Assembly: GCA_023663185.1 (NCBI GenBank)
Contig: JAMPHY010000019.1
Location: 1-57,228 of the forward strand
Direction of reading: 5' to 3'
Length of the DNA stretch: 57,228 nucleotides
DNA from: Clostridiales bacterium
Lineage (GTDB): Bacteria; Bacillota; Clostridia; Lachnospirales; Lachnospiraceae
Under the pieces are notes generated by a model, which saw only the letters and a program-made list of their open reading frames with translations, did no database searches and was not told the DNA's origin. Both the position numbers and the translations under genes were made by a program. This document shows, in pieces, positions 1-57,228 of the stretch. Position 1 is the stretch's first letter. The number at the start of each line of letters is the position of its first letter.

Positions 1-65
1 GTATCAAGACCTTGGAGAAGGTCTATAAACACTACTACTATATAATACGAGGAGATAATTATATT

Positions 66-479
66 ATGCAGAAAAAATCTGTAGATATCAGCGAATTATA
101 TGATTTATTTAAGGAAAGAAAAGATTGCTTTTTTGTCACCTGTGATATTAAACATATGATATCAATTAATGAAATATCAAGAAAAGCTGGGGATTTAGCC
201 ATTTTAGAGCAGATACGGCGCATGACAGCGTGCTCCGGTGAGGACGACGTAGTATTCCGTATCGGCGGCGATGAATTTTGTATGCTGACAGCGAGCAACG
301 ACGCCGCCTATGCAGAAGGGATTGCTACGAAAATCCGCGACATGAATAACAGTACCTTCTCATATGAGAACAGTGAAATACCGCTCTCGCTTCATGTCAC
401 TACCGTCAGTCTTAAAAAATGCAACCGTATAGACGAGATGTTCTCCGGACTGCACAATGCGATTAAGAGCAGCAAGTAG
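66..479 (+). CDS. GGDEF-domain protein (diguanylate cyclase-like)
   Basis: The product is a short protein built almost wholly of one GGDEF domain, the fold that makes cyclic di-GMP. The signature RIGGDEF is intact, and the upstream metal-site pattern is recognisable as CDIK...IN, with Asp and Asn at the expected spacing. Some other family residues are altered, so activity is uncertain. There is no membrane segment or sensory domain in this stretch. I chose the ATG at 66 because GGAG lies at 51-54. However, the frame stays open to the left edge of the window and a TTG at 12 is also in frame, so this could be the C-terminal domain of a longer protein. It faces the aminopeptidase gene (convergent). 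Confidence 0.75.
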   Translation: MQKKSVDISELYDLFKERKDCFFVTCDIKHMISINEISRKAGDLAILEQIRRMTACSGEDDVVFRIGGDEFCMLTASNDAAYAEGIATKIRDMNNSTFSYENSEIPLSLHVTTVSLKKCNRIDEMFSGLHNAIKSSK

Positions 480-542
480 GCTAACAGCTTAGCGGCATTT
501 ACCTCATTGCTCACTTAAATCATAATTCTTCGTTTAGAGCCT

Positions 543-1814
543 TTATTTATAAAAGGCTCTAAACGCTTCTATCATATATCCTAAGTCTTTCGCGCCCGCC
601 GTCTCAAAAGCCGAGTGCATGGCAAGCTGGGGCAGTCCGATATCAACCGTATTCACGGACACCTGCGACATTGCTATATTGCCAAGCGTCGAACCTCCTG
701 CAATATCCGAACGGTTGGCGTATGTCTGATACGGCACATCAGCTCTAAGGCAGATGTCCTTCATTACCGCCGCCGAATACGCATCTGTAGTATAACGCTG
801 GCTTCCATTGTATTTAATTACAATTCCACCATTTAACACAGGGCGATTGGTCACATCAGCCTTGCTCGGATTATTAGGGTGAACCGCATGCGCATTATCC
901 GCAGAAATAAGGAAACTGTCGGCAATCATGCAGCGGTATTCCTCCGCTCCTATGCCAAGCTTATCGCATATTCTTACAAGCGTATCTTTTAAAAAGGTAG
1001 ACGCAGCCCCCTGTTTCGTGCCGCTTCCCACTTCTTCATTATCAAAAACCACGCAGAGATTAACATAGTTCTCTGGCTTTTCACTGCATAACGCAGTCAT
1101 TCCCGCAAAAGCGCACTCCAAGTCGTCAAGCCGCGGTCCTGCTATGAAAGCGTCGTCCATTCCTATCAGACGGCATTTATCCCTATTGTATAGAAAAAGG
1201 TCGCAATCTAAAATATCCTTTTCTTTTACTCCCGCTTCTTTAGCAATATGCTTTAAAAAGTTTCCCTTAAAATCCACATCTGCGATAATCGGCTGCATAT
1301 CCGTCTGCGGATTATATTCAACGCCTTTATTCATATCCCTGTTCATGTGGATTGCAAGGTTAGGAATTATCGCCGCGTCCTTATCCAGATTAACCAAACG
1401 GCAGACAATACCATCATTTTCCCTAATTACGATTCTTCCCGCTATGGAAAGCGGTCTATCAATCCATGTGGAAAGAATCATTCCGCCGTATTTCTCCACA
1501 TTCAGCTTCAGGTACATATTTTCCGCCGCTATCTCCGGCGACTCTTTTATTTTAAAGCACGGTGAATCGCTATGCGCCGCGACCATATGAAATCCCAGCG
1601 GCTTTTTATCGGGAAGTGTGAATGCAATAATGGAAGAACCGTTTCGGTTTACATAATATTTACCTGCTTTTTCAAGCTGCCACGGCTCCCTTTCCTCTAA
1701 TTTCATAAACCCTTCTTTATCAAGCATTTTCTCAAGATTTTCAACCGCGTGGTAGCTGGTCGGGCTTTCGTCTATAAAATTAAATAATTTTTGTAGTGCT
1801 TTCTTCTGATTCAT
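543..1814 (-). CDS. apeB: M18 family aminopeptidase (aspartyl aminopeptidase)
   Basis: Cytosolic zinc aminopeptidase of family M18, which removes N-terminal acidic residues from peptides. The family landmarks are present in order: the N-terminal SPTSYHAV segment, the metal-binding AAHSDSP motif, DNEEVGS in the middle, and the C-terminal DIAGGSTLGNI and MHSAFE motifs. The length of 423 aa is normal for the family. I chose the ATG at 1814 (MNQKK...) because AAAGGA precedes it by about 11 nt. The longer frame to 1850 would overlap toxN. The start lies only 5 nt past the toxN stop, so it may be co-transcribed with toxN by read-through. An 11-bp perfect stem-loop (531-565) covers the gene's 3' end but lacks a U-run. 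Confidence 0.93.
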   Translation of the reverse strand: MNQKKALQKLFNFIDESPTSYHAVENLEKMLDKEGFMKLEEREPWQLEKAGKYYVNRNGSSIIAFTLPDKKPLGFHMVAAHSDSPCFKIKESPEIAAENMYLKLNVEKYGGMILSTWIDRPLSIAGRIVIRENDGIVCRLVNLDKDAAIIPNLAIHMNRDMNKGVEYNPQTDMQPIIADVDFKGNFLKHIAKEAGVKEKDILDCDLFLYNRDKCRLIGMDDAFIAGPRLDDLECAFAGMTALCSEKPENYVNLCVVFDNEEVGSGTKQGAASTFLKDTLVRICDKLGIGAEEYRCMIADSFLISADNAHAVHPNNPSKADVTNRPVLNGGIVIKYNGSQRYTTDAYSAAVMKDICLRADVPYQTYANRSDIAGGSTLGNIAMSQVSVNTVDIGLPQLAMHSAFETAGAKDLGYMIEAFRAFYK

Positions 1815-1819
1815 TGATA

Positions 1820-2359
1820 TTAGTGTCCTTTCTGTTGTTTTTCCACCCATTTCTGTTTCACTATTTCCAGCTTCTTAAAGTCGCAACATCGCCTTTTTAA
1901 AATTCCACTGACTTTATCATATTGCAACATCATATACAGTTTATTAGCCTTTTTGACAATGGCAGCTTGATTGTGCTGACACCAATCCAACTGCTTTACC
2001 GCCATCTTTTTATAATTTTTTGTTGCCATATCATCATTTCCACTAATCCGAAGATTTAAAAGAGATATACAACTATCATCAACCGGAATCATATTATTAA
2101 AATTCAAAATACCTATAAGTTTATCTTTGTCCAAAATTTTCATAAAATCCACATCATTTTTCATAGATTTATGTTTTGGTTTAGGAGAGCTTAAAGGTAT
2201 ACAATATTTTTGTTCCCCACATATTATTACAATCCCCACAAAAGGTCTAGTTGCCTTATCTACTTGTGGCGACACCGACATAACCTTGTCGTCCGCCTTT
2301 GCCAAATTTCGTATGTATTTCATATCTATGAGATATAAATTTAGTCTTTTTTGTTCCAT
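1820..2359 (-). CDS. toxN: ToxN/AbiQ-family endoribonuclease toxin (type III toxin-antitoxin)
   Basis: A 179-aa protein resembling ToxN/AbiQ, the toxin of type III toxin-antitoxin systems. It is an endoribonuclease that is held inactive by a repeated RNA antitoxin which it also processes. Family features seen are the N-terminal LYLIDMKYIRN segment, DDKV, FVGIV, the core LSSPKPKHKS (the Ser-Ser-Pro-Lys active-site region), a mid-protein LNFNNMIPV, and a C-terminal KQLDW helix. The ATG at 2359 is preceded by GGGGAG. Upstream on the same strand lie a hairpin, three tandem 34-nt repeats and a sigma-A-type promoter, which is the canonical order for this class. Family members act in phage abortive infection or plasmid maintenance; which applies here is unknown. 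Confidence 0.9.
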   Translation of the reverse strand: MEQKRLNLYLIDMKYIRNLAKADDKVMSVSPQVDKATRPFVGIVIICGEQKYCIPLSSPKPKHKSMKNDVDFMKILDKDKLIGILNFNNMIPVDDSCISLLNLRISGNDDMATKNYKKMAVKQLDWCQHNQAAIVKKANKLYMMLQYDKVSGILKRRCCDFKKLEIVKQKWVEKQQKGH

Positions 2360-2408
2360 AACTCCCCTTTCGACAAAATATCATTCACGACTTTTGTAAA
2401 CACAATTT

Positions 2409-2434
2409 GAGGCTACGCCTTAACGCAGCCTCAG
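2409..2434 (-). terminator. Hairpin between toxI repeats and toxN
   Basis: Inverted repeat TGAGGCT...AGCCTCA with two more pairs beyond one mismatch, between the last toxI repeat and the toxN start. Type III loci usually carry a leaky terminator here so that antitoxin RNA exceeds toxin mRNA. The tract after the stem on the minus strand is AAATTGTGTTT, a poor U-run, so any termination would be weak. Confidence 0.55.
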
Positions 2435-2439
2435 ATTTA

Positions 2440-2541
2440 TTCCACTCTCGGTAGGACTCACCGCTTTTATAGGTTCCACTCTCGGTAGGACTCACCGCTT
2501 TTATAGGCTCCACTTTCGGTAGGACTCACCGCTTTTTACAG
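2440..2541 (-). ncRNA. toxI: toxI antitoxin RNA: three tandem 34-nt repeats
   Basis: Three head-to-tail units with an exact 34-bp period start at 2440, 2474 and 2508 (plus coordinates). The first two are identical and the third has a few changes. Units abut with no spacers. On the minus strand each unit contains CGGU...ACCG, able to form a 4-bp stem, with a loop UCC that could pair with a downstream GGA. This would be an H-type pseudoknot as in known ToxI units, with an A-rich AUAAAAGC at the unit boundary where processing would be expected. Position (promoter, repeats, hairpin, toxN) is the main evidence; the pseudoknot is inference. Confidence 0.88.
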
Positions 2542-2585
2542 AAACATAAGTTCCTATAGGGCAAGCTGCGCTTATCCCTGATTAA

Positions 2586-2614
2586 TTTATACCGAAAATC
2601 AAAACTTATGTCAA
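2586..2614 (-). promoter_or_regulatory. Promoter of toxI-toxN
   Basis: On the minus strand TTGACA (2609-2614) and TATAAA (2586-2591) are separated by exactly 17 nt, close to the vegetative consensus. Transcription would start near 2579, about 38 nt before the first toxI repeat. Confidence 0.85.
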
Positions 2615-2657
2615 GAAATTTTTATAATGTAACCGTAAAATTTAAAATTTTTCTGAA

Positions 2658-2686
2658 CTGACAATGTGGCATATTTTCATTAGAAT
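2658..2686 (+). promoter_or_regulatory. Promoter of candidate small RNA
   Basis: CTGACA (2658-2663), a 17-nt spacer, then TAGAAT (2681-2686): one mismatch to consensus in each hexamer. Predicted start is near 2693. It is divergent from the toxI promoter, about 45 nt away. Confidence 0.6.
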
Positions 2687-2692
2687 TAATAT

Positions 2693-2777
2693 ATAAATAA
2701 ATCAGTAGTATCACTGATTGAGCTGGTCGAAAAGTCATGGACTACCAGACGGCGGGAAAGTTCCCCGCTATTTTTCT
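2693..2777 (+). ncRNA. Candidate small structured RNA (three stem-loops)
   Basis: Between a good plus-strand promoter and a U-tract lie three consecutive stem-loops. The first has a perfect 7-bp stem AATCAGT/ACTGATT (2700-2719). The second is a two-part stem CTGGT/ACCAG (2723-2748) enclosing AGTC/GACT. The third is GCGGG/CCCGC (2752-2768), followed by TATTTTT. No ORF of note occurs on this strand here. The U-tract ends at the stop codon of the convergent ABC permease gene. I do not recognise the RNA as a known family. Expression is inferred only. Confidence 0.5.
2752..2777 (+). terminator. Rho-independent terminator of candidate small RNA
   Basis: Stem GCGGG/CCCGC with a 7-nt loop followed by TATTTTTCTT on the plus strand. 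On the minus strand the hairpin follows the permease stop codon but has no U-run, so it reads as a plus-strand terminator. Confidence 0.65.
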
Positions 2778-5177
2778 TCACTCCACAATCAAAATCCCCG
2801 CACCCGTCTTCTTAATCCTGCCCGACGACAGATAGGCGAAGATGAAAAACAGCCCGCTCACAACTACGGCTAACATTGCCATCCTTAGCGGATTTAAATC
2901 AGAGCTGAAATGGCTCACCCCGCACATCGCGATAATTTCAGACACCATAGGATCGGTTAAAAATATGCTGAGCACAATGCCGATTACCGAACCAATCGCC
3001 GCGGCGATTCCAAAGCGTAGCGCGAATGCAAACCTAAGTTTCCCTGAAGCAAATCCTAGTGATTTATAAATGCTCAAATCGTGCTGCTCTCTATATAAAA
3101 CCTTACTCCCTGTCAAATACACCGTTATCAGTATAAAAACAACTGTTATCACATACATTATGGCGACAAGGGCGGACATTACATCTACTATAACGTCTAT
3201 GCCCGACCATGTATTATTGTCGATAACCACATCTTCCTTATAGCGCTCACGCAAATCGTCCGCAAGCTTATCGGCAAGCTCCGGCTCTTTTAGCTGATAG
3301 TATCTGTAATAATCCAGTTCATTATCTTCAATAAACTGCCCAACTCCTTTACGGCTGATACCGAAATTCGTCCCCATATCGTTAGCGCACTGGTAGACGC
3401 CGCTTATAATAAATTCAAGCTCTTTTCCTCCAAAACTGATTAACACCGTATCGCCTATACCTATTTCAAGTTCTTTCGATACCAAATCCGTTATGACAAT
3501 CTCATTCTTGTACAGACAGGTTCTTCCCTCCAATATGTTAAAATATTCCGGTTCGGATACGACGTTCATCAGATATTCTATTTGGTTAATTGTTGCCCTT
3601 GTCATAACAAATTCATACTTATTTATGATGCCCGCTTCAGAGTCAATCCACTCTTCCGCTTCTTCTCTTATCCCTTCACTCCCATATTTGACGCCGAAAT
3701 CATACGGCGCAGCGTTAAAACAGCCCATCAGCCCTTTTCCGTCTTCTCCCAGCCATGCGTCCAATCTGACGACCAACGCCAGAAAGAAAACCAAAAGCAC
3801 GGAAATAAAACTTGCGCTTATATACTGCTTTTTGCCTGATATAAGCTGCCTGTAGGCAAGCCAAAAATCAAGCGCCTTTTGATGTATCTGCGCAGTCAGA
3901 CGGCTTTTAAAATATACGTCCGGCGCACCGCCCCTGATTGCCTGAATGGGCAGCACTTTTTCTATCTTCTTCGTCCTTATTATGACAAATCCCGCAATAA
4001 TAAGTCCTACTGCGCCAAGCGCCATGAAACTTAACGCCGCGGGCATAGTTGACGGTACAATCAGCCCGGTAGTAGTGACTAGCATACTTTCAATCACTCT
4101 TACAACAAATAACGACGCCGGCACGCCAAGCGCCATTGCGATAAGAACAATCAGCATATACTGAAATAACTGCAGTATACGCAGTTTCATGCCGGTATAT
4201 CCTACGGCTTTCATAATTCCCATATCTACATAATCCTGCTCGATACTGCTGTTTATGCTGTGTCCGATAATAATTACCGCTATCACCAGCAAAACCAGCA
4301 CGAATACTAACAGAAACGCGGAGAAAATATTTTGCAGAATAAGCATAAATCCCATTATTGACGACTTGGTATAGGCAAAGCCCAATTCGCTGTATACGCC
4401 TGTTTTCTCATTTAAAAGACGCTGAAATTCCCCCATATTAAGACTGCTGTCCTTTGTCTTAGAGATATGAATCATGCTCCCTATTCCTAGCATATATACG
4501 CCTGTTTTTTCATCTGCTTTATTCCGTATTTCTTCAAATCTATCGCCCAGTTTCTGCATATCTTCCTTTAACATAAGTATGTCTTTTATTCCCATCAGGG
4601 TGCTGCCGTCAACGGGATCTTCAAAAAAGCCTTTAATAACATATTTTGCGACGTTTTGCTCGCCATCTATCTCAATTTCCATCATATCGCCGATATCCGC
4701 GCCATACATTCCCTTTAATGAAGGAGATACATATATCTCCCCCTCATTTAAGCCTTTTTCATTTTCTTCTATCCCTGTAAGGCTTTCATTATAAATATTA
4801 TAGTCATACTGCGGCTCGCCATAGGCAAGTACGCATAGACTGCCCTGAATGGTCGTTGTTTTTTCATCGGTCACTATGCGATAAACGTCGCATGCTATAA
4901 ATTCCTGCGTATTTATCGTGTCCACATCATCAATTTCCCTGATTCTGTTAAGCAAACTCTCCATCTCTTCAGAATTTTCATTAAGCTGCGTAATCCAGAA
5001 GGTAATGTCGCCAAATCCAACCCTTTCTATCTGCTCCGCCTCGTATATACTCGAATTTCTCCATATGGATAATACCGCGCACAAGGATACGGTTATAATA
5101 AAGATAAGCGTAAAAATGCCGATGAAACTTCCCTTCTGGCTTTTAATGTTAGCCTTTAACAATGTAAAATATTTCAT
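2778..5177 (-). CDS. ABC transporter permease, FtsX/MacB-like (two FtsX domains)
   Basis: Large membrane subunit of an ABC transporter of the FtsX/SalY type. The 799-aa chain starts with a membrane helix (about residues 18-38) and a large extracytoplasmic domain. Three helices follow (about 280-405), then a second helix, a second external domain, and three C-terminal helices (about 680-790). So there are two repeats of one FtsX unit. It pairs with the ATPase encoded 26 nt upstream and with the histidine kinase/response regulator beyond, an arrangement typical of systems that sense and expel antimicrobial peptides. Substrate is unknown. The start has AAAGGA 12 nt before it. The 3' end meets the candidate small RNA. 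Confidence 0.88.
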   Translation of the reverse strand: MKYFTLLKANIKSQKGSFIGIFTLIFIITVSLCAVLSIWRNSSIYEAEQIERVGFGDITFWITQLNENSEEMESLLNRIREIDDVDTINTQEFIACDVYRIVTDEKTTTIQGSLCVLAYGEPQYDYNIYNESLTGIEENEKGLNEGEIYVSPSLKGMYGADIGDMMEIEIDGEQNVAKYVIKGFFEDPVDGSTLMGIKDILMLKEDMQKLGDRFEEIRNKADEKTGVYMLGIGSMIHISKTKDSSLNMGEFQRLLNEKTGVYSELGFAYTKSSIMGFMLILQNIFSAFLLVFVLVLLVIAVIIIGHSINSSIEQDYVDMGIMKAVGYTGMKLRILQLFQYMLIVLIAMALGVPASLFVVRVIESMLVTTTGLIVPSTMPAALSFMALGAVGLIIAGFVIIRTKKIEKVLPIQAIRGGAPDVYFKSRLTAQIHQKALDFWLAYRQLISGKKQYISASFISVLLVFFLALVVRLDAWLGEDGKGLMGCFNAAPYDFGVKYGSEGIREEAEEWIDSEAGIINKYEFVMTRATINQIEYLMNVVSEPEYFNILEGRTCLYKNEIVITDLVSKELEIGIGDTVLISFGGKELEFIISGVYQCANDMGTNFGISRKGVGQFIEDNELDYYRYYQLKEPELADKLADDLRERYKEDVVIDNNTWSGIDVIVDVMSALVAIMYVITVVFILITVYLTGSKVLYREQHDLSIYKSLGFASGKLRFAFALRFGIAAAIGSVIGIVLSIFLTDPMVSEIIAMCGVSHFSSDLNPLRMAMLAVVVSGLFFIFAYLSSGRIKKTGAGILIVE

Positions 5178-5203
5178 AACGATTTACCGTCCTTTCCCAT
5201 ACG

Positions 5204-5965
5204 CTACCACTCCATCGACGACAGCCACGCATCGACTTGTTTCTCTCTGCTGCGGGCGTCTTCTTCACGGTATCTTGGCATAGGCATTTCCCCTATAACC
5301 CTGCCGTCCTCCAGATACAGAAGCCTGGTCGCGCGTATCGCCGCCTTAATGTCGTGCGTTACCATCAGTATGCTTTGTCCGTTATCGTTTAACTGTGTTA
5401 AAAGCCTTAATACTTCCTCAGTGTTCCGTTTATTAAGCGCACCCGTCGGTTCGTCTGCAAAAATAATTCCGGGTTTATTGATAAGCGCTCTTGCAATGGC
5501 GGCGCGCTGCGCTTCTCCGCCCGATACCTGTGAAGGAAGGCGCATCATTGCCTCTTCCACATTCATCTTGCAAAGCAGCTTAAGGGCCGCTTCCTTTATT
5601 TCTTTCTCTTTCTTTGATTTATCCAGATAGCCTGTGACCGCCACGTTTTCTAAAAGCGTCAGATTGCTGACAAGATGCGCCTGCTGGAATACAAAACCAA
5701 ATTCTGATGCGCGAAGAGACGCCATTTCCTTCTCTTTCAATTTGCTGATGGCGCGTTCTTTATAATACACTTCTCCCGATGTAAGCGTATCCATGCCGCT
5801 TAAGGCATAAAGCAGCGTGGATTTTCCTGCTCCCGACGAGCCCATGATAACGGTAAAATCACCGTCGTATATCTCCAGATTAATCATATCGAGTACATGG
5901 TTCTGCCCGCCGTTGTTCGCAAAGCTTTTGCAAAGGTCGATGGATTTCATGATGATGGGTTTCAT
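5204..5965 (-). CDS. ABC transporter ATP-binding protein (MacB/LolD type)
   Basis: ATPase partner of the FtsX-type permease. Walker A is GSSGAGKST, the Q-loop region is FVFQQAHLV, the signature is VSGGEAQRAAIARAL, Walker B is IIFADEPTGAL and the H-loop is MVTHD. The length of 253 aa is normal for LolD/MacB-type ATPases, which drive mechanotransmission rather than substrate translocation through the membrane. AAGGAG lies about 11 nt before the ATG. It is first in the two-gene unit with the permease. Direct repeats at 6022-6054 just upstream suggest control by the neighbouring response regulator. Confidence 0.93.
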   Translation of the reverse strand: MKPIIMKSIDLCKSFANNGGQNHVLDMINLEIYDGDFTVIMGSSGAGKSTLLYALSGMDTLTSGEVYYKERAISKLKEKEMASLRASEFGFVFQQAHLVSNLTLLENVAVTGYLDKSKKEKEIKEAALKLLCKMNVEEAMMRLPSQVSGGEAQRAAIARALINKPGIIFADEPTGALNKRNTEEVLRLLTQLNDNGQSILMVTHDIKAAIRATRLLYLEDGRVIGEMPMPRYREEDARSREKQVDAWLSSMEW

Positions 5966-6021
5966 ATAATGTTCTTCTCCTTAATTACCTATTGATGATA
6001 CTATGATAACAGAATAATTAT

Positions 6022-6054
6022 TAAGAAGTCTTTAAGAAAATAAATTACTAAGAA
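6022..6054 (-). promoter_or_regulatory. Candidate response-regulator operator (TTCTTA direct repeats)
   Basis: On the minus strand TTCTTA occurs three times in this 33-bp stretch; the two promoter-proximal copies are 11 bp apart, one helical turn. OmpR-family regulators often bind such direct repeats. It lies upstream of the ABC ATPase gene, with TATCAT-type -10 candidates downstream. The link to the nearby regulator is inference. Confidence 0.35.
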
Positions 6055-6087
6055 ATTCAACGTCCATGCGCCTAGAAAACTGAACAA

Positions 6088-7242
6088 TTACAGATTAATA
6101 TAAAGCACCACCTCAAGCCCGTCGTCGTGGTTATGAAGTTCAATGCCGCCGCCCATTCGCTCCATTATATAGCTCACGATATACAGGCCGAGTCCTGAGC
6201 CCTGTCTATCGCCCACATTTTTGCCCCTATAAAATTTCTGCAGCACGAACGGCATATCTTCCGACAGTATGCCGTTGCCGTGGTCGCGTATATGGATTTC
6301 ATAACGGTTATCATTCACCGTCGCCCATACTTTGATTTCTGTATCAGGCGCATATTTAGCAGCATTCTCCAAAATATTCAACAACGCCTGCGACATGCGC
6401 CTGCTATCTATAGCAAGCTCTTTATCCGGAATAGGCTGTTCCAGCGATATATACGAAGATTCAAAGTCCGCTAAGGTTTCCTGCAACAGCTTCCGCATAC
6501 TGAAATTCTGCTTTTTTATCTCCAACCGCTCAAGTTCCGACAGCGAATGCAGCACCAAATCATTCACAAGCGCAGAGACTTCGTCGCATTTTTTCATAAT
6601 CACCCGCAGATAACGCTCTCTCTGCTCATAATCCGAGTCCAAATTAGCCTCCAGCCCTTCCGCGTATGTCCTTATAGATGCAATCGGCGTCTTAATGTCA
6701 TGCGAAAGCGTCGCAATAATAGTCTTATTCTCTTTTATAGCACGCGCCTCATTTTCCCGCGCTCCTACTATTTCCTTTCTCATATGGTCGAACGCCCATG
6801 TAAACGCGCCAAAGAAATTCTCCCTTTCATATCCCAGCGGAAAATCAAAATTCCCCTTCGCCACTTCCCCCGCATATTCCTCCAGTTTAGAGAAAGGTCG
6901 CAATATTCTATAAAATATATAAAAAAAGCCTGCAATCAGGCACAAAGAAGCTAAACCCATATTAAAAGCCACAACTTTACGCATATTATTTTTCTGCTGC
7001 CGCACAGTATCATTCTGCATACGCCCCCGCAAAACTTCTATCTGCCTTTCCACCGGACTGACTCCTTCTTCATTCATCGTCAACTGCTCTATCTCGTTCA
7101 GTACCAGCAATTCATTCTCCACATCTGTTTTTACCATATTGGTTTTTAGCATATGCCTTTCCAGAGAGCGCTCTAAGCAAAACGTCGCAATTATAAATAC
7201 TCCAACAAATATAAGCGTTGTTCGTATAAGCTGTTTTTTCAT
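6088..7242 (-). CDS. Sensor histidine kinase
   Basis: Membrane sensor kinase of 384 aa. A helix at about residues 7-24 and another at about 90-112 bracket a short external region of roughly 65 aa. A HAMP-like segment then leads to the phospho-acceptor motif ATLSHDIKTP (His near residue 180). The ATPase domain has an N-box (ILENAAKYA), DHGNGI and GSGLGLYI. It is the likely partner of the response regulator upstream, and the ABC genes downstream are probable targets. A GGAG lies 7 nt before the ATG. The operon is unusual in that a 131-bp palindromic repeat element sits between the regulator and kinase genes. Confidence 0.92.
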   Translation of the reverse strand: MKKQLIRTTLIFVGVFIIATFCLERSLERHMLKTNMVKTDVENELLVLNEIEQLTMNEEGVSPVERQIEVLRGRMQNDTVRQQKNNMRKVVAFNMGLASLCLIAGFFYIFYRILRPFSKLEEYAGEVAKGNFDFPLGYERENFFGAFTWAFDHMRKEIVGARENEARAIKENKTIIATLSHDIKTPIASIRTYAEGLEANLDSDYEQRERYLRVIMKKCDEVSALVNDLVLHSLSELERLEIKKQNFSMRKLLQETLADFESSYISLEQPIPDKELAIDSRRMSQALLNILENAAKYAPDTEIKVWATVNDNRYEIHIRDHGNGILSEDMPFVLQKFYRGKNVGDRQGSGLGLYIVSYIMERMGGGIELHNHDDGLEVVLYINL

Positions 7243-7301
7243 ATTATTTCTCCATTCTTACTCACCTTGCAAGTCTATTACTATCCACAGTCGTTGGGCG
7301 G

Positions 7302-7432
7302 CATGGACTCATATGCTTCCACTTGAGGTCCTTGGAAAACGCCGGTACTTAGCGAGGTCTTTTCGAGCTTAGTACCGCTGCGATTTTCCACGGAGCGAGA
7401 GCGTGCCTCAAGTGGAAGCATATAAGTCCATG
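7302..7432. repeat. 131-bp palindromic repeat element, copy A
   Basis: Two 27-nt arms (7302-7328 and 7406-7432; 26 of 27 positions complementary) flank a 77-nt core. The core contains further nested stems: CGGTACT/AGTACCG, TGGAAAA/TTTTCCA and CACG/CGTG. The core matches copy B (32565-32641, opposite strand) at 75 of 77 positions. The arms differ from those of copy B at seven positions, each compensated on the opposite arm. No ORF is present. It separates the response regulator and histidine kinase genes. Confidence 0.85.
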
Positions 7433-7464
7433 TCGCATTATCCGCATTAGCCACATTCAGTTAC

Positions 7465-8151
7465 TCACCCCTGCAAATCCAAACAATACCCAATCCCCCA
7501 CACCGTTCTAATAAACTCCGGCTCAGCCGGCTCCTTTTCAAGCTTCTCCCTAAGCCATCTAATATGCACAGCCACAGTCGCCGTCTCTGCTTCCGAGAAA
7601 GCCCCCCAGACCTCGTGCAGAAGTTCTTCTTTAGTGATACTGCGGTTCGGATTAGCGCACAAATATGCTAAAAGGTCGAACTCCCTAAGCGCCAGTTTTA
7701 TCTCTTCCCCGTCACGCTCAACCTTCCTTATCCCCGTATCCACTTTAATCCCGCCGAAACAATAAATCCGCCCTTCATCTTCATCGCCATATGTTCTGCG
7801 AATCAGAGCGTTGACTCTGGCAAGCAGCTCCCTTAAAGAATAGGGCTTCGCCAGATAATCGTCGCCGCCCATGTCCAGCCCTCTAATCTTATCGTCCTCG
7901 CTTGTTCTTGCGCTCGCAAAAATGACAGGCACTTTCGATACCCGCCTAAGTTCTTTGCACACTTCAAACCCGCTGCCATCAGGCAGATTGATATCTATAA
8001 GCAATAAATCAAACTGCCTGCCTTCTAATATTTCAAACGCCTGCCCACTGCTAGCCGCAAAATCCACTTCATATCCGTAACTTTCCAGCATATCCCGCGT
8101 AATAGCGGCTAAGTCGCCGTCGTCTTCAATTATAAGTATCTTTCTTTTCAT
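7465..8151 (-). CDS. Response regulator, OmpR family
   Basis: DNA-binding response regulator of 228 aa. The receiver domain (about 1-120) shows the acidic pair in ILIIEDDGD, the phospho-acceptor Asp in LLIDINLPDG, a Ser in IFASAR and the Lys in YLAKPYS. The C-terminal winged helix (about 130-226) has the typical LREFDLLAYL and TVWGIGY segments. I chose the ATG at 8151 because GGGGAG precedes it by 6-7 nt; the longer frame to 8196 would overlap the upstream gene. It is predicted to act with the kinase downstream on the ABC genes. Confidence 0.93.
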   Translation of the reverse strand: MKRKILIIEDDGDLAAITRDMLESYGYEVDFAASSGQAFEILEGRQFDLLLIDINLPDGSGFEVCKELRRVSKVPVIFASARTSEDDKIRGLDMGGDDYLAKPYSLRELLARVNALIRRTYGDEDEGRIYCFGGIKVDTGIRKVERDGEEIKLALREFDLLAYLCANPNRSITKEELLHEVWGAFSEAETATVAVHIRWLREKLEKEPAEPEFIRTVWGIGYCLDLQG

Positions 8152-8165
8152 CTGGGACTCCCCGC

Positions 8166-9455
8166 CTATGCGCGCAAAAACATGCTCATGTACCACGGAA
8201 GATAACGCACCATGCCGTTTTTCTCAACATTCTTATCACAGAATACGATTCCTTCTTTCAGATTCCAGTCTTTATTCTCAAGCACATAATCCAGCGCACT
8301 ATGCTTCATATAATCGTCCCCTGCCCTGACTTCCACGGGAATAACCGTCGTCCCCTTCTGAATTAGGAAATCCAGCTCTCCTTTATTCTTCTCGTTAAAG
8401 TACCTAAGCACAAAACCGTGCGCCGCAAGAATCTGCGCCATCGCATTTTCCAGAATACTGCCCCTATTTATATCAAGGTTATTCTGCAACACTTCAAACT
8501 GCACATTCTCAGAAATCATGGCGCACAAAAGCCCCGAATCCGCAAGATAAAGCTTGAAAAGATTGTCCTTCTGCGTATTTTTGAGCGGGTTTTTCGGTTC
8601 GCCCACGTTATAGCACGGCAGCGTCATGCCCTTATCCACCAGCCTGTCAAAGCATTGCTCGTACCGCTCCATTCTCGCGCTTTTACGGATATCCGCAAGC
8701 ATAAACCGCTTGTTTTCCTTATTAAGCTGGGAAGGAATAAATTCCATGATTTTCTTCATTTTATTCCTGTCAATATTCGTCCCGTTGTTCGACGCAGTAG
8801 AAATATCCTTCATAAAAATATCTAAGATATTCTTCTGTATTTCCAGCGCCTGCGCCATATCATGAGTATCAACAAACGCCTGAACCACTTCCGGCATTCC
8901 GCCCACCACAACATACGCCTTAAAAAGCCGCTTGAGCATCTCATGAACGCTTCCGCTCACTTTCATATTAAAATCATAACATTCCTTGACATATTCGATT
9001 GCCGCTTCCCTGATACCGTTCGCCCATAAAAACTCCTCCAAATCGAGCGGATACAACTCATACACTTCCTCATAATAAAAGGAAGATTCGGGAAATCCCG
9101 CCTCAATACAATCAAACCTTCCATCGTCCACAAACATCTTTACGGCGTTTCTGACTTCCGGACACGCCTGAATTTCATCAAAAAAGATTAGAGTCTTTTC
9201 CGCTTTCAGACTGTTCCCGATATAAGCGGTCAGCCTCGTTATAAGTTCGCGGATATCCGACACTTCCGCAAAAATCTCCCTTGCCTTTTTATCCTCCAAA
9301 AAATTAATTTCCACAAGATTCGTATATTGTTCCTTCCCGAAACGCCGTATACTGTACGTCTTGCCTGTATGTCTGGCTCCGGTCACGAGCAGAGCCTTTT
9401 TCTTCTTTTTCTGTTTCCACTCCTTCAAGTAGTTTGATATTTTTCTTTCTAACAC
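8166..9455 (-). CDS. ATP-binding protein, AAA_14/DUF4143 family
   Basis: Member of the widespread AAA_14 plus DUF4143 ATPase family, whose cellular role is not established. The N-terminal P-loop is GARHTGKT, followed by a Walker B FFDEIQ. The C-terminal DUF4143 part carries a restriction-endonuclease-like ELDFL...PVEV pattern. At 429 aa it has normal length. The start is GTG at 9455 with AGGAG about 11 nt upstream. Only 14 nt separate it from the response regulator, so the two may share a transcript, but no functional link is known. Confidence 0.85.
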   Translation of the reverse strand: MLERKISNYLKEWKQKKKKKALLVTGARHTGKTYSIRRFGKEQYTNLVEINFLEDKKAREIFAEVSDIRELITRLTAYIGNSLKAEKTLIFFDEIQACPEVRNAVKMFVDDGRFDCIEAGFPESSFYYEEVYELYPLDLEEFLWANGIREAAIEYVKECYDFNMKVSGSVHEMLKRLFKAYVVVGGMPEVVQAFVDTHDMAQALEIQKNILDIFMKDISTASNNGTNIDRNKMKKIMEFIPSQLNKENKRFMLADIRKSARMERYEQCFDRLVDKGMTLPCYNVGEPKNPLKNTQKDNLFKLYLADSGLLCAMISENVQFEVLQNNLDINRGSILENAMAQILAAHGFVLRYFNEKNKGELDFLIQKGTTVIPVEVRAGDDYMKHSALDYVLENKDWNLKEGIVFCDKNVEKNGMVRYLPWYMSMFLRA

Positions 9456-9703
9456 TATTAATCACTCTCCTATATTGCATACGCGACGTTTTTCTCATTA
9501 TATCACAAACAATTCCAACAGGCAACAGTCAGAATTTTCAATATAAATAATAACAGTTCACCCTGCGTCCATATCATCATAAATTAAACTATTCAAATAA
9601 AAGGCACAATATTCTGTTGCCATATTTTTTATACTGTGTTATTTTAAATATATAAGCTTGCATGATATTATATGAGTATGGGAAAGGTATAAAAGGCATA
9701 GCG

Positions 9704-10183
9704 ATGGAAAGAAGATTTGAATTTAAAGCACAGAATAAAAGAACAATGAACAGGACAGTAACAGGGACTTCTAAAATCAAAAGTCTCACAGGGTATTTTC
9801 CGCCGGACGAAAGCATATTATGTCTTGGGCGGTTAAAGACTCTGTTCGGCAAGCCTTTATATGTAACGAAAGATTTAGATAATCAATATGGTTACTGCAT
9901 ATTAGCCACAGATAAAGACGGAAAAGAAGTCTATCTTCAGGTTTACAGCGGTCCCAGCGGCCCGTCAATCGGTGGAAACCATGATGCCGACAGCCTGGCG
10001 GCAGCCGACGAACTGGTAGAATTTGTTGCCGCTGCCGAAGCGTCCGATTATGAATATGAGGGCTATTATTTAGACGGTCCTTGCAGCGTCAAATATAGCG
10101 TCCGTAATGGCGTACCAACCATGGAAGAAAATGAGCTTTCAGATGAAGAATATCAGAAAGCCTATAAGGAAATTTACGGCTAA
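9704..10183 (+). CDS. Hypothetical protein
   Basis: I do not recognise this protein of about 160 aa. It is soluble, with a basic N-terminus and an acidic C-terminus, and shows no signal peptide or membrane helix. The middle contains a Gly/Ser/Pro-rich YSGPSGPSIGG segment. I chose the ATG at 9704 (MERRFEF) because AAAAGG precedes it by 7 nt; the in-frame ATG at 9662 has no ribosome binding site. It stands alone between two minus-strand genes, convergent with the 662-aa secreted protein gene. Confidence 0.7.
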   Translation: MERRFEFKAQNKRTMNRTVTGTSKIKSLTGYFPPDESILCLGRLKTLFGKPLYVTKDLDNQYGYCILATDKDGKEVYLQVYSGPSGPSIGGNHDADSLAAADELVEFVAAAEASDYEYEGYYLDGPCSVKYSVRNGVPTMEENELSDEEYQKAYKEIYG

Positions 10184-10201
10184 TAGGCACTATTTCTAAC
10201 T

Positions 10202-12190
10202 TCAGCTCCCGCTTATGCCGTCTCTGCAAAATTTCCATACAATCTGTCCGTCTTTCAATTTCTTATTTACCTGATTCCACTCACGGTTTGGAAACAGGCA
10301 TTCATTCTGAGCATTATATGTAGACCAGATACTGTTTTCATCATGCCAAGGCAGCTCCTGTTCCGGCAAAGTAACCTTGATTTCATTCTTTATGGTCTGA
10401 TTATCTGTATAAAAATACTCGCCACAGACAATTTCTATATCACCATTTTCCTTTTCTGTTTCACTTTCTGCCGCAAGCTCTCCGCTAAGCTTCCATTCCC
10501 CGTCCCTGTATGTAAACATTTTCTCCTTGACTTCATCATCGCCGTAAAAAAATATCAGTGAGGACAACTCCTCATTCCATATGGGCGAATCAAGGGCTGT
10601 ATCCCACGGCAGCGGCTTTGCTTCATATGTTATTTTTTCATTATTCCAAATTAAAAAGATTAACTCTGTAAAGCGTTCAGCATGTCCTTCCACATAAGAA
10701 GAGCACAATATTATATCAGAAAAATCATCACTGGAAATATCTTTAACCCAATATACCTCCTCCATGCAAATCGGATAGTCGGTAAAAATCTGGCTTGATA
10801 CGGTATTTCCTTCCTCATCTTTTACAACCAGCCGATAATCTGCATATCCGCTATATAAATCCGACGGAGTCATATTAACCGAACTAATTCTTTCAAAGGC
10901 GGCAAGATAAGTATGCTCTCCATATGTAATTATTTCTTCCCAAACTGTTTCAAACTCCTGCCATGCCTCCTGAGATTCTTTAACTGTTTTCTCTATCGAA
11001 GCGTAAAGCTTAGGGGTATTGTCTTCCCGCCTCAAAAAACGCACTTCTTCAAGCATATCTAACAGCTCATCGCGCTTAATCCATACACATCTGCCGCTAT
11101 AAAGCGGTCTGCCGTCTTGCTCCCATGTTTCTACGGGAATGTACGCCACTTTGCCTGTTTCTAATTCCTCCACATACCAGCCGGGAGCAATTTTTTTCCA
11201 TCTGTTATAAAGCGAATTGAATTTATCCAGCTTTTCATCGGGAAGCTCCATCCATATATCATTCAGAACTATATTTCCCGTGCAATACGCAAGATATTTT
11301 CCATCGGGAGAATAAGTTGTGCCATACATAAATTCCCCTATTTTCTCCATGTTTCCATCAGGATAAGTCATTTTATAAGTAACGTCTCCATTTGAAAATA
11401 CCAGCCAGCCTTCTTCTGCATTTCCTACTATTTGCGATATTTCAATAGGCCAGTCACTATCAATATCCTTTATTTTTATATCATGCAGCAAGTCCCAGTT
11501 ATCCATATCGTATATCTTTATGGAATCGTTACTCTTTTCAGATATTGCAAGCAGTTTTCCATATTCATCAATGCAGCTTACCGCTGTTCTTTCCTCTACA
11601 ATATAATGTCCCCATATGTCAGCAATCAAATCTTTAGCTATGTACCACTTCTCCCTGTCCATCACTTCATATGACTCACTATTTTCCGTTTTTTTCAATG
11701 TAAAAGTCATAGAATCATCGTAAATGTACTCTTCCCTTTGTGCTATTTCTTTATTCTGATAATATAATCGGTCTACATAATCCGTATGTATCGCCGCAGT
11801 ATACTGCCTTGATATCACCCATTCCAAGTCCGGCGACACGTTTTGTATATGCGGCGTTACATTTGACTCCCACTCCTCATGGGTATTCAGGTTCAGTTTA
11901 CTTCCTACCATTTTGTCATTCAGCAGAAAATATATTTCTTCCCCTTCTTTCGCCGTCTTAACAAAGTCGCCGTAAATTCCATACCTGTAATAGTCTGAGG
12001 TAACTCCATACCCTACGTCTGTCTCCAGAAACAGACAGTAATCCATCTTAGAAAATCCGTCAAATATAGGCGCTTTGGCACTAGCCTTAGCCCGAATGCA
12101 AAGTAATATTACTGCCAATGCTATCAATATGGCTCCGGCTATTTTTATTCTGGTCATTCTTATCTTTGATTTAATCATTTTAATAACCAA
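10202..12190 (-). CDS. Membrane-anchored hypothetical protein with propeller-like repeats
   Basis: A 662-aa protein with an N-terminal hydrophobic helix (about residues 14-31) that would anchor it to the membrane or act as a signal peptide; the rest is predicted to be outside. The segment TYSPDGKYLAYCTG resembles a TolB/WD40-type blade, and several other stretches are rich in Trp, Tyr and Asp as in beta-propellers. No catalytic motif is recognised. The start may be TTG at 12190 (AAAGGG about 7 nt before) or ATG at 12178. The function is unknown; the propeller idea is inference. Confidence 0.7.
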   Translation of the reverse strand: MVIKMIKSKIRMTRIKIAGAILIALAVILLCIRAKASAKAPIFDGFSKMDYCLFLETDVGYGVTSDYYRYGIYGDFVKTAKEGEEIYFLLNDKMVGSKLNLNTHEEWESNVTPHIQNVSPDLEWVISRQYTAAIHTDYVDRLYYQNKEIAQREEYIYDDSMTFTLKKTENSESYEVMDREKWYIAKDLIADIWGHYIVEERTAVSCIDEYGKLLAISEKSNDSIKIYDMDNWDLLHDIKIKDIDSDWPIEISQIVGNAEEGWLVFSNGDVTYKMTYPDGNMEKIGEFMYGTTYSPDGKYLAYCTGNIVLNDIWMELPDEKLDKFNSLYNRWKKIAPGWYVEELETGKVAYIPVETWEQDGRPLYSGRCVWIKRDELLDMLEEVRFLRREDNTPKLYASIEKTVKESQEAWQEFETVWEEIITYGEHTYLAAFERISSVNMTPSDLYSGYADYRLVVKDEEGNTVSSQIFTDYPICMEEVYWVKDISSDDFSDIILCSSYVEGHAERFTELIFLIWNNEKITYEAKPLPWDTALDSPIWNEELSSLIFFYGDDEVKEKMFTYRDGEWKLSGELAAESETEKENGDIEIVCGEYFYTDNQTIKNEIKVTLPEQELPWHDENSIWSTYNAQNECLFPNREWNQVNKKLKDGQIVWKFCRDGISGS

Positions 12191-12282
12191 CCGTGTCCCT
12201 TTCCCAGCACAAATCTTCTTTAATTACCATATCATTTATATATAAATATCTTTATATCAAGCCATTCCTAAATGCCATATTT

Positions 12283-12313
12283 CAAAAATCCCCACCGGGA
12301 ATTTCCGATGGGG
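12283..12313 (-). terminator. Rho-independent terminator of the lipoprotein gene
   Basis: On the minus strand, CCCCATCGG and CCGGTGGGG form a stem with a short loop, followed by ATTTTTG. It lies 36 nt past the stop codon of the lipoprotein gene. Confidence 0.85.
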
Positions 12314-12348
12314 ATATGTAAATTATTTTTCTGTTTTACTAAATAAGT

Positions 12349-12999
12349 TTAATAACCTAATGCGCTGTTTGCATCATCAAGGTCGAAGAATATTTCTTCA
12401 AGATTTGCAAGGTCAGTCGAACTTGGCGTCCAAACATTATCTACAAGTGAAACCTTGACAGTAGCTGTCTGAGGCTCATCATAGGTTGCTGTCTTAATAG
12501 AGTCTGCTATGCAATCCTTAAGTAAATTAATAATCCACTCCATTGCCTCTTCTTCGGTTGCGCCCATCATATCTGCGCTTCCGTTAATAATCTCATTCAT
12601 GTACTGTTCCATAGCCGGCTCAAATACATTGAACTGCTCATATGTTACTGTTACGATGTAAGAACCGTCGTCCTGCTTTTCAGCCTTATCAACAGTATAC
12701 TTAGCTCCTGCAAGAACATCTTTAAATACCTGTCTGTACTCTTCTTCCTGCTCTGCTGAAAGAGATTCACCCATTCCTGAAACCATTGCGTCTACTTCTG
12801 CGTCAATTCCCTCTTCATAGATTTCCGCTGCTTCTTCAGCAGTTGCAATCTTCATTGATACAAGCTGGCTGGAATCATTCTTATAAGAATTGTCCAATAA
12901 AGCCTGTACATATGCTGCTGCATCAAATGAAGCTCCGCAGCCTCCGAGTACACTCATTACCATAATACATGCAAGAATAATTGAAAGTTTCTTTTTCAT
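12349..12999 (-). CDS. Lipoprotein of unknown function
   Basis: A 216-aa secreted lipoprotein. The N-terminus has a Lys-rich start, a hydrophobic stretch and the lipobox VLGGC, so it should be cut and lipid-modified at Cys 21. The mature part is acidic and helical, with an AEEAAEIYEEGIDAEVDAM region and a later EEEAMEWIINLL helix. It resembles the DUF5105-type lipoproteins common in Clostridia, though I am not sure of the family. A strong GGGAGGA precedes the ATG. A separate terminator follows, so it is probably a single-gene unit. Confidence 0.82.
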   Translation of the reverse strand: MKKKLSIILACIMVMSVLGGCGASFDAAAYVQALLDNSYKNDSSQLVSMKIATAEEAAEIYEEGIDAEVDAMVSGMGESLSAEQEEEYRQVFKDVLAGAKYTVDKAEKQDDGSYIVTVTYEQFNVFEPAMEQYMNEIINGSADMMGATEEEAMEWIINLLKDCIADSIKTATYDEPQTATVKVSLVDNVWTPSSTDLANLEEIFFDLDDANSALGY

Positions 13000-13154
13000 C
13001 TGTCTATTTCCTCCCTAGATATTGGCAGTACCAAAACTGCTCTTATATAAATAACAATAAATAAGATATCAGCTTTTTTATTCCTTGTCAATATCGAAAC
13101 AGAAAATTTTACATCAACTTTATGCCAAATTCTTACGTCATGCAATATATGGCT

Positions 13155-14192
13155 TTATTTACCACTATTAATAAGCTCTTTTAACCTGCTTATTTCCCGT
13201 ACAGGACGGTCAAGCCCTTCGCCTTCCTTTACATTCCATTCCTCGCGGCATATCAGGGCAACATTCTCCCACGCCTGAATTGCTTCCTCATATTTTCCCT
13301 GAATTTCATATATCTGCGCTATAGAAATCCAGTAGTCCGTATAACGAGGTTTAGGCTGCAGCTCAAGCGCCTTCTTATAATAAACAACCGCTTCGTCATA
13401 ACGGCAGATATGCGCAAGGCTGTCCGCCATGCAAAACTGTGCCAGCCAGTCATTTGCAAATTGTTCTGACATTTTCTTCCAGATTTCCAGCGCATGCTCA
13501 TGCTCGCCCCTTGTCCATGCAATCTGCCCTTGATAGAGCGGGATACGGCATGACGAATCCATAGGCGCAAGTTTATCGAGAACTTCCTGCGCTTCGTCAC
13601 ATCTGTTATCGGCAATCAGTTCGTCCATCAACCACAGATAACCTCTGGCATATTTTGGATTTTTCCCGACAAAATCCTGATAAAATCTGATACGCTCCGT
13701 ATGGCTTGCCATATTCCAGTCGGAATATGTCCCCCGCTGCGCTTCACACAGATTTTTATGATTGTCTTTGTTTTCCGGCTCAAGCAGCAATGCTTCTTTG
13801 GCGTAATACTCCGCTAAAGAATGGTATTCCGCCGCTTTTGAATTATAAAGGGCGCTGATTAGCGTCAGGCATTGCGGCATACATTCTTTTTGTGCCAGCT
13901 TATTCTGTAAAAAGTTCTGCGCATACTCAAAATCCGCCTTGTCTATAACTCGCTTTGTATCCACCATGTTCTCAATGCGCTGCAGATGCTTTTGGTCTGT
14001 CATTTCAAACAGTTCGTCAATCGTAACTCCGAAATATACGGATATTTCCGGCAAAAGCTGAATGTCCGGCAGCGTAACATTATTCTCCCATTTAGAAACC
14101 GCCTGCGGCGAAATGTTTAAATATGCAGCAAACTGTTCCTGTGTTACGGCTCTTTGCAGCCGCAGTTCTTTCATTTTTTTACCAAAGTTCAT
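13155..14192 (-). CDS. XRE-family regulator with TPR-like repeats
   Basis: The N-terminal 60 residues are a helix-turn-helix of the XRE/Cro type (VTQEQFAAYLNISPQAVSKW). The remaining 280 or so residues are helical repeats of the TPR kind; the clearest is DEAVVYYKKALELQP followed by a second EEAIQAWENVA unit. Such proteins bind DNA through the first part and often a peptide or partner protein through the TPRs. I chose the ATG at 14192 because AAAGGAG precedes it by 8 nt. The neighbours do not reveal a target. Confidence 0.85.
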   Translation of the reverse strand: MNFGKKMKELRLQRAVTQEQFAAYLNISPQAVSKWENNVTLPDIQLLPEISVYFGVTIDELFEMTDQKHLQRIENMVDTKRVIDKADFEYAQNFLQNKLAQKECMPQCLTLISALYNSKAAEYHSLAEYYAKEALLLEPENKDNHKNLCEAQRGTYSDWNMASHTERIRFYQDFVGKNPKYARGYLWLMDELIADNRCDEAQEVLDKLAPMDSSCRIPLYQGQIAWTRGEHEHALEIWKKMSEQFANDWLAQFCMADSLAHICRYDEAVVYYKKALELQPKPRYTDYWISIAQIYEIQGKYEEAIQAWENVALICREEWNVKEGEGLDRPVREISRLKELINSGK

Positions 14193-14289
14193 AAATATGT
14201 CTCCTTTCGCAGCCGGCATTTAATATATGCGCGGCTGTCTACATTAGGATAACATATTTACATCTTCTTACAATGACCGTGTAGGAAAG

Positions 14290-14314
14290 TCGGCTCTACT
14301 GAAGGTTGAGCCGA
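14290..14314 (-). terminator. Weak terminator-like hairpin after prfA
   Basis: Seven-bp stem TCGGCTC/GAGCCGA with an 11-nt loop, 18 nt past the prfA stop on the minus strand. The following CTTTCC is a poor U-run, so it may be only a 3'-end stabiliser. Confidence 0.45.
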
Positions 14315-14331
14315 AGAAATTTGCCAACCCT

Positions 14332-15408
14332 TCAATTCTCATTCATCTTCGCCAGCTTCGCCGCTTGGTCGGCTGCAATGCAGGCGTCGAGAATTTCCTG
14401 AATATCGCCGTCCATTACTTTATCCAATTTATATAATGTCAGGTTAATCCGATGGTCAGTCACGCGCCCCTGCGGGAAATTATATGTCCTTATTTTCTCA
14501 GAACGGTCTCCCGTACCTATCTGGCTTCTGCGCAGCTCCGCCTCTGCGTCATGCCTCTGCTGCTGCTCGATATCATAAAGCTTCGCTTTAAGCAGCGCAA
14601 ATGCCTTCGCCTTATTCTGAATCTGGGATTTCTCCGTCTGGCTGTATACCACTATGCCCGTAGGATAGTGTGTCAGGCGCACCGCCGAGTCGGTTGTATT
14701 AACGCACTGTCCGCCATTTCCGGAAGCACGCATTACATCTATTCGTATGTCTTTATCTTCAATTACGATATCTATATCATCATCGACTTCCGGCATAACA
14801 GCCACGCTGATAGTCGAGGTATGAATACGTCCGCCCGATTCCGTTTCCGGCACACGCTGTACGCGATGTACTCCGCTTTCATATTTTAATACGGAATATG
14901 CTCCCTGTCCCGTTACCATAAAAGTAACGCTTTTCATTCCGCCGATTCCGATTTCCTCTGCCTCTACCGTCTCTACTTTCCAACGCCTTCCCTCTGCATA
15001 GTGGACATACATACGATATATTTCCGCCGCAAAAAGCGCCGCCTCGTCTCCGCCCGCGCCTGCGCGTATCTCCACGATAACGTTCTTTTCGTCATTGGGA
15101 TCTTTAGGTAAAAGCAGTATCTTAAGCTCGTTTTCAAGCTCCTCTACTCTTTTTCTTGAGGCGGAAAGTTCGTCTTTTAACATCTCCCGCATTTCCTCAT
15201 CAGACTCACTCTCCAACATAACGATACTGTCCTCAATATCCTGATTGCACTTCCGATACTCCTTATACGCATTCACAATCGGAGTCAACTCGCTCTGCTC
15301 CTTCATTAAAGCGCGAAACCTCTCCTGATTATTAGCTATGGAAGGCTCGCTCAATTCATTCATTATCTCTTCAAATTTTCTTAAAAGGTCATCTAATTTA
15401 TCAAACAT
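14332..15408 (-). CDS. prfA: Peptide chain release factor 1
   Basis: Class I release factor that reads UAA and UAG in the ribosomal A site and triggers peptide release. The GGQ motif is present in [13 protein letters not shown], where the Gln is the target of PrmC methylation. The codon-recognition tripeptide region reads [13 protein letters not shown] (a PxT form, as in RF1). The length of 358 aa is normal. I chose the ATG at 15408 (MFDKLDD) because GAGGGG precedes it. The gene follows prmC by 13 nt, so the enzyme and its substrate are co-expressed. Confidence 0.97.
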
Positions 15409-15421
15409 CTCTCTATCCCCT

Positions 15422-16276
15422 CTAATTCCATGTTCCATGCACCACGCGGTCAAGTCCCGCAAAATCTTTAACTACCTGCACATCTGTGTATCCGGCGTCT
15501 TCCATCATAGACTTCACATCTGCCGCCTGCTCGCACCCTATTTCAAAAAAAAGCCCGCCGCCTCCGCTCAGATAATCTCCTGCCCGCTCTATTATTTTAC
15601 GGTAAAAAAACAGACCGTCCGCTTTTCCGTCCAATGCCAAATGCGGCTCATATTCTTTTACTTCTTCCATTAGTGTTTCAATAATGCCGCTTTTTATATA
15701 TGGCGGATTGGATACAATTATTTCAAACTGTTTATTTTCAAACTTTTCAAATAAATCGCCCTGTATAAAGTCTACGTTCAATTCGGGCTTTTGCAGTTTC
15801 AATTTATCGGCGTTCTTCCTTGCTACGCTAAGCGCCTCATTTGATATATCCACGCCTACTCCGTTACAGTCGTTGGAATAATACAGCAGACTAAGCAGTA
15901 TACAGCCCGAACCGGTACACATATCCAAAATACGCATTCCATCATGCAGATACCGCATTACTTCTTCCACCAATATCTCTGTATCCTGCCTCGGTATCAG
16001 TACATTTTTATCTACCTGAAATTCCAAGCCCATAAATTCTTGGACGCCTGTGATATACTGCAAGGGAACGTGTTTCTTCCTTGTGGAAATATGGTTTACA
16101 TAACATTCGTATTCTTTCTCCGATACCTCTCGCTCAGAATGTACAAGCAGCGTATTTCTATCAGTTCCGCATACATACTCAAGCAGCAGTCTTGCGTCCA
16201 GCGCGGCTTCCTCGATTCCCGCCTCCACAAGCTGTCCCTCACCCCACGTATAAATTTGTCCATAATTTAAAGCCAT
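15422..16276 (-). CDS. prmC: Release factor glutamine methyltransferase
   Basis: S-adenosylmethionine-dependent methyltransferase that modifies the Gln of the GGQ motif in release factors. The SAM-binding loop is DMCTGSGCI and the catalytic motif is SNPPYI. An N-terminal helical domain (about 1-90) precedes the Rossmann fold. At 284 aa it has the usual length. The start has AGGTG six nt upstream. It sits directly before prfA, the conserved arrangement in Firmicutes. Confidence 0.96.
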
Positions 16277-16343
16277 AGATTACACCTGCCAGACCGTCAC
16301 AGCTTCATCATATATTCGACATTCTATTTTCTCTTAATCATTC

Positions 16344-17729
16344 TCACTTTTTCTTATTATTTCTTTTCCTCTTTCGATTACTGTTAGAACTCTGCGCGGA
16401 TTTGTTTTTAGTTTCAGCTTTAGGTCGCTTTGTCTGTGCAGAACTGCCTTTCGACACTGTCTTCGGCTCCTCTGCCGACGCTGGTTCTGTCTTAACTTCC
16501 AGTTCTATCGCTAATTCAGAAGATAGCTCAACATCTGTCTTGACTTCATGTTCAATCTCAACCTTTTCACTTTCTGCCTCAACCTGAGCCTCAGGTTCAG
16601 AAGCTATTTCAACTTCATCATCTGCCTGAACTTCTACCTCAACCGACGGCTCAATCTCTACCTCAACTCCTTCACTTTCAGCCTCAGCCTCATACTCCGC
16701 TTCTTCATCAGCTTCTGTTTTCGGCACTTCCCATTCATCATCGTCAGACGGCTCTTCGTCCGACAACCACGAATCGTCCACTTCGTAACCGAATACATCA
16801 TATAAATATGCCTTCCAGTCGAATACAGCCTCTACCGCCGCAATCGCTACTTCCACCATACTTTCATCGGGTTCCCTTGTTGTCAAGCCCTGCAGCAGCA
16901 TACCGGGCGCAGAAATAATCTTGACAAGAATATTGTCGCTTCTTCCCGCCAATCTGATAACTTCATATGAAATACCCGCAATAACCGGAATAAGCGCTAT
17001 ACGAAGCAGCACTTTATGAACCGGATTTTCAACCCTTATAAAGAAAAACAGCACAATACTAATCAGCATAACCAGCAGCATAAAACTGGTTCCACATCTT
17101 TTATGCCTTTTGGAGCTTCTCATTACATTATGAACTGTAAGCGGACGCCCCTTTTCAATACAATTAATACACTTATGCTCCGCCCCATGATATCTGTAAA
17201 GCCTTCTGATATCCTTCATAAGCGATATACTTAACACATAGGCAATAAAAATGACAATACGGATAACGCCCTCGATAATCGCCATCAAAGAATCATTCCT
17301 AATATATCCCTGAAACAGCGACGTCAGATACCACGGCAGCACCATAAAAATTGCAACGGCAAGCACTATGGAAAAAATTGTGACTATTCCGGTAAGAATT
17401 TTTTCAGAATTACCGCCGGACACTTTATTAAGCGCCTTATCAGCCGCCTTATCCGTTGCGCCCTCATCTTCATAAAATTCCGCAGAAAAATTCAGACTTT
17501 TCATGCCTAAAATCATCGAATCAATAAAATTAAAGACGCCTCTTATAAAAGGAATTTTAAGCAGCACACTTTCGTGTATAATACTTTGATAAGTATCCAC
17601 TTCTACCTCAATCTGTCCATCTGGTTTACGGACAGCCACCGCATACTTATCTTTATTTTTCATCATAATGCCTTCTAAAACAGCCTGACCGCCTATTCCC
17701 GAAGACTGCCTGCGTTTCTTTTTTCTCAA
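16344..17729 (-). CDS. DUF1385 membrane protein (YqhQ-like) with acidic tail
   Basis: Membrane protein of the DUF1385 family, related to Bacillus YqhQ; the exact function is not established. The conserved N-terminus GIGGQAVLEGIMM is present, followed by helices at about 105-130, 145-165, 215-235 and 240-260, and by the family segment YHGAEHKCINCIE. The first 320 or so residues match the family. The last 140 are a Glu/Val/Ala-rich repetitive acidic tail ending in a basic Lys/Arg-rich stretch. The start is TTG at 17729 with GGAGG 8 nt before it. The neighbours rpmE and prmC are its usual partners. Confidence 0.9.
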   Translation of the reverse strand: MRKKKRRQSSGIGGQAVLEGIMMKNKDKYAVAVRKPDGQIEVEVDTYQSIIHESVLLKIPFIRGVFNFIDSMILGMKSLNFSAEFYEDEGATDKAADKALNKVSGGNSEKILTGIVTIFSIVLAVAIFMVLPWYLTSLFQGYIRNDSLMAIIEGVIRIVIFIAYVLSISLMKDIRRLYRYHGAEHKCINCIEKGRPLTVHNVMRSSKRHKRCGTSFMLLVMLISIVLFFFIRVENPVHKVLLRIALIPVIAGISYEVIRLAGRSDNILVKIISAPGMLLQGLTTREPDESMVEVAIAAVEAVFDWKAYLYDVFGYEVDDSWLSDEEPSDDDEWEVPKTEADEEAEYEAEAESEGVEVEIEPSVEVEVQADDEVEIASEPEAQVEAESEKVEIEHEVKTDVELSSELAIELEVKTEPASAEEPKTVSKGSSAQTKRPKAETKNKSAQSSNSNRKRKRNNKKK

Positions 17730-17789
17730 TTTACATGCCTCCGTAAAATTGAAAGGTTGAGATATTCACCCCAACCTTTCCCAAGTAAA

Positions 17790-17996
17790 CTATTTGTTGT
17801 CCATACCGTATTTCTTATTGAACTTATCAATACGTCCTCTTGCCTGCGTCGCTTTCTGCTGGCCTGTGTAGAACGAATGGCATTTAGAACAAACTTCCAC
17901 GTGAATTTCCGGTTTAGTAGAACCTGTTACAAATGTGTTTCCACAGTTACATGTTACTGTTGCCTGATAATATTCAGGATGAATTCCTTCTTTCAT
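17790..17996 (-). CDS. rpmE: 50S ribosomal protein L31, zinc-binding form
   Basis: Small protein of the large ribosomal subunit, 68 aa. It carries four cysteines in the zinc-ribbon pattern (TCNC and VCSKC), so it is the C+ type that binds zinc and can be replaced by a zinc-free paralog under zinc limitation. The GxHP motif near the N-terminus (EGIHPEYY) is typical. AAAGGAG precedes the start. It has its own promoter just upstream, in the rho-rpmE interval. Confidence 0.97.
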
Positions 17997-18076
17997 TTTA
18001 TATCTACGCTCCTTTTTTTAAAATCGCTGCTATATGTTTAGTTTTCAGTCCTGTCAAAGTAAACGACAGCTTATGT

Positions 18077-18105
18077 ATTATAGCATAGCTGTTTAACGTA
18101 TGCAA
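18077..18105 (-). promoter_or_regulatory. Promoter of rpmE and downstream genes
   Basis: On the minus strand TTGCAT (18100-18105) and a perfect TATAAT (18077-18082) are 17 nt apart. The start would be near 18070, giving a leader of about 74 nt with a CTGTC/GACAG hairpin. Confidence 0.8.
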
Positions 18106-18113
18106 GTATTTTT

Positions 18114-19580
18114 TTAAAGGAATCTCGTCTTTTTAACCATATTGACAAACTCAAAATTATTCCTAGTCCTTGCAAACATATCTAACACTTTATCTACTGC
18201 TTCCTCCGGCTTCAAACCGTTAAGCGCCTTTCTGATAACATTAATTGCTTCGAGTTCATCAGGTGAAAGCAGCAAATCGTCCCTTCTGGTTCCAGACTTA
18301 GGAATATCAATCGCGGGGAATACTCTCCTTTCGGAAAGCTTACGGTCAAGCACCATTTCCATATTGCCGGTGCCCTTAAATTCCTCATATACTACATCGT
18401 CCATCTTGCTGCCCGTCTCGACAAGCGCAGTTGCAAGTATCGTCAGACTTCCGCCCTCTCTCATATTTCTCGCCGCACCAAAGAAGCGTTTCGGCATATG
18501 GAGCGCTGCCGGGTCCAAACCACCCGATAATGTACGTCCACTCGGCGGAACGGTAAGGTTATAAGCCCTTGTCAATCTGGTAATGCTGTCCAAAAGTATT
18601 ACAACGTCTTTTTTATGCTCTACCAGCCTCTTACCACGCTCGATAACCATCTCGGAGACTCTCTTATGGTGCTCTGGAAGTTCATCAAACGTAGAATAGA
18701 TAACCTCCACATTAGGACCTTCAATAGCTTCTTTAATGTCCGTTACTTCCTCAGGGCGCTCATCAATCAGCAGTATAATCAAATGCGCGTCGGGAGTATT
18801 ATTTTGAATTGACTTTGCCACTTCTTTTAATAAGGTAGTCTTACCAGCCTTCGGCGGAGATACAATCATACCTCTCTGCCCCTTGCCGACAGGACTCATT
18901 AAGTCCATTATTCTCATCGCTACGGAAGAGCCCGGCACCTCAAGTTTAAGCCTTTCATTAGGGAAAATAGGCGTTAAATCTTCAAAATTAACCCTACGCA
19001 TAGCCACGTCCGGTGCATAGCCGTTGATGGATTTAACATAAAGAAGCGCGCTGAATTTCTCACTCTGCGTCTTGATTCTGGTATTTCCTTCCAGCATGTC
19101 GCCTGTCTTTAAGCCAAATCTTCTAATCTGACTCGGAGCTACATAAACATCATTTTCACCGGGAAGAAAATTCTCGCATCTGATAAAGCCGAAACCGTCG
19201 CTCATAACCTCCAGAATCCCATGCGCAAGAATTCCGCTGTCAAGCTCAGCAGGATATTTTTCTTCTTCGCTGCTAGAAGACGACGTCTCAGTTCTCTCCG
19301 TGCGCTCTGTTCTTTCTGTGCGTTCAGTTCTCTCTGCACGTTCCGTTCTCTCCGGTTTTTCTGTACGTTCTGTTCTCTCCGGTCTTTCCGTCTTTTCCGG
19401 CTTCTTCGGTACTAAAGACTTGACAACGACTTCTTTTCCCGCAGCCCTGTCTTTCTCGTCCTCCTTAAGCATAGCCTCTACTAACTCAGATTTTTTCATA
19501 GTAGAAGCTCTCTTAATGCCTCGCACCTTTGCGAGCTCTTTCAAATTCGCAAGCGCCAATGATTCATACTTTTCTCTCAT
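18114..19580 (-). CDS. rho: Transcription termination factor Rho
   Basis: Hexameric RNA helicase that ends transcription. The N-terminal SAP-like part (about 1-45) is followed by an inserted low-complexity stretch (about 60-108) of repeated Glu-Arg-Thr and a Ser run. The RNA-binding cold-shock domain ([21 protein letters not shown]) is here given only by its start GFGFIRC. The ATPase part has P-loop [10 protein letters not shown], Walker [11 protein letters not shown] and the Q/R loops near GLDPAAL. At 488 aa it is longer than E. coli Rho because of the insertion. AGGAGG precedes the ATG. Confidence 0.97.
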
Positions 19581-19591
19581 AAATTTCCTCC

Positions 19592-19667
19592 TGTGCTTTT
19601 AACACGTAATCTCAAGCAAAATACCCATTTTAAATACTATTTTAAATAACTTACAAGTTATTCATTT
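19592..19667. repeat. 76-bp direct repeat, copy 1 (rho leader)
   Basis: This stretch matches 20194-20269 at 69 of 76 positions in the same orientation. Together the copies flank the 169-aa gene. Copy 1 overlaps the last codons of that gene and forms the leader of rho. Both copies hold a 9-codon frame on the minus strand (19599-19628 here) that encodes MGILLEI plus two residues, but no ribosome binding site precedes it. Confidence 0.8.
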
Positions 19668-20167
19668 TCAACTTTTCCTATTCCAAGAAAATTTTCTAAA
19701 AATCCCTCTTTGTCATAATAAAATATCACCTTTTTTATAGAAAAGAAAAATAAAAATTTCCTTTCCATTATAATATCCGCTTCCAACATTCCGATTTTAA
19801 CAATATCCTTCCCGTTATCATATTCAGAAACCGGAAGCATCAAACCAAATTCATATTCTTTTTGCAGGTACACATCAGTAAATTCCCCTAAGTCTCCATA
19901 AGAGCTGCCACATGAAAATTTCTGTACCTTTTCCATAGCTTCTCTTGCTTTTGAATATTCAACTTCTTCTCCATTAAGTTCAAACACTGTATCTTTAGAG
20001 AAAAATTTGTCATACTGCCTCATATCATGGGAATTTAAAACAACGGCAAACTTCTTCGTGTAATTCCCCTCAACCCCATGTACATATAACGGATAAATAA
20101 CACACAGCAAAGCCACTATCAACCCTATAAGACCTATCCACATAAGTCTGTTTTCTACTCTTTGCAT
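19658..20167 (-). CDS. Hypothetical membrane-anchored protein
   Basis: A 169-aa protein of unknown function. One hydrophobic helix (about residues 11-30) follows a short basic N-terminus, so the bulk is predicted outside the membrane. The rest has a ketosteroid-isomerase-like feel (a helix-strand pattern with DKFFSKDTVFELNGEEV) but this is only an impression. The gene lies directly between two copies of a 76-bp direct repeat, which suggests it arrived with, or was bracketed by, a duplicated leader. AGGGG precedes the start by about 13 nt. Confidence 0.65.
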   Translation of the reverse strand: MQRVENRLMWIGLIGLIVALLCVIYPLYVHGVEGNYTKKFAVVLNSHDMRQYDKFFSKDTVFELNGEEVEYSKAREAMEKVQKFSCGSSYGDLGEFTDVYLQKEYEFGLMLPVSEYDNGKDIVKIGMLEADIIMERKFLFFFSIKKVIFYYDKEGFLENFLGIGKVENE

Positions 20168-20193
20168 GGTTCAAATTTAACCCCTCTTCATCT

Positions 20194-20269
20194 TGTGCCT
20201 TTAACGCATAATCTCAAGTAAAATACCCATTTTTAATACTATTTTAAATAACTTACAAGCTATACATTT
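20194..20269. repeat. 76-bp direct repeat, copy 2
   Basis: Second copy of the repeat described at 19592-19667. It lies upstream of the 169-aa gene on the minus strand. The 9-codon frame is at 20201-20230; its two internal non-synonymous differences from copy 1 are in the last two codons. The rest of the gap to the malic enzyme gene (20270-20524) is AT-rich and holds no ORF; a promoter for the plus strand is expected there but no pair of hexamers stands out. Confidence 0.75.
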
Positions 20270-20524
20270 ATATTTTAATTCACTCTTTGGTCAAGGGACT
20301 TCATTTCTTGATATGTATACTGAAATGCAATAACAAGCTATTTATAAAAATCATTATACACCATGTTGGACAAAATAGGAAGAGGAAATTTTGAAATTTT
20401 TGCAAGAAAATAAGCAAAAAGTGCAAAAGAGTATATTGCAGAAAAAACATAAATACTATATCATTAATAAAGATTTGTTATAAATTAAATGAATTAGCAG
20501 ACAGAATATGAATGGAGGATTATT

Positions 20525-21679
20525 ATGACAACAGGAGAAAAAGCGCTTCAAATGCACGAAGAATGGAGAGGTAAACTCGAAACAGTTTCCAAAACAGCGG
20601 TAAAAACAAGAGAGGACTTGGCAATCGCTTATACGCCGGGCGTTGCGGAGCCTTGTAAAGTAATCGCCAAAGATAAGGACGCCGCATACACATATACATG
20701 GAAGTCCAATACGATAGCCGTAGTTTCCGACGGAAGCGCGGTTTTAGGGCTTGGAAATATCGGTCCGCACGCCGCCATGCCGGTTATGGAGGGTAAAGCG
20801 GTTTTATTCAAAGAATTTGGCGGCGTCAACGCTGTTCCGATTTGCTTAGACACGCAGGACACGGAAGAAATCATCAAGGCGGTGACTTATCTCGCTCCGG
20901 GCTTCGGCGGTATCAATCTGGAAGATATCAGCGCGCCGCGCTGCTTTGAAATAGAAGAAAGATTAAAAGCAACGCTGGATATACCGGTATTCCACGACGA
21001 CCAGCACGGTACGGCAATCGTCGTGCTTGCAGGCACTATCAACGCCCTGAAAGTAATAGGTAAAAAGAAGGAAGACTGCAAGGTAGTAGTAAACGGTGCG
21101 GGCAGCGCCGGAATCGCCATTACCAAGCTTTTGCAAAGCTACGGCTTCTCAAATATCATTCTGTGCGACAGCACCGGTATAGTTTGCAAATCGAGAAGCA
21201 ATCTGAACAAAGTAAAGCAGCAGATGGCGGAATGCACCAATCCCAATAATATAAGCGGAACGCTTGCCGACGCTATGAAAGATTCCGATATTTTCATCGG
21301 AGTATCAGCGCCCAATGTCGTAACTTCTGAAATGGTAGCTTCGATGAATAAAGATGCCATTATATTTGCAATGTCTAACCCTGTCCCTGAAATCATGCCC
21401 GATGTAGCTAAAGCTGCGGGCGCACGTATAGTAGGTACGGGACGCTCTGATTTTCCTAATCAGATAAATAACGTAGTGGCTTTCCCCGGTATTTTCAAAG
21501 GGGCTCTTGAAGGACGCGCGCCGCAGATTACGGAGGAAATGAAGTTAGCTGCTGCCTATGCCATCGCAGGACTGGTTCCCGACGATGAGCTGAATGAAGA
21601 CAACATTATGCCGGAAGCATTTAATCCTAAAGTTGCGGAAGTCGTGGCGGAAGCGGTTAAAGCGCATATCCGTAAATGA
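20525..21679 (+). CDS. NAD(P)-dependent malic enzyme
   Basis: Oxidatively decarboxylates malate to pyruvate with reduction of NAD(P). This is the short bacterial form (384 aa) without a phosphotransacetylase extension. The N-terminal catalytic domain shows AYTPGVAEPC (Tyr) and VSDGSAVLGLGNIG, and the metal/catalytic region reads HDDQHGTAIV. The Rossmann loop is NGAGSAGIA. The C-terminal part has ATGRSDFPNQINN in the family form GTGRSDFPN. TGGAGGA precedes the ATG. It probably supplies pyruvate and reducing power in fermentative metabolism. Confidence 0.95.
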   Translation: MTTGEKALQMHEEWRGKLETVSKTAVKTREDLAIAYTPGVAEPCKVIAKDKDAAYTYTWKSNTIAVVSDGSAVLGLGNIGPHAAMPVMEGKAVLFKEFGGVNAVPICLDTQDTEEIIKAVTYLAPGFGGINLEDISAPRCFEIEERLKATLDIPVFHDDQHGTAIVVLAGTINALKVIGKKKEDCKVVVNGAGSAGIAITKLLQSYGFSNIILCDSTGIVCKSRSNLNKVKQQMAECTNPNNISGTLADAMKDSDIFIGVSAPNVVTSEMVASMNKDAIIFAMSNPVPEIMPDVAKAAGARIVGTGRSDFPNQINNVVAFPGIFKGALEGRAPQITEEMKLAAAYAIAGLVPDDELNEDNIMPEAFNPKVAEVVAEAVKAHIRK

Positions 21680-21757
21680 TAAGATAGAATGATAAATTCA
21701 AATTTACAGGCTGAAAAGCTGGATTATTAGTGAAAGCAAATTTATCGGAGAGCTACA

Positions 21758-22276
21758 ATGACTAAGGAAGATACCCTGATATTATATAAACTTATTATAC
21801 TGTATATGCTGGACCGCGCCGCATTTCCCATTACGAAGGCGCAGGTCGCAGATTTTATTCTTGAAAACGAGTATATGGACTTTTTGACTCTGCAGCAGGT
21901 ATTTTCCGAACTGGCGGACTCAGGCATGATTAACGCCAACACTATACGCAACCGCACACATCTTGCGATTACTACAGAGGGCAAAGAGACGTTGTCGTTA
22001 TTTGGCAACAGACTCAATGCCCTCACTAAGAAAAAAATCGACAGCTTCTATATGGAAAACGAAATGGAAATGCGCAACGAGGTTTCTATTATCTCCGATT
22101 ATTATAAGTCCACTTCTGGAGAATACGAGGCGCATTTGCAGGCAATAGAGAAAAAAGTGCGTCTGGTCGATATAACTCTATCTGTTCCAGATAAAGAAAC
22201 TGCCGCCGCCATATGCGACAACTGGCAGAAGAATAATCAGACGGTCTATCAGAGCCTAATAGAGCAATTATTCTAA
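21758..22276 (+). CDS. DUF4364 family protein
   Basis: A 172-aa soluble protein of the DUF4364 family, common in Clostridia and of unknown role. The N-terminal part (about 1-85) looks like a winged helix: helices around ITKAQVADFI and FLTLQQVFSEL, followed by ITTEGKETL. This suggests DNA binding. CGGAG precedes the start. Its last 9 nt overlap the 3' end of rarA on the other strand, so the two are convergent. Confidence 0.88.
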   Translation: MTKEDTLILYKLIILYMLDRAAFPITKAQVADFILENEYMDFLTLQQVFSELADSGMINANTIRNRTHLAITTEGKETLSLFGNRLNALTKKKIDSFYMENEMEMRNEVSIISDYYKSTSGEYEAHLQAIEKKVRLVDITLSVPDKETAAAICDNWQKNNQTVYQSLIEQLF

Positions 22277-23590
22277 TCCCTTTATACGCTTCATATGTTC
22301 CTTTATTTTTAATTCGTATCCGTTGCCGGAAGGCGTGTAAAATTCTTTACCGTTAAGTTCATAGGGCAGATATTGCTGCTCTACATAATGGTTGGGATAG
22401 TCGTGCGCATACTTATAGCCTGTGCCATGACCGAGTTTCGCCGCTCCCTTATAATGCGCGTCCTGAAGATGCGTCGGTATCGGCAGATTCCCCGTCTGCT
22501 CTACCATTTCCATAGCCTTAAAAATTGCATTGCTGGAAGAATTGCTCTTCGGCGCACACGCCACATAAGCTGCTGCCTGAGCCAAAATAATCTGCGCCTC
22601 AGGCATTCCTATTCTTTCGACTGCAAGCGAAGCACTGACCGCGACCGTCAAGGCATTCGGATCTGCGTTTCCTACGTCCTCTGCGGCGCATATCATAATT
22701 CTTCTGGCGATAAAAGCTACGCTTTCTCCCGCATATAACATTCTTCCCAGATAGTATACGGCAGCGTCAGGATCAGAGCCACGCATACTTTTGATAAAAG
22801 CCGAAATTGTATCATAGTGGTTATCGCCTGTCTTATCATAATTTACGACTCTTTTCTGAATACACTCCTGCGCCACTTCGAGCGTAATATGTATCTTTCC
22901 GTCCTCGCTTCTATTAGTCGTCATGACGCCAAGTTCAACTGCATTCAGGGCGTGTCTGGCGTCTCCGCCGGATAAATCCGCCAGAAATTCCAGCGCGTCA
23001 TCGTCGATTACCGCATCATACGCACCCATACCTTTATCTTTATCATATACGGCACGTCTGATTAATTCCTTAATATCTTCCCTTGAGAGCGGCTTTAACT
23101 CAAAAACTATCGAACGCGATATCAACGCTCCGTTGACTTCAAAATAAGGATTTTCCGTAGTTGCGCCTATAAGTATAATCGTCCCGTCTTCGACAAACGG
23201 CAGCAGATAGTCCTGCTGCCCCTTATTGAAACGGTGAATTTCATCAATAAAAAGTATGGTTTTCTTCCCATACATTCCGCTTACGTTTTTCGCCTGCTCC
23301 ACCACGGCTTCCATGTCCTTCTTACCCGCTATGGTCGCGTTAATCTGCGTAAATTCCGCGCTGGTGGTATTCGCGATAACCTTAGCAAGCGTCGTTTTGC
23401 CGGTTCCCGGCGGTCCATAGAAAATAATAGAGCTTAACTTATCCGCCTTGATAGCGCGGTAAAGCAGCTTATCTTTTCCTATTATATGCTGCTGCCCCAC
23501 CACCTCGTCAAGCGTAGCCGGACGTAGCCTTGCGGCAAGCGGCGCTTCCTTATCCATATTCGTATTTCTCATGTACTCAAATAAATCCAT
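22268..23590 (-). CDS. rarA: Replication-associated recombination protein A (MgsA/RarA)
   Basis: AAA+ ATPase that acts at stalled replication forks, related to the clamp-loader family. Family features: PLAARLRP and VVGQQHI at the N-terminus, Walker A GPPGTGKTT, Walker B LFIDEIHRFN, sensor 1 GATTENP, and the C-terminal MgsA region with MRGSDPDAAVYYLGRM. The length of 440 aa is normal. No clear ribosome binding site precedes the ATG. It is encoded downstream of, and on the same strand as, the ECF-S gene. Confidence 0.95.
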   Translation of the reverse strand: MDLFEYMRNTNMDKEAPLAARLRPATLDEVVGQQHIIGKDKLLYRAIKADKLSSIIFYGPPGTGKTTLAKVIANTTSAEFTQINATIAGKKDMEAVVEQAKNVSGMYGKKTILFIDEIHRFNKGQQDYLLPFVEDGTIILIGATTENPYFEVNGALISRSIVFELKPLSREDIKELIRRAVYDKDKGMGAYDAVIDDDALEFLADLSGGDARHALNAVELGVMTTNRSEDGKIHITLEVAQECIQKRVVNYDKTGDNHYDTISAFIKSMRGSDPDAAVYYLGRMLYAGESVAFIARRIMICAAEDVGNADPNALTVAVSASLAVERIGMPEAQIILAQAAAYVACAPKSNSSSNAIFKAMEMVEQTGNLPIPTHLQDAHYKGAAKLGHGTGYKYAHDYPNHYVEQQYLPYELNGKEFYTPSGNGYELKIKEHMKRIKGLE

Positions 23591-23737
23591 GCTGACTTTT
23601 TAGTTTCCTTAATTTAATAAATAATTACTATATAAATCTTTTACAGATTATCTTCTATGTATATTTTCTGTATGTAATCTGCTACACAAATTTACATTAT
23701 GTAACTATATCGATTTTACCACGAATATCGTTATTTG

Positions 23738-24247
23738 TCAGTATTTATATTTCTGATAAACATTCCACAGCTTGCAATGAAAACATATAATCACTCCCGC
23801 CACCGCGCCGATAGCAGCCTGAATAATTTCATACGGCAGCTTGATAATCGCATATTCGGGCGTGCTGTAAACATACGCCCGTCCTAACGTATACCCTATT
23901 ACCATAATCACCGCGCCTATAGCCACTCCTATTATTGCGCCTGCTTTATGGTTTTTCTTAAAAATCACGTTCGCAAATAACGATATGATAAACGCCTGTA
24001 TTCCATGCGTTACCAGCGAAACGAACATCGGCGCAGGATAGAAGAAAAAATCGCCCAAAAACGAACCTACGCCCCCGACTATTGCCGCATAAAAAGGATT
24101 CAGCAGAATAGCCGCCGTACAAATTGCTATATCACACAGATATAAATGCCCTCCAGGTACGGGAATACTAAAAGAACTCAAAACAATATTAAGCGCCATA
24201 AAAATGGCTGAGATGGTTATATCCTTCACGGAAATCGTATTTTTCAT
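23738..24247 (-). CDS. ECF transporter S component, substrate unknown
   Basis: Membrane protein of 169 aa with about six helices, matching the substrate-binding (S) subunit of energy-coupling factor vitamin transporters. Family-type features are the short N-terminal helix with ISAIFMALNIVL, a PGGHLYLCD loop, and a VGGVGSFLGD helix. It would use a shared EcfA-EcfT module encoded elsewhere. No riboswitch that would name the substrate is visible in the leader. A promoter with consensus -35 lies upstream; GAGAGGAG precedes the start. Confidence 0.82.
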   Translation of the reverse strand: MKNTISVKDITISAIFMALNIVLSSFSIPVPGGHLYLCDIAICTAAILLNPFYAAIVGGVGSFLGDFFFYPAPMFVSLVTHGIQAFIISLFANVIFKKNHKAGAIIGVAIGAVIMVIGYTLGRAYVYSTPEYAIIKLPYEIIQAAIGAVAGVIICFHCKLWNVYQKYKY

Positions 24248-24326
24248 AATTAATCTTACTCCTCTCTTATTTCACTCTTACTTCACTTGCGAATTTTAAT
24301 TCATACTTATCCCATGTGTTTTATAT

Positions 24327-24355
24327 ATATTAATATCTTTTTAATTACTTGTCAA
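24327..24355 (-). promoter_or_regulatory. Promoter of the ECF-S gene
   Basis: On the minus strand TTGACA (24350-24355), a 17-nt spacer, then TAATAT (24327-24332). The leader to the start codon is about 70 nt, with only one small hairpin (GAATT/AATTC). Confidence 0.7.
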
Positions 24356-24499
24356 TAAACATATCCATATTTTTACTGTTACTTTTTCGCTCGCTTAGCA
24401 AAGAAACTATTGCTAATCTAAATCCGATATGTGATAATATTAAGCAGAGAAATGTCTTAAATAAGCTTCACAGACAATGAAGATAAGAGGTTTGACGGT

Positions 24500-25792
24500 A
24501 TGAGCGGCTATCAGAATCGAAACAATATGGGAGAACAGATAAAAGACGCGCTTGCAGAAGCACTGCAGGGCGGCGATTTTAGTAAATTAAATGATTTGGT
24601 GTCGCAGACTGTCAATAGTGCAATTGATGATTTCAGAGCAAATATCGTACCGGATTTTAATTCCGAACAACACAGGGCAGCGGAAGAACGTGCCAATTCT
24701 GAGCAGCGCAAGGCACAGGAAGAACAGCGCAGGCAGCAGTTGCGGCAGGACTCCCACAACATACAGGAACAGACGCGGATTGCCAGACAGGATAAAATAA
24801 AGAATAAACTCAAAATCAAAAAGGTCGGAAACGTATCCAACGTATTATATCAGGTATTCGGCGGAATCGCCCTCGGCGTTACAGGCATTATGACTTTGGT
24901 AAGGCTTATCATGCTTGCCTCCGATGTACACTTAAGCGCAGGCGGCTGGATAGTCAATCTGATATTTCTGGCACTATCATACGGCATGATAAGCGTAGGT
25001 ATCAGTCAGCGCAAACGCCTAAAACGCGCGGAGCGTTATGTAAAGTTATGCGACCATAAGATGTATAAAAATATTAAAGACTTGGCAATGGCTTGCGGCA
25101 AAAAGGAACGCTACATTGTCAAAGATTTGCAGAAAATGATAAATCTGGGCTTTTTCCCAGAAGGACATCTTGACGAGCAAAAAACCTGCTTTATGCTAAG
25201 CGACGCTATATACTGGCAGTATCTTGACGTGGAAGAGAACCGCCGACGTATAGAAGAAGAAAACCAAATTGCTTCTAAAGCTGTAGAGGATACAAAGGAA
25301 GCTGAAAGCAACTCTTCCCCCGAAATATCGGCAGACCAGAATACCGAACTAAATACGATGGTGGCGGAAGGCATGGAATGTATCCGCAAATTAAGGGAAC
25401 TGAATGATAAAATCCCCGGCGAAGTTATTTCCACTAAACTATTCCGCTTAGAAAGCCTTTTAAAAGAAATATTCAGCAGTATCAGGGAACACCCCGAACA
25501 AATGCACCGTATGCACAAGCTGATGGACTATTATCTTCCCACCACGCTTAAACTGGTGGAGGCATATGAAGAATTTGACCGCGTAAGCGCTCCGGGGGAC
25601 GAAATAATAGCGGCAAAAGCTGAGATAGAAAACACTCTGGATACGATTAACCACGCATTCACGGAGCTTTTGAACAACCTTTTTCAAGATACGGTATTCG
25701 ACGCCACCACTGACGCGCAGGTGCTTAAGACCATGCTAGCCAGAGAAGGATTGATGAACGAGATGGAATTTGCCACGGTTAAGCGCGAGTAA
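24500..25792 (+). CDS. xpaC: XpaC-like protein (partner of TelA)
   Basis: A 430-aa protein of the XpaC family, named for 5-bromo-4-chloroindolyl phosphate hydrolysis, although the real role is unclear. The N-terminus (about 30-110) is a Gln/Arg/Glu-rich coiled coil. Two membrane helices follow (about 120-140 and 150-170), and the C-terminal half is cytosolic and helical. The next gene encodes TelA, its standard partner. AAGAGG precedes the ATG. The pair is associated with resistance to toxic anions and cell-envelope stress in other Firmicutes, mostly by association. Confidence 0.82.
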   Translation: MSGYQNRNNMGEQIKDALAEALQGGDFSKLNDLVSQTVNSAIDDFRANIVPDFNSEQHRAAEERANSEQRKAQEEQRRQQLRQDSHNIQEQTRIARQDKIKNKLKIKKVGNVSNVLYQVFGGIALGVTGIMTLVRLIMLASDVHLSAGGWIVNLIFLALSYGMISVGISQRKRLKRAERYVKLCDHKMYKNIKDLAMACGKKERYIVKDLQKMINLGFFPEGHLDEQKTCFMLSDAIYWQYLDVEENRRRIEEENQIASKAVEDTKEAESNSSPEISADQNTELNTMVAEGMECIRKLRELNDKIPGEVISTKLFRLESLLKEIFSSIREHPEQMHRMHKLMDYYLPTTLKLVEAYEEFDRVSAPGDEIIAAKAEIENTLDTINHAFTELLNNLFQDTVFDATTDAQVLKTMLAREGLMNEMEFATVKRE

Positions 25793-25838
25793 CATGAACT
25801 CATAGATTTCAATTGAGGCACGCTCTCGCTTTGTGGAA
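25793..25838. repeat. Partial copy C of the palindromic repeat element
   Basis: A 46-bp fragment starting directly after the xpaC stop codon. It matches the arm start CATGAACTCAT of copy B and the core edge GAGGCACGCTCTCGCT of copy A (reverse strand), then stops within the core. The other arm is absent. It lies between xpaC and telA on the coding strand. Confidence 0.7.
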
Positions 25839-25873
25839 CAGCTACATACATTATATTTGAATGGAGGAAAAAA

Positions 25874-27073
25874 ATGAGCACTAACTTAGATGAGATGTTG
25901 AAAAAAGCGCCTTCTTTAACTCTTGAGCCTTTTGCAGAGCAAACCACAGAAACTGACATAGTTGTCAGCAATAATGCGGTTCAGGTATCGGAGAATGCTT
26001 CTACTGCATTAAAAGAAGTATCCGAGGACGTACCGGAAATGGTCTTGACGCCGGAAGAACAGAAAATGGTGGACGATTTTGCCGCTAAGATTGACATTAC
26101 CAATACACAGATGGTAATGCAGTACGGGGTAAGCAGCCAGAAGAAAATCGCCGACTTCTCCGAAAACGCCTTAAACAACGTCCGTACCAAAGATATGGGT
26201 GAAATCGGGCAAATGCTAACAGGCGTAGTCGCAGAGCTTAAGGATTTTGACGAAGAAGAAAAGAAAGGTATCTTCGGCATATTTAAAAAGAGCAGCAATC
26301 AGCTCTCTAATCTTAAAGCTAAATATGACAAAGCAGAAGTCAACATCAATAAAATATGCAAGGTAATGGAAAACCATCAGGTAACGCTGCTTAAAGACGC
26401 GGCGATGCTGGATAAAATGTACGATTTAAACCTGAACTACTTCAAGGAACTGTCCATGTATATCGTTGCAGGTAAACAGAAACTTAAACAGGCAAGAGCT
26501 GTCGAACTTCCCGAACTACTTGCAAAGGCTGAGAAAAGCGGACTTCCGGAAGATACTCAGGCAGCAAATGATTATGCCGCCATGTGCGAGCGCTTTGAAA
26601 AGAAAATCTATGATTTGGAGCTTACGCGCACCATCTCAATGCAGATGGCTCCGCAAATCCGTCTCATACAGAGCAACGACACGGCAATGTCCGAGAAGAT
26701 ACAGTCCACCCTCGTCAATACCATACCGTTATGGAAAAGCCAGATGGTAATTGCGATAGGGCTTAATCATTCAAGTGAGGCGGCAAAAGCGCAAAAGGAA
26801 GTCACGGATATGACTAACGAGCTGCTTAAGAAAAACGCTGAAAACCTTAAGACTGCAACCATTGCCACCGCCAAAGAAAGCGAACGCGGTATCGTCGATA
26901 TCGAAACCCTGACCGCCACTAACCAGACGCTAATCAGCACTTTAGATGAAGTACTTAAGATTCAGGAAGAAGGACGCACTAAGAGGCGCAGCGCAGAACA
27001 GGAACTTATAAGAATTGAAGACGAAATGCGCCACAAACTCCTTGCGGTAAGCAACGCTTCAAGGCAGGCGTAA
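25874..27073 (+). CDS. telA: TelA-like toxic anion resistance protein
   Basis: A 399-aa cytosolic, mostly helical protein of the TelA/KlaA family, linked to tellurite and other toxic-anion resistance. The family is recognisable from the long coiled-coil middle with MEKNHQVTLLKDAAMLDKMY-like content (here VMENHQVTLLKDAAMLDKM), the TRTISMQMAPQIRLIQ segment and the C-terminal helix RRSAEQELIRIEDEM. TGGAGGA precedes the start. It forms an operon with xpaC and ends at a strong bidirectional terminator. Confidence 0.9.
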   Translation: MSTNLDEMLKKAPSLTLEPFAEQTTETDIVVSNNAVQVSENASTALKEVSEDVPEMVLTPEEQKMVDDFAAKIDITNTQMVMQYGVSSQKKIADFSENALNNVRTKDMGEIGQMLTGVVAELKDFDEEEKKGIFGIFKKSSNQLSNLKAKYDKAEVNINKICKVMENHQVTLLKDAAMLDKMYDLNLNYFKELSMYIVAGKQKLKQARAVELPELLAKAEKSGLPEDTQAANDYAAMCERFEKKIYDLELTRTISMQMAPQIRLIQSNDTAMSEKIQSTLVNTIPLWKSQMVIAIGLNHSSEAAKAQKEVTDMTNELLKKNAENLKTATIATAKESERGIVDIETLTATNQTLISTLDEVLKIQEEGRTKRRSAEQELIRIEDEMRHKLLAVSNASRQA

Positions 27074-27083
27074 AGATAAAAAA

Positions 27084-27115
27084 ACAGCAGACGATATTGC
27101 GGTCTGCTGTTTTTA
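27084..27115. terminator. Bidirectional rho-independent terminator
   Basis: Perfect 9-bp stem ACAGCAGAC/GTCTGCTGT with a 9-nt loop, followed by TTTTATT on the plus strand and by a T-run on the minus strand. It serves telA and the convergent third ABC exporter gene. Confidence 0.92.
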
Positions 27116-27155
27116 TTATAGTTATGTCGTTTACTATTGTTCCCTATCCTTCTTT

Positions 27156-28763
27156 TTAAGTAGTCAATGGCTGCAAATCATATACGCCGGTAAACTGTTC
27201 TTTGCGTTCAGGAGTGAGATGATGGCTCACCAAAATCAGCGTCAAATCTTGGTTAGACAATAAACTTTTTTCCACAATGTCCGCATTCTTATAATCCAGC
27301 GCGCTAGTACCTTCATCAACCAATAAAATAGTGCGATTATGAATCAGTGCACGGGCAATGGCTACCCTCTGCTTCTGTCCACCGGAAAGATTGCTTCCAT
27401 CTTCACCTACCACAGTGTCTAAACCATCTGGCATAGCAGCAAGGTCTCCGGACAATGCACTATCCCGAAGAGCATTCTCCATCTGTTCATTGGTGAACTT
27501 TTCGCCCAAAGTAATGTTGTCACGGATAGTAGAATTAAACAGAAACACATTCTGTTCAATGTAGCTCATCTGCTGTTTGAGCTGTTCTGTGGTGAAATCT
27601 CTGGCGTCTTTTCCGTCAAATCGAATGTTTCCTACATAATCCGGCAGCCAGCCCAGCAGAATTTTCAACAATGTAGATTTTCCACAACCCGATGGACCAA
27701 TAATAGCATATTTGCCACCCTTTCTAAATTGAAGCGTCAAGTCACGCAACACGGGCTTATCACCGTAGCAAAAGCTGAGATTTTCTATGTAGATGTTTTC
27801 CAAAGCCGCCACAGGCGCTTGCTCTGTCAAGTGCGCTTCGTCTCGCTCATGGTCCGTAACTCGTGCAAAATATGGTCTTGCCGATGCAAAAGACAATCTA
27901 TGGGCGCTTAGTTCGTTCAGACCTTCAGCAATATCGCTGCACAAACCGCTGCCACCCAAAAGAGCGGTCTGAATAATAACGCCCTTGATGGACAACAGTG
28001 CAATGGCACAAGTTACCACAGTCTGTGCAACAAGATTAACCAACCCCGTGCCACTGTAAATCATACCTTGTCTACAAGCTTTTCGGTATCGCGGGGCTTC
28101 AATCTCTTGCCCTGCCTTGTCAATATCCGTCAAAAAACGTGGACCACGATTAAATGCAGATAACACATCGTATCCAGCTAAAAGGTCTTTAAGCTTGGCA
28201 GATGCAGAGCCATGCGCTTGAGCGCAAGAACTACCTAAACGCTCCAGTTGTTGCTCGAATAACTTTGGCGCAGCAATCATCAGGACTGCGGAAAACAAGC
28301 TGACCAGAACAAGACTCCAATGAAGAGACGCCAGTGCAACCAGTCCTGTAACAATCTGTGCAATGCAGCCGGTAAGGGCAAAGAAAGAATCCCATGCACT
28401 ATCTTCAATCTGCTCAACCCCGCCGGTAAACCAAGAAAGGTATGTGCCGGTGTCCTGAGTATGATAATCCATGTGTGACTTGCACATTAGCGTCACAGCT
28501 AAGTCCCGCCGGACAGCATTGTTCATTCTAAGAATTGCCCGACTGCGAAAACATGTGTGCAACCCATAGCATACGAAATATAGCGCCCAGCCGCCCACCT
28601 CTGCCAATGTCCAGAGCAAAAAACGCCTTATGTCACCTTGAATGACTCCCTGCAATTCCCGCATGAGAATAAGTCGGACGCAGGCATTGAATATATACAT
28701 CAGAATTTGGAATATAATTGCCAGCAGGTTCATTTTCCAAAACTTTTTAATGTAGTATGACAT
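27156..28763 (-). CDS. ABC transporter, fused permease and ATPase (third exporter)
   Basis: Half-transporter of 535 aa, a little short for the type. Five or six membrane helices fill about residues 10-290. The ATPase has Walker A GPSGCGKST, signature LSGGQKQRVAIARAL, Walker B ILLVDEGTSALD (Gly replaces the common Ala after the catalytic Glu) and a HH switch. As a single half-transporter with canonical motifs it could form a homodimer. TAAGGAG precedes the ATG. A 16-codon ORF and a stem-loop lie upstream in the gap to the exporter pair. The substrate is unknown. Confidence 0.9.
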   Translation of the reverse strand: MSYYIKKFWKMNLLAIIFQILMYIFNACVRLILMRELQGVIQGDIRRFLLWTLAEVGGWALYFVCYGLHTCFRSRAILRMNNAVRRDLAVTLMCKSHMDYHTQDTGTYLSWFTGGVEQIEDSAWDSFFALTGCIAQIVTGLVALASLHWSLVLVSLFSAVLMIAAPKLFEQQLERLGSSCAQAHGSASAKLKDLLAGYDVLSAFNRGPRFLTDIDKAGQEIEAPRYRKACRQGMIYSGTGLVNLVAQTVVTCAIALLSIKGVIIQTALLGGSGLCSDIAEGLNELSAHRLSFASARPYFARVTDHERDEAHLTEQAPVAALENIYIENLSFCYGDKPVLRDLTLQFRKGGKYAIIGPSGCGKSTLLKILLGWLPDYVGNIRFDGKDARDFTTEQLKQQMSYIEQNVFLFNSTIRDNITLGEKFTNEQMENALRDSALSGDLAAMPDGLDTVVGEDGSNLSGGQKQRVAIARALIHNRTILLVDEGTSALDYKNADIVEKSLLSNQDLTLILVSHHLTPERKEQFTGVYDLQPLTT

Positions 28764-28817
28764 AATAAAGTCTCCTTATTTAATTGTTTTTGAATTAGAA
28801 TTCGTAAGTTTATCAAT

Positions 28818-28859
28818 CTAATGGCTGTTCTAGGTGGGATCCGATTGTACAGCCAGTAG
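28818..28859 (-). promoter_or_regulatory. Stem-loop overlapping the leader ORF (possible attenuator)
   Basis: Arms CTAATGGCTGT (28818-28828) and ACAGCCAGTAG (28849-28859) are complementary at 10 of 11 positions. The upstream arm on the minus strand lies within the small ORF and the ORF stop lies in the loop, so a ribosome on the ORF would open the stem. No U-run follows; control of translation of the ABC gene is one possibility. Confidence 0.5.
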
Positions 28860-28880
28860 GTTTCTTACTTTATCCTGCAT
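28830..28880 (-). CDS. Leader-type small ORF, 16 aa
   Basis: ATG at 28880 with an unusually good ribosome binding site (AGGAAGGAG, about 8 nt spacing) opens a 16-codon frame, MQDKVRNLLAVQSDPT, ending in TAG. It starts 27 nt after the stop of the second ABC gene and ends 66 nt before the third ABC gene. Its end overlaps a stem-loop. It could be a leader peptide controlling the third exporter, or a small secreted peptide; it has no signal peptide and no recognised family. Expression is not shown. Confidence 0.45.
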   Translation of the reverse strand: MQDKVRNLLAVQSDPT

Positions 28881-28907
28881 AGTGTATACTCCTTCCTGTT
28901 TTTTAGT

Positions 28908-30689
28908 TCAGGCGATATCCTCCATCTGCGCCGTATAAAGTCTGTAATAATATCCCCTTTTCGCTATAAGCTCATCATGCGTGCCGCATTCCATAATACC
29001 GCCGTTATCGATATACATTATCTTATCGCAATTCTTGATGGTTGAGAGGCGGTGCGCAATAATAAATGACGTCCGCCCTTTAAGCATGGCGTTAAGCCCC
29101 TGCTGCAGCGCTTTTTCTGTCTGCACATCAATACTTGACGTAGCCTCGTCCAGTACCAGTATCGAAGGATTGGAAAGAAGGGTTCTGGCGAAGGAAATAA
29201 GCTGTTTCTGCCCTTGAGACAACAGCGAACCCCTCTCCTTTACTTCCGTCTGATATCCGTCCGGCATACGCTCTATAAAGCTGTCGGCGCACACTGTTTC
29301 GCTTGCTTTTTTTATTTCTTCCATCGTGGCATCCAGCTTGCCGTACCTGATGTTATCTTCAATCGTTCCCGAGAAAATAAAGCTGTCCTGCAGCATTATT
29401 CCCATCTGGGAGCGGAGCGACTCAAGCGTAACCTGCGAAATGTCGTGTCCATCAATCAAAACCCTGCCGCCGTTCACGTTATAAAATCTGGAAATCAGGT
29501 TCACAATGGTGCTCTTACCGGCTCCGGTAGGTCCCACTAACGCCACGCTCTCGCCGGGCTGCACCGTAAACGACAAATCTTCCAACACGTCTTTACCTTC
29601 CTCATAAGCAAAAGTCACATTTTCAAATGTTACCTTCCCTTTTATAGGCGGCATCTGAACTGCATTCTCTGCATCCGCCACAGCCACGGGTTCGTCAAGC
29701 GTCTCAAAAATACGCTCCAAATAGGCAATATTATTGATAAAGTTATTAAATATATTTCCCAAATTCATAATCGGCTGCCAGAACCTTGAAGCATATGAAG
29801 TAATCGCCACGATTACGCCGAGTTTCACATTTTCAGGTCCCATTACCAGCAGTCCGACGATAAACACAGCCGCCCGCACCCAGACGGAGATATTATCAAT
29901 GCCCGGCCACACCAGATTGCTGTATTTTACAGCCTCCATCCATGCGCCCCTGCATCTGTCCGACAATATGCCAAAAGTCTCGGCATTTTCATCTTCCCTT
30001 ACGAAAATCTGCGTTATCCTCGCACCCACGATATTTTCCTGCAAATAAGCGTTCAGGTTGGAGTTCTTATTAGATACCTGCTGCCACGCCCTTCTCTGCC
30101 GTTTCTTGATATAGAGCAAAAATACGGCAAGAACCGGCACGCCCGCCATTACCACGAGTGAAAGTTTTACATTGACTAAAAACATAAATATTACGATAAA
30201 AATAAGGTTCAAAATTTCCAATACCACATTAATCAATCCGTTAGACAGCATATCCGACACGGAGTTCACGTAGTTTACCACGCGAATCAAAATCTTGCCG
30301 TGCGGCCTGTCGTCATAGTATTGAAAAGGCAGTTTCTGTAAGTGTGCGAACAAATCCTTACGGATATCATAGATAATGCCCTGTCCCACGTGTACCATGA
30401 TTCGTGAGCGAACAGTGGTGAAAATAACGCTTACGGCATAAGCTGACACCAATGTCACAACCAACGTTATCAACATCTGCATATTTTTCTCCGGTATTGC
30501 CTCATCCAGCGCTTTCTGCGTAAGCATAGGCCCGAACAAAGCCGCTATGCCGCCTATGGCGCTTAAACAGAGAGCGAGAATCATTTTCCCCATGTATTTT
30601 TTAATATAGACGGATGCGCGCAGCAAGTGGTGAAAGTCAAATGGGGTTTCCAGCACTTCGTCTTCACGATAAGTATTTCTTCTGGCCAT
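28908..30689 (-). CDS. ABC exporter half, catalytically complete subunit
   Basis: A 593-aa fused permease-ATPase with six helices in about residues 30-320. The ATPase has Walker A GPTGAGKST and Walker B ILVLDEATSSID with the catalytic Glu. Its signature is LSQGQKQLISFARTL rather than LSGGQ. That combination is known for the partner of a degenerate half in heterodimeric exporters (for example TM288 of TM287/288). It starts 2 nt after its partner's stop, with AGGAGG before the ATG. The pair probably exports a drug, peptide or lipid. Confidence 0.93.
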   Translation of the reverse strand: MARRNTYREDEVLETPFDFHHLLRASVYIKKYMGKMILALCLSAIGGIAALFGPMLTQKALDEAIPEKNMQMLITLVVTLVSAYAVSVIFTTVRSRIMVHVGQGIIYDIRKDLFAHLQKLPFQYYDDRPHGKILIRVVNYVNSVSDMLSNGLINVVLEILNLIFIVIFMFLVNVKLSLVVMAGVPVLAVFLLYIKKRQRRAWQQVSNKNSNLNAYLQENIVGARITQIFVREDENAETFGILSDRCRGAWMEAVKYSNLVWPGIDNISVWVRAAVFIVGLLVMGPENVKLGVIVAITSYASRFWQPIMNLGNIFNNFINNIAYLERIFETLDEPVAVADAENAVQMPPIKGKVTFENVTFAYEEGKDVLEDLSFTVQPGESVALVGPTGAGKSTIVNLISRFYNVNGGRVLIDGHDISQVTLESLRSQMGIMLQDSFIFSGTIEDNIRYGKLDATMEEIKKASETVCADSFIERMPDGYQTEVKERGSLLSQGQKQLISFARTLLSNPSILVLDEATSSIDVQTEKALQQGLNAMLKGRTSFIIAHRLSTIKNCDKIMYIDNGGIMECGTHDELIAKRGYYYRLYTAQMEDIA

Positions 30690-30691
30690 CT

Positions 30692-32464
30692 CTATACCTC
30701 CTCTCCGGTCTGCAGTTTCACGACCTGATAATAGTAGCCTTTTTTAGCAATCAGTTCTTCATGCGTACCGGACTCGGTAATACGTCCGTCCTGCAAAACC
30801 AATATTTTATCCGCATATTTGGTAGTTGATATTCTCTGTGCAATGATAATCTTAGTACATGGAAAATCCAGTTCGTTTAAGCTGTGCTGAATCTGCTTCT
30901 CCGTCTCCATATCCACAGCCGAAGTCGTATCGTCAAGAATCAGTATGGACGGGCGTACCGCCAGCGCCCTTGCAAGGGAAATACGCTGCTTCTGTCCGCC
31001 TGAGAGTCCCACGCCCCTTTCTCCTACTATGGTGTCATAGCCTTCCGGCATTCTGGCAATAAAATCCGACGCCGCCGAATATCTAGCGAATTTTACCACT
31101 TCCTCCTGAGTAATATGGCTGTCGCCAAAAGCGATATTTCCATCAATAGAATCCGAATAAAGAAGCACGTCCTGAGTCGCAAGCCCGATATTCTTACGTA
31201 ACTGGTGAAGTTTCATATTCTGCACCGGAATGTCGTCCACCAGCACTTCACCTTCCGTCGGCTCATAAAATCTGGGAATAAGCTGAATTAGCGACGTTTT
31301 TCCGCAGCCGGTCTCGCCCATAATGGCTATGGTTTCTCCGGGATTTGCAATGAAGCTTACATCATGCAGAATCGGCAATTTGCCGTCTGCGTATTTAAAG
31401 CTTACGTTCTTAAACTCTATTTTCCCTGCAAACCGCTCCTGCCTGTCTATAGCGTCCGGTTTATCAACAATCTCCGGCTCGGAATAATATATTTCCATCA
31501 CCTTTTCTGACGCGGCGGCAAACCGCTGGAACTCATTCATAATATTTCCCAACTGCCGCATCGGGTTAGCGATTGCCCAAATCAGACTGGAAAACGCCAC
31601 ATACTGCCCCATCGTGATTTGGTCTTTAATCAGGAAAATACCGCCTACAAGCAGTAGCACCACAGGCATCAGATTGGCGGCTGATTCCACATACGGATAA
31701 TACGTCAGCCATGTAAGCGCCGTTTTCCTATTGGTCTGGGAATAAGAAGTATTACATTCGTCAAATTTCTCAATCTCATATTTTTCCCGTGCAAACGCCT
31801 TTACGACACGATTACCTGAGATATTTTCCTGCGCGATAGTGTTCATCTGCGCCAGCTTTTCACGCAACGCCTTATGGCGCGGTGCGACTTTATTCTTAAA
31901 TAAAATAATAATCAAAAAAATAAACGGGGCAATGGCAAACATGCACAAGGCAAGCCGCCAGTCCATATATAAGAAATACACGACGGTCGCTCCCATAAGC
32001 GATAAAGACTCCACAATCGTGCGGATAACCCACGCAATCATGTGGCGCACAGCGTCCAAGTCTCCGGTCATTCTCGTCATCAGGTCTCCCGTGCGGTATG
32101 CGGCGTAAAAGTGCATATCCTGACGTTCGATTTTATCAAAAAGATAAGTCCTTATCCTGTATAAAACCTTCTGCGACACTTTTTCCGAACCCATACAAGA
32201 CAGATAAACTATTGACGTCCTAATAAGCGTAAACACTACCATAGCGATAATCAGACGCCAAAAAAGGTCTCTTTTAGTCGCCAGATTTTCTGCCGCCTCT
32301 TCTCCGCTCAAAAACAGGTCGATAATGCTCTGGGATAAATAAGGAACCGCAAGCTGCATCATGCTGTAAATCATGGTGCCAATCAGACTTATTATGTATA
32401 GTGCCCTATATCCTTTCATGTTCTCCCAAAGCCACGCAAGCCTCGGTTTTTGGATTTTTTTCAT
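30692..32464 (-). CDS. ABC exporter half, degenerate-site subunit
   Basis: A 590-aa fused permease-ATPase, partner of the downstream half. The six-helix domain covers about residues 18-310. Walker A is GETGCGKTS, the signature is canonical LSGGQKQRISLARAL, but Walker B reads ILILDDTTSAVD, with Asp at the place of the catalytic Glu. This is the standard mark of the degenerate site in heterodimeric exporters. GAGGAGG precedes the ATG. A palindromic repeat (copy B) lies upstream. Confidence 0.93.
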   Translation of the reverse strand: MKKIQKPRLAWLWENMKGYRALYIISLIGTMIYSMMQLAVPYLSQSIIDLFLSGEEAAENLATKRDLFWRLIIAMVVFTLIRTSIVYLSCMGSEKVSQKVLYRIRTYLFDKIERQDMHFYAAYRTGDLMTRMTGDLDAVRHMIAWVIRTIVESLSLMGATVVYFLYMDWRLALCMFAIAPFIFLIIILFKNKVAPRHKALREKLAQMNTIAQENISGNRVVKAFAREKYEIEKFDECNTSYSQTNRKTALTWLTYYPYVESAANLMPVVLLLVGGIFLIKDQITMGQYVAFSSLIWAIANPMRQLGNIMNEFQRFAAASEKVMEIYYSEPEIVDKPDAIDRQERFAGKIEFKNVSFKYADGKLPILHDVSFIANPGETIAIMGETGCGKTSLIQLIPRFYEPTEGEVLVDDIPVQNMKLHQLRKNIGLATQDVLLYSDSIDGNIAFGDSHITQEEVVKFARYSAASDFIARMPEGYDTIVGERGVGLSGGQKQRISLARALAVRPSILILDDTTSAVDMETEKQIQHSLNELDFPCTKIIIAQRISTTKYADKILVLQDGRITESGTHEELIAKKGYYYQVVKLQTGEEV

Positions 32465-32537
32465 AATGTAAGCCTCCTCGTCAGATTGTACTTTTCTGAC
32501 ATTATGCGTGTTGTATTACTACTCACAGTCTATATGG

Positions 32538-32668
32538 CATGAACTCATATGTTTCTATGAGTGGCACGCTCCCGCTCCGTGGAAAATCGCAGCGGTACTA
32601 AGCTCGAAAACACCTCGCTAAGTACCGGCGTTTTCCAAGGACCACTCACAAAAACATATGAGTTCATG
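32538..32668. repeat. 131-bp palindromic repeat element, copy B
   Basis: Arms 32538-32564 and 32642-32668 (25 of 27 positions complementary) flank a 77-nt core that matches copy A on the opposite strand at 75 of 77 positions. Weaker outer inverted repeats continue beyond the arms (TACTCACAGTC on the left, GCTGTAAATAG on the right). It lies in the divergent gap between the ABC exporter operon and the DUF2383 gene. Confidence 0.85.
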
Positions 32669-32818
32669 CCCCTGGGCTGTAAATAGCAACGTATTGTTAC
32701 GCACCAAATATTAATATTATATTCCCGCTTTTGTCGATAGTAAATATGTAAGTGGGAAATTTTTTCAGTATATTTTCGGGGTTGGTTGAGACAATAAAAC
32801 ATTATAAAAATAAATGAA

Positions 32819-32907
32819 TAGGTAATTGCGAAACAACCTAAGTTTATGTCTGGATTTTATACTTTGCACAATCATGTTTATAAGATAGTGAGTTTCGCAA
32901 TTACCTA
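32819..32907. mobile_element. MITE-like insertion, 89 bp
   Basis: Perfect 16-bp terminal inverted repeats, TAGGTAATTGCGAAAC at 32819-32834 and its complement at 32892-32907, enclose 57 bp with no coding capacity. The 9-bp sequence ATAAATGAA occurs directly on both sides (32810-32818 and 32908-32916), as expected of a target-site duplication. The mobilising transposase is not in the window. It ends 32 bp before the DUF2383 start codon. Confidence 0.75.
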
Positions 32908-32939
32908 ATAAATGAATAAAAGAAAGGAACACCAGAATA

Positions 32940-33374
32940 ATGGAAAAAACAGATACCGAAAAACTCCTGCAGGAATGTGACGCCGGAACTAAAATGGCGG
33001 TAACTTCGATTGACGAGGTAATGGACAAGGTTACTAATTCTAATATGAAAAGTCTGCTGGAAGAAACAAAAGACCATCATAGCAAGCTTGGAAATGAAAT
33101 CCATTCCCTTTTGAGCAGACATGACGTGGACGGCAAAGAGCCTTCGGCTGCCGCGAAAAGTATGTCGTGGATGAAAACTAATATGAATATGTGTATGGAT
33201 AAGAGTGACGAAACCGTAGCCGACCTTTTGACCGACGGCTGCAATATGGGAGTCAAGTCACTGAACCGTTATCTTAATCAGTACAAGGCGGCAGACCATG
33301 AATCCAAGGAATTATGTACGAGGCTTATTTCTATTGAAGAGCAGTTCTGTAAGGAACTGAGCCAGTATCTTTAA
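32940..33374 (+). CDS. DUF2383-like four-helix protein
   Basis: A 144-aa soluble helical protein that resembles the DUF2383/PA2169 ferritin-like family; no function is established. Long amphipathic helices carry acid and His residues (EETKDHHSKLGNEIHSLL; ADHESKELCTRLI) at positions reminiscent of a metal-binding bundle. There are several Met and three Cys residues. AAAGGAAC lies about 9 nt before the start. The promoter region is interrupted by the MITE-like element. Confidence 0.65.
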   Translation: MEKTDTEKLLQECDAGTKMAVTSIDEVMDKVTNSNMKSLLEETKDHHSKLGNEIHSLLSRHDVDGKEPSAAAKSMSWMKTNMNMCMDKSDETVADLLTDGCNMGVKSLNRYLNQYKAADHESKELCTRLISIEEQFCKELSQYL

Positions 33375-33408
33375 AAAATATTAATAATGTAAACCGTGCT
33401 TAAATCGA

Positions 33409-33437
33409 AAGCGCAAGCCGTGAGCCTGCGCTTTTTG
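33409..33437 (+). terminator. Rho-independent terminator after the DUF2383 gene
   Basis: Stem AAGCGCA/TGCGCTT extended by GC/GC past one mismatch, loop CGTGA, followed by TTTTTGTT on the plus strand. Confidence 0.85.
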
Positions 33438-33463
33438 TTAGAAAAAATCTTTAGCAATTAATT

Positions 33464-34060
33464 TTAGAACCGGACTCCCGAAAAGATATCCTCTAAATAC
33501 AATGCACCAAAATTATCATAAATCTTTACACCTTTTATTTTAAGTATTTTTTGATTACGTATATACAAGTCAGTTGTATTATAGAAAAAAGATTCTGCAT
33601 ACTTTTTACCATTCCCATCCTCTGCGACACACAAGTGATTATACCCCTGTTCCCTTTTTTCAAACAAAATATATTTTGACTTTAAATTAGAACTTATCAA
33701 AGCAGCGTTGAAATCCACAATCACATCCGTATATGACATTGTGAGAATGTTTTCTTTGCTGAAACTATTAAAGCGAACCTCTATATCAGGGAAATAAGCA
33801 CTTCTCTTAATGATATATTCTGTCAGAAATTCCTGTTTTTTAATCTTGGAATTTATATATTTTGCTCCAATTACAAGATTATTTTTATCGTTAAACTGAC
33901 GTATGATTGGAATGTCTATCAGTTTATGCAATCCCAACAAATGTGGAAAATCGGTTTGTTTAAGTTTAAAGCAAATTCCAGAATCATTCTCAAATATGTA
34001 CTCTATACGATAATTGGATATTGATTTATACTCATTAAATTTATCTAGCAGTTGGTTCAA
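33464..34060 (-). CDS. PBECR4-like nuclease-domain protein
   Basis: A protein of about 200 aa that resembles PBECR4 (phage Barnase-EndoU-ColicinE5/D-RelE-like) domains, predicted to be RNases. The clearest shared feature is the N-terminal HLLGLHKLIDIP segment; a basic YIRNQKILKIKGV segment lies near the C-terminus. The start is uncertain: TTG at 34060 has GGAGG 5 nt before it, and the frame continues to ATG at 34072 and TTG at 34081. A structured RNA with its own promoter lies immediately upstream. No cognate antitoxin gene is visible. The assignment rests on pattern recognition only. Confidence 0.55.
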   Translation of the reverse strand: MNQLLDKFNEYKSISNYRIEYIFENDSGICFKLKQTDFPHLLGLHKLIDIPIIRQFNDKNNLVIGAKYINSKIKKQEFLTEYIIKRSAYFPDIEVRFNSFSKENILTMSYTDVIVDFNAALISSNLKSKYILFEKREQGYNHLCVAEDGNGKKYAESFFYNTTDLYIRNQKILKIKGVKIYDNFGALYLEDIFSGVRF

Positions 34061-34081
34061 ATAGTCCTCCATATATACCAA

Positions 34082-34226
34082 AAGCCCTTGACCGCAGCCA
34101 AGAGCTTTCTAAAATTCTATAAAGCGGTTCTCTTTTCTTCAGCTTGCGCCTATTCGGTGTAAGTGAACCGTAACTTACGGAAGAACCTCCGCTTATGAAT
34201 CCGAAAAATCATAAGTTTCTTTGGTT
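34082..34226 (-). ncRNA. Structured leader RNA upstream of the PBECR4-like gene
   Basis: Starting near 34226, about 145 nt of the minus strand carry a 7-bp hairpin CTTATGA/TCATAAG (34192-34215). A long-range stem AAGCGGTTCT (34122-34131) with AGAACC...GCTT (34182-34194) encloses two mutually exclusive hairpins: CCGTA/TACGG and GTAAGT/ACTTAC. It ends in a 10-bp stem AAAGCTCTTG/CAAGGGCTTT with a short U-run. No T-box, riboswitch or ToxI-type repeat is recognised. It may be a regulatory leader or an independent RNA. Confidence 0.5.
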
Positions 34227-34232
34227 AATTTT

Positions 34233-34261
34233 ATTATATACAATAAATCATACAAAATCAA
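34233..34261 (-). promoter_or_regulatory. Promoter of the structured leader RNA
   Basis: On the minus strand TTGATT (34256-34261), a 17-nt spacer and a perfect TATAAT (34233-34238). It lies between the GNAT gene and the RNA. Confidence 0.75.
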
Positions 34262-34306
34262 TAGGTATCAAAAAATTTTATTTTCTTTTGTTAAAAAGCG
34301 TCAATC

Positions 34307-34798
34307 TTACAAATCCCTCTTCATATATCCGCAGGTAAACGGAAAGAAATCAAACTTCTTTGTTCCAATATGAATAAAACCGTTTTCCTCATACCATTTT
34401 CTTAATACTGCGTTTTCTTCCACAATTCCAATATTTATTTTTTGACAACTCATTTCTTTTGCTTTTATATAAGAATCTTCCAGCAGCCTTGCGCCAATAT
34501 GCTTATGGCGGTATTGAGGAATAACGCATAGGTTATTAAGCTCACACTCATTATTACCTTGTAATGTCAATGAATAATAGCCAATAATTTTACTATCATC
34601 ATAATATGCAAACATAAGTCTATGCTCGTTCTTTAATTGATACAGCAGCCTATCTTCTGTTGTGGCAAACGCCGTAAAACGCGGGGCATTATCAACTGTA
34701 AATCCAAATTCGTCTGCAACCGTAAGAAAACTTTCTTTTATAACGTTTACACATTCTGCAATGTCTTTTTCATGTATTTGCTTTATTATATTTTTCAT
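34307..34798 (-). CDS. GNAT family N-acetyltransferase
   Basis: A 163-aa acetyltransferase of the GNAT superfamily. The acetyl-CoA loop appears as CVIPQYRHKHIGARLL and the C-terminal strand carries NGFIHIGTKKFDFF. The acceptor molecule is unknown. AAAGGG precedes the start. Its codons are AT-rich, like the surrounding accessory genes. Confidence 0.85.
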   Translation of the reverse strand: MKNIIKQIHEKDIAECVNVIKESFLTVADEFGFTVDNAPRFTAFATTEDRLLYQLKNEHRLMFAYYDDSKIIGYYSLTLQGNNECELNNLCVIPQYRHKHIGARLLEDSYIKAKEMSCQKINIGIVEENAVLRKWYEENGFIHIGTKKFDFFPFTCGYMKRDL

Positions 34799-34973
34799 AA
34801 ATACCCTTTCTAAATCGGTTTTCTTGATTATACCACTTTCACTTTACGTTTACTATGGTTTGTGCTTTTTTGCTTGCTTTTATATTTTTATTGAAACAAA
34901 CTGCTTCAAACTTGCAAAAGACTCCCGAAAAATCACGGAAGTCCTAGCTTTACAGTATTTCAAATTATTATGC

Positions 34974-35525
34974 TTACAGCGCCCCCAACGCAAGCGAGAT
35001 ATGTTCCGCTAAAAACGGCTTGGTAACATAGGCGTCCGCGCCAAACTCCACCGCCCGATTCTTTGTTTGTTCGGAAGCATCCGCTGTGACCATAATCACC
35101 TTAATCTCTCCGTTTCGCGACTTGATTTTCTGCAGAAGCTTAAGTCCGTCCGCATCCGGCAGATGAATGTCCAGCAATACCGCATAAGGCGCTCTCTTTT
35201 CCAACGCATCTAAAAGCTGTCCGCCATTTTCCGTAAGTACGATATGGGGATAGCCTTCTTTTACAAGAATACTACGCAACGCCTCGCGCACCACAGGCGC
35301 GTCATCACAGATAATAAATTCTTCCATACTATTCCGTCCCAGCAATTCATCAGTAGTTACTTTGAAAAAATCCGCTAAGGCACAGAGCATTATGATATCC
35401 GGCATGGAATTACCGGTTTCCCATTTGGAAACCGCCGCAATCGACACGCCCATCTCCACCGCCAGCTTTTCCTGCGTAATATTCTGTTGTTTCCGAAGCA
35501 TTAGTATCTTATGTCCTATATCCAT
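34974..35525 (-). CDS. XRE helix-turn-helix fused to a receiver domain
   Basis: A 183-aa regulator with an N-terminal XRE DNA-binding domain (about 1-65, with TQEKLAVEMGVSIAAVSKW). It is joined to a C-terminal CheY-like receiver (about 69-183). The receiver is complete: acidic pair in IICDDA, phospho-acceptor Asp in LLDIHLPDADG, Thr in MVTADAS and Lys in VTKPF. Canonical response regulators have the receiver first, so the order is reversed. No kinase is encoded nearby. AAAGGAG precedes the ATG. Confidence 0.9.
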   Translation of the reverse strand: MDIGHKILMLRKQQNITQEKLAVEMGVSIAAVSKWETGNSMPDIIMLCALADFFKVTTDELLGRNSMEEFIICDDAPVVREALRSILVKEGYPHIVLTENGGQLLDALEKRAPYAVLLDIHLPDADGLKLLQKIKSRNGEIKVIMVTADASEQTKNRAVEFGADAYVTKPFLAEHISLALGAL

Positions 35526-35703
35526 TGTTATCTCCTTTCAACCTTTCTGCTTATTTTCCCTGTGTATACACAATTAAATTATAAGGCATAGACTTCGGAA
35601 ATCCTAACGAAGTATTTTCAATAAATTCAACTTTGGTTCAAAATCTCAAGAACTATGCGCAGCATGCAGCATATAAAACGTATGTTTTTCTCCCATAATG
35701 CTA

Positions 35704-35732
35704 TTGTAGCCGTTCCCATTTTTTGATAAGAT
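35704..35732 (+). promoter_or_regulatory. Possible promoter of the secreted-protein gene
   Basis: TTGTAG, 17-nt spacer, TAAGAT. The 260-bp gap upstream (35526-35786) otherwise holds only a 6-bp hairpin ACTTCG/CGAAGT and no ORF. Confidence 0.45.
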
Positions 35733-35786
35733 AATCCTAAAGAAAATATTTAGCAATAATCCCATTGAAGAAAGGATTGTCTTATT

Positions 35787-36326
35787 ATGAAAACTCGCAA
35801 AATAAGCTTGATAGGAATATTATCAGCATTTATTATCGTTATTAGTATTCCGATTGCATTTACTGCTGACTCCATTTCAGATACAACTAGAAACGTTCGG
35901 TACGCCGCACAGGATATAGCTTCTGAAGAAATAAAAACACCGAATAATTTTAAGGAAACAAACACAGCCAATTCTTCTGTTGACTTTGTTAAATCGGAAG
36001 AAGTTATTAATCTGATAAATGGTACTGCAGCAGAACATGATGTCCAAAACGGTCAAATGCTGCTTTATAAAGACCAAAATAATACTTTGTCATTGAAGCA
36101 GGGAGAAACAATCTGCATAGCTACAAATATTGAAGATATCTTTAAGGACGGTCAGACAGCAGTTATTGGTTATGTTATTGATAATTCATATACCGACATT
36201 TTCAGCGGGAAGATTACACACAACAAATCTATTGAATTTGTAGCTCCTAAAGCCGGAAATTACACATTTTATCTTATAGGGGCATCTTCTGACACGATAC
36301 ACATTAAGTCGTTTTCCATTTCATAA
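35787..36326 (+). CDS. Secreted hypothetical protein
   Basis: A 179-aa protein with a signal peptide or N-terminal anchor (about residues 8-26, ending IAFTADS). The mature part is short, hydrophilic at first, then beta-rich (NYTFYLIGASSDTIHIKSF), suggesting a small sandwich domain. No family is recognised. GAAAGGA precedes the start. It leads a run of plus-strand genes and is followed closely by the AbrB-like gene. Confidence 0.65.
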   Translation: MKTRKISLIGILSAFIIVISIPIAFTADSISDTTRNVRYAAQDIASEEIKTPNNFKETNTANSSVDFVKSEEVINLINGTAAEHDVQNGQMLLYKDQNNTLSLKQGETICIATNIEDIFKDGQTAVIGYVIDNSYTDIFSGKITHNKSIEFVAPKAGNYTFYLIGASSDTIHIKSFSIS

Positions 36327-36386
36327 TTGCTATATAGTGTACCGCAATATAAATGGACAGATATAAAGTACAAGGAGATGATAAGT

Positions 36387-36854
36387 ATGCCGCAAATGAA
36401 TAAAGGCGGTAAATTTATTTTTGGAAAATCTCTGATTAGAGAAGATTTAACCATAACCCTGCCACCGCAGGCGCTTGAAGAATATAACGCTGCTTCGGAA
36501 GGAAAATTGTATTTATTTACCGGAAGCAAAGTTACAGGCGGATTTTGTGTGACACGAAAAGGACTTTTAGAGCAGTCTAAACTATGTCATATCTTAACAG
36601 ATAATCCAGCGTTGCAAAATTATAAAACAGCAGAAGGAGATTTTATTAAATATAAAGGTCGTTCTTATTGTTGGATAAAAGTATCTGATGACGGCGTAAT
36701 CCAATTAAACGACGATATGATAAAATTTCTCGATTTACAAGCGGGTATGGAACTGCTCTCTATCAGGAGCAGCGATATTGCATTTACTATGGGCGCAAAA
36801 GGACCATTATTAGATAAAGCAGAGAATTATGATGGCGAGATTAAGGTATTTTAA
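36387..36854 (+). CDS. Hypothetical protein with two AbrB-like halves
   Basis: About 155 aa, soluble. Two segments resemble AbrB/SpoVT swapped-hairpin strands: ITLPPQALEEYNAASEGKL near residue 25 and VIQLNDDMIKFLDLQAGMEL near residue 105. Each would be followed by two more strands. If real, the two halves could form one barrel and might bind DNA. I chose the ATG at 36387 because AAGGAG precedes it by 9 nt. The next gene begins 2 nt after the stop, so translation of the two is probably coupled. Confidence 0.6.
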   Translation: MPQMNKGGKFIFGKSLIREDLTITLPPQALEEYNAASEGKLYLFTGSKVTGGFCVTRKGLLEQSKLCHILTDNPALQNYKTAEGDFIKYKGRSYCWIKVSDDGVIQLNDDMIKFLDLQAGMELLSIRSSDIAFTMGAKGPLLDKAENYDGEIKVF

Positions 36855-36856
36855 AC

Positions 36857-37624
36857 ATGAATAAAAAACAAATATCCGTTATGACAATCTTAACATTAAT
36901 TTTAGCCTTTATGGATATATCCGGCTTGCCTGCGGTATTGTTTGTAAACTGCCGTTTCTATGATGTGACGCCATATATCATTAGTCTGTTGGTAAATTTT
37001 CTCATCATAGGACTTTTGGCTTGGTTTACCATGAAATCATTTGGCAAAGACTGGCAGCTTGGACTCCACGCTTTCGGGTTGGCAGAGGGGTTAAAAAAGT
37101 ATGCTTTTGCAGGCGTTGCCGCAGGTATTTTTTCTTGCGCTGCATTTATCATTGGGCTTGCACCTTTTGATTACAAGCCTAGTCTATGGAAAATCCTGAT
37201 TGAAGGCGTTTTATATTATTTTGGCGTGGCAATTATTGAAGAACTATATGTCAGGGGTTTACTCCTTAACATTGTTGACAAAATTGCTTACAAAAGGGGG
37301 CAGCATACAGCCATCGCCATATGGGTATCATCAATCGTTTTCGGATTAGGGCATATTCCCGGTATGATTGGCATGGAGTCGCTTGTAATTCTATTTAAAG
37401 TAATTTCGACTATCGGAATGGGCTTGTATTTTGGGGCAATATACACAAGGACAAATAATCTGTGGGTGCCGATTATCCTGCATGGCTTTATTGATATATG
37501 CGCCCTGCCATACTGCTTCACCACATTCAGCGGATATAAAACAATCAGCCTAATCGGGCTTGTTATCATATACACGTTATTAGGCATATACAGCATCGTT
37601 CTAATAAAACCGAAGCAAAGATAA
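36857..37624 (+). CDS. CPBP family intramembrane metalloprotease
   Basis: Membrane protein of 255 aa with seven or eight helices, in the CPBP (CAAX protease/bacteriocin-processing) family. The catalytic motifs are IIEELYVRGLL (EExxxR) at about residue 128, GLGHIPG with its His at about 165, and the C-terminal ILHGFID with a second His. Such proteases can process prenylated proteins, or peptide pheromones and bacteriocin immunity factors. The substrate is unknown. It is coupled to the AbrB-like gene. Confidence 0.9.
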   Translation: MNKKQISVMTILTLILAFMDISGLPAVLFVNCRFYDVTPYIISLLVNFLIIGLLAWFTMKSFGKDWQLGLHAFGLAEGLKKYAFAGVAAGIFSCAAFIIGLAPFDYKPSLWKILIEGVLYYFGVAIIEELYVRGLLLNIVDKIAYKRGQHTAIAIWVSSIVFGLGHIPGMIGMESLVILFKVISTIGMGLYFGAIYTRTNNLWVPIILHGFIDICALPYCFTTFSGYKTISLIGLVIIYTLLGIYSIVLIKPKQR

Positions 37625-37708
37625 TAGGCATTCAATTATTCATAAAATCCTAGTATAACTTACTAATAGTATGCTATAATCAAAACAATATATTTACGGG
37701 AGAAAAAT

Positions 37709-38206
37709 ATGCCGAAATTGATTATACTCAGGGGAAATTCAGGCAGCGGAAAAACTACTGTCGCCAAAGAATTGCAGAAAAGGTTGGGCAGAAATACCAT
37801 GCTTATTTCGCAAGATGTGATTAGAAGGGATATGTTGTGGGTTAAAGATGAGGAAAGCACTCCGGCGATACCACTTATGCAAGAGCTTTTGATATATGGA
37901 AACAGCCATAGCGATATAGTTATTTTGGAGGGAATTATGTATGCTGACTGGTATAAGCCGTTATTCAAGTTAGCCGTTCAATTATATGATACGAGGATAT
38001 ACGCCTACTATTTTGATTTGTCGTTTGAGGATTGTTTAAAACGTCATCAAACAAAGCCTAATTGTAATGAATTCGGCGAAAAGGAAATGCGAAGATGGTG
38101 GCGTGAAAAAGACTTTTCCGACATATTAAATGAGCGCAGCATTACAGCTGATGAAGATACGGAAAGCATTGTGAGCAATATTTATGATTCTGTTTTGAAT
38201 GGATAA
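37709..38206 (+). CDS. P-loop kinase-like protein (AAA_33/zeta-like)
   Basis: A 165-aa P-loop protein with Walker A GNSGSGKTT right at the N-terminus and a compact kinase fold. The pattern ISQDVIRRDML and the later EKEMRRWWREKDF recall small-molecule kinases and zeta-toxin-like kinases. No antitoxin gene lies beside it, so a toxin role is not supported. CGGGAG precedes the start. Confidence 0.75.
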   Translation: MPKLIILRGNSGSGKTTVAKELQKRLGRNTMLISQDVIRRDMLWVKDEESTPAIPLMQELLIYGNSHSDIVILEGIMYADWYKPLFKLAVQLYDTRIYAYYFDLSFEDCLKRHQTKPNCNEFGEKEMRRWWREKDFSDILNERSITADEDTESIVSNIYDSVLNG

Positions 38207-38230
38207 AGGCATATTGACTAAGGAGCAGAT

Positions 38231-38713
38231 ATGGAAAATGTAATTGTAAGGTATGCAAAAAGAGAAGAACTCGAGTCTGTAAACATAATCCGTAAACAAG
38301 TCAACGAAGTTCATGTTAATGGACGTCCGGATATATTCCGCGATGATGGCTGGCAGCTTATAGAGCCTTTTGTATATACAAGGTTTGATGAAGAAAGCAG
38401 CGGGGTTATTGTTGCCGCTATTGAGGGGAAAATAGTCGGCTTTGCCGTGGTTCAGTATATAGTGAAACCGGAATCTCCTTTTAATAAGGAGCGGAGATTT
38501 CTCCATATAGAAGAATTTGGCGTGGAAGAAAGCCATAGACGCAAAGGCGTTGCTACCGCCATAATTGATTTTATCAAAGAAGATGCTAGAAAACGCGGCT
38601 TTAAAAAGATAGAACTTGATATGTGGGAATTTAACGATGGCGCATTGGCATTTTATGAAAGCGTGGGCTTAAAGACTTTCAGAAGATACATGGAATGTTA
38701 TGTGGAAGAATAA
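38231..38713 (+). CDS. GNAT family N-acetyltransferase
   Basis: A 160-aa acetyltransferase. The acetyl-CoA-binding loop is VEESHRRKGVATAII, and FYESVGLKTFRRYME marks the final strand and helix. AAGGAG precedes the ATG. The acceptor is unknown. It sits 24 nt after the kinase-like gene, and another GNAT gene follows. Confidence 0.88.
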   Translation: MENVIVRYAKREELESVNIIRKQVNEVHVNGRPDIFRDDGWQLIEPFVYTRFDEESSGVIVAAIEGKIVGFAVVQYIVKPESPFNKERRFLHIEEFGVEESHRRKGVATAIIDFIKEDARKRGFKKIELDMWEFNDGALAFYESVGLKTFRRYMECYVEE

Positions 38714-38766
38714 GTTTTGAGGAAAGTGAATTATTACAATATATCAGAATTTATGAGGTAAATGTA

Positions 38767-39186
38767 ATGATAGAAATCAGATATGTAAGCTCAGAAGATA
38801 AAGAATTTTGGTATAGTCTTGATAAACATTTGCCGGAACAGGAATTTAATAGTAAGGTCAGCAGCAAAAGAGGATATATTTTATTAGAAGACAATAAGCC
38901 GATTGGGTTATTGAGGTATAATCTTTTCTGGGACAATACGCCGTTTTGCACAATGCTGTGTATTGACCGGAATTATCAGAGAAAAGGTTATGGAAAAAGG
39001 CTTATGGAACATTGGGAAAACGATATGAAATCGCAAGGATATGGCATACTGTTGACGTCTACTCAGGTTGATGAAGAGGCGCAGCATTTTTACAGAAAAC
39101 TGGGGTATAAAGACTGTGGCGGTTTTATTATTGATGTTCCGAAATATGAGCAGCCAATGGAACTGGTTTTGATTAAGGGCATTTAA
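38767..39186 (+). CDS. GNAT family N-acetyltransferase
   Basis: A 139-aa acetyltransferase. The acetyl-CoA loop is DRNYQRKGYGKRLM, and HFYRKLGYKDCGGF is the typical last motif. I chose the ATG at 38767 (MIEIRYV) because GAGG precedes it; the frame extends back to 38695 and would overlap the previous gene. The acceptor is unknown. Confidence 0.86.
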   Translation: MIEIRYVSSEDKEFWYSLDKHLPEQEFNSKVSSKRGYILLEDNKPIGLLRYNLFWDNTPFCTMLCIDRNYQRKGYGKRLMEHWENDMKSQGYGILLTSTQVDEEAQHFYRKLGYKDCGGFIIDVPKYEQPMELVLIKGI

Positions 39187-39230
39187 GTATAATATAATCA
39201 AATCAATAAAGCGGATTTGGAGGAATGCGT

Positions 39231-39848
39231 ATGCTGGATAAAAAAGGATTTGATTTCTGGGCAGATTATTATGATAAAACGGTTAGTATTTCTGATGAAG
39301 AGAATACATATCCATTTGCCGGCTACAAAAACGTGCTTGGAAGTATCTTCCAGACAATCATGGAAAAGAAAAATGCAACAGTGCTTGATATAGGCTTTGG
39401 CACCTGTACGCTCACAACAAAGCTGTATGAACATGGCTGTGCCGTTTACGGACAGGATTTCTCCTCAAGAATGATTGAATTGGCATATGAGAAAATGCCG
39501 GGTGCGCATCTTTATCAAGGGGATTTTTCGCAAGGATTAGCAGAACCTTTGCGTCATCAAAAGTATGATTTCATTGTGGCAACATACTCTCTGCACCATT
39601 TGACTGATGAACAGAAGATTACTTTTCTCCACGCTGCGTACGACTGCTTAAATGAAAACGGACAAATTTTGATTGGCGATGTTGCTTTCAAAACCCGTGA
39701 GAAACTTAAACAATGCAGACAAAAAGCCGGTTATGAATGGGATGGGGAAGAAATCTATTTTGTTGCCGATGAATTGAAAAGGGATTTTCCGCAACTGTCT
39801 TTCACGCAGATTTCATATTGTGCGGGCATCCTGGCTTTGGCTCGATAA
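39231..39848 (+). CDS. Class I SAM-dependent methyltransferase
   Basis: A 205-aa methyltransferase. The SAM-binding motif is VLDIGFGTCTLT, the second motif has the acidic residue in VYGQDFSSRM, and motif IV reads YDFIVATYSLHHL. The substrate is unknown. I chose the ATG at 39231 because GGAGG (39219-39223) is too close to the ATG at 39225. It is one of several single-enzyme genes in this region. Confidence 0.88.
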   Translation: MLDKKGFDFWADYYDKTVSISDEENTYPFAGYKNVLGSIFQTIMEKKNATVLDIGFGTCTLTTKLYEHGCAVYGQDFSSRMIELAYEKMPGAHLYQGDFSQGLAEPLRHQKYDFIVATYSLHHLTDEQKITFLHAAYDCLNENGQILIGDVAFKTREKLKQCRQKAGYEWDGEEIYFVADELKRDFPQLSFTQISYCAGILALAR

Positions 39849-39888
39849 ATTCTGGTTTGCAGAATAGTATTAAATACAGGGAGTAGTC

Positions 39889-40320
39889 ATGAACAAATAT
39901 GTTAAAGAACTTATTCGACTTCTGATAGAGATAACTGTTGTAACTGTTTTGCTTGTCATAATCAATATTTTTACAAAGGGCATGTATCTTTTGGGGTTGC
40001 CTGATTTAGCAGATATTCAATCTGTCAGCGTCTCATATCCAAACGTAACAGAAGATATTAAAGAAGTGTCAAGTCCGGAAGATATTGAATTAGCGTTAAA
40101 GTTAAGCGGATTTTTAAGGTATGATTTATTTGAAAAAGTAGATAATGCTGAAAAACCCTTGATTACAATTACATATCACCTAAAAGACGGCACAGATAAG
40201 ACAATATCTGCCAACAATACTACTGTCTGGTGGAATGATAAGTCTTATACAATAAAGGAAAAAGAAATGTTTATCAATCTAACAGAAGGGATTTTCTTTT
40301 GGGAGGATTTGCAGAAATGA
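39889..40320 (+). CDS. Single-TM hypothetical protein (DUF5301-like)
   Basis: A 143-aa protein with one N-terminal helix (about residues 12-32) and an external beta-rich part with an ITITYHLKDGTDKTI strand pair. It resembles small Clostridial proteins of the DUF5301 kind, but I am not certain. GGGAG precedes the start. Its stop overlaps the start of the next gene, which encodes a protein of the same layout, so the two look like a paralogous pair. Confidence 0.65.
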   Translation: MNKYVKELIRLLIEITVVTVLLVIINIFTKGMYLLGLPDLADIQSVSVSYPNVTEDIKEVSSPEDIELALKLSGFLRYDLFEKVDNAEKPLITITYHLKDGTDKTISANNTTVWWNDKSYTIKEKEMFINLTEGIFFWEDLQK

Positions 40321-40733
40321 AAAAGCAAAAAACAGTTTTATTCTTTTTAGCAGTAATAATCATTGCCGCAATCCTTCTCACAGCATGGTATTTTACGCCC
40401 AAGAGATTTTTAGGCAGGGCGAAAGCAGCAGATGTGACATCTATATATGTAGTTGACGGCAATAACGGCAACAGGTTTACCATTGAAGAAGCCGACGAGA
40501 TAAGGCAGGTTGTAGAAAATATCCAGGGCATTAAAATGAAAAGGGATAAAATCTCCATAGGTTACACAGGGTATAGTTTCAGAATGGATTTTATAGGCGA
40601 AAACGGAAAAATCATCGACAGCTTTATTATCAACAGCGCAGGCACTATTAGAGATGATCCTTTTTTCTATCGTTGCGACGAAATTCTCTGCTTTGATTAT
40701 CTGAAAGAACTTGAAGAAAATTATGGAAATTGA
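40317..40733 (+). CDS. Single-TM hypothetical protein (paralog of the preceding gene)
   Basis: About 139 aa: a basic N-terminus, one helix (about residues 7-25), then a beta-rich external part (DVTSIYVVDGNNG; YSFRMDFIGENGKIIDSF). The organisation matches the preceding protein. I chose the ATG at 40317, which overlaps the upstream TGA as ATGA and has GGGAGG 10 nt before it. The function is unknown. Confidence 0.65.
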   Translation: MKKQKTVLFFLAVIIIAAILLTAWYFTPKRFLGRAKAADVTSIYVVDGNNGNRFTIEEADEIRQVVENIQGIKMKRDKISIGYTGYSFRMDFIGENGKIIDSFIINSAGTIRDDPFFYRCDEILCFDYLKELEENYGN

Positions 40734-40779
40734 TTGTTACTGTTCACAATCGTTATGGCATAAATAGTAACAATTAATT
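40728..40779. repeat. Inverted repeat D, reduced relative of the palindromic element
   Basis: Arms 40728-40741 and 40766-40779 are complementary at 13 of 14 positions. The 24-nt loop contains TTCACAATCGTTATGGCAT, which resembles the sequence just outside the arms of copies A (CCACAGTCGTT...GGCAT) and B (TCACAGTC...GGCAT). The 131-bp arm-core-arm unit is absent. It overlaps the stop codon of the preceding gene. Confidence 0.5.
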
Positions 40780-40806
40780 TCCGGCTTGAAAGGAACATGT
40801 GTTGAC

Positions 40807-41226
40807 ATGGATTTACAGAAAATAGAAAACTTTATTGATAAGCAAAAGGTAAGTTTTATATGTTCACTTGACGATGAAAATTATCCAAATGTAAAAGCAA
40901 TGCTCCGATTTAGAAAAAGAAACGGACTTAAAGAATTTTATTTTTCTACCAACACTTCATCAATGCGGGTGAGCCAATACCGTAAAAATTCTAATGCCTG
41001 TATCTATTTCTACCATAAAGGAATATTCAGGTATGTTGGCGTTATGTTAAAAGGTAAGATGGAAGTCTTAACAGACCAGAAAATTAAAAATGAAATCTGG
41101 CAAAAGGGCGACACCATATTTTATAAAAAGGGCGTTACAGATCCGGATTATTGTGTTTTAAAATTTACCGCCATAAGCGGCAGATATTATTGTGACTTAA
41201 AAACGCAAAATTTTGAGGTAAGATAA
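40807..41226 (+). CDS. Pyridoxamine 5'-phosphate oxidase-like protein
   Basis: A 139-aa protein with the split-barrel flavin-binding fold of the pyridoxamine phosphate oxidase/general stress protein 26 group. Characteristic are the opening strand KVSFICSLDDENYPNVKAM and the segment FYFSTNTSSMRVSQYRKNSNAC given in parts (STNTSSMR; KNSNACIYFY). FMN or F420 binding is likely but not proven. I chose the ATG at 40807 with AAAGGAAC about 12 nt upstream; an in-frame TTG at 40786 is an alternative. Confidence 0.8.
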   Translation: MDLQKIENFIDKQKVSFICSLDDENYPNVKAMLRFRKRNGLKEFYFSTNTSSMRVSQYRKNSNACIYFYHKGIFRYVGVMLKGKMEVLTDQKIKNEIWQKGDTIFYKKGVTDPDYCVLKFTAISGRYYCDLKTQNFEVR

Positions 41227-41238
41227 TTGACAGAGTAA

Positions 41239-41925
41239 CTACCCTTCCCCCTTCAACAAATTACCCAATTCCCTAATTCCATTCCGATACGCTGAATCTA
41301 CTTCTTTATACAAGCTATTATAAAATTCAACTGCAATCAGCTGCCGTTTCTTGGCAATTTCCGCGGCTTTTTGCGTATAAAAATTGGAATACAATTTTTC
41401 TAACTTATACTTATATTCCTGAAAGAAAGACGGCATTTCATCATTTTCTCCGCTAGAAACAGAGCCGTCAGGCAGCATGGAATACAGCGGTTCACCGACA
41501 ACGCCCTTATAGAGCAGCGTCCTTGCAATTCCTACTGCTCCGGCTGCATCTAATTTATCCGCGTCAAACAAAATTTTTGCTTCTAAACTCTGCGGTAGAT
41601 TATCTTTCCTATATCTATGTGACTTAATGCACTGTTTTACCCATTCTGCATAAGAAGCTTCAAATCCTTGCTCTAAAAGAAACTGATAGGCTTTTTCACT
41701 TCCTACCACGGCATGACATAACTCAGGGTTCTCATACTGCTCTTTTCTTCCGATATCGTGCAACAGGCACGCGGCAATCAGGACATCATAATTAACATTT
41801 TCCTCTGCTTTCGCAATTTCCAGCGCATTATACAGCACACGGTACACATGCTCTTTATCATGTGCCGAATCTTCCATGCAGCTAATCATATAATTTTCCA
41901 TCAGGCTATATGTCTTTTTATCCAA
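41239..41925 (-). CDS. HD-domain phosphohydrolase
   Basis: A 228-aa protein of the HD superfamily. Metal ligands are seen as His in HDKEHVYRV, the HD pair in CLLHDIGRK, and Asp in LFDADKLDAAG. The layout resembles YpgQ/YedJ-type nucleotide pyrophosphohydrolases; the substrate is not known. I chose TTG at 41925 because GGAG lies 8 nt before it; the frame is open back to 41955. It is downstream of the antiporter operon but separated by a terminator-like palindrome. Confidence 0.85.
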   Translation of the reverse strand: MDKKTYSLMENYMISCMEDSAHDKEHVYRVLYNALEIAKAEENVNYDVLIAACLLHDIGRKEQYENPELCHAVVGSEKAYQFLLEQGFEASYAEWVKQCIKSHRYRKDNLPQSLEAKILFDADKLDAAGAVGIARTLLYKGVVGEPLYSMLPDGSVSSGENDEMPSFFQEYKYKLEKLYSNFYTQKAAEIAKKRQLIAVEFYNSLYKEVDSAYRNGIRELGNLLKGEG

Positions 41926-41983
41926 ATATCCCTCTCCTATCTCAATCCCAATCAATTATTTGTTTTCAGTAATCAAATCTAGC

Positions 41984-42045
41984 CAAAATGAACAAAATAA
42001 GGAGCGACTTACCTTAGGCATGGAGCTCCGTTTTTGTTCATTTTG
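41984..42045. terminator. Bidirectional terminator-like palindrome
   Basis: Near-perfect arms CAAAATGAACAAAA...GGAGC (41984-42005) and GCTCC...TTTTGTTCATTTTG (42025-42045) enclose 19 nt. The inner GGAGC/GCTCC stem is followed by T-rich sequence on both strands. It lies 5 bp past the last antiporter gene. Confidence 0.65.
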
Positions 42046-42050
42046 CTTTC

Positions 42051-44186
42051 CTACCACCATATAATATATATCAGCGTCAACGCCAGCCCGACGCTGAACA
42101 TGAAAAACCCGAAAGATATGCTTCTTTGTATGATAACGAAACTCTCCCTAAAGTCTTCAACGCCCGAAGCGGCGGCGTGTACGAAATCAATATGAGTCGG
42201 ATTTTTCCTGCCCCACAGCTTATTGCGCAGCGACTGCACAGCGTTCATTATCCTTCCTATAAAGACCGTAAACACATTTCCTTCGCTGAGTTCATGCGGA
42301 ATCGGTGAATCTTTATAGAGTGTTTTGCGCAGCGCCACAACAACTATATCCACCAGACTGTCGCATATTCTGCTCACGATACTGCATACTGACGGAATTA
42401 AGCTAAGCAACAGCGGTCTGTAAACAAGTTCTTCTAAGTCTAACCACTTTGGCCATGCACTGATATATTTTCCCTTGCGCAGAAGTAATATGCGTATAAC
42501 CAGCACATAGACAAACGCGCCTATTATAATGGAAATCAACGCGCCTTTCAGATTGGCAAGGCTGAAATACTCCACCACAGCAGTCTGAACTGCAACTGCT
42601 TGTACTGTAGCTGTCTGCGCTGCATCCGCTCCGACCAAAACTGTATTGCCGGCAGAATGCAGCGGATTCATAAACCGCTCTCCCATCGCCGCCGCTTTGT
42701 CCATAACGGTATGCGGGAACAATCCCCACGCAAACAGCACAAGCGCGCTTCCTACAAGCGCGAAACCGCTCTCCTTATTCATATACCGCCTCATTTCGTC
42801 ATACTGCTTTTGTCTTTTTGCATCTTCATTCTTTTCTATAAAAATCGCCACAAACAGCTTAGTCATATATGCGATTGTCAGCCCGCCGCTTATTAAGAAA
42901 ATGACTTCTACCAGCTTCATCATGCTTCCGCCGCCGTATTCCAGAATACTCTCGTGTAAAAGCGTCTTGCTGATATAGCCGCTAAACATAGGAATGCCGC
43001 CTATCGCCAAAGCGCCGATAAGGAAAATCACCTTAAGCAGCGGTTTTTTCCTGCCAAATCCCCTTATCTCATTCAAATTCAGCGCATGTGTATTCATAAA
43101 CACCACGCCCGCCGCCATGAACAGCACCAGTTTAATCAGGGAGTGGTTCACCATATGGAGCAGAGTTCCGTGTACTGCCATAATGCCTTCCGTTCCGAGA
43201 AGCCCCTGCATGCCAACTCCCACCAAAATAAAGCCTATCTGCGACATGGACGAACAGGCAAGCGTATGCTTTAAATCCATGGAAAAAACCGCTAAAAGCG
43301 CGCCGCCGAACATAGTCAGGACTCCAATTGTCAGGATCAGTTGTCCCCATGCCACATTGTTTAGAAAAAGGTCGCAACTTGTAATTAATATCCCAAATAC
43401 GCCGACTTTCGTAAGAATACCTGATAACAGCGCCGACGCAGGCGCCGGTGCTACCGGGTGCGCTTTCGGCAACCAGATGTGGAGTGGAAAAGCTCCCGCT
43501 TTTGCCCCAAAACCGACTAACAGGCACACGCCCGCCGCATAAATCAGCCTATGGTCGCCTTCATATAATAGTGCCGCAAAGAACAGCTCATCTATCTTCA
43601 CAGTACCGAGTGTATGATACAGAAGGAAAATTCCCATCAGCATTACAAGCCCGCCGATAACGGCTACCGCAAGATAAGTCGCCGCCGCTTTTAACGCAGC
43701 CGCACTCTCTTCCTGCGCCACCCATACATACGAAGTAAACGACATAATCTCAAAGAAAATAAACATTGTATACAAATCCGCCGCCAGGAATACGCCCATA
43801 GTCGCCCCCAGCGTAGCAAGCATAAATAGATAGAAACGGTTTTTATTCTCATGATGCTGCATATATTCCCTTGAAATAATGGTCGTCATCATCCACATGA
43901 AAGCGGCTATCAGAATATAAAGCAGGCGGAAACTCTCAAGCGTAAAGTTAAGCCCCATGCCGCAGACTCCCGGAATACTGCAGTCATAAACCGAAAAACC
44001 GTCCGCATACAGCTTGTTCCAGTTAGCAATAAACAAAACTAACACCATGATAAACTCGCTGACGGCAATAAAATCCGCAAACAAATCCCTTAGTGTTTCT
44101 TTTTTCGCTCCAATAATATACGCCACGAGCGCCCCCAAAAATGGATAGAATACCAGTACGGGTAATATTATATTTTCATTCATCAT
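42051..44186 (-). CDS. Antiporter-like subunit, NuoL/MrpA/HyfB type
   Basis: Large membrane subunit of about 711 aa, homologous to the proton-pumping antiporter-like subunits of complex I and Mrp. It has the conserved Glu in MFIFFEIMS (TM5), the Lys in KAGAFPLHIWLPKAHP (TM7) and the PASALLSG loop. A 180-residue C-terminal extension ends in a hydrophobic helix. I chose the ATG at 44186, 6 nt after AGGAG. It is last of ten genes. With MnhB- and DUF4040-type partners it would supply the MrpA role. Confidence 0.88.
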   Translation of the reverse strand: MMNENIILPVLVFYPFLGALVAYIIGAKKETLRDLFADFIAVSEFIMVLVLFIANWNKLYADGFSVYDCSIPGVCGMGLNFTLESFRLLYILIAAFMWMMTTIISREYMQHHENKNRFYLFMLATLGATMGVFLAADLYTMFIFFEIMSFTSYVWVAQEESAAALKAAATYLAVAVIGGLVMLMGIFLLYHTLGTVKIDELFFAALLYEGDHRLIYAAGVCLLVGFGAKAGAFPLHIWLPKAHPVAPAPASALLSGILTKVGVFGILITSCDLFLNNVAWGQLILTIGVLTMFGGALLAVFSMDLKHTLACSSMSQIGFILVGVGMQGLLGTEGIMAVHGTLLHMVNHSLIKLVLFMAAGVVFMNTHALNLNEIRGFGRKKPLLKVIFLIGALAIGGIPMFSGYISKTLLHESILEYGGGSMMKLVEVIFLISGGLTIAYMTKLFVAIFIEKNEDAKRQKQYDEMRRYMNKESGFALVGSALVLFAWGLFPHTVMDKAAAMGERFMNPLHSAGNTVLVGADAAQTATVQAVAVQTAVVEYFSLANLKGALISIIIGAFVYVLVIRILLLRKGKYISAWPKWLDLEELVYRPLLLSLIPSVCSIVSRICDSLVDIVVVALRKTLYKDSPIPHELSEGNVFTVFIGRIMNAVQSLRNKLWGRKNPTHIDFVHAAASGVEDFRESFVIIQRSISFGFFMFSVGLALTLIYIIWW

Positions 44187-44199
44187 ATACAACTCCTTT

Positions 44200-45687
44200 T
44201 TAAATCCCTACTCCCACCGCTGCTGCAACCACACTCTCAAGCGCCTCTGTAAGCGTCTGCGGGTGCAATCCAATAAAGAACATCACTACCACAAAAACCA
44301 CCAGCGGCAGCACCATCAACCAATTAGGATCTTTGACGTCTGCTACCGTTCCATAATCGAAATCCTTACCCGGAAAAAACGCCCTAACAACAATCGTCAG
44401 CATATAAATTGCCGTCAAAAGTGCAGAAATAAGGATTGCTGCCAAGCCCACATATCCAAGTGGATTATGGCTTGCCACAGCCCCTTTTGCCAGATACCAC
44501 TTGCTGACAAAGCCGCACAGCCCCGGCACACCCATAAGCGCCATAGCCGATACAGTGAAAATCGCAAACACCTTCGGCATCTTCCTGCCAAGCCCGTCAA
44601 GCTGGTGTATATAAGTCCGCTCAGTTTTATATATAACCGCTCCGGCACAGAAGAACGAACATATCTTCATAACCGCGTGTACGAGCATGTGCGCTAGCGC
44701 GCCCATGAGTCCGAGCGGCGTCATAAGCGCTACGCCAAACAAAATATACGACAAGTTGCTGACCGTAGACCACGCCAGCCTGCGTTTTAAGTGCGTTTCT
44801 TTAAGCGCGCGGCTGCAGCCGTACACAATCGTGAAAATCGTAATAACCAACAGAAGATTCTGCGCCCATGTTCCGCGTAAAAATTCTGTGCCAAAACTAA
44901 AATAAGTAATCCTAAGCGTTGCAAACGCTCCCGCCTTAACCACAGCTACGGCATGAAGAAGCGCAGTAACAGGAGTCGGCGCTACGCCCGCTTTAGGCAG
45001 CCATGCCGAAAACGGACACATGGCGGCTTTCACGCTGAAACCGCAGAAGCAGAGTACATAAATCAACAGAAGCAGATTTGCTTTGTCTCCTAATTGGGAC
45101 ATATCCAGCACGCCGCCCGGCGTAAAATCTGGAGTAGTTCCATATATCAATATAAAAATCATGCCAATAAATGCAAACGCCGCGCCACCTAAAGAGTAAT
45201 ACAGATAAGTACGGCTCGCCAATACCGCTTCTCTTGAGAGCGTATGAAGCACAAGCGGCACCGTCACCATAGTCAGCATTTCATAGAAAAAGTACATGGT
45301 TACAATATCTTCCGCCATCGCTATGCCAAGCGTTACCCCATAAGTAACCGTATAAAACATAAAAAATATTTTTTCATGCTTCTCCTGTTTCATATATTCA
45401 AATGAGTATAACGTCGCAAACGGCCACAAAAACGCAAGAATAGTGGCAAATACGCTGCCAACCGCGTCAAGCTTCAAACTTATGCTAAGCTGTCCGGTAA
45501 ACTTAAACAGTACAAACGCCTCTGCCGGACGATTGAAAATCAACATAAATGCAAACACCGATGTAACAATAACCACTAATTCTATATAAACTGCCATAAT
45601 ATTTCTGTTTTTAAATGGAAGCACGGGAATGAGCGCACCGCATACTATTGGCGCAAGCACCGCAATCACCATAAAATACGACTCCAT
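44200..45687 (-). CDS. Antiporter-like subunit, MrpD/NuoM type (third copy)
   Basis: A 495-aa integral membrane protein with about 14 helices. The TM5 Glu (FFYEMLTM) and the TM7 Lys (KAAMCPFSAWLPKAG) required for proton or ion transfer are present, as is a further Lys in VVKAGAF. It starts 7 nt after the previous gene, with AAAGGAG upstream. It is one of three tandem MrpD/NuoN-like genes. Confidence 0.9.
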   Translation of the reverse strand: MESYFMVIAVLAPIVCGALIPVLPFKNRNIMAVYIELVVIVTSVFAFMLIFNRPAEAFVLFKFTGQLSISLKLDAVGSVFATILAFLWPFATLYSFEYMKQEKHEKIFFMFYTVTYGVTLGIAMAEDIVTMYFFYEMLTMVTVPLVLHTLSREAVLASRTYLYYSLGGAAFAFIGMIFILIYGTTPDFTPGGVLDMSQLGDKANLLLLIYVLCFCGFSVKAAMCPFSAWLPKAGVAPTPVTALLHAVAVVKAGAFATLRITYFSFGTEFLRGTWAQNLLLVITIFTIVYGCSRALKETHLKRRLAWSTVSNLSYILFGVALMTPLGLMGALAHMLVHAVMKICSFFCAGAVIYKTERTYIHQLDGLGRKMPKVFAIFTVSAMALMGVPGLCGFVSKWYLAKGAVASHNPLGYVGLAAILISALLTAIYMLTIVVRAFFPGKDFDYGTVADVKDPNWLMVLPLVVFVVVMFFIGLHPQTLTEALESVVAAAVGVGI

Positions 45688-45694
45688 TTTATCT

Positions 45695-47119
45695 TCACAC
45701 TCCTTTCACGAGAAGCTTCGCAATTTCGTCCACATATTTAATCAGTGGATTCGGCAGAATGCCTAAAATCACCGAAATAACCGTCAATATCAAAAGCGCC
45801 GCCGTCATCATATCTATCTTTTCTTTTTTTACCTCCGTCGTATCGCTTTTCCCCGGAAGGAAGCCCTTAATAGTAATTGGAAGCAGATACCCCGCTGTCA
45901 GCAGCGCGCTGATTAGCAGCACGATAGGACCTAAAAATCTGAATATTCCCGTACCCGACTGCAGCGCCCCCTGCGCGAGATACCATTTACTGATAAAGCT
46001 ATTAAAAGGTGGAATACCCACAAGTGCAAGTGCGGCAAAAGTATAGCACCACAACGTCGCCTTCATCTGTTTTCCAATTCCTGTATACGAGTCCACCTTC
46101 GTTTTACCTGTGCGGAATATAAAGATTCCAGCAGTCAGAAACAGTGCGCATTTAACAAAGGCATGAAAGACAAAATGCAGCAGCGCGCCGCTTACGGCAG
46201 CCGGCGTAAGCAGGGCAAGACCAAACAATATATACGACACCTGACTTACCGTGGAGTAAGCAAGCCGCTTCTTAAACACTTTTTCCCGATATGCAAGCAT
46301 AGAGCCCATGAATACGGTTAGCAGCGTGAGCGCAAGCCAAGCGGTCTGAACCCATGTACCTTTTATAAAATCTGTTCCCACGATATAGTAGATACTGCGG
46401 ATAATGGCAAGCACGCCGCCTTTTACTATGATGGCGGACAATAACGCCGAAGCAGGCGCAGGAGCCGCAGGGTGCGCAGCGGTCAGCCATGAATGCAGCG
46501 GAAACATACCCGCCTTTGCCCCAAATCCTATAAGCATCATAAAGACTGCCACACGGAGTATAGCACTATTTTCCGAGGCAAATGTCATATTCAATGTGCC
46601 GCCTGCGGTAAATGTAAGCGTATCACAATACTGATAGAGAAAATAAATTCCAAACAATGCGAAATAAGCCCCGCACATAGAATAGAACAAATATTTCAAC
46701 GCCGCCATAATCGCTTCTTTTGAACCGTTATGCAGTACAAGCGGCATGGAAGACAACGTCATAAGCTCATAAAATAAGTAAAACGTAATCAGATTGCCCG
46801 CCGACTCCAAACCAATAAGTATAACATACACCAATATATAAAATATGAAAAATCTCTTTTCCGCCCCTTCATGCTGCATATAGACAAACGCATAAAACCC
46901 CGTTACAAGCCAGATAATACTCGTCACCGTAATAAAAAGCCTTCCCAGCGCGTCTATATGAAAGTATACCGGAATTTTGTCCATCAGATAAAACAGCGTC
47001 AGACTCCCGTCCACGCACCACGCCAAAACAAGCGCCAGCGCCGCCGCAAGCGTCATAATTATGCCGACAACTATATGCATGTTTTTTACGGATTCTTTCT
47101 TATCTAAAATCTGGTTCAT
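45695..47119 (-). CDS. Antiporter-like subunit, MrpD/NuoM type (second copy)
   Basis: A 474-aa membrane protein. The TM5 Glu appears in LFYELMTL and the TM7 Lys in KAGMFPLHSWLTAAHPAAP, followed by the PASALLSA loop. AAGGAG lies 12 nt before the ATG at 47119; a downstream ATG at 47077 is also possible. The 91-bp gap before it is the largest between the antiporter genes and has no clear promoter. Confidence 0.9.
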   Translation of the reverse strand: MNQILDKKESVKNMHIVVGIIMTLAAALALVLAWCVDGSLTLFYLMDKIPVYFHIDALGRLFITVTSIIWLVTGFYAFVYMQHEGAEKRFFIFYILVYVILIGLESAGNLITFYLFYELMTLSSMPLVLHNGSKEAIMAALKYLFYSMCGAYFALFGIYFLYQYCDTLTFTAGGTLNMTFASENSAILRVAVFMMLIGFGAKAGMFPLHSWLTAAHPAAPAPASALLSAIIVKGGVLAIIRSIYYIVGTDFIKGTWVQTAWLALTLLTVFMGSMLAYREKVFKKRLAYSTVSQVSYILFGLALLTPAAVSGALLHFVFHAFVKCALFLTAGIFIFRTGKTKVDSYTGIGKQMKATLWCYTFAALALVGIPPFNSFISKWYLAQGALQSGTGIFRFLGPIVLLISALLTAGYLLPITIKGFLPGKSDTTEVKKEKIDMMTAALLILTVISVILGILPNPLIKYVDEIAKLLVKGV

Positions 47120-47210
47120 ATTAAAATCATGCTCCTTCTTACAATCATAAGAACATTAGACAATTCCCAAACTCATTATTCCACAACGTCTCTTATCAAA
47201 TAACATTCCC

Positions 47211-48719
47211 TCATGCGAACATCTGCAGCCCCTGCTCAATCAACTCAATCACAGGTTCCGAAGACAACCCTAAGAACAAATTCAAAATAATAAAGCAGAC
47301 CAGCGCGCAGCTTTTTGCCGGCTGCTCCCAGATGGACACATTTTCAAACCCTTTATCAATAACTACTTCCCTCTTCTCAGGCGTATAAATACGAATTACC
47401 GTCTTCATGAAATAAACCGCATTCAGTATCACGCTGATTGCCAATGCTATCAGTGTGATAAGAATCTTATGTTTATTTTCCACAGCCGCCTGCGCAAAAA
47501 GCAGTTTGGAGATAAAGCCCGAAAACATCGGGAATCCCACCATCGACAATGAGCCTACGGTAAAGGCGACGCCCGCCAGTTTATTACGGTATCCCGCCCC
47601 TGTCAAATCAAAGAAATCTTTGCTCTTTCCGGACGCGTCGGTAATTCCCGATGCCGCCGTAAAAAGCAGGGATTTGGTCGCAGCGTGTGAAACTATATGA
47701 TAGATGCTCGCAATCATGCCCGACGTAGTCCCCAAACCAAAGCCCATGTAGATATATCCTATCTGCGCCACCGAAGAATAGGCAATCATCCTCCGTATAT
47801 CCGTTTCCTTAATCGCGTTAATCGAACCCATTATCATGCCCGCCACGCCGAAAACGAACAGCACGTTGATTACCTTGCTCTCCCTTATTATCTCGAAACC
47901 GATAACACGGTAAAATATCTTTACAAGCAAAAATATGTAGCCTTTAGACACGAGCGAAGACAATATCGACGCAGAAGAAAGCGTCGAATATCCGTATGCG
48001 TCCGGCAGCCATGTATGAAAAGGATACAATGCGCTCTTAATGGCTATACCTACCGATATAAGGCAGATTGAAACCAAAAGCGGCATATGGTACTCTCCCG
48101 ATGCATGTATATACGCAACCTGTTCTTTTATATTGCTCATAAGCAGATGTCCGGTCAGACTGTATAAAAAGCAGATGCCAAGCAGCAGAAGCCCCGAGCC
48201 TAAAAGGCTCATAATCATATACCGCGCCGCCGCTTCAAATGTCCTCCCCGTCTGCCTTATCATAATCAGCCCGCATGCCGAGATGGTATTAATTTCCACA
48301 AACACATACGCCGTAAATAAATCGTTGGTATATATGAGCGCAAGCAGGGAGCATAACAGCAGATTTACCATTATATAATACAGATTTTGCTTGCCCTCTT
48401 CTATTTCCAGCTCACGCTCCAGCTCGCCGCCTACGACGCACAATAGCATAATGACACAGAAAATCAGAGCCATTACCGCTTCCAAAATCCCGACTCTGAT
48501 TTCATTTCCCCACGGTGCAGGGAAATGCCCCATTGTGTATATATACTCCTGCCCCGAACCAATCACAAAGACAAGCACCGCGCCGGACATTACGCTTACC
48601 GCCGTAATCACGGCTATATTTAAGCGTTTCGCCCACTTTCCGTTAAGCACGGACGATAAAGGACCGGCAAATAATGATATCAGAATGGATATAAACGGGA
48701 AATTCTGCACAAAAGCCAT
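47211..48719 (-). CDS. Antiporter-like subunit, MrpD/NuoN type (first copy)
   Basis: A 502-aa membrane protein with the TM5 Glu in YVFVEINT and the TM7 Lys in KSALYPFHTWLPDAYG. Its start overlaps the upstream stop as TAATG, so translation is coupled to the MnhC-like gene. Of the three D-type subunits it is the one at the usual MrpD place, directly after the C subunit. Confidence 0.91.
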   Translation of the reverse strand: MAFVQNFPFISILISLFAGPLSSVLNGKWAKRLNIAVITAVSVMSGAVLVFVIGSGQEYIYTMGHFPAPWGNEIRVGILEAVMALIFCVIMLLCVVGGELERELEIEEGKQNLYYIMVNLLLCSLLALIYTNDLFTAYVFVEINTISACGLIMIRQTGRTFEAAARYMIMSLLGSGLLLLGICFLYSLTGHLLMSNIKEQVAYIHASGEYHMPLLVSICLISVGIAIKSALYPFHTWLPDAYGYSTLSSASILSSLVSKGYIFLLVKIFYRVIGFEIIRESKVINVLFVFGVAGMIMGSINAIKETDIRRMIAYSSVAQIGYIYMGFGLGTTSGMIASIYHIVSHAATKSLLFTAASGITDASGKSKDFFDLTGAGYRNKLAGVAFTVGSLSMVGFPMFSGFISKLLFAQAAVENKHKILITLIALAISVILNAVYFMKTVIRIYTPEKREVVIDKGFENVSIWEQPAKSCALVCFIILNLFLGLSSEPVIELIEQGLQMFA

Positions 48720-49096
48720 TACGCTTCCCCCCTTTTAACCATCAGCGATATCTCGTCCAAGTCCAGCGTATGATATCTGCCATAAAGACGTATCGTAAGA
48801 GAGAGCATAAGCGCGGTTACGGAAACGGAAACAACGATTCCCGTAAGCACCAGACCGCTTGGAATGGGATTGATATATGCCTCCACACTCTGAACCCCGT
48901 CCACTACCATAGGCGCTTTATGCCCCGATATATATCCCTTAAGGGCAAGAAACAGATACACCGAAGTATCCATAATGTTCATGCCGACTATCTTTTTAAT
49001 CAGATTCTTCTGCATAAGCAGATTAGAAAATCCGATGCCGAACAAAATCATTGTCACGGCTTCTTCATAATTAGTAAGCAAATTTGCAAAATTCAC
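48719..49096 (-). CDS. mnhC: MnhC/NuoK-like subunit
   Basis: A 125-aa, three-helix membrane protein of the NuoK/MrpC family. The middle helix has the VGMNIMDTSVYLFL pattern typical of MnhC. It starts one nt after the MbhE-MnhB gene's stop and overlaps the next start. In Mrp complexes this subunit helps form the lateral ion path. Confidence 0.92.
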   Translation of the reverse strand: MNFANLLTNYEEAVTMILFGIGFSNLLMQKNLIKKIVGMNIMDTSVYLFLALKGYISGHKAPMVVDGVQSVEAYINPIPSGLVLTGIVVSVSVTALMLSLTIRLYGRYHTLDLDEISLMVKRGEA

Positions 49097-49097
49097 T

Positions 49098-50066
49098 TTA
49101 GTACCCTCCTTTACGGAACATTACATAGAACGTGTACATAGTTCCGGCAACGACGATTCCTACGCAGATATTCAATATCAGAATAAGCCCGCTGCTTAAG
49201 ATTGCCCCCGGCGTCCCAAGCGGAATCACGCTTTCTATATGGTTCGCCCCCGTATAGAACGAGTAGCTTTTAGCAAGGCAGTAACAGCCCAGAGCGCATA
49301 CGCTGAGTACCTTATATGTCTTTTGTGAGAAAAACCGCTCCGTCTTCTTAAATCCAAAAGCATTAAGGTATAAAATCAAGCCTGCCCCTATAATTGCGCC
49401 GCCCGAAAAGCCGCCGCCCGGTCCAAGATGCCCGCATAAAATAACATAGATGCCGAATATTATTATCAACGGCACAAGCACATTTGCCGCACTTTGCAGA
49501 ATAACGTCGTTTTTTGGTTCGTAGATACGGTCATTCTCTTCGATATCATTCCCGTACTCGTCCTTTTTCTTATCCCTGCGCAGCAATATAAGCACCGTAC
49601 AGGTCGCAATGAAAAGCACATGCGATTCTCCCAGCGTATCAAACGCGCGGTAGTCCAATATCATGCCGGTTACTATGTTTACCGCGCCGGTCTCTTGAAG
49701 TCCGTTTTCTATATAACGCGCCGACACCTCGTTATTGACAGGATTTTCCATATGTCCGTAGGAGGGCAGATTAGAGACTGCGATAAGCAGCATCACTACT
49801 AAAAAGACACAGAATAAAGCGCTGAATATTCTATAGCCTTTCTCAAAACCCTTTACTTCCAAGTTATTTGCCACATCATAGACTTTAGCAAAACGTCGTG
49901 CCTTATCCGCATTTCTGCTTATTACGTCTAAAACGTCTTCTTTATATTCTTCCTGCGGCTTCATTTCGACTTTTCCCACAAAGGAGTCGTTCTCGCCGCT
50001 TAACCATCTTTTTAATCTAAAAGAAAACGTCTTCTTATATTCACTGTCAGGTATTCTCCTGCTCAT
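49098..50066 (-). CDS. MbhE-MnhB fusion subunit
   Basis: A 322-aa subunit made of three parts. An N-terminal cytosolic stretch of about 75 residues has no recognised domain. An MbhE-like part follows (about 80-160) with a helix and the RAFDTLGESHVLF segment. The MnhB domain (about 185-320) has QSAANVLVPLIIIFG and GPGGGFSGGAI. In many operons MbhE and MnhB are separate or fused to MrpA. The start overlaps the previous gene by 20 nt. Confidence 0.88.
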   Translation of the reverse strand: MSRRIPDSEYKKTFSFRLKRWLSGENDSFVGKVEMKPQEEYKEDVLDVISRNADKARRFAKVYDVANNLEVKGFEKGYRIFSALFCVFLVVMLLIAVSNLPSYGHMENPVNNEVSARYIENGLQETGAVNIVTGMILDYRAFDTLGESHVLFIATCTVLILLRRDKKKDEYGNDIEENDRIYEPKNDVILQSAANVLVPLIIIFGIYVILCGHLGPGGGFSGGAIIGAGLILYLNAFGFKKTERFFSQKTYKVLSVCALGCYCLAKSYSFYTGANHIESVIPLGTPGAILSSGLILILNICVGIVVAGTMYTFYVMFRKGGY

Positions 50067-50328
50067 CCGCCGTCTCCTCCTTTTTATCGCTTTTCACTAT
50101 CGCATGGATTTTCTTAAGCGTGACGAAAAACAGCACGCTTGTCACGCCCGCTCCTACTGCCGCCTCGGTAATGGCAAGGTCGGGCGATTCCAAAAGCACC
50201 CATATGATAGACATAACCAGGCTGTATGACATAAAAATCAAAATCGTATTCAGCAGATTTTTGGACAGGCTTGCCGCTATGGCGCATATAATTAAAAATA
50301 CCAGCAAAATATTGACAAATATCTCCAT
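50047..50328 (-). CDS. DUF4040/MbhD-like subunit
   Basis: A 93-aa protein with three helices and the DUF4040 signature LLESPDLAITEAAVGAGV. In Bacillus Mrp this part is the C-terminal piece of MrpA; in Mbh hydrogenases it is MbhD. Here it is a separate gene, 2 nt after mnhG, and it overlaps the next gene. Confidence 0.9.
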   Translation of the reverse strand: MEIFVNILLVFLIICAIAASLSKNLLNTILIFMSYSLVMSIIWVLLESPDLAITEAAVGAGVTSVLFFVTLKKIHAIVKSDKKEETADEQENT

Positions 50329-50330
50329 TT

Positions 50331-50735
50331 TTATAACTGTTCCCCCTTCTTATCCTGCGAATCTGCACCTTGCTCTTTTCTGCCCTTTGATTCCCTTTCC
50401 AGCTCGTCCATCGTTATCACACGGTAGTGTTCCTTCCTTTCTTCGTCAGTCGCTACTTCCAGCCTTGCAATCAGATGCGAAGACGTGGGCGAAGAAAACC
50501 ACAAGAACACAATAATGCAAAACAATTTCAAGGATGTAAAATTAATACCGCTTATTATAATCAAGCCTATAAGCGAGCTGGCAATACCAAGAGTATCGCC
50601 CATCGCCGCGGCGTGCATTCTGTTTAATACATATTTAAAGCGGAAAACGCCTATCATTTCAATTAAAAAGATAGAAAGCCCGCAGAGCAGAAACAGCGCG
50701 CCGAAGATAAAACGAATCCATTCAATCGCTTCCAT
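50331..50735 (-). CDS. mnhG: MnhG-like subunit
   Basis: A protein of about 134 aa with three helices and the MnhG hallmark RMHAAAMGDTLG. A C-terminal hydrophilic tail of about 40 residues rich in Glu, Arg and Lys is an addition. I chose the ATG at 50735, preceded by GGAGGAG; the frame is open back to 50759. The start overlaps mnhF by 14 nt. Confidence 0.92.
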   Translation of the reverse strand: MEAIEWIRFIFGALFLLCGLSIFLIEMIGVFRFKYVLNRMHAAAMGDTLGIASSLIGLIIISGINFTSLKLFCIIVFLWFSSPTSSHLIARLEVATDEERKEHYRVITMDELERESKGRKEQGADSQDKKGEQL

Positions 50736-51048
50736 TTCTCTCCTCCTTCTTCTTCTCACGATACACGCCCATATAGACCTTAGTTAATACGATAACCGCC
50801 AGAAAACTTATCATTGCGTAAATTATGCAGATATCAACCAGATAACCTTCGCCAAGCATAATGGCAAGTATGGCAATGACAACCATAACCATCGTTCCCA
50901 TCATATTAGTTGCCACAATTCTGTCCGCCACCTTAGGTCCCATGATTGCGCGTATCAGACACAGGATAATCATTACAGCCAGAAAAACCAGCGCGGCAAC
51001 AAACAAAGCATGATACGCACTTTCCAATCCCTGTATACCCTTTCCCAT
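50722..51048 (-). CDS. mnhF: MnhF-like subunit
   Basis: A 108-aa, three-helix protein of the MnhF/PhaF family. The characteristic RAIMGPKVADRIVATN segment sits in the loop after the first helix. A short basic tail follows the last helix. It lies second in the operon, with GGAGAA before the ATG. Confidence 0.93.
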   Translation of the reverse strand: MGKGIQGLESAYHALFVAALVFLAVMIILCLIRAIMGPKVADRIVATNMMGTMVMVVIAILAIMLGEGYLVDICIIYAMISFLAVIVLTKVYMGVYREKKKEERNGSD

Positions 51049-51094
51049 GTTTTCTCCTTTCCCTGCTTATAACTGCCAAGCACCTTCACAGTTA

Positions 51095-51553
51095 CTACTT
51101 CTCCATCTTCGCCAGCATATCCGCGAATACCGACTTATTAATACCCTCGGCAAAAGTTTCGTCAAGACAGTGAACCGTATATACATTATTTTCAAGCAGT
51201 ACGGTTATCGTTCCGGGTGTGAGGGTGATTGCATTTGCCAGCGCAGAACGGTACGCCGATTCCGACAAATCAGATTTAAATGAAACGAGAAGCGGTTCAA
51301 CTTCTTCCTCTTCTGATAGAATTAAATGAATAACGGCAAAATTCGCCTTAACTATTTCCACTACCAATACAAAGACATAACGCAGCATCAAAAATATATT
51401 TTTAAAAAGCCTTTTTTCCTTAGCAATACTGTAATCCATAAATCTGCATGTAAAGGCAAACATGGCGGCGGCGATTACCACTCCGAACACGGCGATTTCC
51501 AATGTAAAACTGCCGTTAAAAACCACCCATAATATAAAGTACAGTAAAAACAT
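51095..51553 (-). CDS. mnhE: MnhE-like subunit
   Basis: A protein of about 152 aa of the MnhE/MrpE family: two N-terminal helices (FILWVVFNGSFTLEIAVFG) followed by a soluble part with ANAITLTPGTITV, the family signature. I chose the ATG at 51553; AAGGGA lies about 12 nt upstream, and the frame is open to 51631. It is the first gene of the ten-gene antiporter operon. Confidence 0.9.
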   Translation of the reverse strand: MFLLYFILWVVFNGSFTLEIAVFGVVIAAAMFAFTCRFMDYSIAKEKRLFKNIFLMLRYVFVLVVEIVKANFAVIHLILSEEEEVEPLLVSFKSDLSESAYRSALANAITLTPGTITVLLENNVYTVHCLDETFAEGINKSVFADMLAKMEK

Positions 51554-51657
51554 TTCTAAGCCAGTCCCTTCCCTGATATTACAAACCTTTATTAACCAAA
51601 AATATATTACTCTGTTTTTTAAATTTGTCAAGAAAGAATTTGCTTATAAAATCGCTT

Positions 51658-54495
51658 TTAAAATTCCTTTTTCCCCAGTCTGACGGCTTCTATATGCTCA
51701 GCCATTTCCACGGATAATTCATCAAACAAGTATTGCTTTTGCGACGTTTTTCTATTTATAAAAAGTTCCCTGAGCTCCTCACTGGTTGACATGATTTCTT
51801 CCTTTAGTTCTCTTGCCGAGAGCCGTCTTGCTCCCTGCCCCATTATTATAAGCTGTTCGAGTCCGTCGGAAGTCGCTACCGTCACGTTATGCTTTTTCCC
51901 TATCTCATGCGTGACCTTTTCGATATATTGGTCCGCCGTCTCCGCTTCTTTGGTATACACCACATGAATGTTATGATAGTTAAAAATACTGCCCTGCCCG
52001 CCTCTGACCTTGTATGCATCGAATACCAAAATCAACGTCATTTTGCGGTAGCCCTGATAGTTGCTTAAAATATCCATAAGCTCGCCCCTCGCGCTGTCCA
52101 GATTGACTTTAGCAAGCTCGCTTAATTCTTCCCATGCAAAAATTATGTTGTATCCGTCTACAAGCAGATAGTCTTTTACGCTTTCTTTGGGCTTTACTTC
52201 CTTATCAGAGTATTTATCAGTTTTTTCTTCTGCGCGGATTATTTTTGCGCTCGAATCGTTCTTTCTGTATCCGCGCCCCGCATCTAAACCTTTTCCGTAT
52301 GTGCGGTTAAATATGGCTTCCAACTCTTTTTCGTCCGCTAAAGACATGCGGTATCCATTACCCACGTTTCCCGTATCGCTTGTATTTCCACTCCCTGCAT
52401 TTGCATTCGTATTTTCATCTTGTCCAGCCGCTGCGCTGCCTTCCGCTTTAGCAAGCACGCTCTCTATGTGCATATACTTCCCAACGTCCTGCCAGTCCAC
52501 CACAAAGCCTGCCCCGTGTGCACAGAAAACCGAAGACGCAGGATTGTCCGTATCGCGCTCTGCATTATAGCCGATAGCCGCAATTACCTCTTCCGTATTA
52601 TGACACGGCTCGTAACCTTTCAGACTGCATATAAGCCTGCCGCTTCCGCCTGAATACGCCGTCACCTCTGTATGATATCCGCGCATGGTTGCTACCGGCG
52701 CCGTCCCCGTCAAAATGGAAATACCATCGTTTGTCTCCGGCGGATTGAACCGACCGTACATAGCCTGTATATCCGACATGGCGCGCCCTATCATAGCAGT
52801 AGGAAGTTCCAGCCTAAATTCATATATAGGCTCAAGGAGAATATTGTCTGCCTGATGAAGTCCCTGTCTTACTGCACGATACACAGCCTGCCTAAAATCG
52901 CCGCCCTCGGTATGCTTTAAATGTGCCTTCCCCGCTGCTAGCGTTATCTTCATATCCGTAAGCGGAGAACCCGTCAGAACGCCTATATGCTCTTTTTCCC
53001 TAAGATGTGTCAAGATAAGCCGCTGCCAGTTCCTGTCCAGTTCGTCCTCGCTGCATATTGTATCAAAAGAAATCCCATTCCCTGCCTCAGACGGCTCCAT
53101 AATCAAATGCACCTCAGCATAATGTCGCAAAGGTTCAAAATGTCCCATGCCTTCTACCTTATTACTAATTGTTTCCTTATATACGATACTGCCTTCGTCA
53201 AACTCTACCGCCACCCCGAAACGCTCTGCTATAAGGTTTTTCAATATCTCAATTTGAACCTCGCCCATCAACTGAATATTAATCTCACCCGCCTGCTCCT
53301 TCCAAACTACATGAAGCTGCGGCTCCTCTTCTTCAAGCTGACACAATTTTTTATACATTACATATACGTCCTGCTCCGGCGGCAGTTTGACACTGTACGT
53401 CATAACCGGAACAAGAATAGGCGCGGTACTTCCTTGCTCTATTCCCAGACCTTCTCCGGCAAAAGTCATGCTAAGTCCCATAACAGCGCATACGGTTCCC
53501 GCTTTGACTTCTTTTACCATCTCATATTTTACGCCGGAATAAATTCGTATCTGGTCCGCCTTTTCTTCCCAGTGTTTTAACTCGCCGTTCCCGCCATTCT
53601 CAACGCCTTCGCCGCAAAGCGTCTGTTTTACTTTCAGGCAGCCGCCGGTAATCTTCATATAGGTAAGGCGGTTTCCCGCTTCGTCCCTTCCTATCTTATA
53701 TACCCTTGCGCCGAAATCATCAGGATAAGCTGTCCGCTTACTATATGCTCCCAGCCCGTCCAGAAGTTCCTCCACACCTTCTATTTTTAACGCCGAACCA
53801 AAATAACAGGGAAAGATTTTCCTCTCGGCTGTCAAAGCCGCGATGTCCTCTCTCCCCACTTCATGATTTCCATATTCTAAATATCGTTCTAACAGATTTT
53901 CGTCGCAAACCGCGATACTTTCTATAAACTTTTCCATCTGCGCAGACACGACATTCATATCCGCGTCTATTGCGGACACATCAACCATATCTGTATCTGC
54001 TGCTGAAGCATAACTGAAATCCACACACTGAGCGCTCAATTTCTCCTGTATTTCCTTCATCAGACTGTCTTTATCAGTATCCGGCATATCCATCTTGTTG
54101 ACAAAAATAAAAACCGGAATGTCATAGCGCTCCAGCAGTTTCCACAGAGTCATCACATGCGCCTGCACTCCGTCTGCGCCGCTTATAAGCAGCACAGCGT
54201 AATCAAGCACTTGCAGAGTCCTCTCCATTTCCGCTGAAAAGTCTACATGCCCCGGCGTATCTAAAAGCGTCACGTCCATATCTTTCCACTTGATTTCCGC
54301 CTGCTTGGAAAAGATAGTAATCCCCCTTGCTCTTTCCTGCGAATAGGTATCCAGAAAAGTATCTCCGTGGTCCACCCTGCCCGTATTCCGTATAATGCCG
54401 CTTAAATAAAGCATGCTTTCCGCTAAAGTCGTCTTTCCGGCGTCTACATGCGCCAAAATCCCGACTACCAGTTTTTTTCTCTCCATCTGTTCCAT
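51658..54495 (-). CDS. EF-G/TetM-like GTPase fused to a Rae1/YacP-like endoribonuclease
   Basis: A 945-aa fusion. Residues 1-690 or so follow the TetM/EF-G plan: G1 AHVDAGKTTL, G2 RGITI, G3 DTPGH, G4 NKMD, then domains II-V. In domain IV the loop that in TetM reads YSPVSTPADF is KAHLKHTEGGDF here, so the tetracycline-displacing tip is not conserved. A linker rich in Asn, Gly and Asp (about 690-770) leads to a NYN/PIN-like domain (775-945). That domain matches Rae1/YacP: LLVDGYNI, VFDAYKV, ETAD, TSDGLEQ and GQGARRLSAREL. Rae1 cleaves mRNA in the ribosomal A site. The fusion suggests GTPase-driven delivery of a nuclease to ribosomes; that role is inference. Confidence 0.9.
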   Translation of the reverse strand: MEQMERKKLVVGILAHVDAGKTTLAESMLYLSGIIRNTGRVDHGDTFLDTYSQERARGITIFSKQAEIKWKDMDVTLLDTPGHVDFSAEMERTLQVLDYAVLLISGADGVQAHVMTLWKLLERYDIPVFIFVNKMDMPDTDKDSLMKEIQEKLSAQCVDFSYASAADTDMVDVSAIDADMNVVSAQMEKFIESIAVCDENLLERYLEYGNHEVGREDIAALTAERKIFPCYFGSALKIEGVEELLDGLGAYSKRTAYPDDFGARVYKIGRDEAGNRLTYMKITGGCLKVKQTLCGEGVENGGNGELKHWEEKADQIRIYSGVKYEMVKEVKAGTVCAVMGLSMTFAGEGLGIEQGSTAPILVPVMTYSVKLPPEQDVYVMYKKLCQLEEEEPQLHVVWKEQAGEINIQLMGEVQIEILKNLIAERFGVAVEFDEGSIVYKETISNKVEGMGHFEPLRHYAEVHLIMEPSEAGNGISFDTICSEDELDRNWQRLILTHLREKEHIGVLTGSPLTDMKITLAAGKAHLKHTEGGDFRQAVYRAVRQGLHQADNILLEPIYEFRLELPTAMIGRAMSDIQAMYGRFNPPETNDGISILTGTAPVATMRGYHTEVTAYSGGSGRLICSLKGYEPCHNTEEVIAAIGYNAERDTDNPASSVFCAHGAGFVVDWQDVGKYMHIESVLAKAEGSAAAGQDENTNANAGSGNTSDTGNVGNGYRMSLADEKELEAIFNRTYGKGLDAGRGYRKNDSSAKIIRAEEKTDKYSDKEVKPKESVKDYLLVDGYNIIFAWEELSELAKVNLDSARGELMDILSNYQGYRKMTLILVFDAYKVRGGQGSIFNYHNIHVVYTKEAETADQYIEKVTHEIGKKHNVTVATSDGLEQLIIMGQGARRLSARELKEEIMSTSEELRELFINRKTSQKQYLFDELSVEMAEHIEAVRLGKKEF

Positions 54496-54496
54496 T

Positions 54497-55201
54497 CTAC
54501 AAAATTGCCCTTCCGACTACCCCGACAAACAAAACTACTGCAAGGTCGCATATCGCTATAAAATACCCTGTCAGTTCCACGGTAACGCCGCCGAAACGTT
54601 TCTTAGACATATAATAATAATATGTCCATATCCACATGCAAAGCAGCGCCTCAAGCATTCCCATTATAGCTGAAAACACAATACATGTCCCAAAGCATAA
54701 TGTCAATATAAGACATAAAAATATCTTAAATACACGTTTCTCAGAGTTTGAAGCAAAAGTATATATACCGTCTTTTACCTTCGCCTGCGGAAACCAGACT
54801 GCTCCCATGCCGCCCAGAGTCACGGATATGACATATCCGACTCCTAATAGTAGTAATTGCCTGTCCTTCCAAACCATAACCAGACCGCCCGCATACAACA
54901 GATAATATGCTCCAATGGCTATTACGGAATAAATGCCGACGCGGTTCTCTTTAAGCATTTCCAGCCGCTTTTCTACGGAATTTCCGCCTTTAAGCGCTTC
55001 CACAGTTCTCATAAAGCCAGCCAGATTAATTCCACCTGTCACCAGTACCGGAACCGCCGCGCCAATCAGTGCAAAAAAAGCCTGTCCGTAACCGTATTCC
55101 ATGCACAGCATACAAAGAGTATACATCAATATCCCCATTACTACGCCGGCAAGCGGCAAAATCAGCAACGTATATTTTTTATTTTCAATACTTAACTTCA
55201 T
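54497..55201 (-). CDS. CobS-like membrane protein with altered motifs
   Basis: A 234-aa membrane protein with about six helices, resembling cobalamin-5'-phosphate synthase (CobS). The family order is kept: TGG at about residue 55, EMLKENRVGIYSV, and FGGVTVELTG near the end. But where CobS has TGGxHLDGxAD, this protein reads TGGINLAGFMR and lacks the metal-binding Asp residues, and TGD near the C-terminus is TVE. It may have lost or changed activity. No other cobalamin gene is nearby. Its stop is next to the start of the GTPase-Rae1 gene, so they are co-expressed. Confidence 0.6.
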   Translation of the reverse strand: MKLSIENKKYTLLILPLAGVVMGILMYTLCMLCMEYGYGQAFFALIGAAVPVLVTGGINLAGFMRTVEALKGGNSVEKRLEMLKENRVGIYSVIAIGAYYLLYAGGLVMVWKDRQLLLLGVGYVISVTLGGMGAVWFPQAKVKDGIYTFASNSEKRVFKIFLCLILTLCFGTCIVFSAIMGMLEALLCMWIWTYYYYMSKKRFGGVTVELTGYFIAICDLAVVLFVGVVGRAIL

Positions 55202-55226
55202 AATCCCTATTTCCCTGCCCTTTCAT

Positions 55227-56216
55227 TTACTGCTTGTTATAATAATTAATTCTGCTGTCCGGACGGAAATATGTCCTAATATATCCGTCTGTGGAAACAA
55301 TAACAAAATCATTGGTCGCCTCTAAATAATATACATCGTCGCCGTCCTCCGCCTCAAGTTTATGTAAAGAATTTTCATTATTAACTACTGCGTTTGCCGC
55401 CATCTGATATTCCGCCGAAGATGAAAAGCCCATCTCTACTCCGTGCTTCTGATAATGCTCTTCCAATAACTCGGCGTTACGGAAACTATACTGTCGAAAT
55501 GTTGTGACGTTATCCTGTATCTGCTCTGTCGTCTCAATATTATCAGCCGTATCCGATTCAGGCTCCGGCTGCAGTTCAGATTCCTGCACAGTTTCCAATT
55601 TCAGCTCTGATTCCGGTTCCAGTCCTGATTCCTGTTTGGATTCTGATTTCAGCTCGGACTCCTGCTTGGATTCCGTTTCTAAATCAACAGTATCAACAAT
55701 GCTCGCGGCAGGTTCCGCAGAATCAGAATTTTCGGCTTGTATCGGTTCTACGGGATTTACAGAATCATCAGGCGCAAAGTCTGCAGAACCATTGTTCGCG
55801 ACGTTATTCTGCTCGGATTGTACCGCGTTTACAGACTCACTCTGACCTGAATCTATCTCGCCGGCAAAGTCGCTCTGCGTGGATTCTTCCGGATATGTAT
55901 AACCATCAACATATGTGTCAAAAAAGTTCCTCGATACTTTTATACCCAGAATAAGCAGCAATGCAGCCACCACAATTACAGCGTATATCCACTTACCGTT
56001 TTTATTATCAGGCTTTCGATTTGACGGCGCGTTATAACTGTTATGACTATTGCGTGAACTTAAATTATCAGCCGCATTGGGCGATGATTTTTGTTTATTC
56101 TTCTGCCTGCATTCCTTACACCGCTTAGGCAAATGCAAATTTTTCTTACGGTAAAACTCAATTTCAGAATCACTAAGTTCAAACGTCTTACCGCATTGCA
56201 CACATGTACATTTCAT
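55227..56216 (-). CDS. Zinc-ribbon membrane protein with a toxin-like C-terminal domain
   Basis: A 329-aa protein in four parts. A cytosolic zinc ribbon comes first (about 1-40; CVQC and CKEC). One helix follows at about 75-92. A long spacer (about 95-235) is rich in Glu, Ser and Asp with repeated ESELKSESKQ-like units. The C-terminal part of about 95 residues (KHGVEMGFSS...DDVYYLEATNDF...DGYIRTYFRPD) resembles small nuclease or toxin-like domains found at the C-ends of phage and polymorphic-toxin proteins; this likeness is by pattern only. No immunity gene is evident. Confidence 0.65.
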   Translation of the reverse strand: MKCTCVQCGKTFELSDSEIEFYRKKNLHLPKRCKECRQKNKQKSSPNAADNLSSRNSHNSYNAPSNRKPDNKNGKWIYAVIVVAALLLILGIKVSRNFFDTYVDGYTYPEESTQSDFAGEIDSGQSESVNAVQSEQNNVANNGSADFAPDDSVNPVEPIQAENSDSAEPAASIVDTVDLETESKQESELKSESKQESGLEPESELKLETVQESELQPEPESDTADNIETTEQIQDNVTTFRQYSFRNAELLEEHYQKHGVEMGFSSSAEYQMAANAVVNNENSLHKLEAEDGDDVYYLEATNDFVIVSTDGYIRTYFRPDSRINYYNKQ

Positions 56217-56339
56217 TTTTAACTCCCTTTTTTGGAAAAGTGTCCCTAATTAATTATGCTATAACTGTAACTTTCATCGGTCTATCCAGTATCTTTTTAT
56301 CATACGCTTTCAACGCTTCTTATATGTAATGCAAAATAT

Positions 56340-57077
56340 TTACGTCATACATATGCTTTTACCCTTTTCGCAAATCTGTTTGATATCTCCATCTTCGATA
56401 AGGTATGCCGCACCAAATAAAGTTGTTGTTTGATTTTCAATAATAAAATAACTGCCATCTTCGAGCGCATAAAATTTCCTTCCATAACTATCCGCATAAG
56501 TTATATCTTCAAATAATCGTTTTCCATCTAAAATATCGTCTTTTATATCCTGATAATGTGGCAAAATCATTAATTCCGTAATCCCTAATCCAAATAGAAA
56601 TCTTTCGTAATCTTTATTAATGCTTTCACCAGCCAGTTCAGGCTGTGCATATACAACGTCTGCGCTGTTCATTGTTCCTGCACTAATGCCGATTAAAATT
56701 CCATCAAATTCTTTCATATATTCTTTTAAACGAACTCTTGCAAAAAATTTATTTTGTGTCGGAACATGTCCACCAGCAAGTATAAGTACATCGTAACGGG
56801 AAATTTCAGTTACAAGTTTTTCATTTCTTTTATCGCATATGTGCATTTGAGAAATTGATAATCTGCTCATAGGAAATGCTGTCTTAAAAATATAAAGAAT
56901 ACTGTCATTTACTTCTGTATCGTTTTCATCTGCACATATTATCAAAACTTTTGAATTATCTTTCCAATGTTTTTGCAAATTGTACAATAGGCCATTCTCT
57001 GTGCTTAACTGTGTAGGTACTCTTAAACCATTCTTTTTATATGAACCACCTATATGACTTGTTAAATATGCAATCAT
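56340..57077 (-). CDS. Peptidase E-like protein (family S51)
   Basis: A protein of about 245 aa of the S51 family, relatives of alpha-aspartyl dipeptidase. The nucleophile Ser lies in GISAGTMNSAD, and the His of the active site in LPHYQD. An oxyanion-region pattern LILAGGHVPTQ precedes them. I chose the ATG at 57077 because AAGGAG precedes it by about 6 nt; the frame extends to 57125. The remaining 100 bp at the right edge hold no feature I can support. Confidence 0.85.
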   Translation of the reverse strand: MIAYLTSHIGGSYKKNGLRVPTQLSTENGLLYNLQKHWKDNSKVLIICADENDTEVNDSILYIFKTAFPMSRLSISQMHICDKRNEKLVTEISRYDVLILAGGHVPTQNKFFARVRLKEYMKEFDGILIGISAGTMNSADVVYAQPELAGESINKDYERFLFGLGITELMILPHYQDIKDDILDGKRLFEDITYADSYGRKFYALEDGSYFIIENQTTTLFGAAYLIEDGDIKQICEKGKSICMT

Positions 57078-57228
57078 TACGTTCTCCTTAACAAAGTTTC
57101 CATTGTAAAAGCTTCCTTCCGTCAAATAATTGAAAAGGATTATTTAACTCCATGTCCAACATACACACAAACTGGAATTTTCGTTACTGTTACCTTTTTA
57201 GAAAATCACTAAATTCTTTCAATTCCTT

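Follow-up and report, generated by a model that had tools for sequence, protein, structure and literature searches.

A widespread clostridial fusion of a Tet/EF-G-like GTPase and a Rae1/YacP nuclease appears to take the place of the native rae1 gene

A single gene in the window, by which we mean the whole analysed stretch of 57,228 nucleotides from a Lachnospiraceae contig, encodes a Tet/EF-G-like translational GTPase, a linker and a Rae1/YacP nuclease in one chain of 945 residues (positions 51,658–54,495, minus strand, ATG start). The architecture has been in print since 2015, and the fused protein is a real, conserved, mostly single-copy, predicted translation factor. Our main addition, which is well supported, is that the fused gene has replaced the native rae1 gene where it has arrived. 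We also add that the GTPase belongs to a distinct clade with a conserved domain IV tip, and that, in a sample of the order, it is nearly confined to genomes that carry YacP.

The N-terminal part comprises five EF-G-like domains, all encoded, like the features that follow them, on the minus strand. The G domain (residues 10–248; positions 53,752–54,468) is recognized by Pfam GTP_EFTU (2.1e-51), and its G motifs are intact in the alignment, as an earlier reading of the DNA letters (hereafter the preliminary description) had said. Domain 2 (residues 262–348; 53,452–53,712) scores only 16.8 bits with EF-G_D2, below the cut-off of 27, and is assigned from the structure model only, which has strands at residues 262–351. 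Domains III (residues 363–433; 53,197–53,409; EFG_III, 3.2e-9), IV (residues 436–549; 52,849–53,190; EFG_IV, 6.3e-16) and V (residues 553–633; 52,597–52,839; EFG_C, 1.4e-16) all match Pfam profiles, and a C-terminal extension (residues 634–676; 52,468–52,596), seen in the alignment with TetM (PDB code 3j9y), is common to most of the unfused orthologues shown. A linker (residues 677–774; 52,174–52,467) leads to the Rae1/YacP NYN nuclease domain (residues 777–939; 51,679–52,167; NYN_YacP, 5.5e-52, with a match to solved YacP structures). The domain search and structure prediction proposed beforehand recover both the GTPase domains and NYN_YacP, and the claim of a five-domain EF-G/Tet-like GTPase and a complete nuclease in one 945-residue frame stands.

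A sequencing or assembly error joining two genes, a worry voiced at the outset, has next to no probability and is ruled out as an artefact by the uninterrupted fusion in relatives. A scan of named genomes returned at least 593 relatives, and the best 80 of these are all fused in one uninterrupted frame; they include members of Lachnospiraceae, Oscillospiraceae, Caproicibacter, Anaerovorax, Desulfosporosinus and others. The frame is likewise joined in 20 of 20 fused loci from further genomes. Both halves are under purifying selection, with dN/dS values of 0.06–0.12 for the GTPase and 0.05–0.13 for the nuclease in eight pairs of relatives, three of which share the Desulfosporosinus gene and several of which are near saturation at synonymous sites.

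In the nuclease half, profile PF05991 scores 176.5 bits against a curated cut-off of 24.6, and residues 775–941 align over almost the whole length of the solved YacP chains 5mq9 (1.2e-27) and 5mq8 (2.8e-27). Six residues (Asp780, Asp826, Asp855, Glu859, Thr875 and Asp877) are identical in all 31 fused and all 35 standalone nucleases compared, and a further three (Asn783, Glu850 and Ser876) are found in 31 of 31 fused and 34 of 35 standalone sequences. The acidic residues Asp780, Asp826, Asp855 and Asp877, which we take to be the catalytic residues of Rae1/YacP, line up with the solved chains. The fold is assigned from the sequence match to these chains and from the structure model, the structure comparison having barely covered residues beyond 644. 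Pfam, alignment, solved-chain match and model all bear out a full Rae1/YacP domain with its conserved acidic residues, and the contrary case of a C-terminal domain without the Rae1 fold was not what we found. In midpoint-rooted trees, the fused clade sits among clostridial standalone Rae1 sequences, in keeping with common descent.

The linker, described earlier as of low complexity, is indeed mostly disordered (pLDDT below 50 at residues 692–720 and 736–770), but it also contains a conserved helix (residues 720–733; 52,297–52,338). Here the helix includes ELEAIFNRTY; its typical sequence is ELEEIFxRTYGPVKR. Of 101 distinct fused proteins, 85 carry a strict form of the pattern and most of the other 16 a similar sequence, and Glu724, Ile728 and Thr732 are each found in at least 90% of 62 fused rows. 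The model makes this segment helical, in a block with pLDDT values of 51–66, and dN/dS in the linker is 0.09–0.30 in five pairs and not computable in three. Most of the unfused GTPase orthologues shown stop at about residues 634–676, before the helix. Homology of the helix (IFNRTYG) to the C-terminus of Tet(M)-type proteins (MFNKIT, LFNKTY) was considered and rejected, as TetM aligns to residues 6–670 of the model and ends before it. The whole-protein model has a pTM of 0.63 and does not fix the mutual placement of the two halves.

When the model was compared with known structures, only translational GTPases were returned (EF-G, TetM, RF3, EF-2 and LepA), with the EF-G fold spanning model residues 3–647. 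The best NCBIfam match is tet_protect (NF012153; 428.5 bits), below the cut-off of 775; the tetracycline protection profile NF033148 reaches 281.6 bits against a cut-off of 1100, and the EF-G profile TIGR00484 299.5 bits against 659.4. A tree was built from 55 chosen rows with 10 EF-G rows as the root; four near copies or partial sequences were left out. In this tree, 27 fused and 10 unfused GTPases form one clade (support 100/100), which is sister to eight protection-protein rows (94/90), two of these lying on very long branches. Judged by its sequence, the GTPase half is a clade of its own, sister to the tetracycline protection proteins.

The clade is marked by its domain IV tip. In the first loop (residues 449–461, GMGHFEPLRHYAE; 53,113–53,151), His452, Glu454, Pro455, His458 and Glu461 are present in all 37 subfamily rows and absent from all 10 EF-G rows, and they are invariant across 62 fused rows. 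Among the eight protection-protein rows, His452 and Glu454 each occur in three and Pro455 in five, while His458 and Glu461 occur in none. In the third loop (residues 522–535, GKAHLKHTEGGDFR; 52,891–52,932), His528, Thr529, Gly531, Gly532, Asp533, Phe534 and Arg535 are found in all 37 subfamily rows; Gly531 and Gly532 are absent from all eight protection-protein and all 10 EF-G rows, and His528 and Thr529 occur in two of the eight protection-protein rows. The third loop reads AHLKHTEGGDFR here, versus YYSPVSTPADFR in the Tet(M) row and YHDVDSSEMAFK in an EF-G row. The tip loop of TetM is not conserved, as had been noted, and a Tet(M)-type loop III is not present at the domain IV tip, in a loop that tolerates sequence change. 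The tip sequence by itself is compatible with drug protection.

Atkinson 2015 (PMC4342817, in the text available) suggested a drug-resistance reading of the fusion, in which the GTPase would remove tetracycline or another A-site drug and the nuclease would aid resistance. The position of our clade next to Tet(M)/TetB(P)-like proteins in the EF-G-rooted tree and the choice of tet_protect as best profile both agree with this, as do a loop III of the same length as that of Tet(M) and the residues Asp533, Phe534 and Arg535, which are common to most protection proteins. The changed loop sequence alone is weak evidence on the matter, because a Tet(M) mutant carrying S508A/P509A/V510A is reported, in the part of PMC4750697 available, to remain active. 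However, the score of 428 bits is far below the cut-off, four tip residues (His458, Glu461, Gly531 and Gly532) separate every subfamily row from every protection-protein row, and the single-copy presence in most of the family's genomes, together with near-confinement to YacP genomes, is unlike a resistance gene. From distribution and cut-offs we consider drug protection distinctly unlikely.

The distribution was followed at several levels. Among 140 genomes of the window's own family, 130 have a YacP match and 10 have none. The matching open frame is at least 848 residues long in 121 of them; five genomes have a standalone YacP, three have frames of 516–690 residues, and one has a frame of 271 residues near a contig start. 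Internal stop codons were counted by the program within the matched stretch of some of the fused rows. Of the ideas in the preliminary description, a factor that recognizes stalled ribosomes and cleaves their mRNA is the one that best fits what we see, as a possible function; the mention of drug-bound ribosomes finds little support, a fused-length frame in 121 of 140 genomes being unlike a resistance gene. In a sample of 149 genomes from the phylum, 86 have a YacP match; the match exceeds the cut-off in 85, of which 11 have frames longer than 800 residues.

Some match was present in 1417 of 72,556 plasmid records, and at least 80% of the query was found in one place in only two of these, one from Monoglobus; among 50,697 phage records there were again only two, both named 'Bacteriophage sp.'. 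With so few near-full matches, a resistance gene on a mobile element was rejected. One of the two phage records is marked UNVERIFIED and is unannotated, and was given no weight. No consistent neighbours of the fused gene were found in 20 fused loci, the widest cluster occurring in six of them at varying places, and the separate GTPase shares its neighbours within one genus or two close genera only.

The evidence for replacement comes from gene counts and from the place that rae1 usually occupies. In the genome of the window, the fused gene is the only YacP match. In a sample of 393 genomes from the order, with up to eight first-look candidates scored per genome, 356 have a YacP match and 349 of these have a single one. 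Of the seven genomes with two matches, G376 and G152 carry two side-by-side pieces on one contig, which we read as one split gene, and G326 carries two fused genes. G123 and G141 have a fused gene and an intact standalone rae1 (the fused frame of G123, of 645 residues, begins near a contig end), and G059 and G032 have, besides the fused gene, a broken remnant of rae1. The native copies of these last four genomes, intact or broken, all sit between rlmB and a sigma-factor gene. This is also the usual setting of standalone rae1: in 19 such loci, with neighbour families assigned by Pfam, rlmB lies in the same run in 15 and the sigma-factor gene in 14, usually with cysS and mrnC too. Names such as sigH are presumed from gene position.

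In 21 of 21 fused genomes, no rae1 was found beside rlmB when 1.4–1.5 kb were searched on each side of it. The sigma-factor gene lies next to rlmB, within 214 bp, in 14 of these genomes and was not found adjoining in seven; in the window's own genome, which is one of the seven, a 474-residue gene follows rlmB and a sigH-like start (0.008) lies at the end of the flank searched. The flank search gave one match at 0.03, inside a sigma-factor gene. The native rae1 copies of G123 and G141 are placed by the nuclease tree on a long branch (0.9) remote from the fused clade, as might be the case for a gene that is losing its function. It is the empty old place, together with the two-gene genomes in which the native copy is intact or broken, that leads us to conclude that the fused gene has replaced rae1.

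The nuclease tree, built from 66 chosen rows (31 fused, 35 standalone), places all fused genes in one clade (96/88; 97% of 200 bootstrap trees), whose nearest sisters are standalone genes from the same family; after addition of six rows the clade persists (91/85; 90% of bootstrap trees). The GTPase tree gives a single fused origin with 79/55 and 81% of bootstrap trees. A single origin of the fusion, followed by spread, is thus moderately supported. Fused genes from other families nest within the fused clade, the Desulfosporosinus gene being 76% identical to one from the window's family, which suggests that fused genes moved between families by transfer. For one fused gene of the window's genus (L058), different histories of the two halves were considered and set aside as likely tree noise (66% identity to the window's gene, 56% to L271).

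The GTPase also exists as a separate protein. An unfused orthologue was found in 12 of 20 genomes with a standalone Rae1 (322–636 bits; one in two frames, one partial), and in none of the 12 does it lie near rae1; matches in the other eight do not exceed 213 bits and have EF-G length. For the order we applied a threshold of E ≤ 1e-90, above every protection protein found among these 20 genomes, to the top three first-look candidates per genome of 393 genomes, taken as the same draw as the YacP count. The orthologue is present in 257 genomes, 256 of which have YacP, that is, in 256 of 356 YacP-bearing genomes versus 1 of 37 YacP-less ones (Fisher 2e-17, a value that ignores kinship and is automatic where the genes are fused). 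The single exception was found by elimination. At least 24 GTPase-bearing genomes, among the rows listed, have a YacP frame of standalone length. One further genome has a fused-length YacP frame yet is absent from the GTPase list.

Beyond this, the best matches in 40 YacP-less genomes are of EF-G length and reach at most 176 bits (20 from the family) and 248 bits (20 from the phylum). No orthologue of the subfamily was found in 40 YacP-bearing, standalone-Rae1 genomes of the phylum either, the best phylum matches (328 and 325 bits) grouping with protection proteins in the tree, and for this reason the YacP-less phylum result is weak evidence. Since 100 of the 356 YacP genomes of the order, at this threshold, and all 40 of the phylum are without the GTPase, it is dispensable for Rae1. 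In the order, dependence runs in one direction: the GTPase accompanies Rae1, which can itself manage without the GTPase.

EF-G-like GTPases enter the ribosomal A site. Standalone Rae1 of Bacillus subtilis is described as an mRNA endonuclease of the same site in the available portions of PMC12320835 and PMC6613710, and such action is also proposed in that of PMC10100781. In many relatives the fusion stands in for the ordinary Rae1 gene, and this suggests a GTPase that assists the nuclease in locating troubled ribosomes. The reading we favour, with slightly better than even confidence, is that the GTPase guides Rae1 to cut A-site mRNA on stalled ribosomes. The GTPase half would bind 70S ribosomes with an unserved A site, where domain IV would read the decoding centre. 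GTP hydrolysis would make domain IV withdraw, and the nuclease, on its flexible linker of about 100 residues, could then enter the vacated A site and cut the mRNA, so that the ribosome would be rescued and the mRNA degraded. Ribosome binding, the trigger, the sequence of events and the transfer of the ribosome to rescue are our inference; such a succession is favoured because domain IV and the nuclease cannot occupy one A site together. More tentatively, with somewhat less than even confidence, the GTPase subfamily, fused or separate, may constitute a novel translation-factor class that acts as a GTP-driven gatekeeper, finding ribosomes with an unserved A site and licensing Rae1 there. In its fused form, it might be a bacterial no-go decay factor with recognition and cutting in one chain.

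The strongest rival reverses the order: the nuclease would cleave the A-site mRNA, and the GTPase would then recycle or translocate the truncated complex, as EF-G does with RRF. The EF-G fold, the long flexible linker and the one-way co-occurrence, which fits equally well, are consistent with this, but the variable neighbours point to no partner, and we think it unlikely. Very unlikely, in our view, is a GTPase that acts only as a ribosome tether for a nuclease that trims rRNA or tRNA precursors. Genes for an RNase III-domain protein and a SpoU methylase, both with roles in rRNA, mostly share a run with standalone rae1, and an earlier proposal, cited in the available text of PMC4342817, gave YacP-type NYN domains such a trimming role. 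However, the tip residues are kept more strictly than a tether needs, and the A-site mRNA cleavage described for B. subtilis Rae1 argues against precursors as the substrate.

Under the favoured reading, GTPase-guided cutting, the fusion names a partner of Rae1 and makes the question of how Rae1 chooses ribosomes testable. Separate GTPases of this clade that carry a tetracycline resistance label, one example being plasmid-borne in Ligilactobacillus salivarius, may instead be translation factors linked to Rae1. In our literature search the fusion appeared in Atkinson 2015 only, and Rae1-specific papers may mention it too.

Compared with known systems, the fused protein shares its nuclease domain and active-site residues with B. 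subtilis Rae1/YacP, which, however, stands alone without a GTPase. It differs from Tet(M)/TetB(P)-like ribosomal protection proteins in its domain IV tip, its scores below the curated cut-offs and its added linker and nuclease, and from EF-G in its tip loops, its score below the EF-G cut-off and an identity of 26% in the EF-G match. The closest precedent is the Tet protein with a YacP-like NYN domain of Atkinson 2015 (PMC4342817), which likewise unites both halves in a clostridial protein; a Monoglobus member bears the RefSeq name 'translation factor GTPase family protein'. In the part of that paper available, the fusion is reported from ten clostridial species with a suggested role in drug resistance, whereas here it appears as a widespread family and an apparent replacement of Rae1.

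On the minus strand of the window, the fused GTPase-nuclease gene has neighbours on both sides. One base upstream lies a CobS-like gene (54497-55201, profile match to PF02654), and downstream follow the Mrp/Mnh-type antiporter genes (42051-51631), whose profile matches, all on the same strand, include MNHE (51095-51631) and Proton_antipo_M (42051-44192). The CobS-like gene scores below all five NCBIfam cobS cut-offs listed and perhaps encodes a protein of CobS fold with a function other than that of CobS. A search of the whole genome to which the window belongs returned a single separate match of EF-G length (L117), which has a divergent P-loop, GHGGCGKTS; an ordinary EF-G was not found at the threshold used, perhaps because the assembly is incomplete.

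The fusion is also found in further copies. Genome G326 holds two fused-length genes, on contigs C56 (L313) and C10 (L317), and a search of phage records identified the fusion in two entries titled 'Bacteriophage sp.', MT835563.1 (L309) and MT835514.1. One of these two, when inspected, proved to be flagged UNVERIFIED and to carry no annotation. Its DNA is probably of bacterial origin.

Both halves also occur separately. Three of the standalone Rae1 loci fetched (L066, L067 and L068) are located outside the rlmB-sigH run, the usual place of the gene, and in the nuclease tree L066 and L068 branch closest to the fused nucleases, as their sisters; standalone Rae1 of this type might represent a half-way state preceding fusion. 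At L329, L330 and L332, the separate GTPase follows a gene cluster, which we take to read rplU-rpmA-obgE-yhbY-nadD-yqeK-rsfS. Among the 393 genomes of the order sample, G091 contains a GTPase orthologue (5.0e-166) and, as identified by elimination, gave no match in the YacP search of that sample; either the nuclease half has been lost or broken, or this is an unfused GTPase in a genome without Rae1.

The GTPase tree further places within the clade an unfused member encoded on the Ligilactobacillus salivarius plasmid pA17A (L305:2983-4917), which its record annotates as TetM-family tetracycline resistance. In the alignment its domain IV tip, HTVGGDFR, is mostly of the subfamily type, and the resistance label is probably a misnomer.
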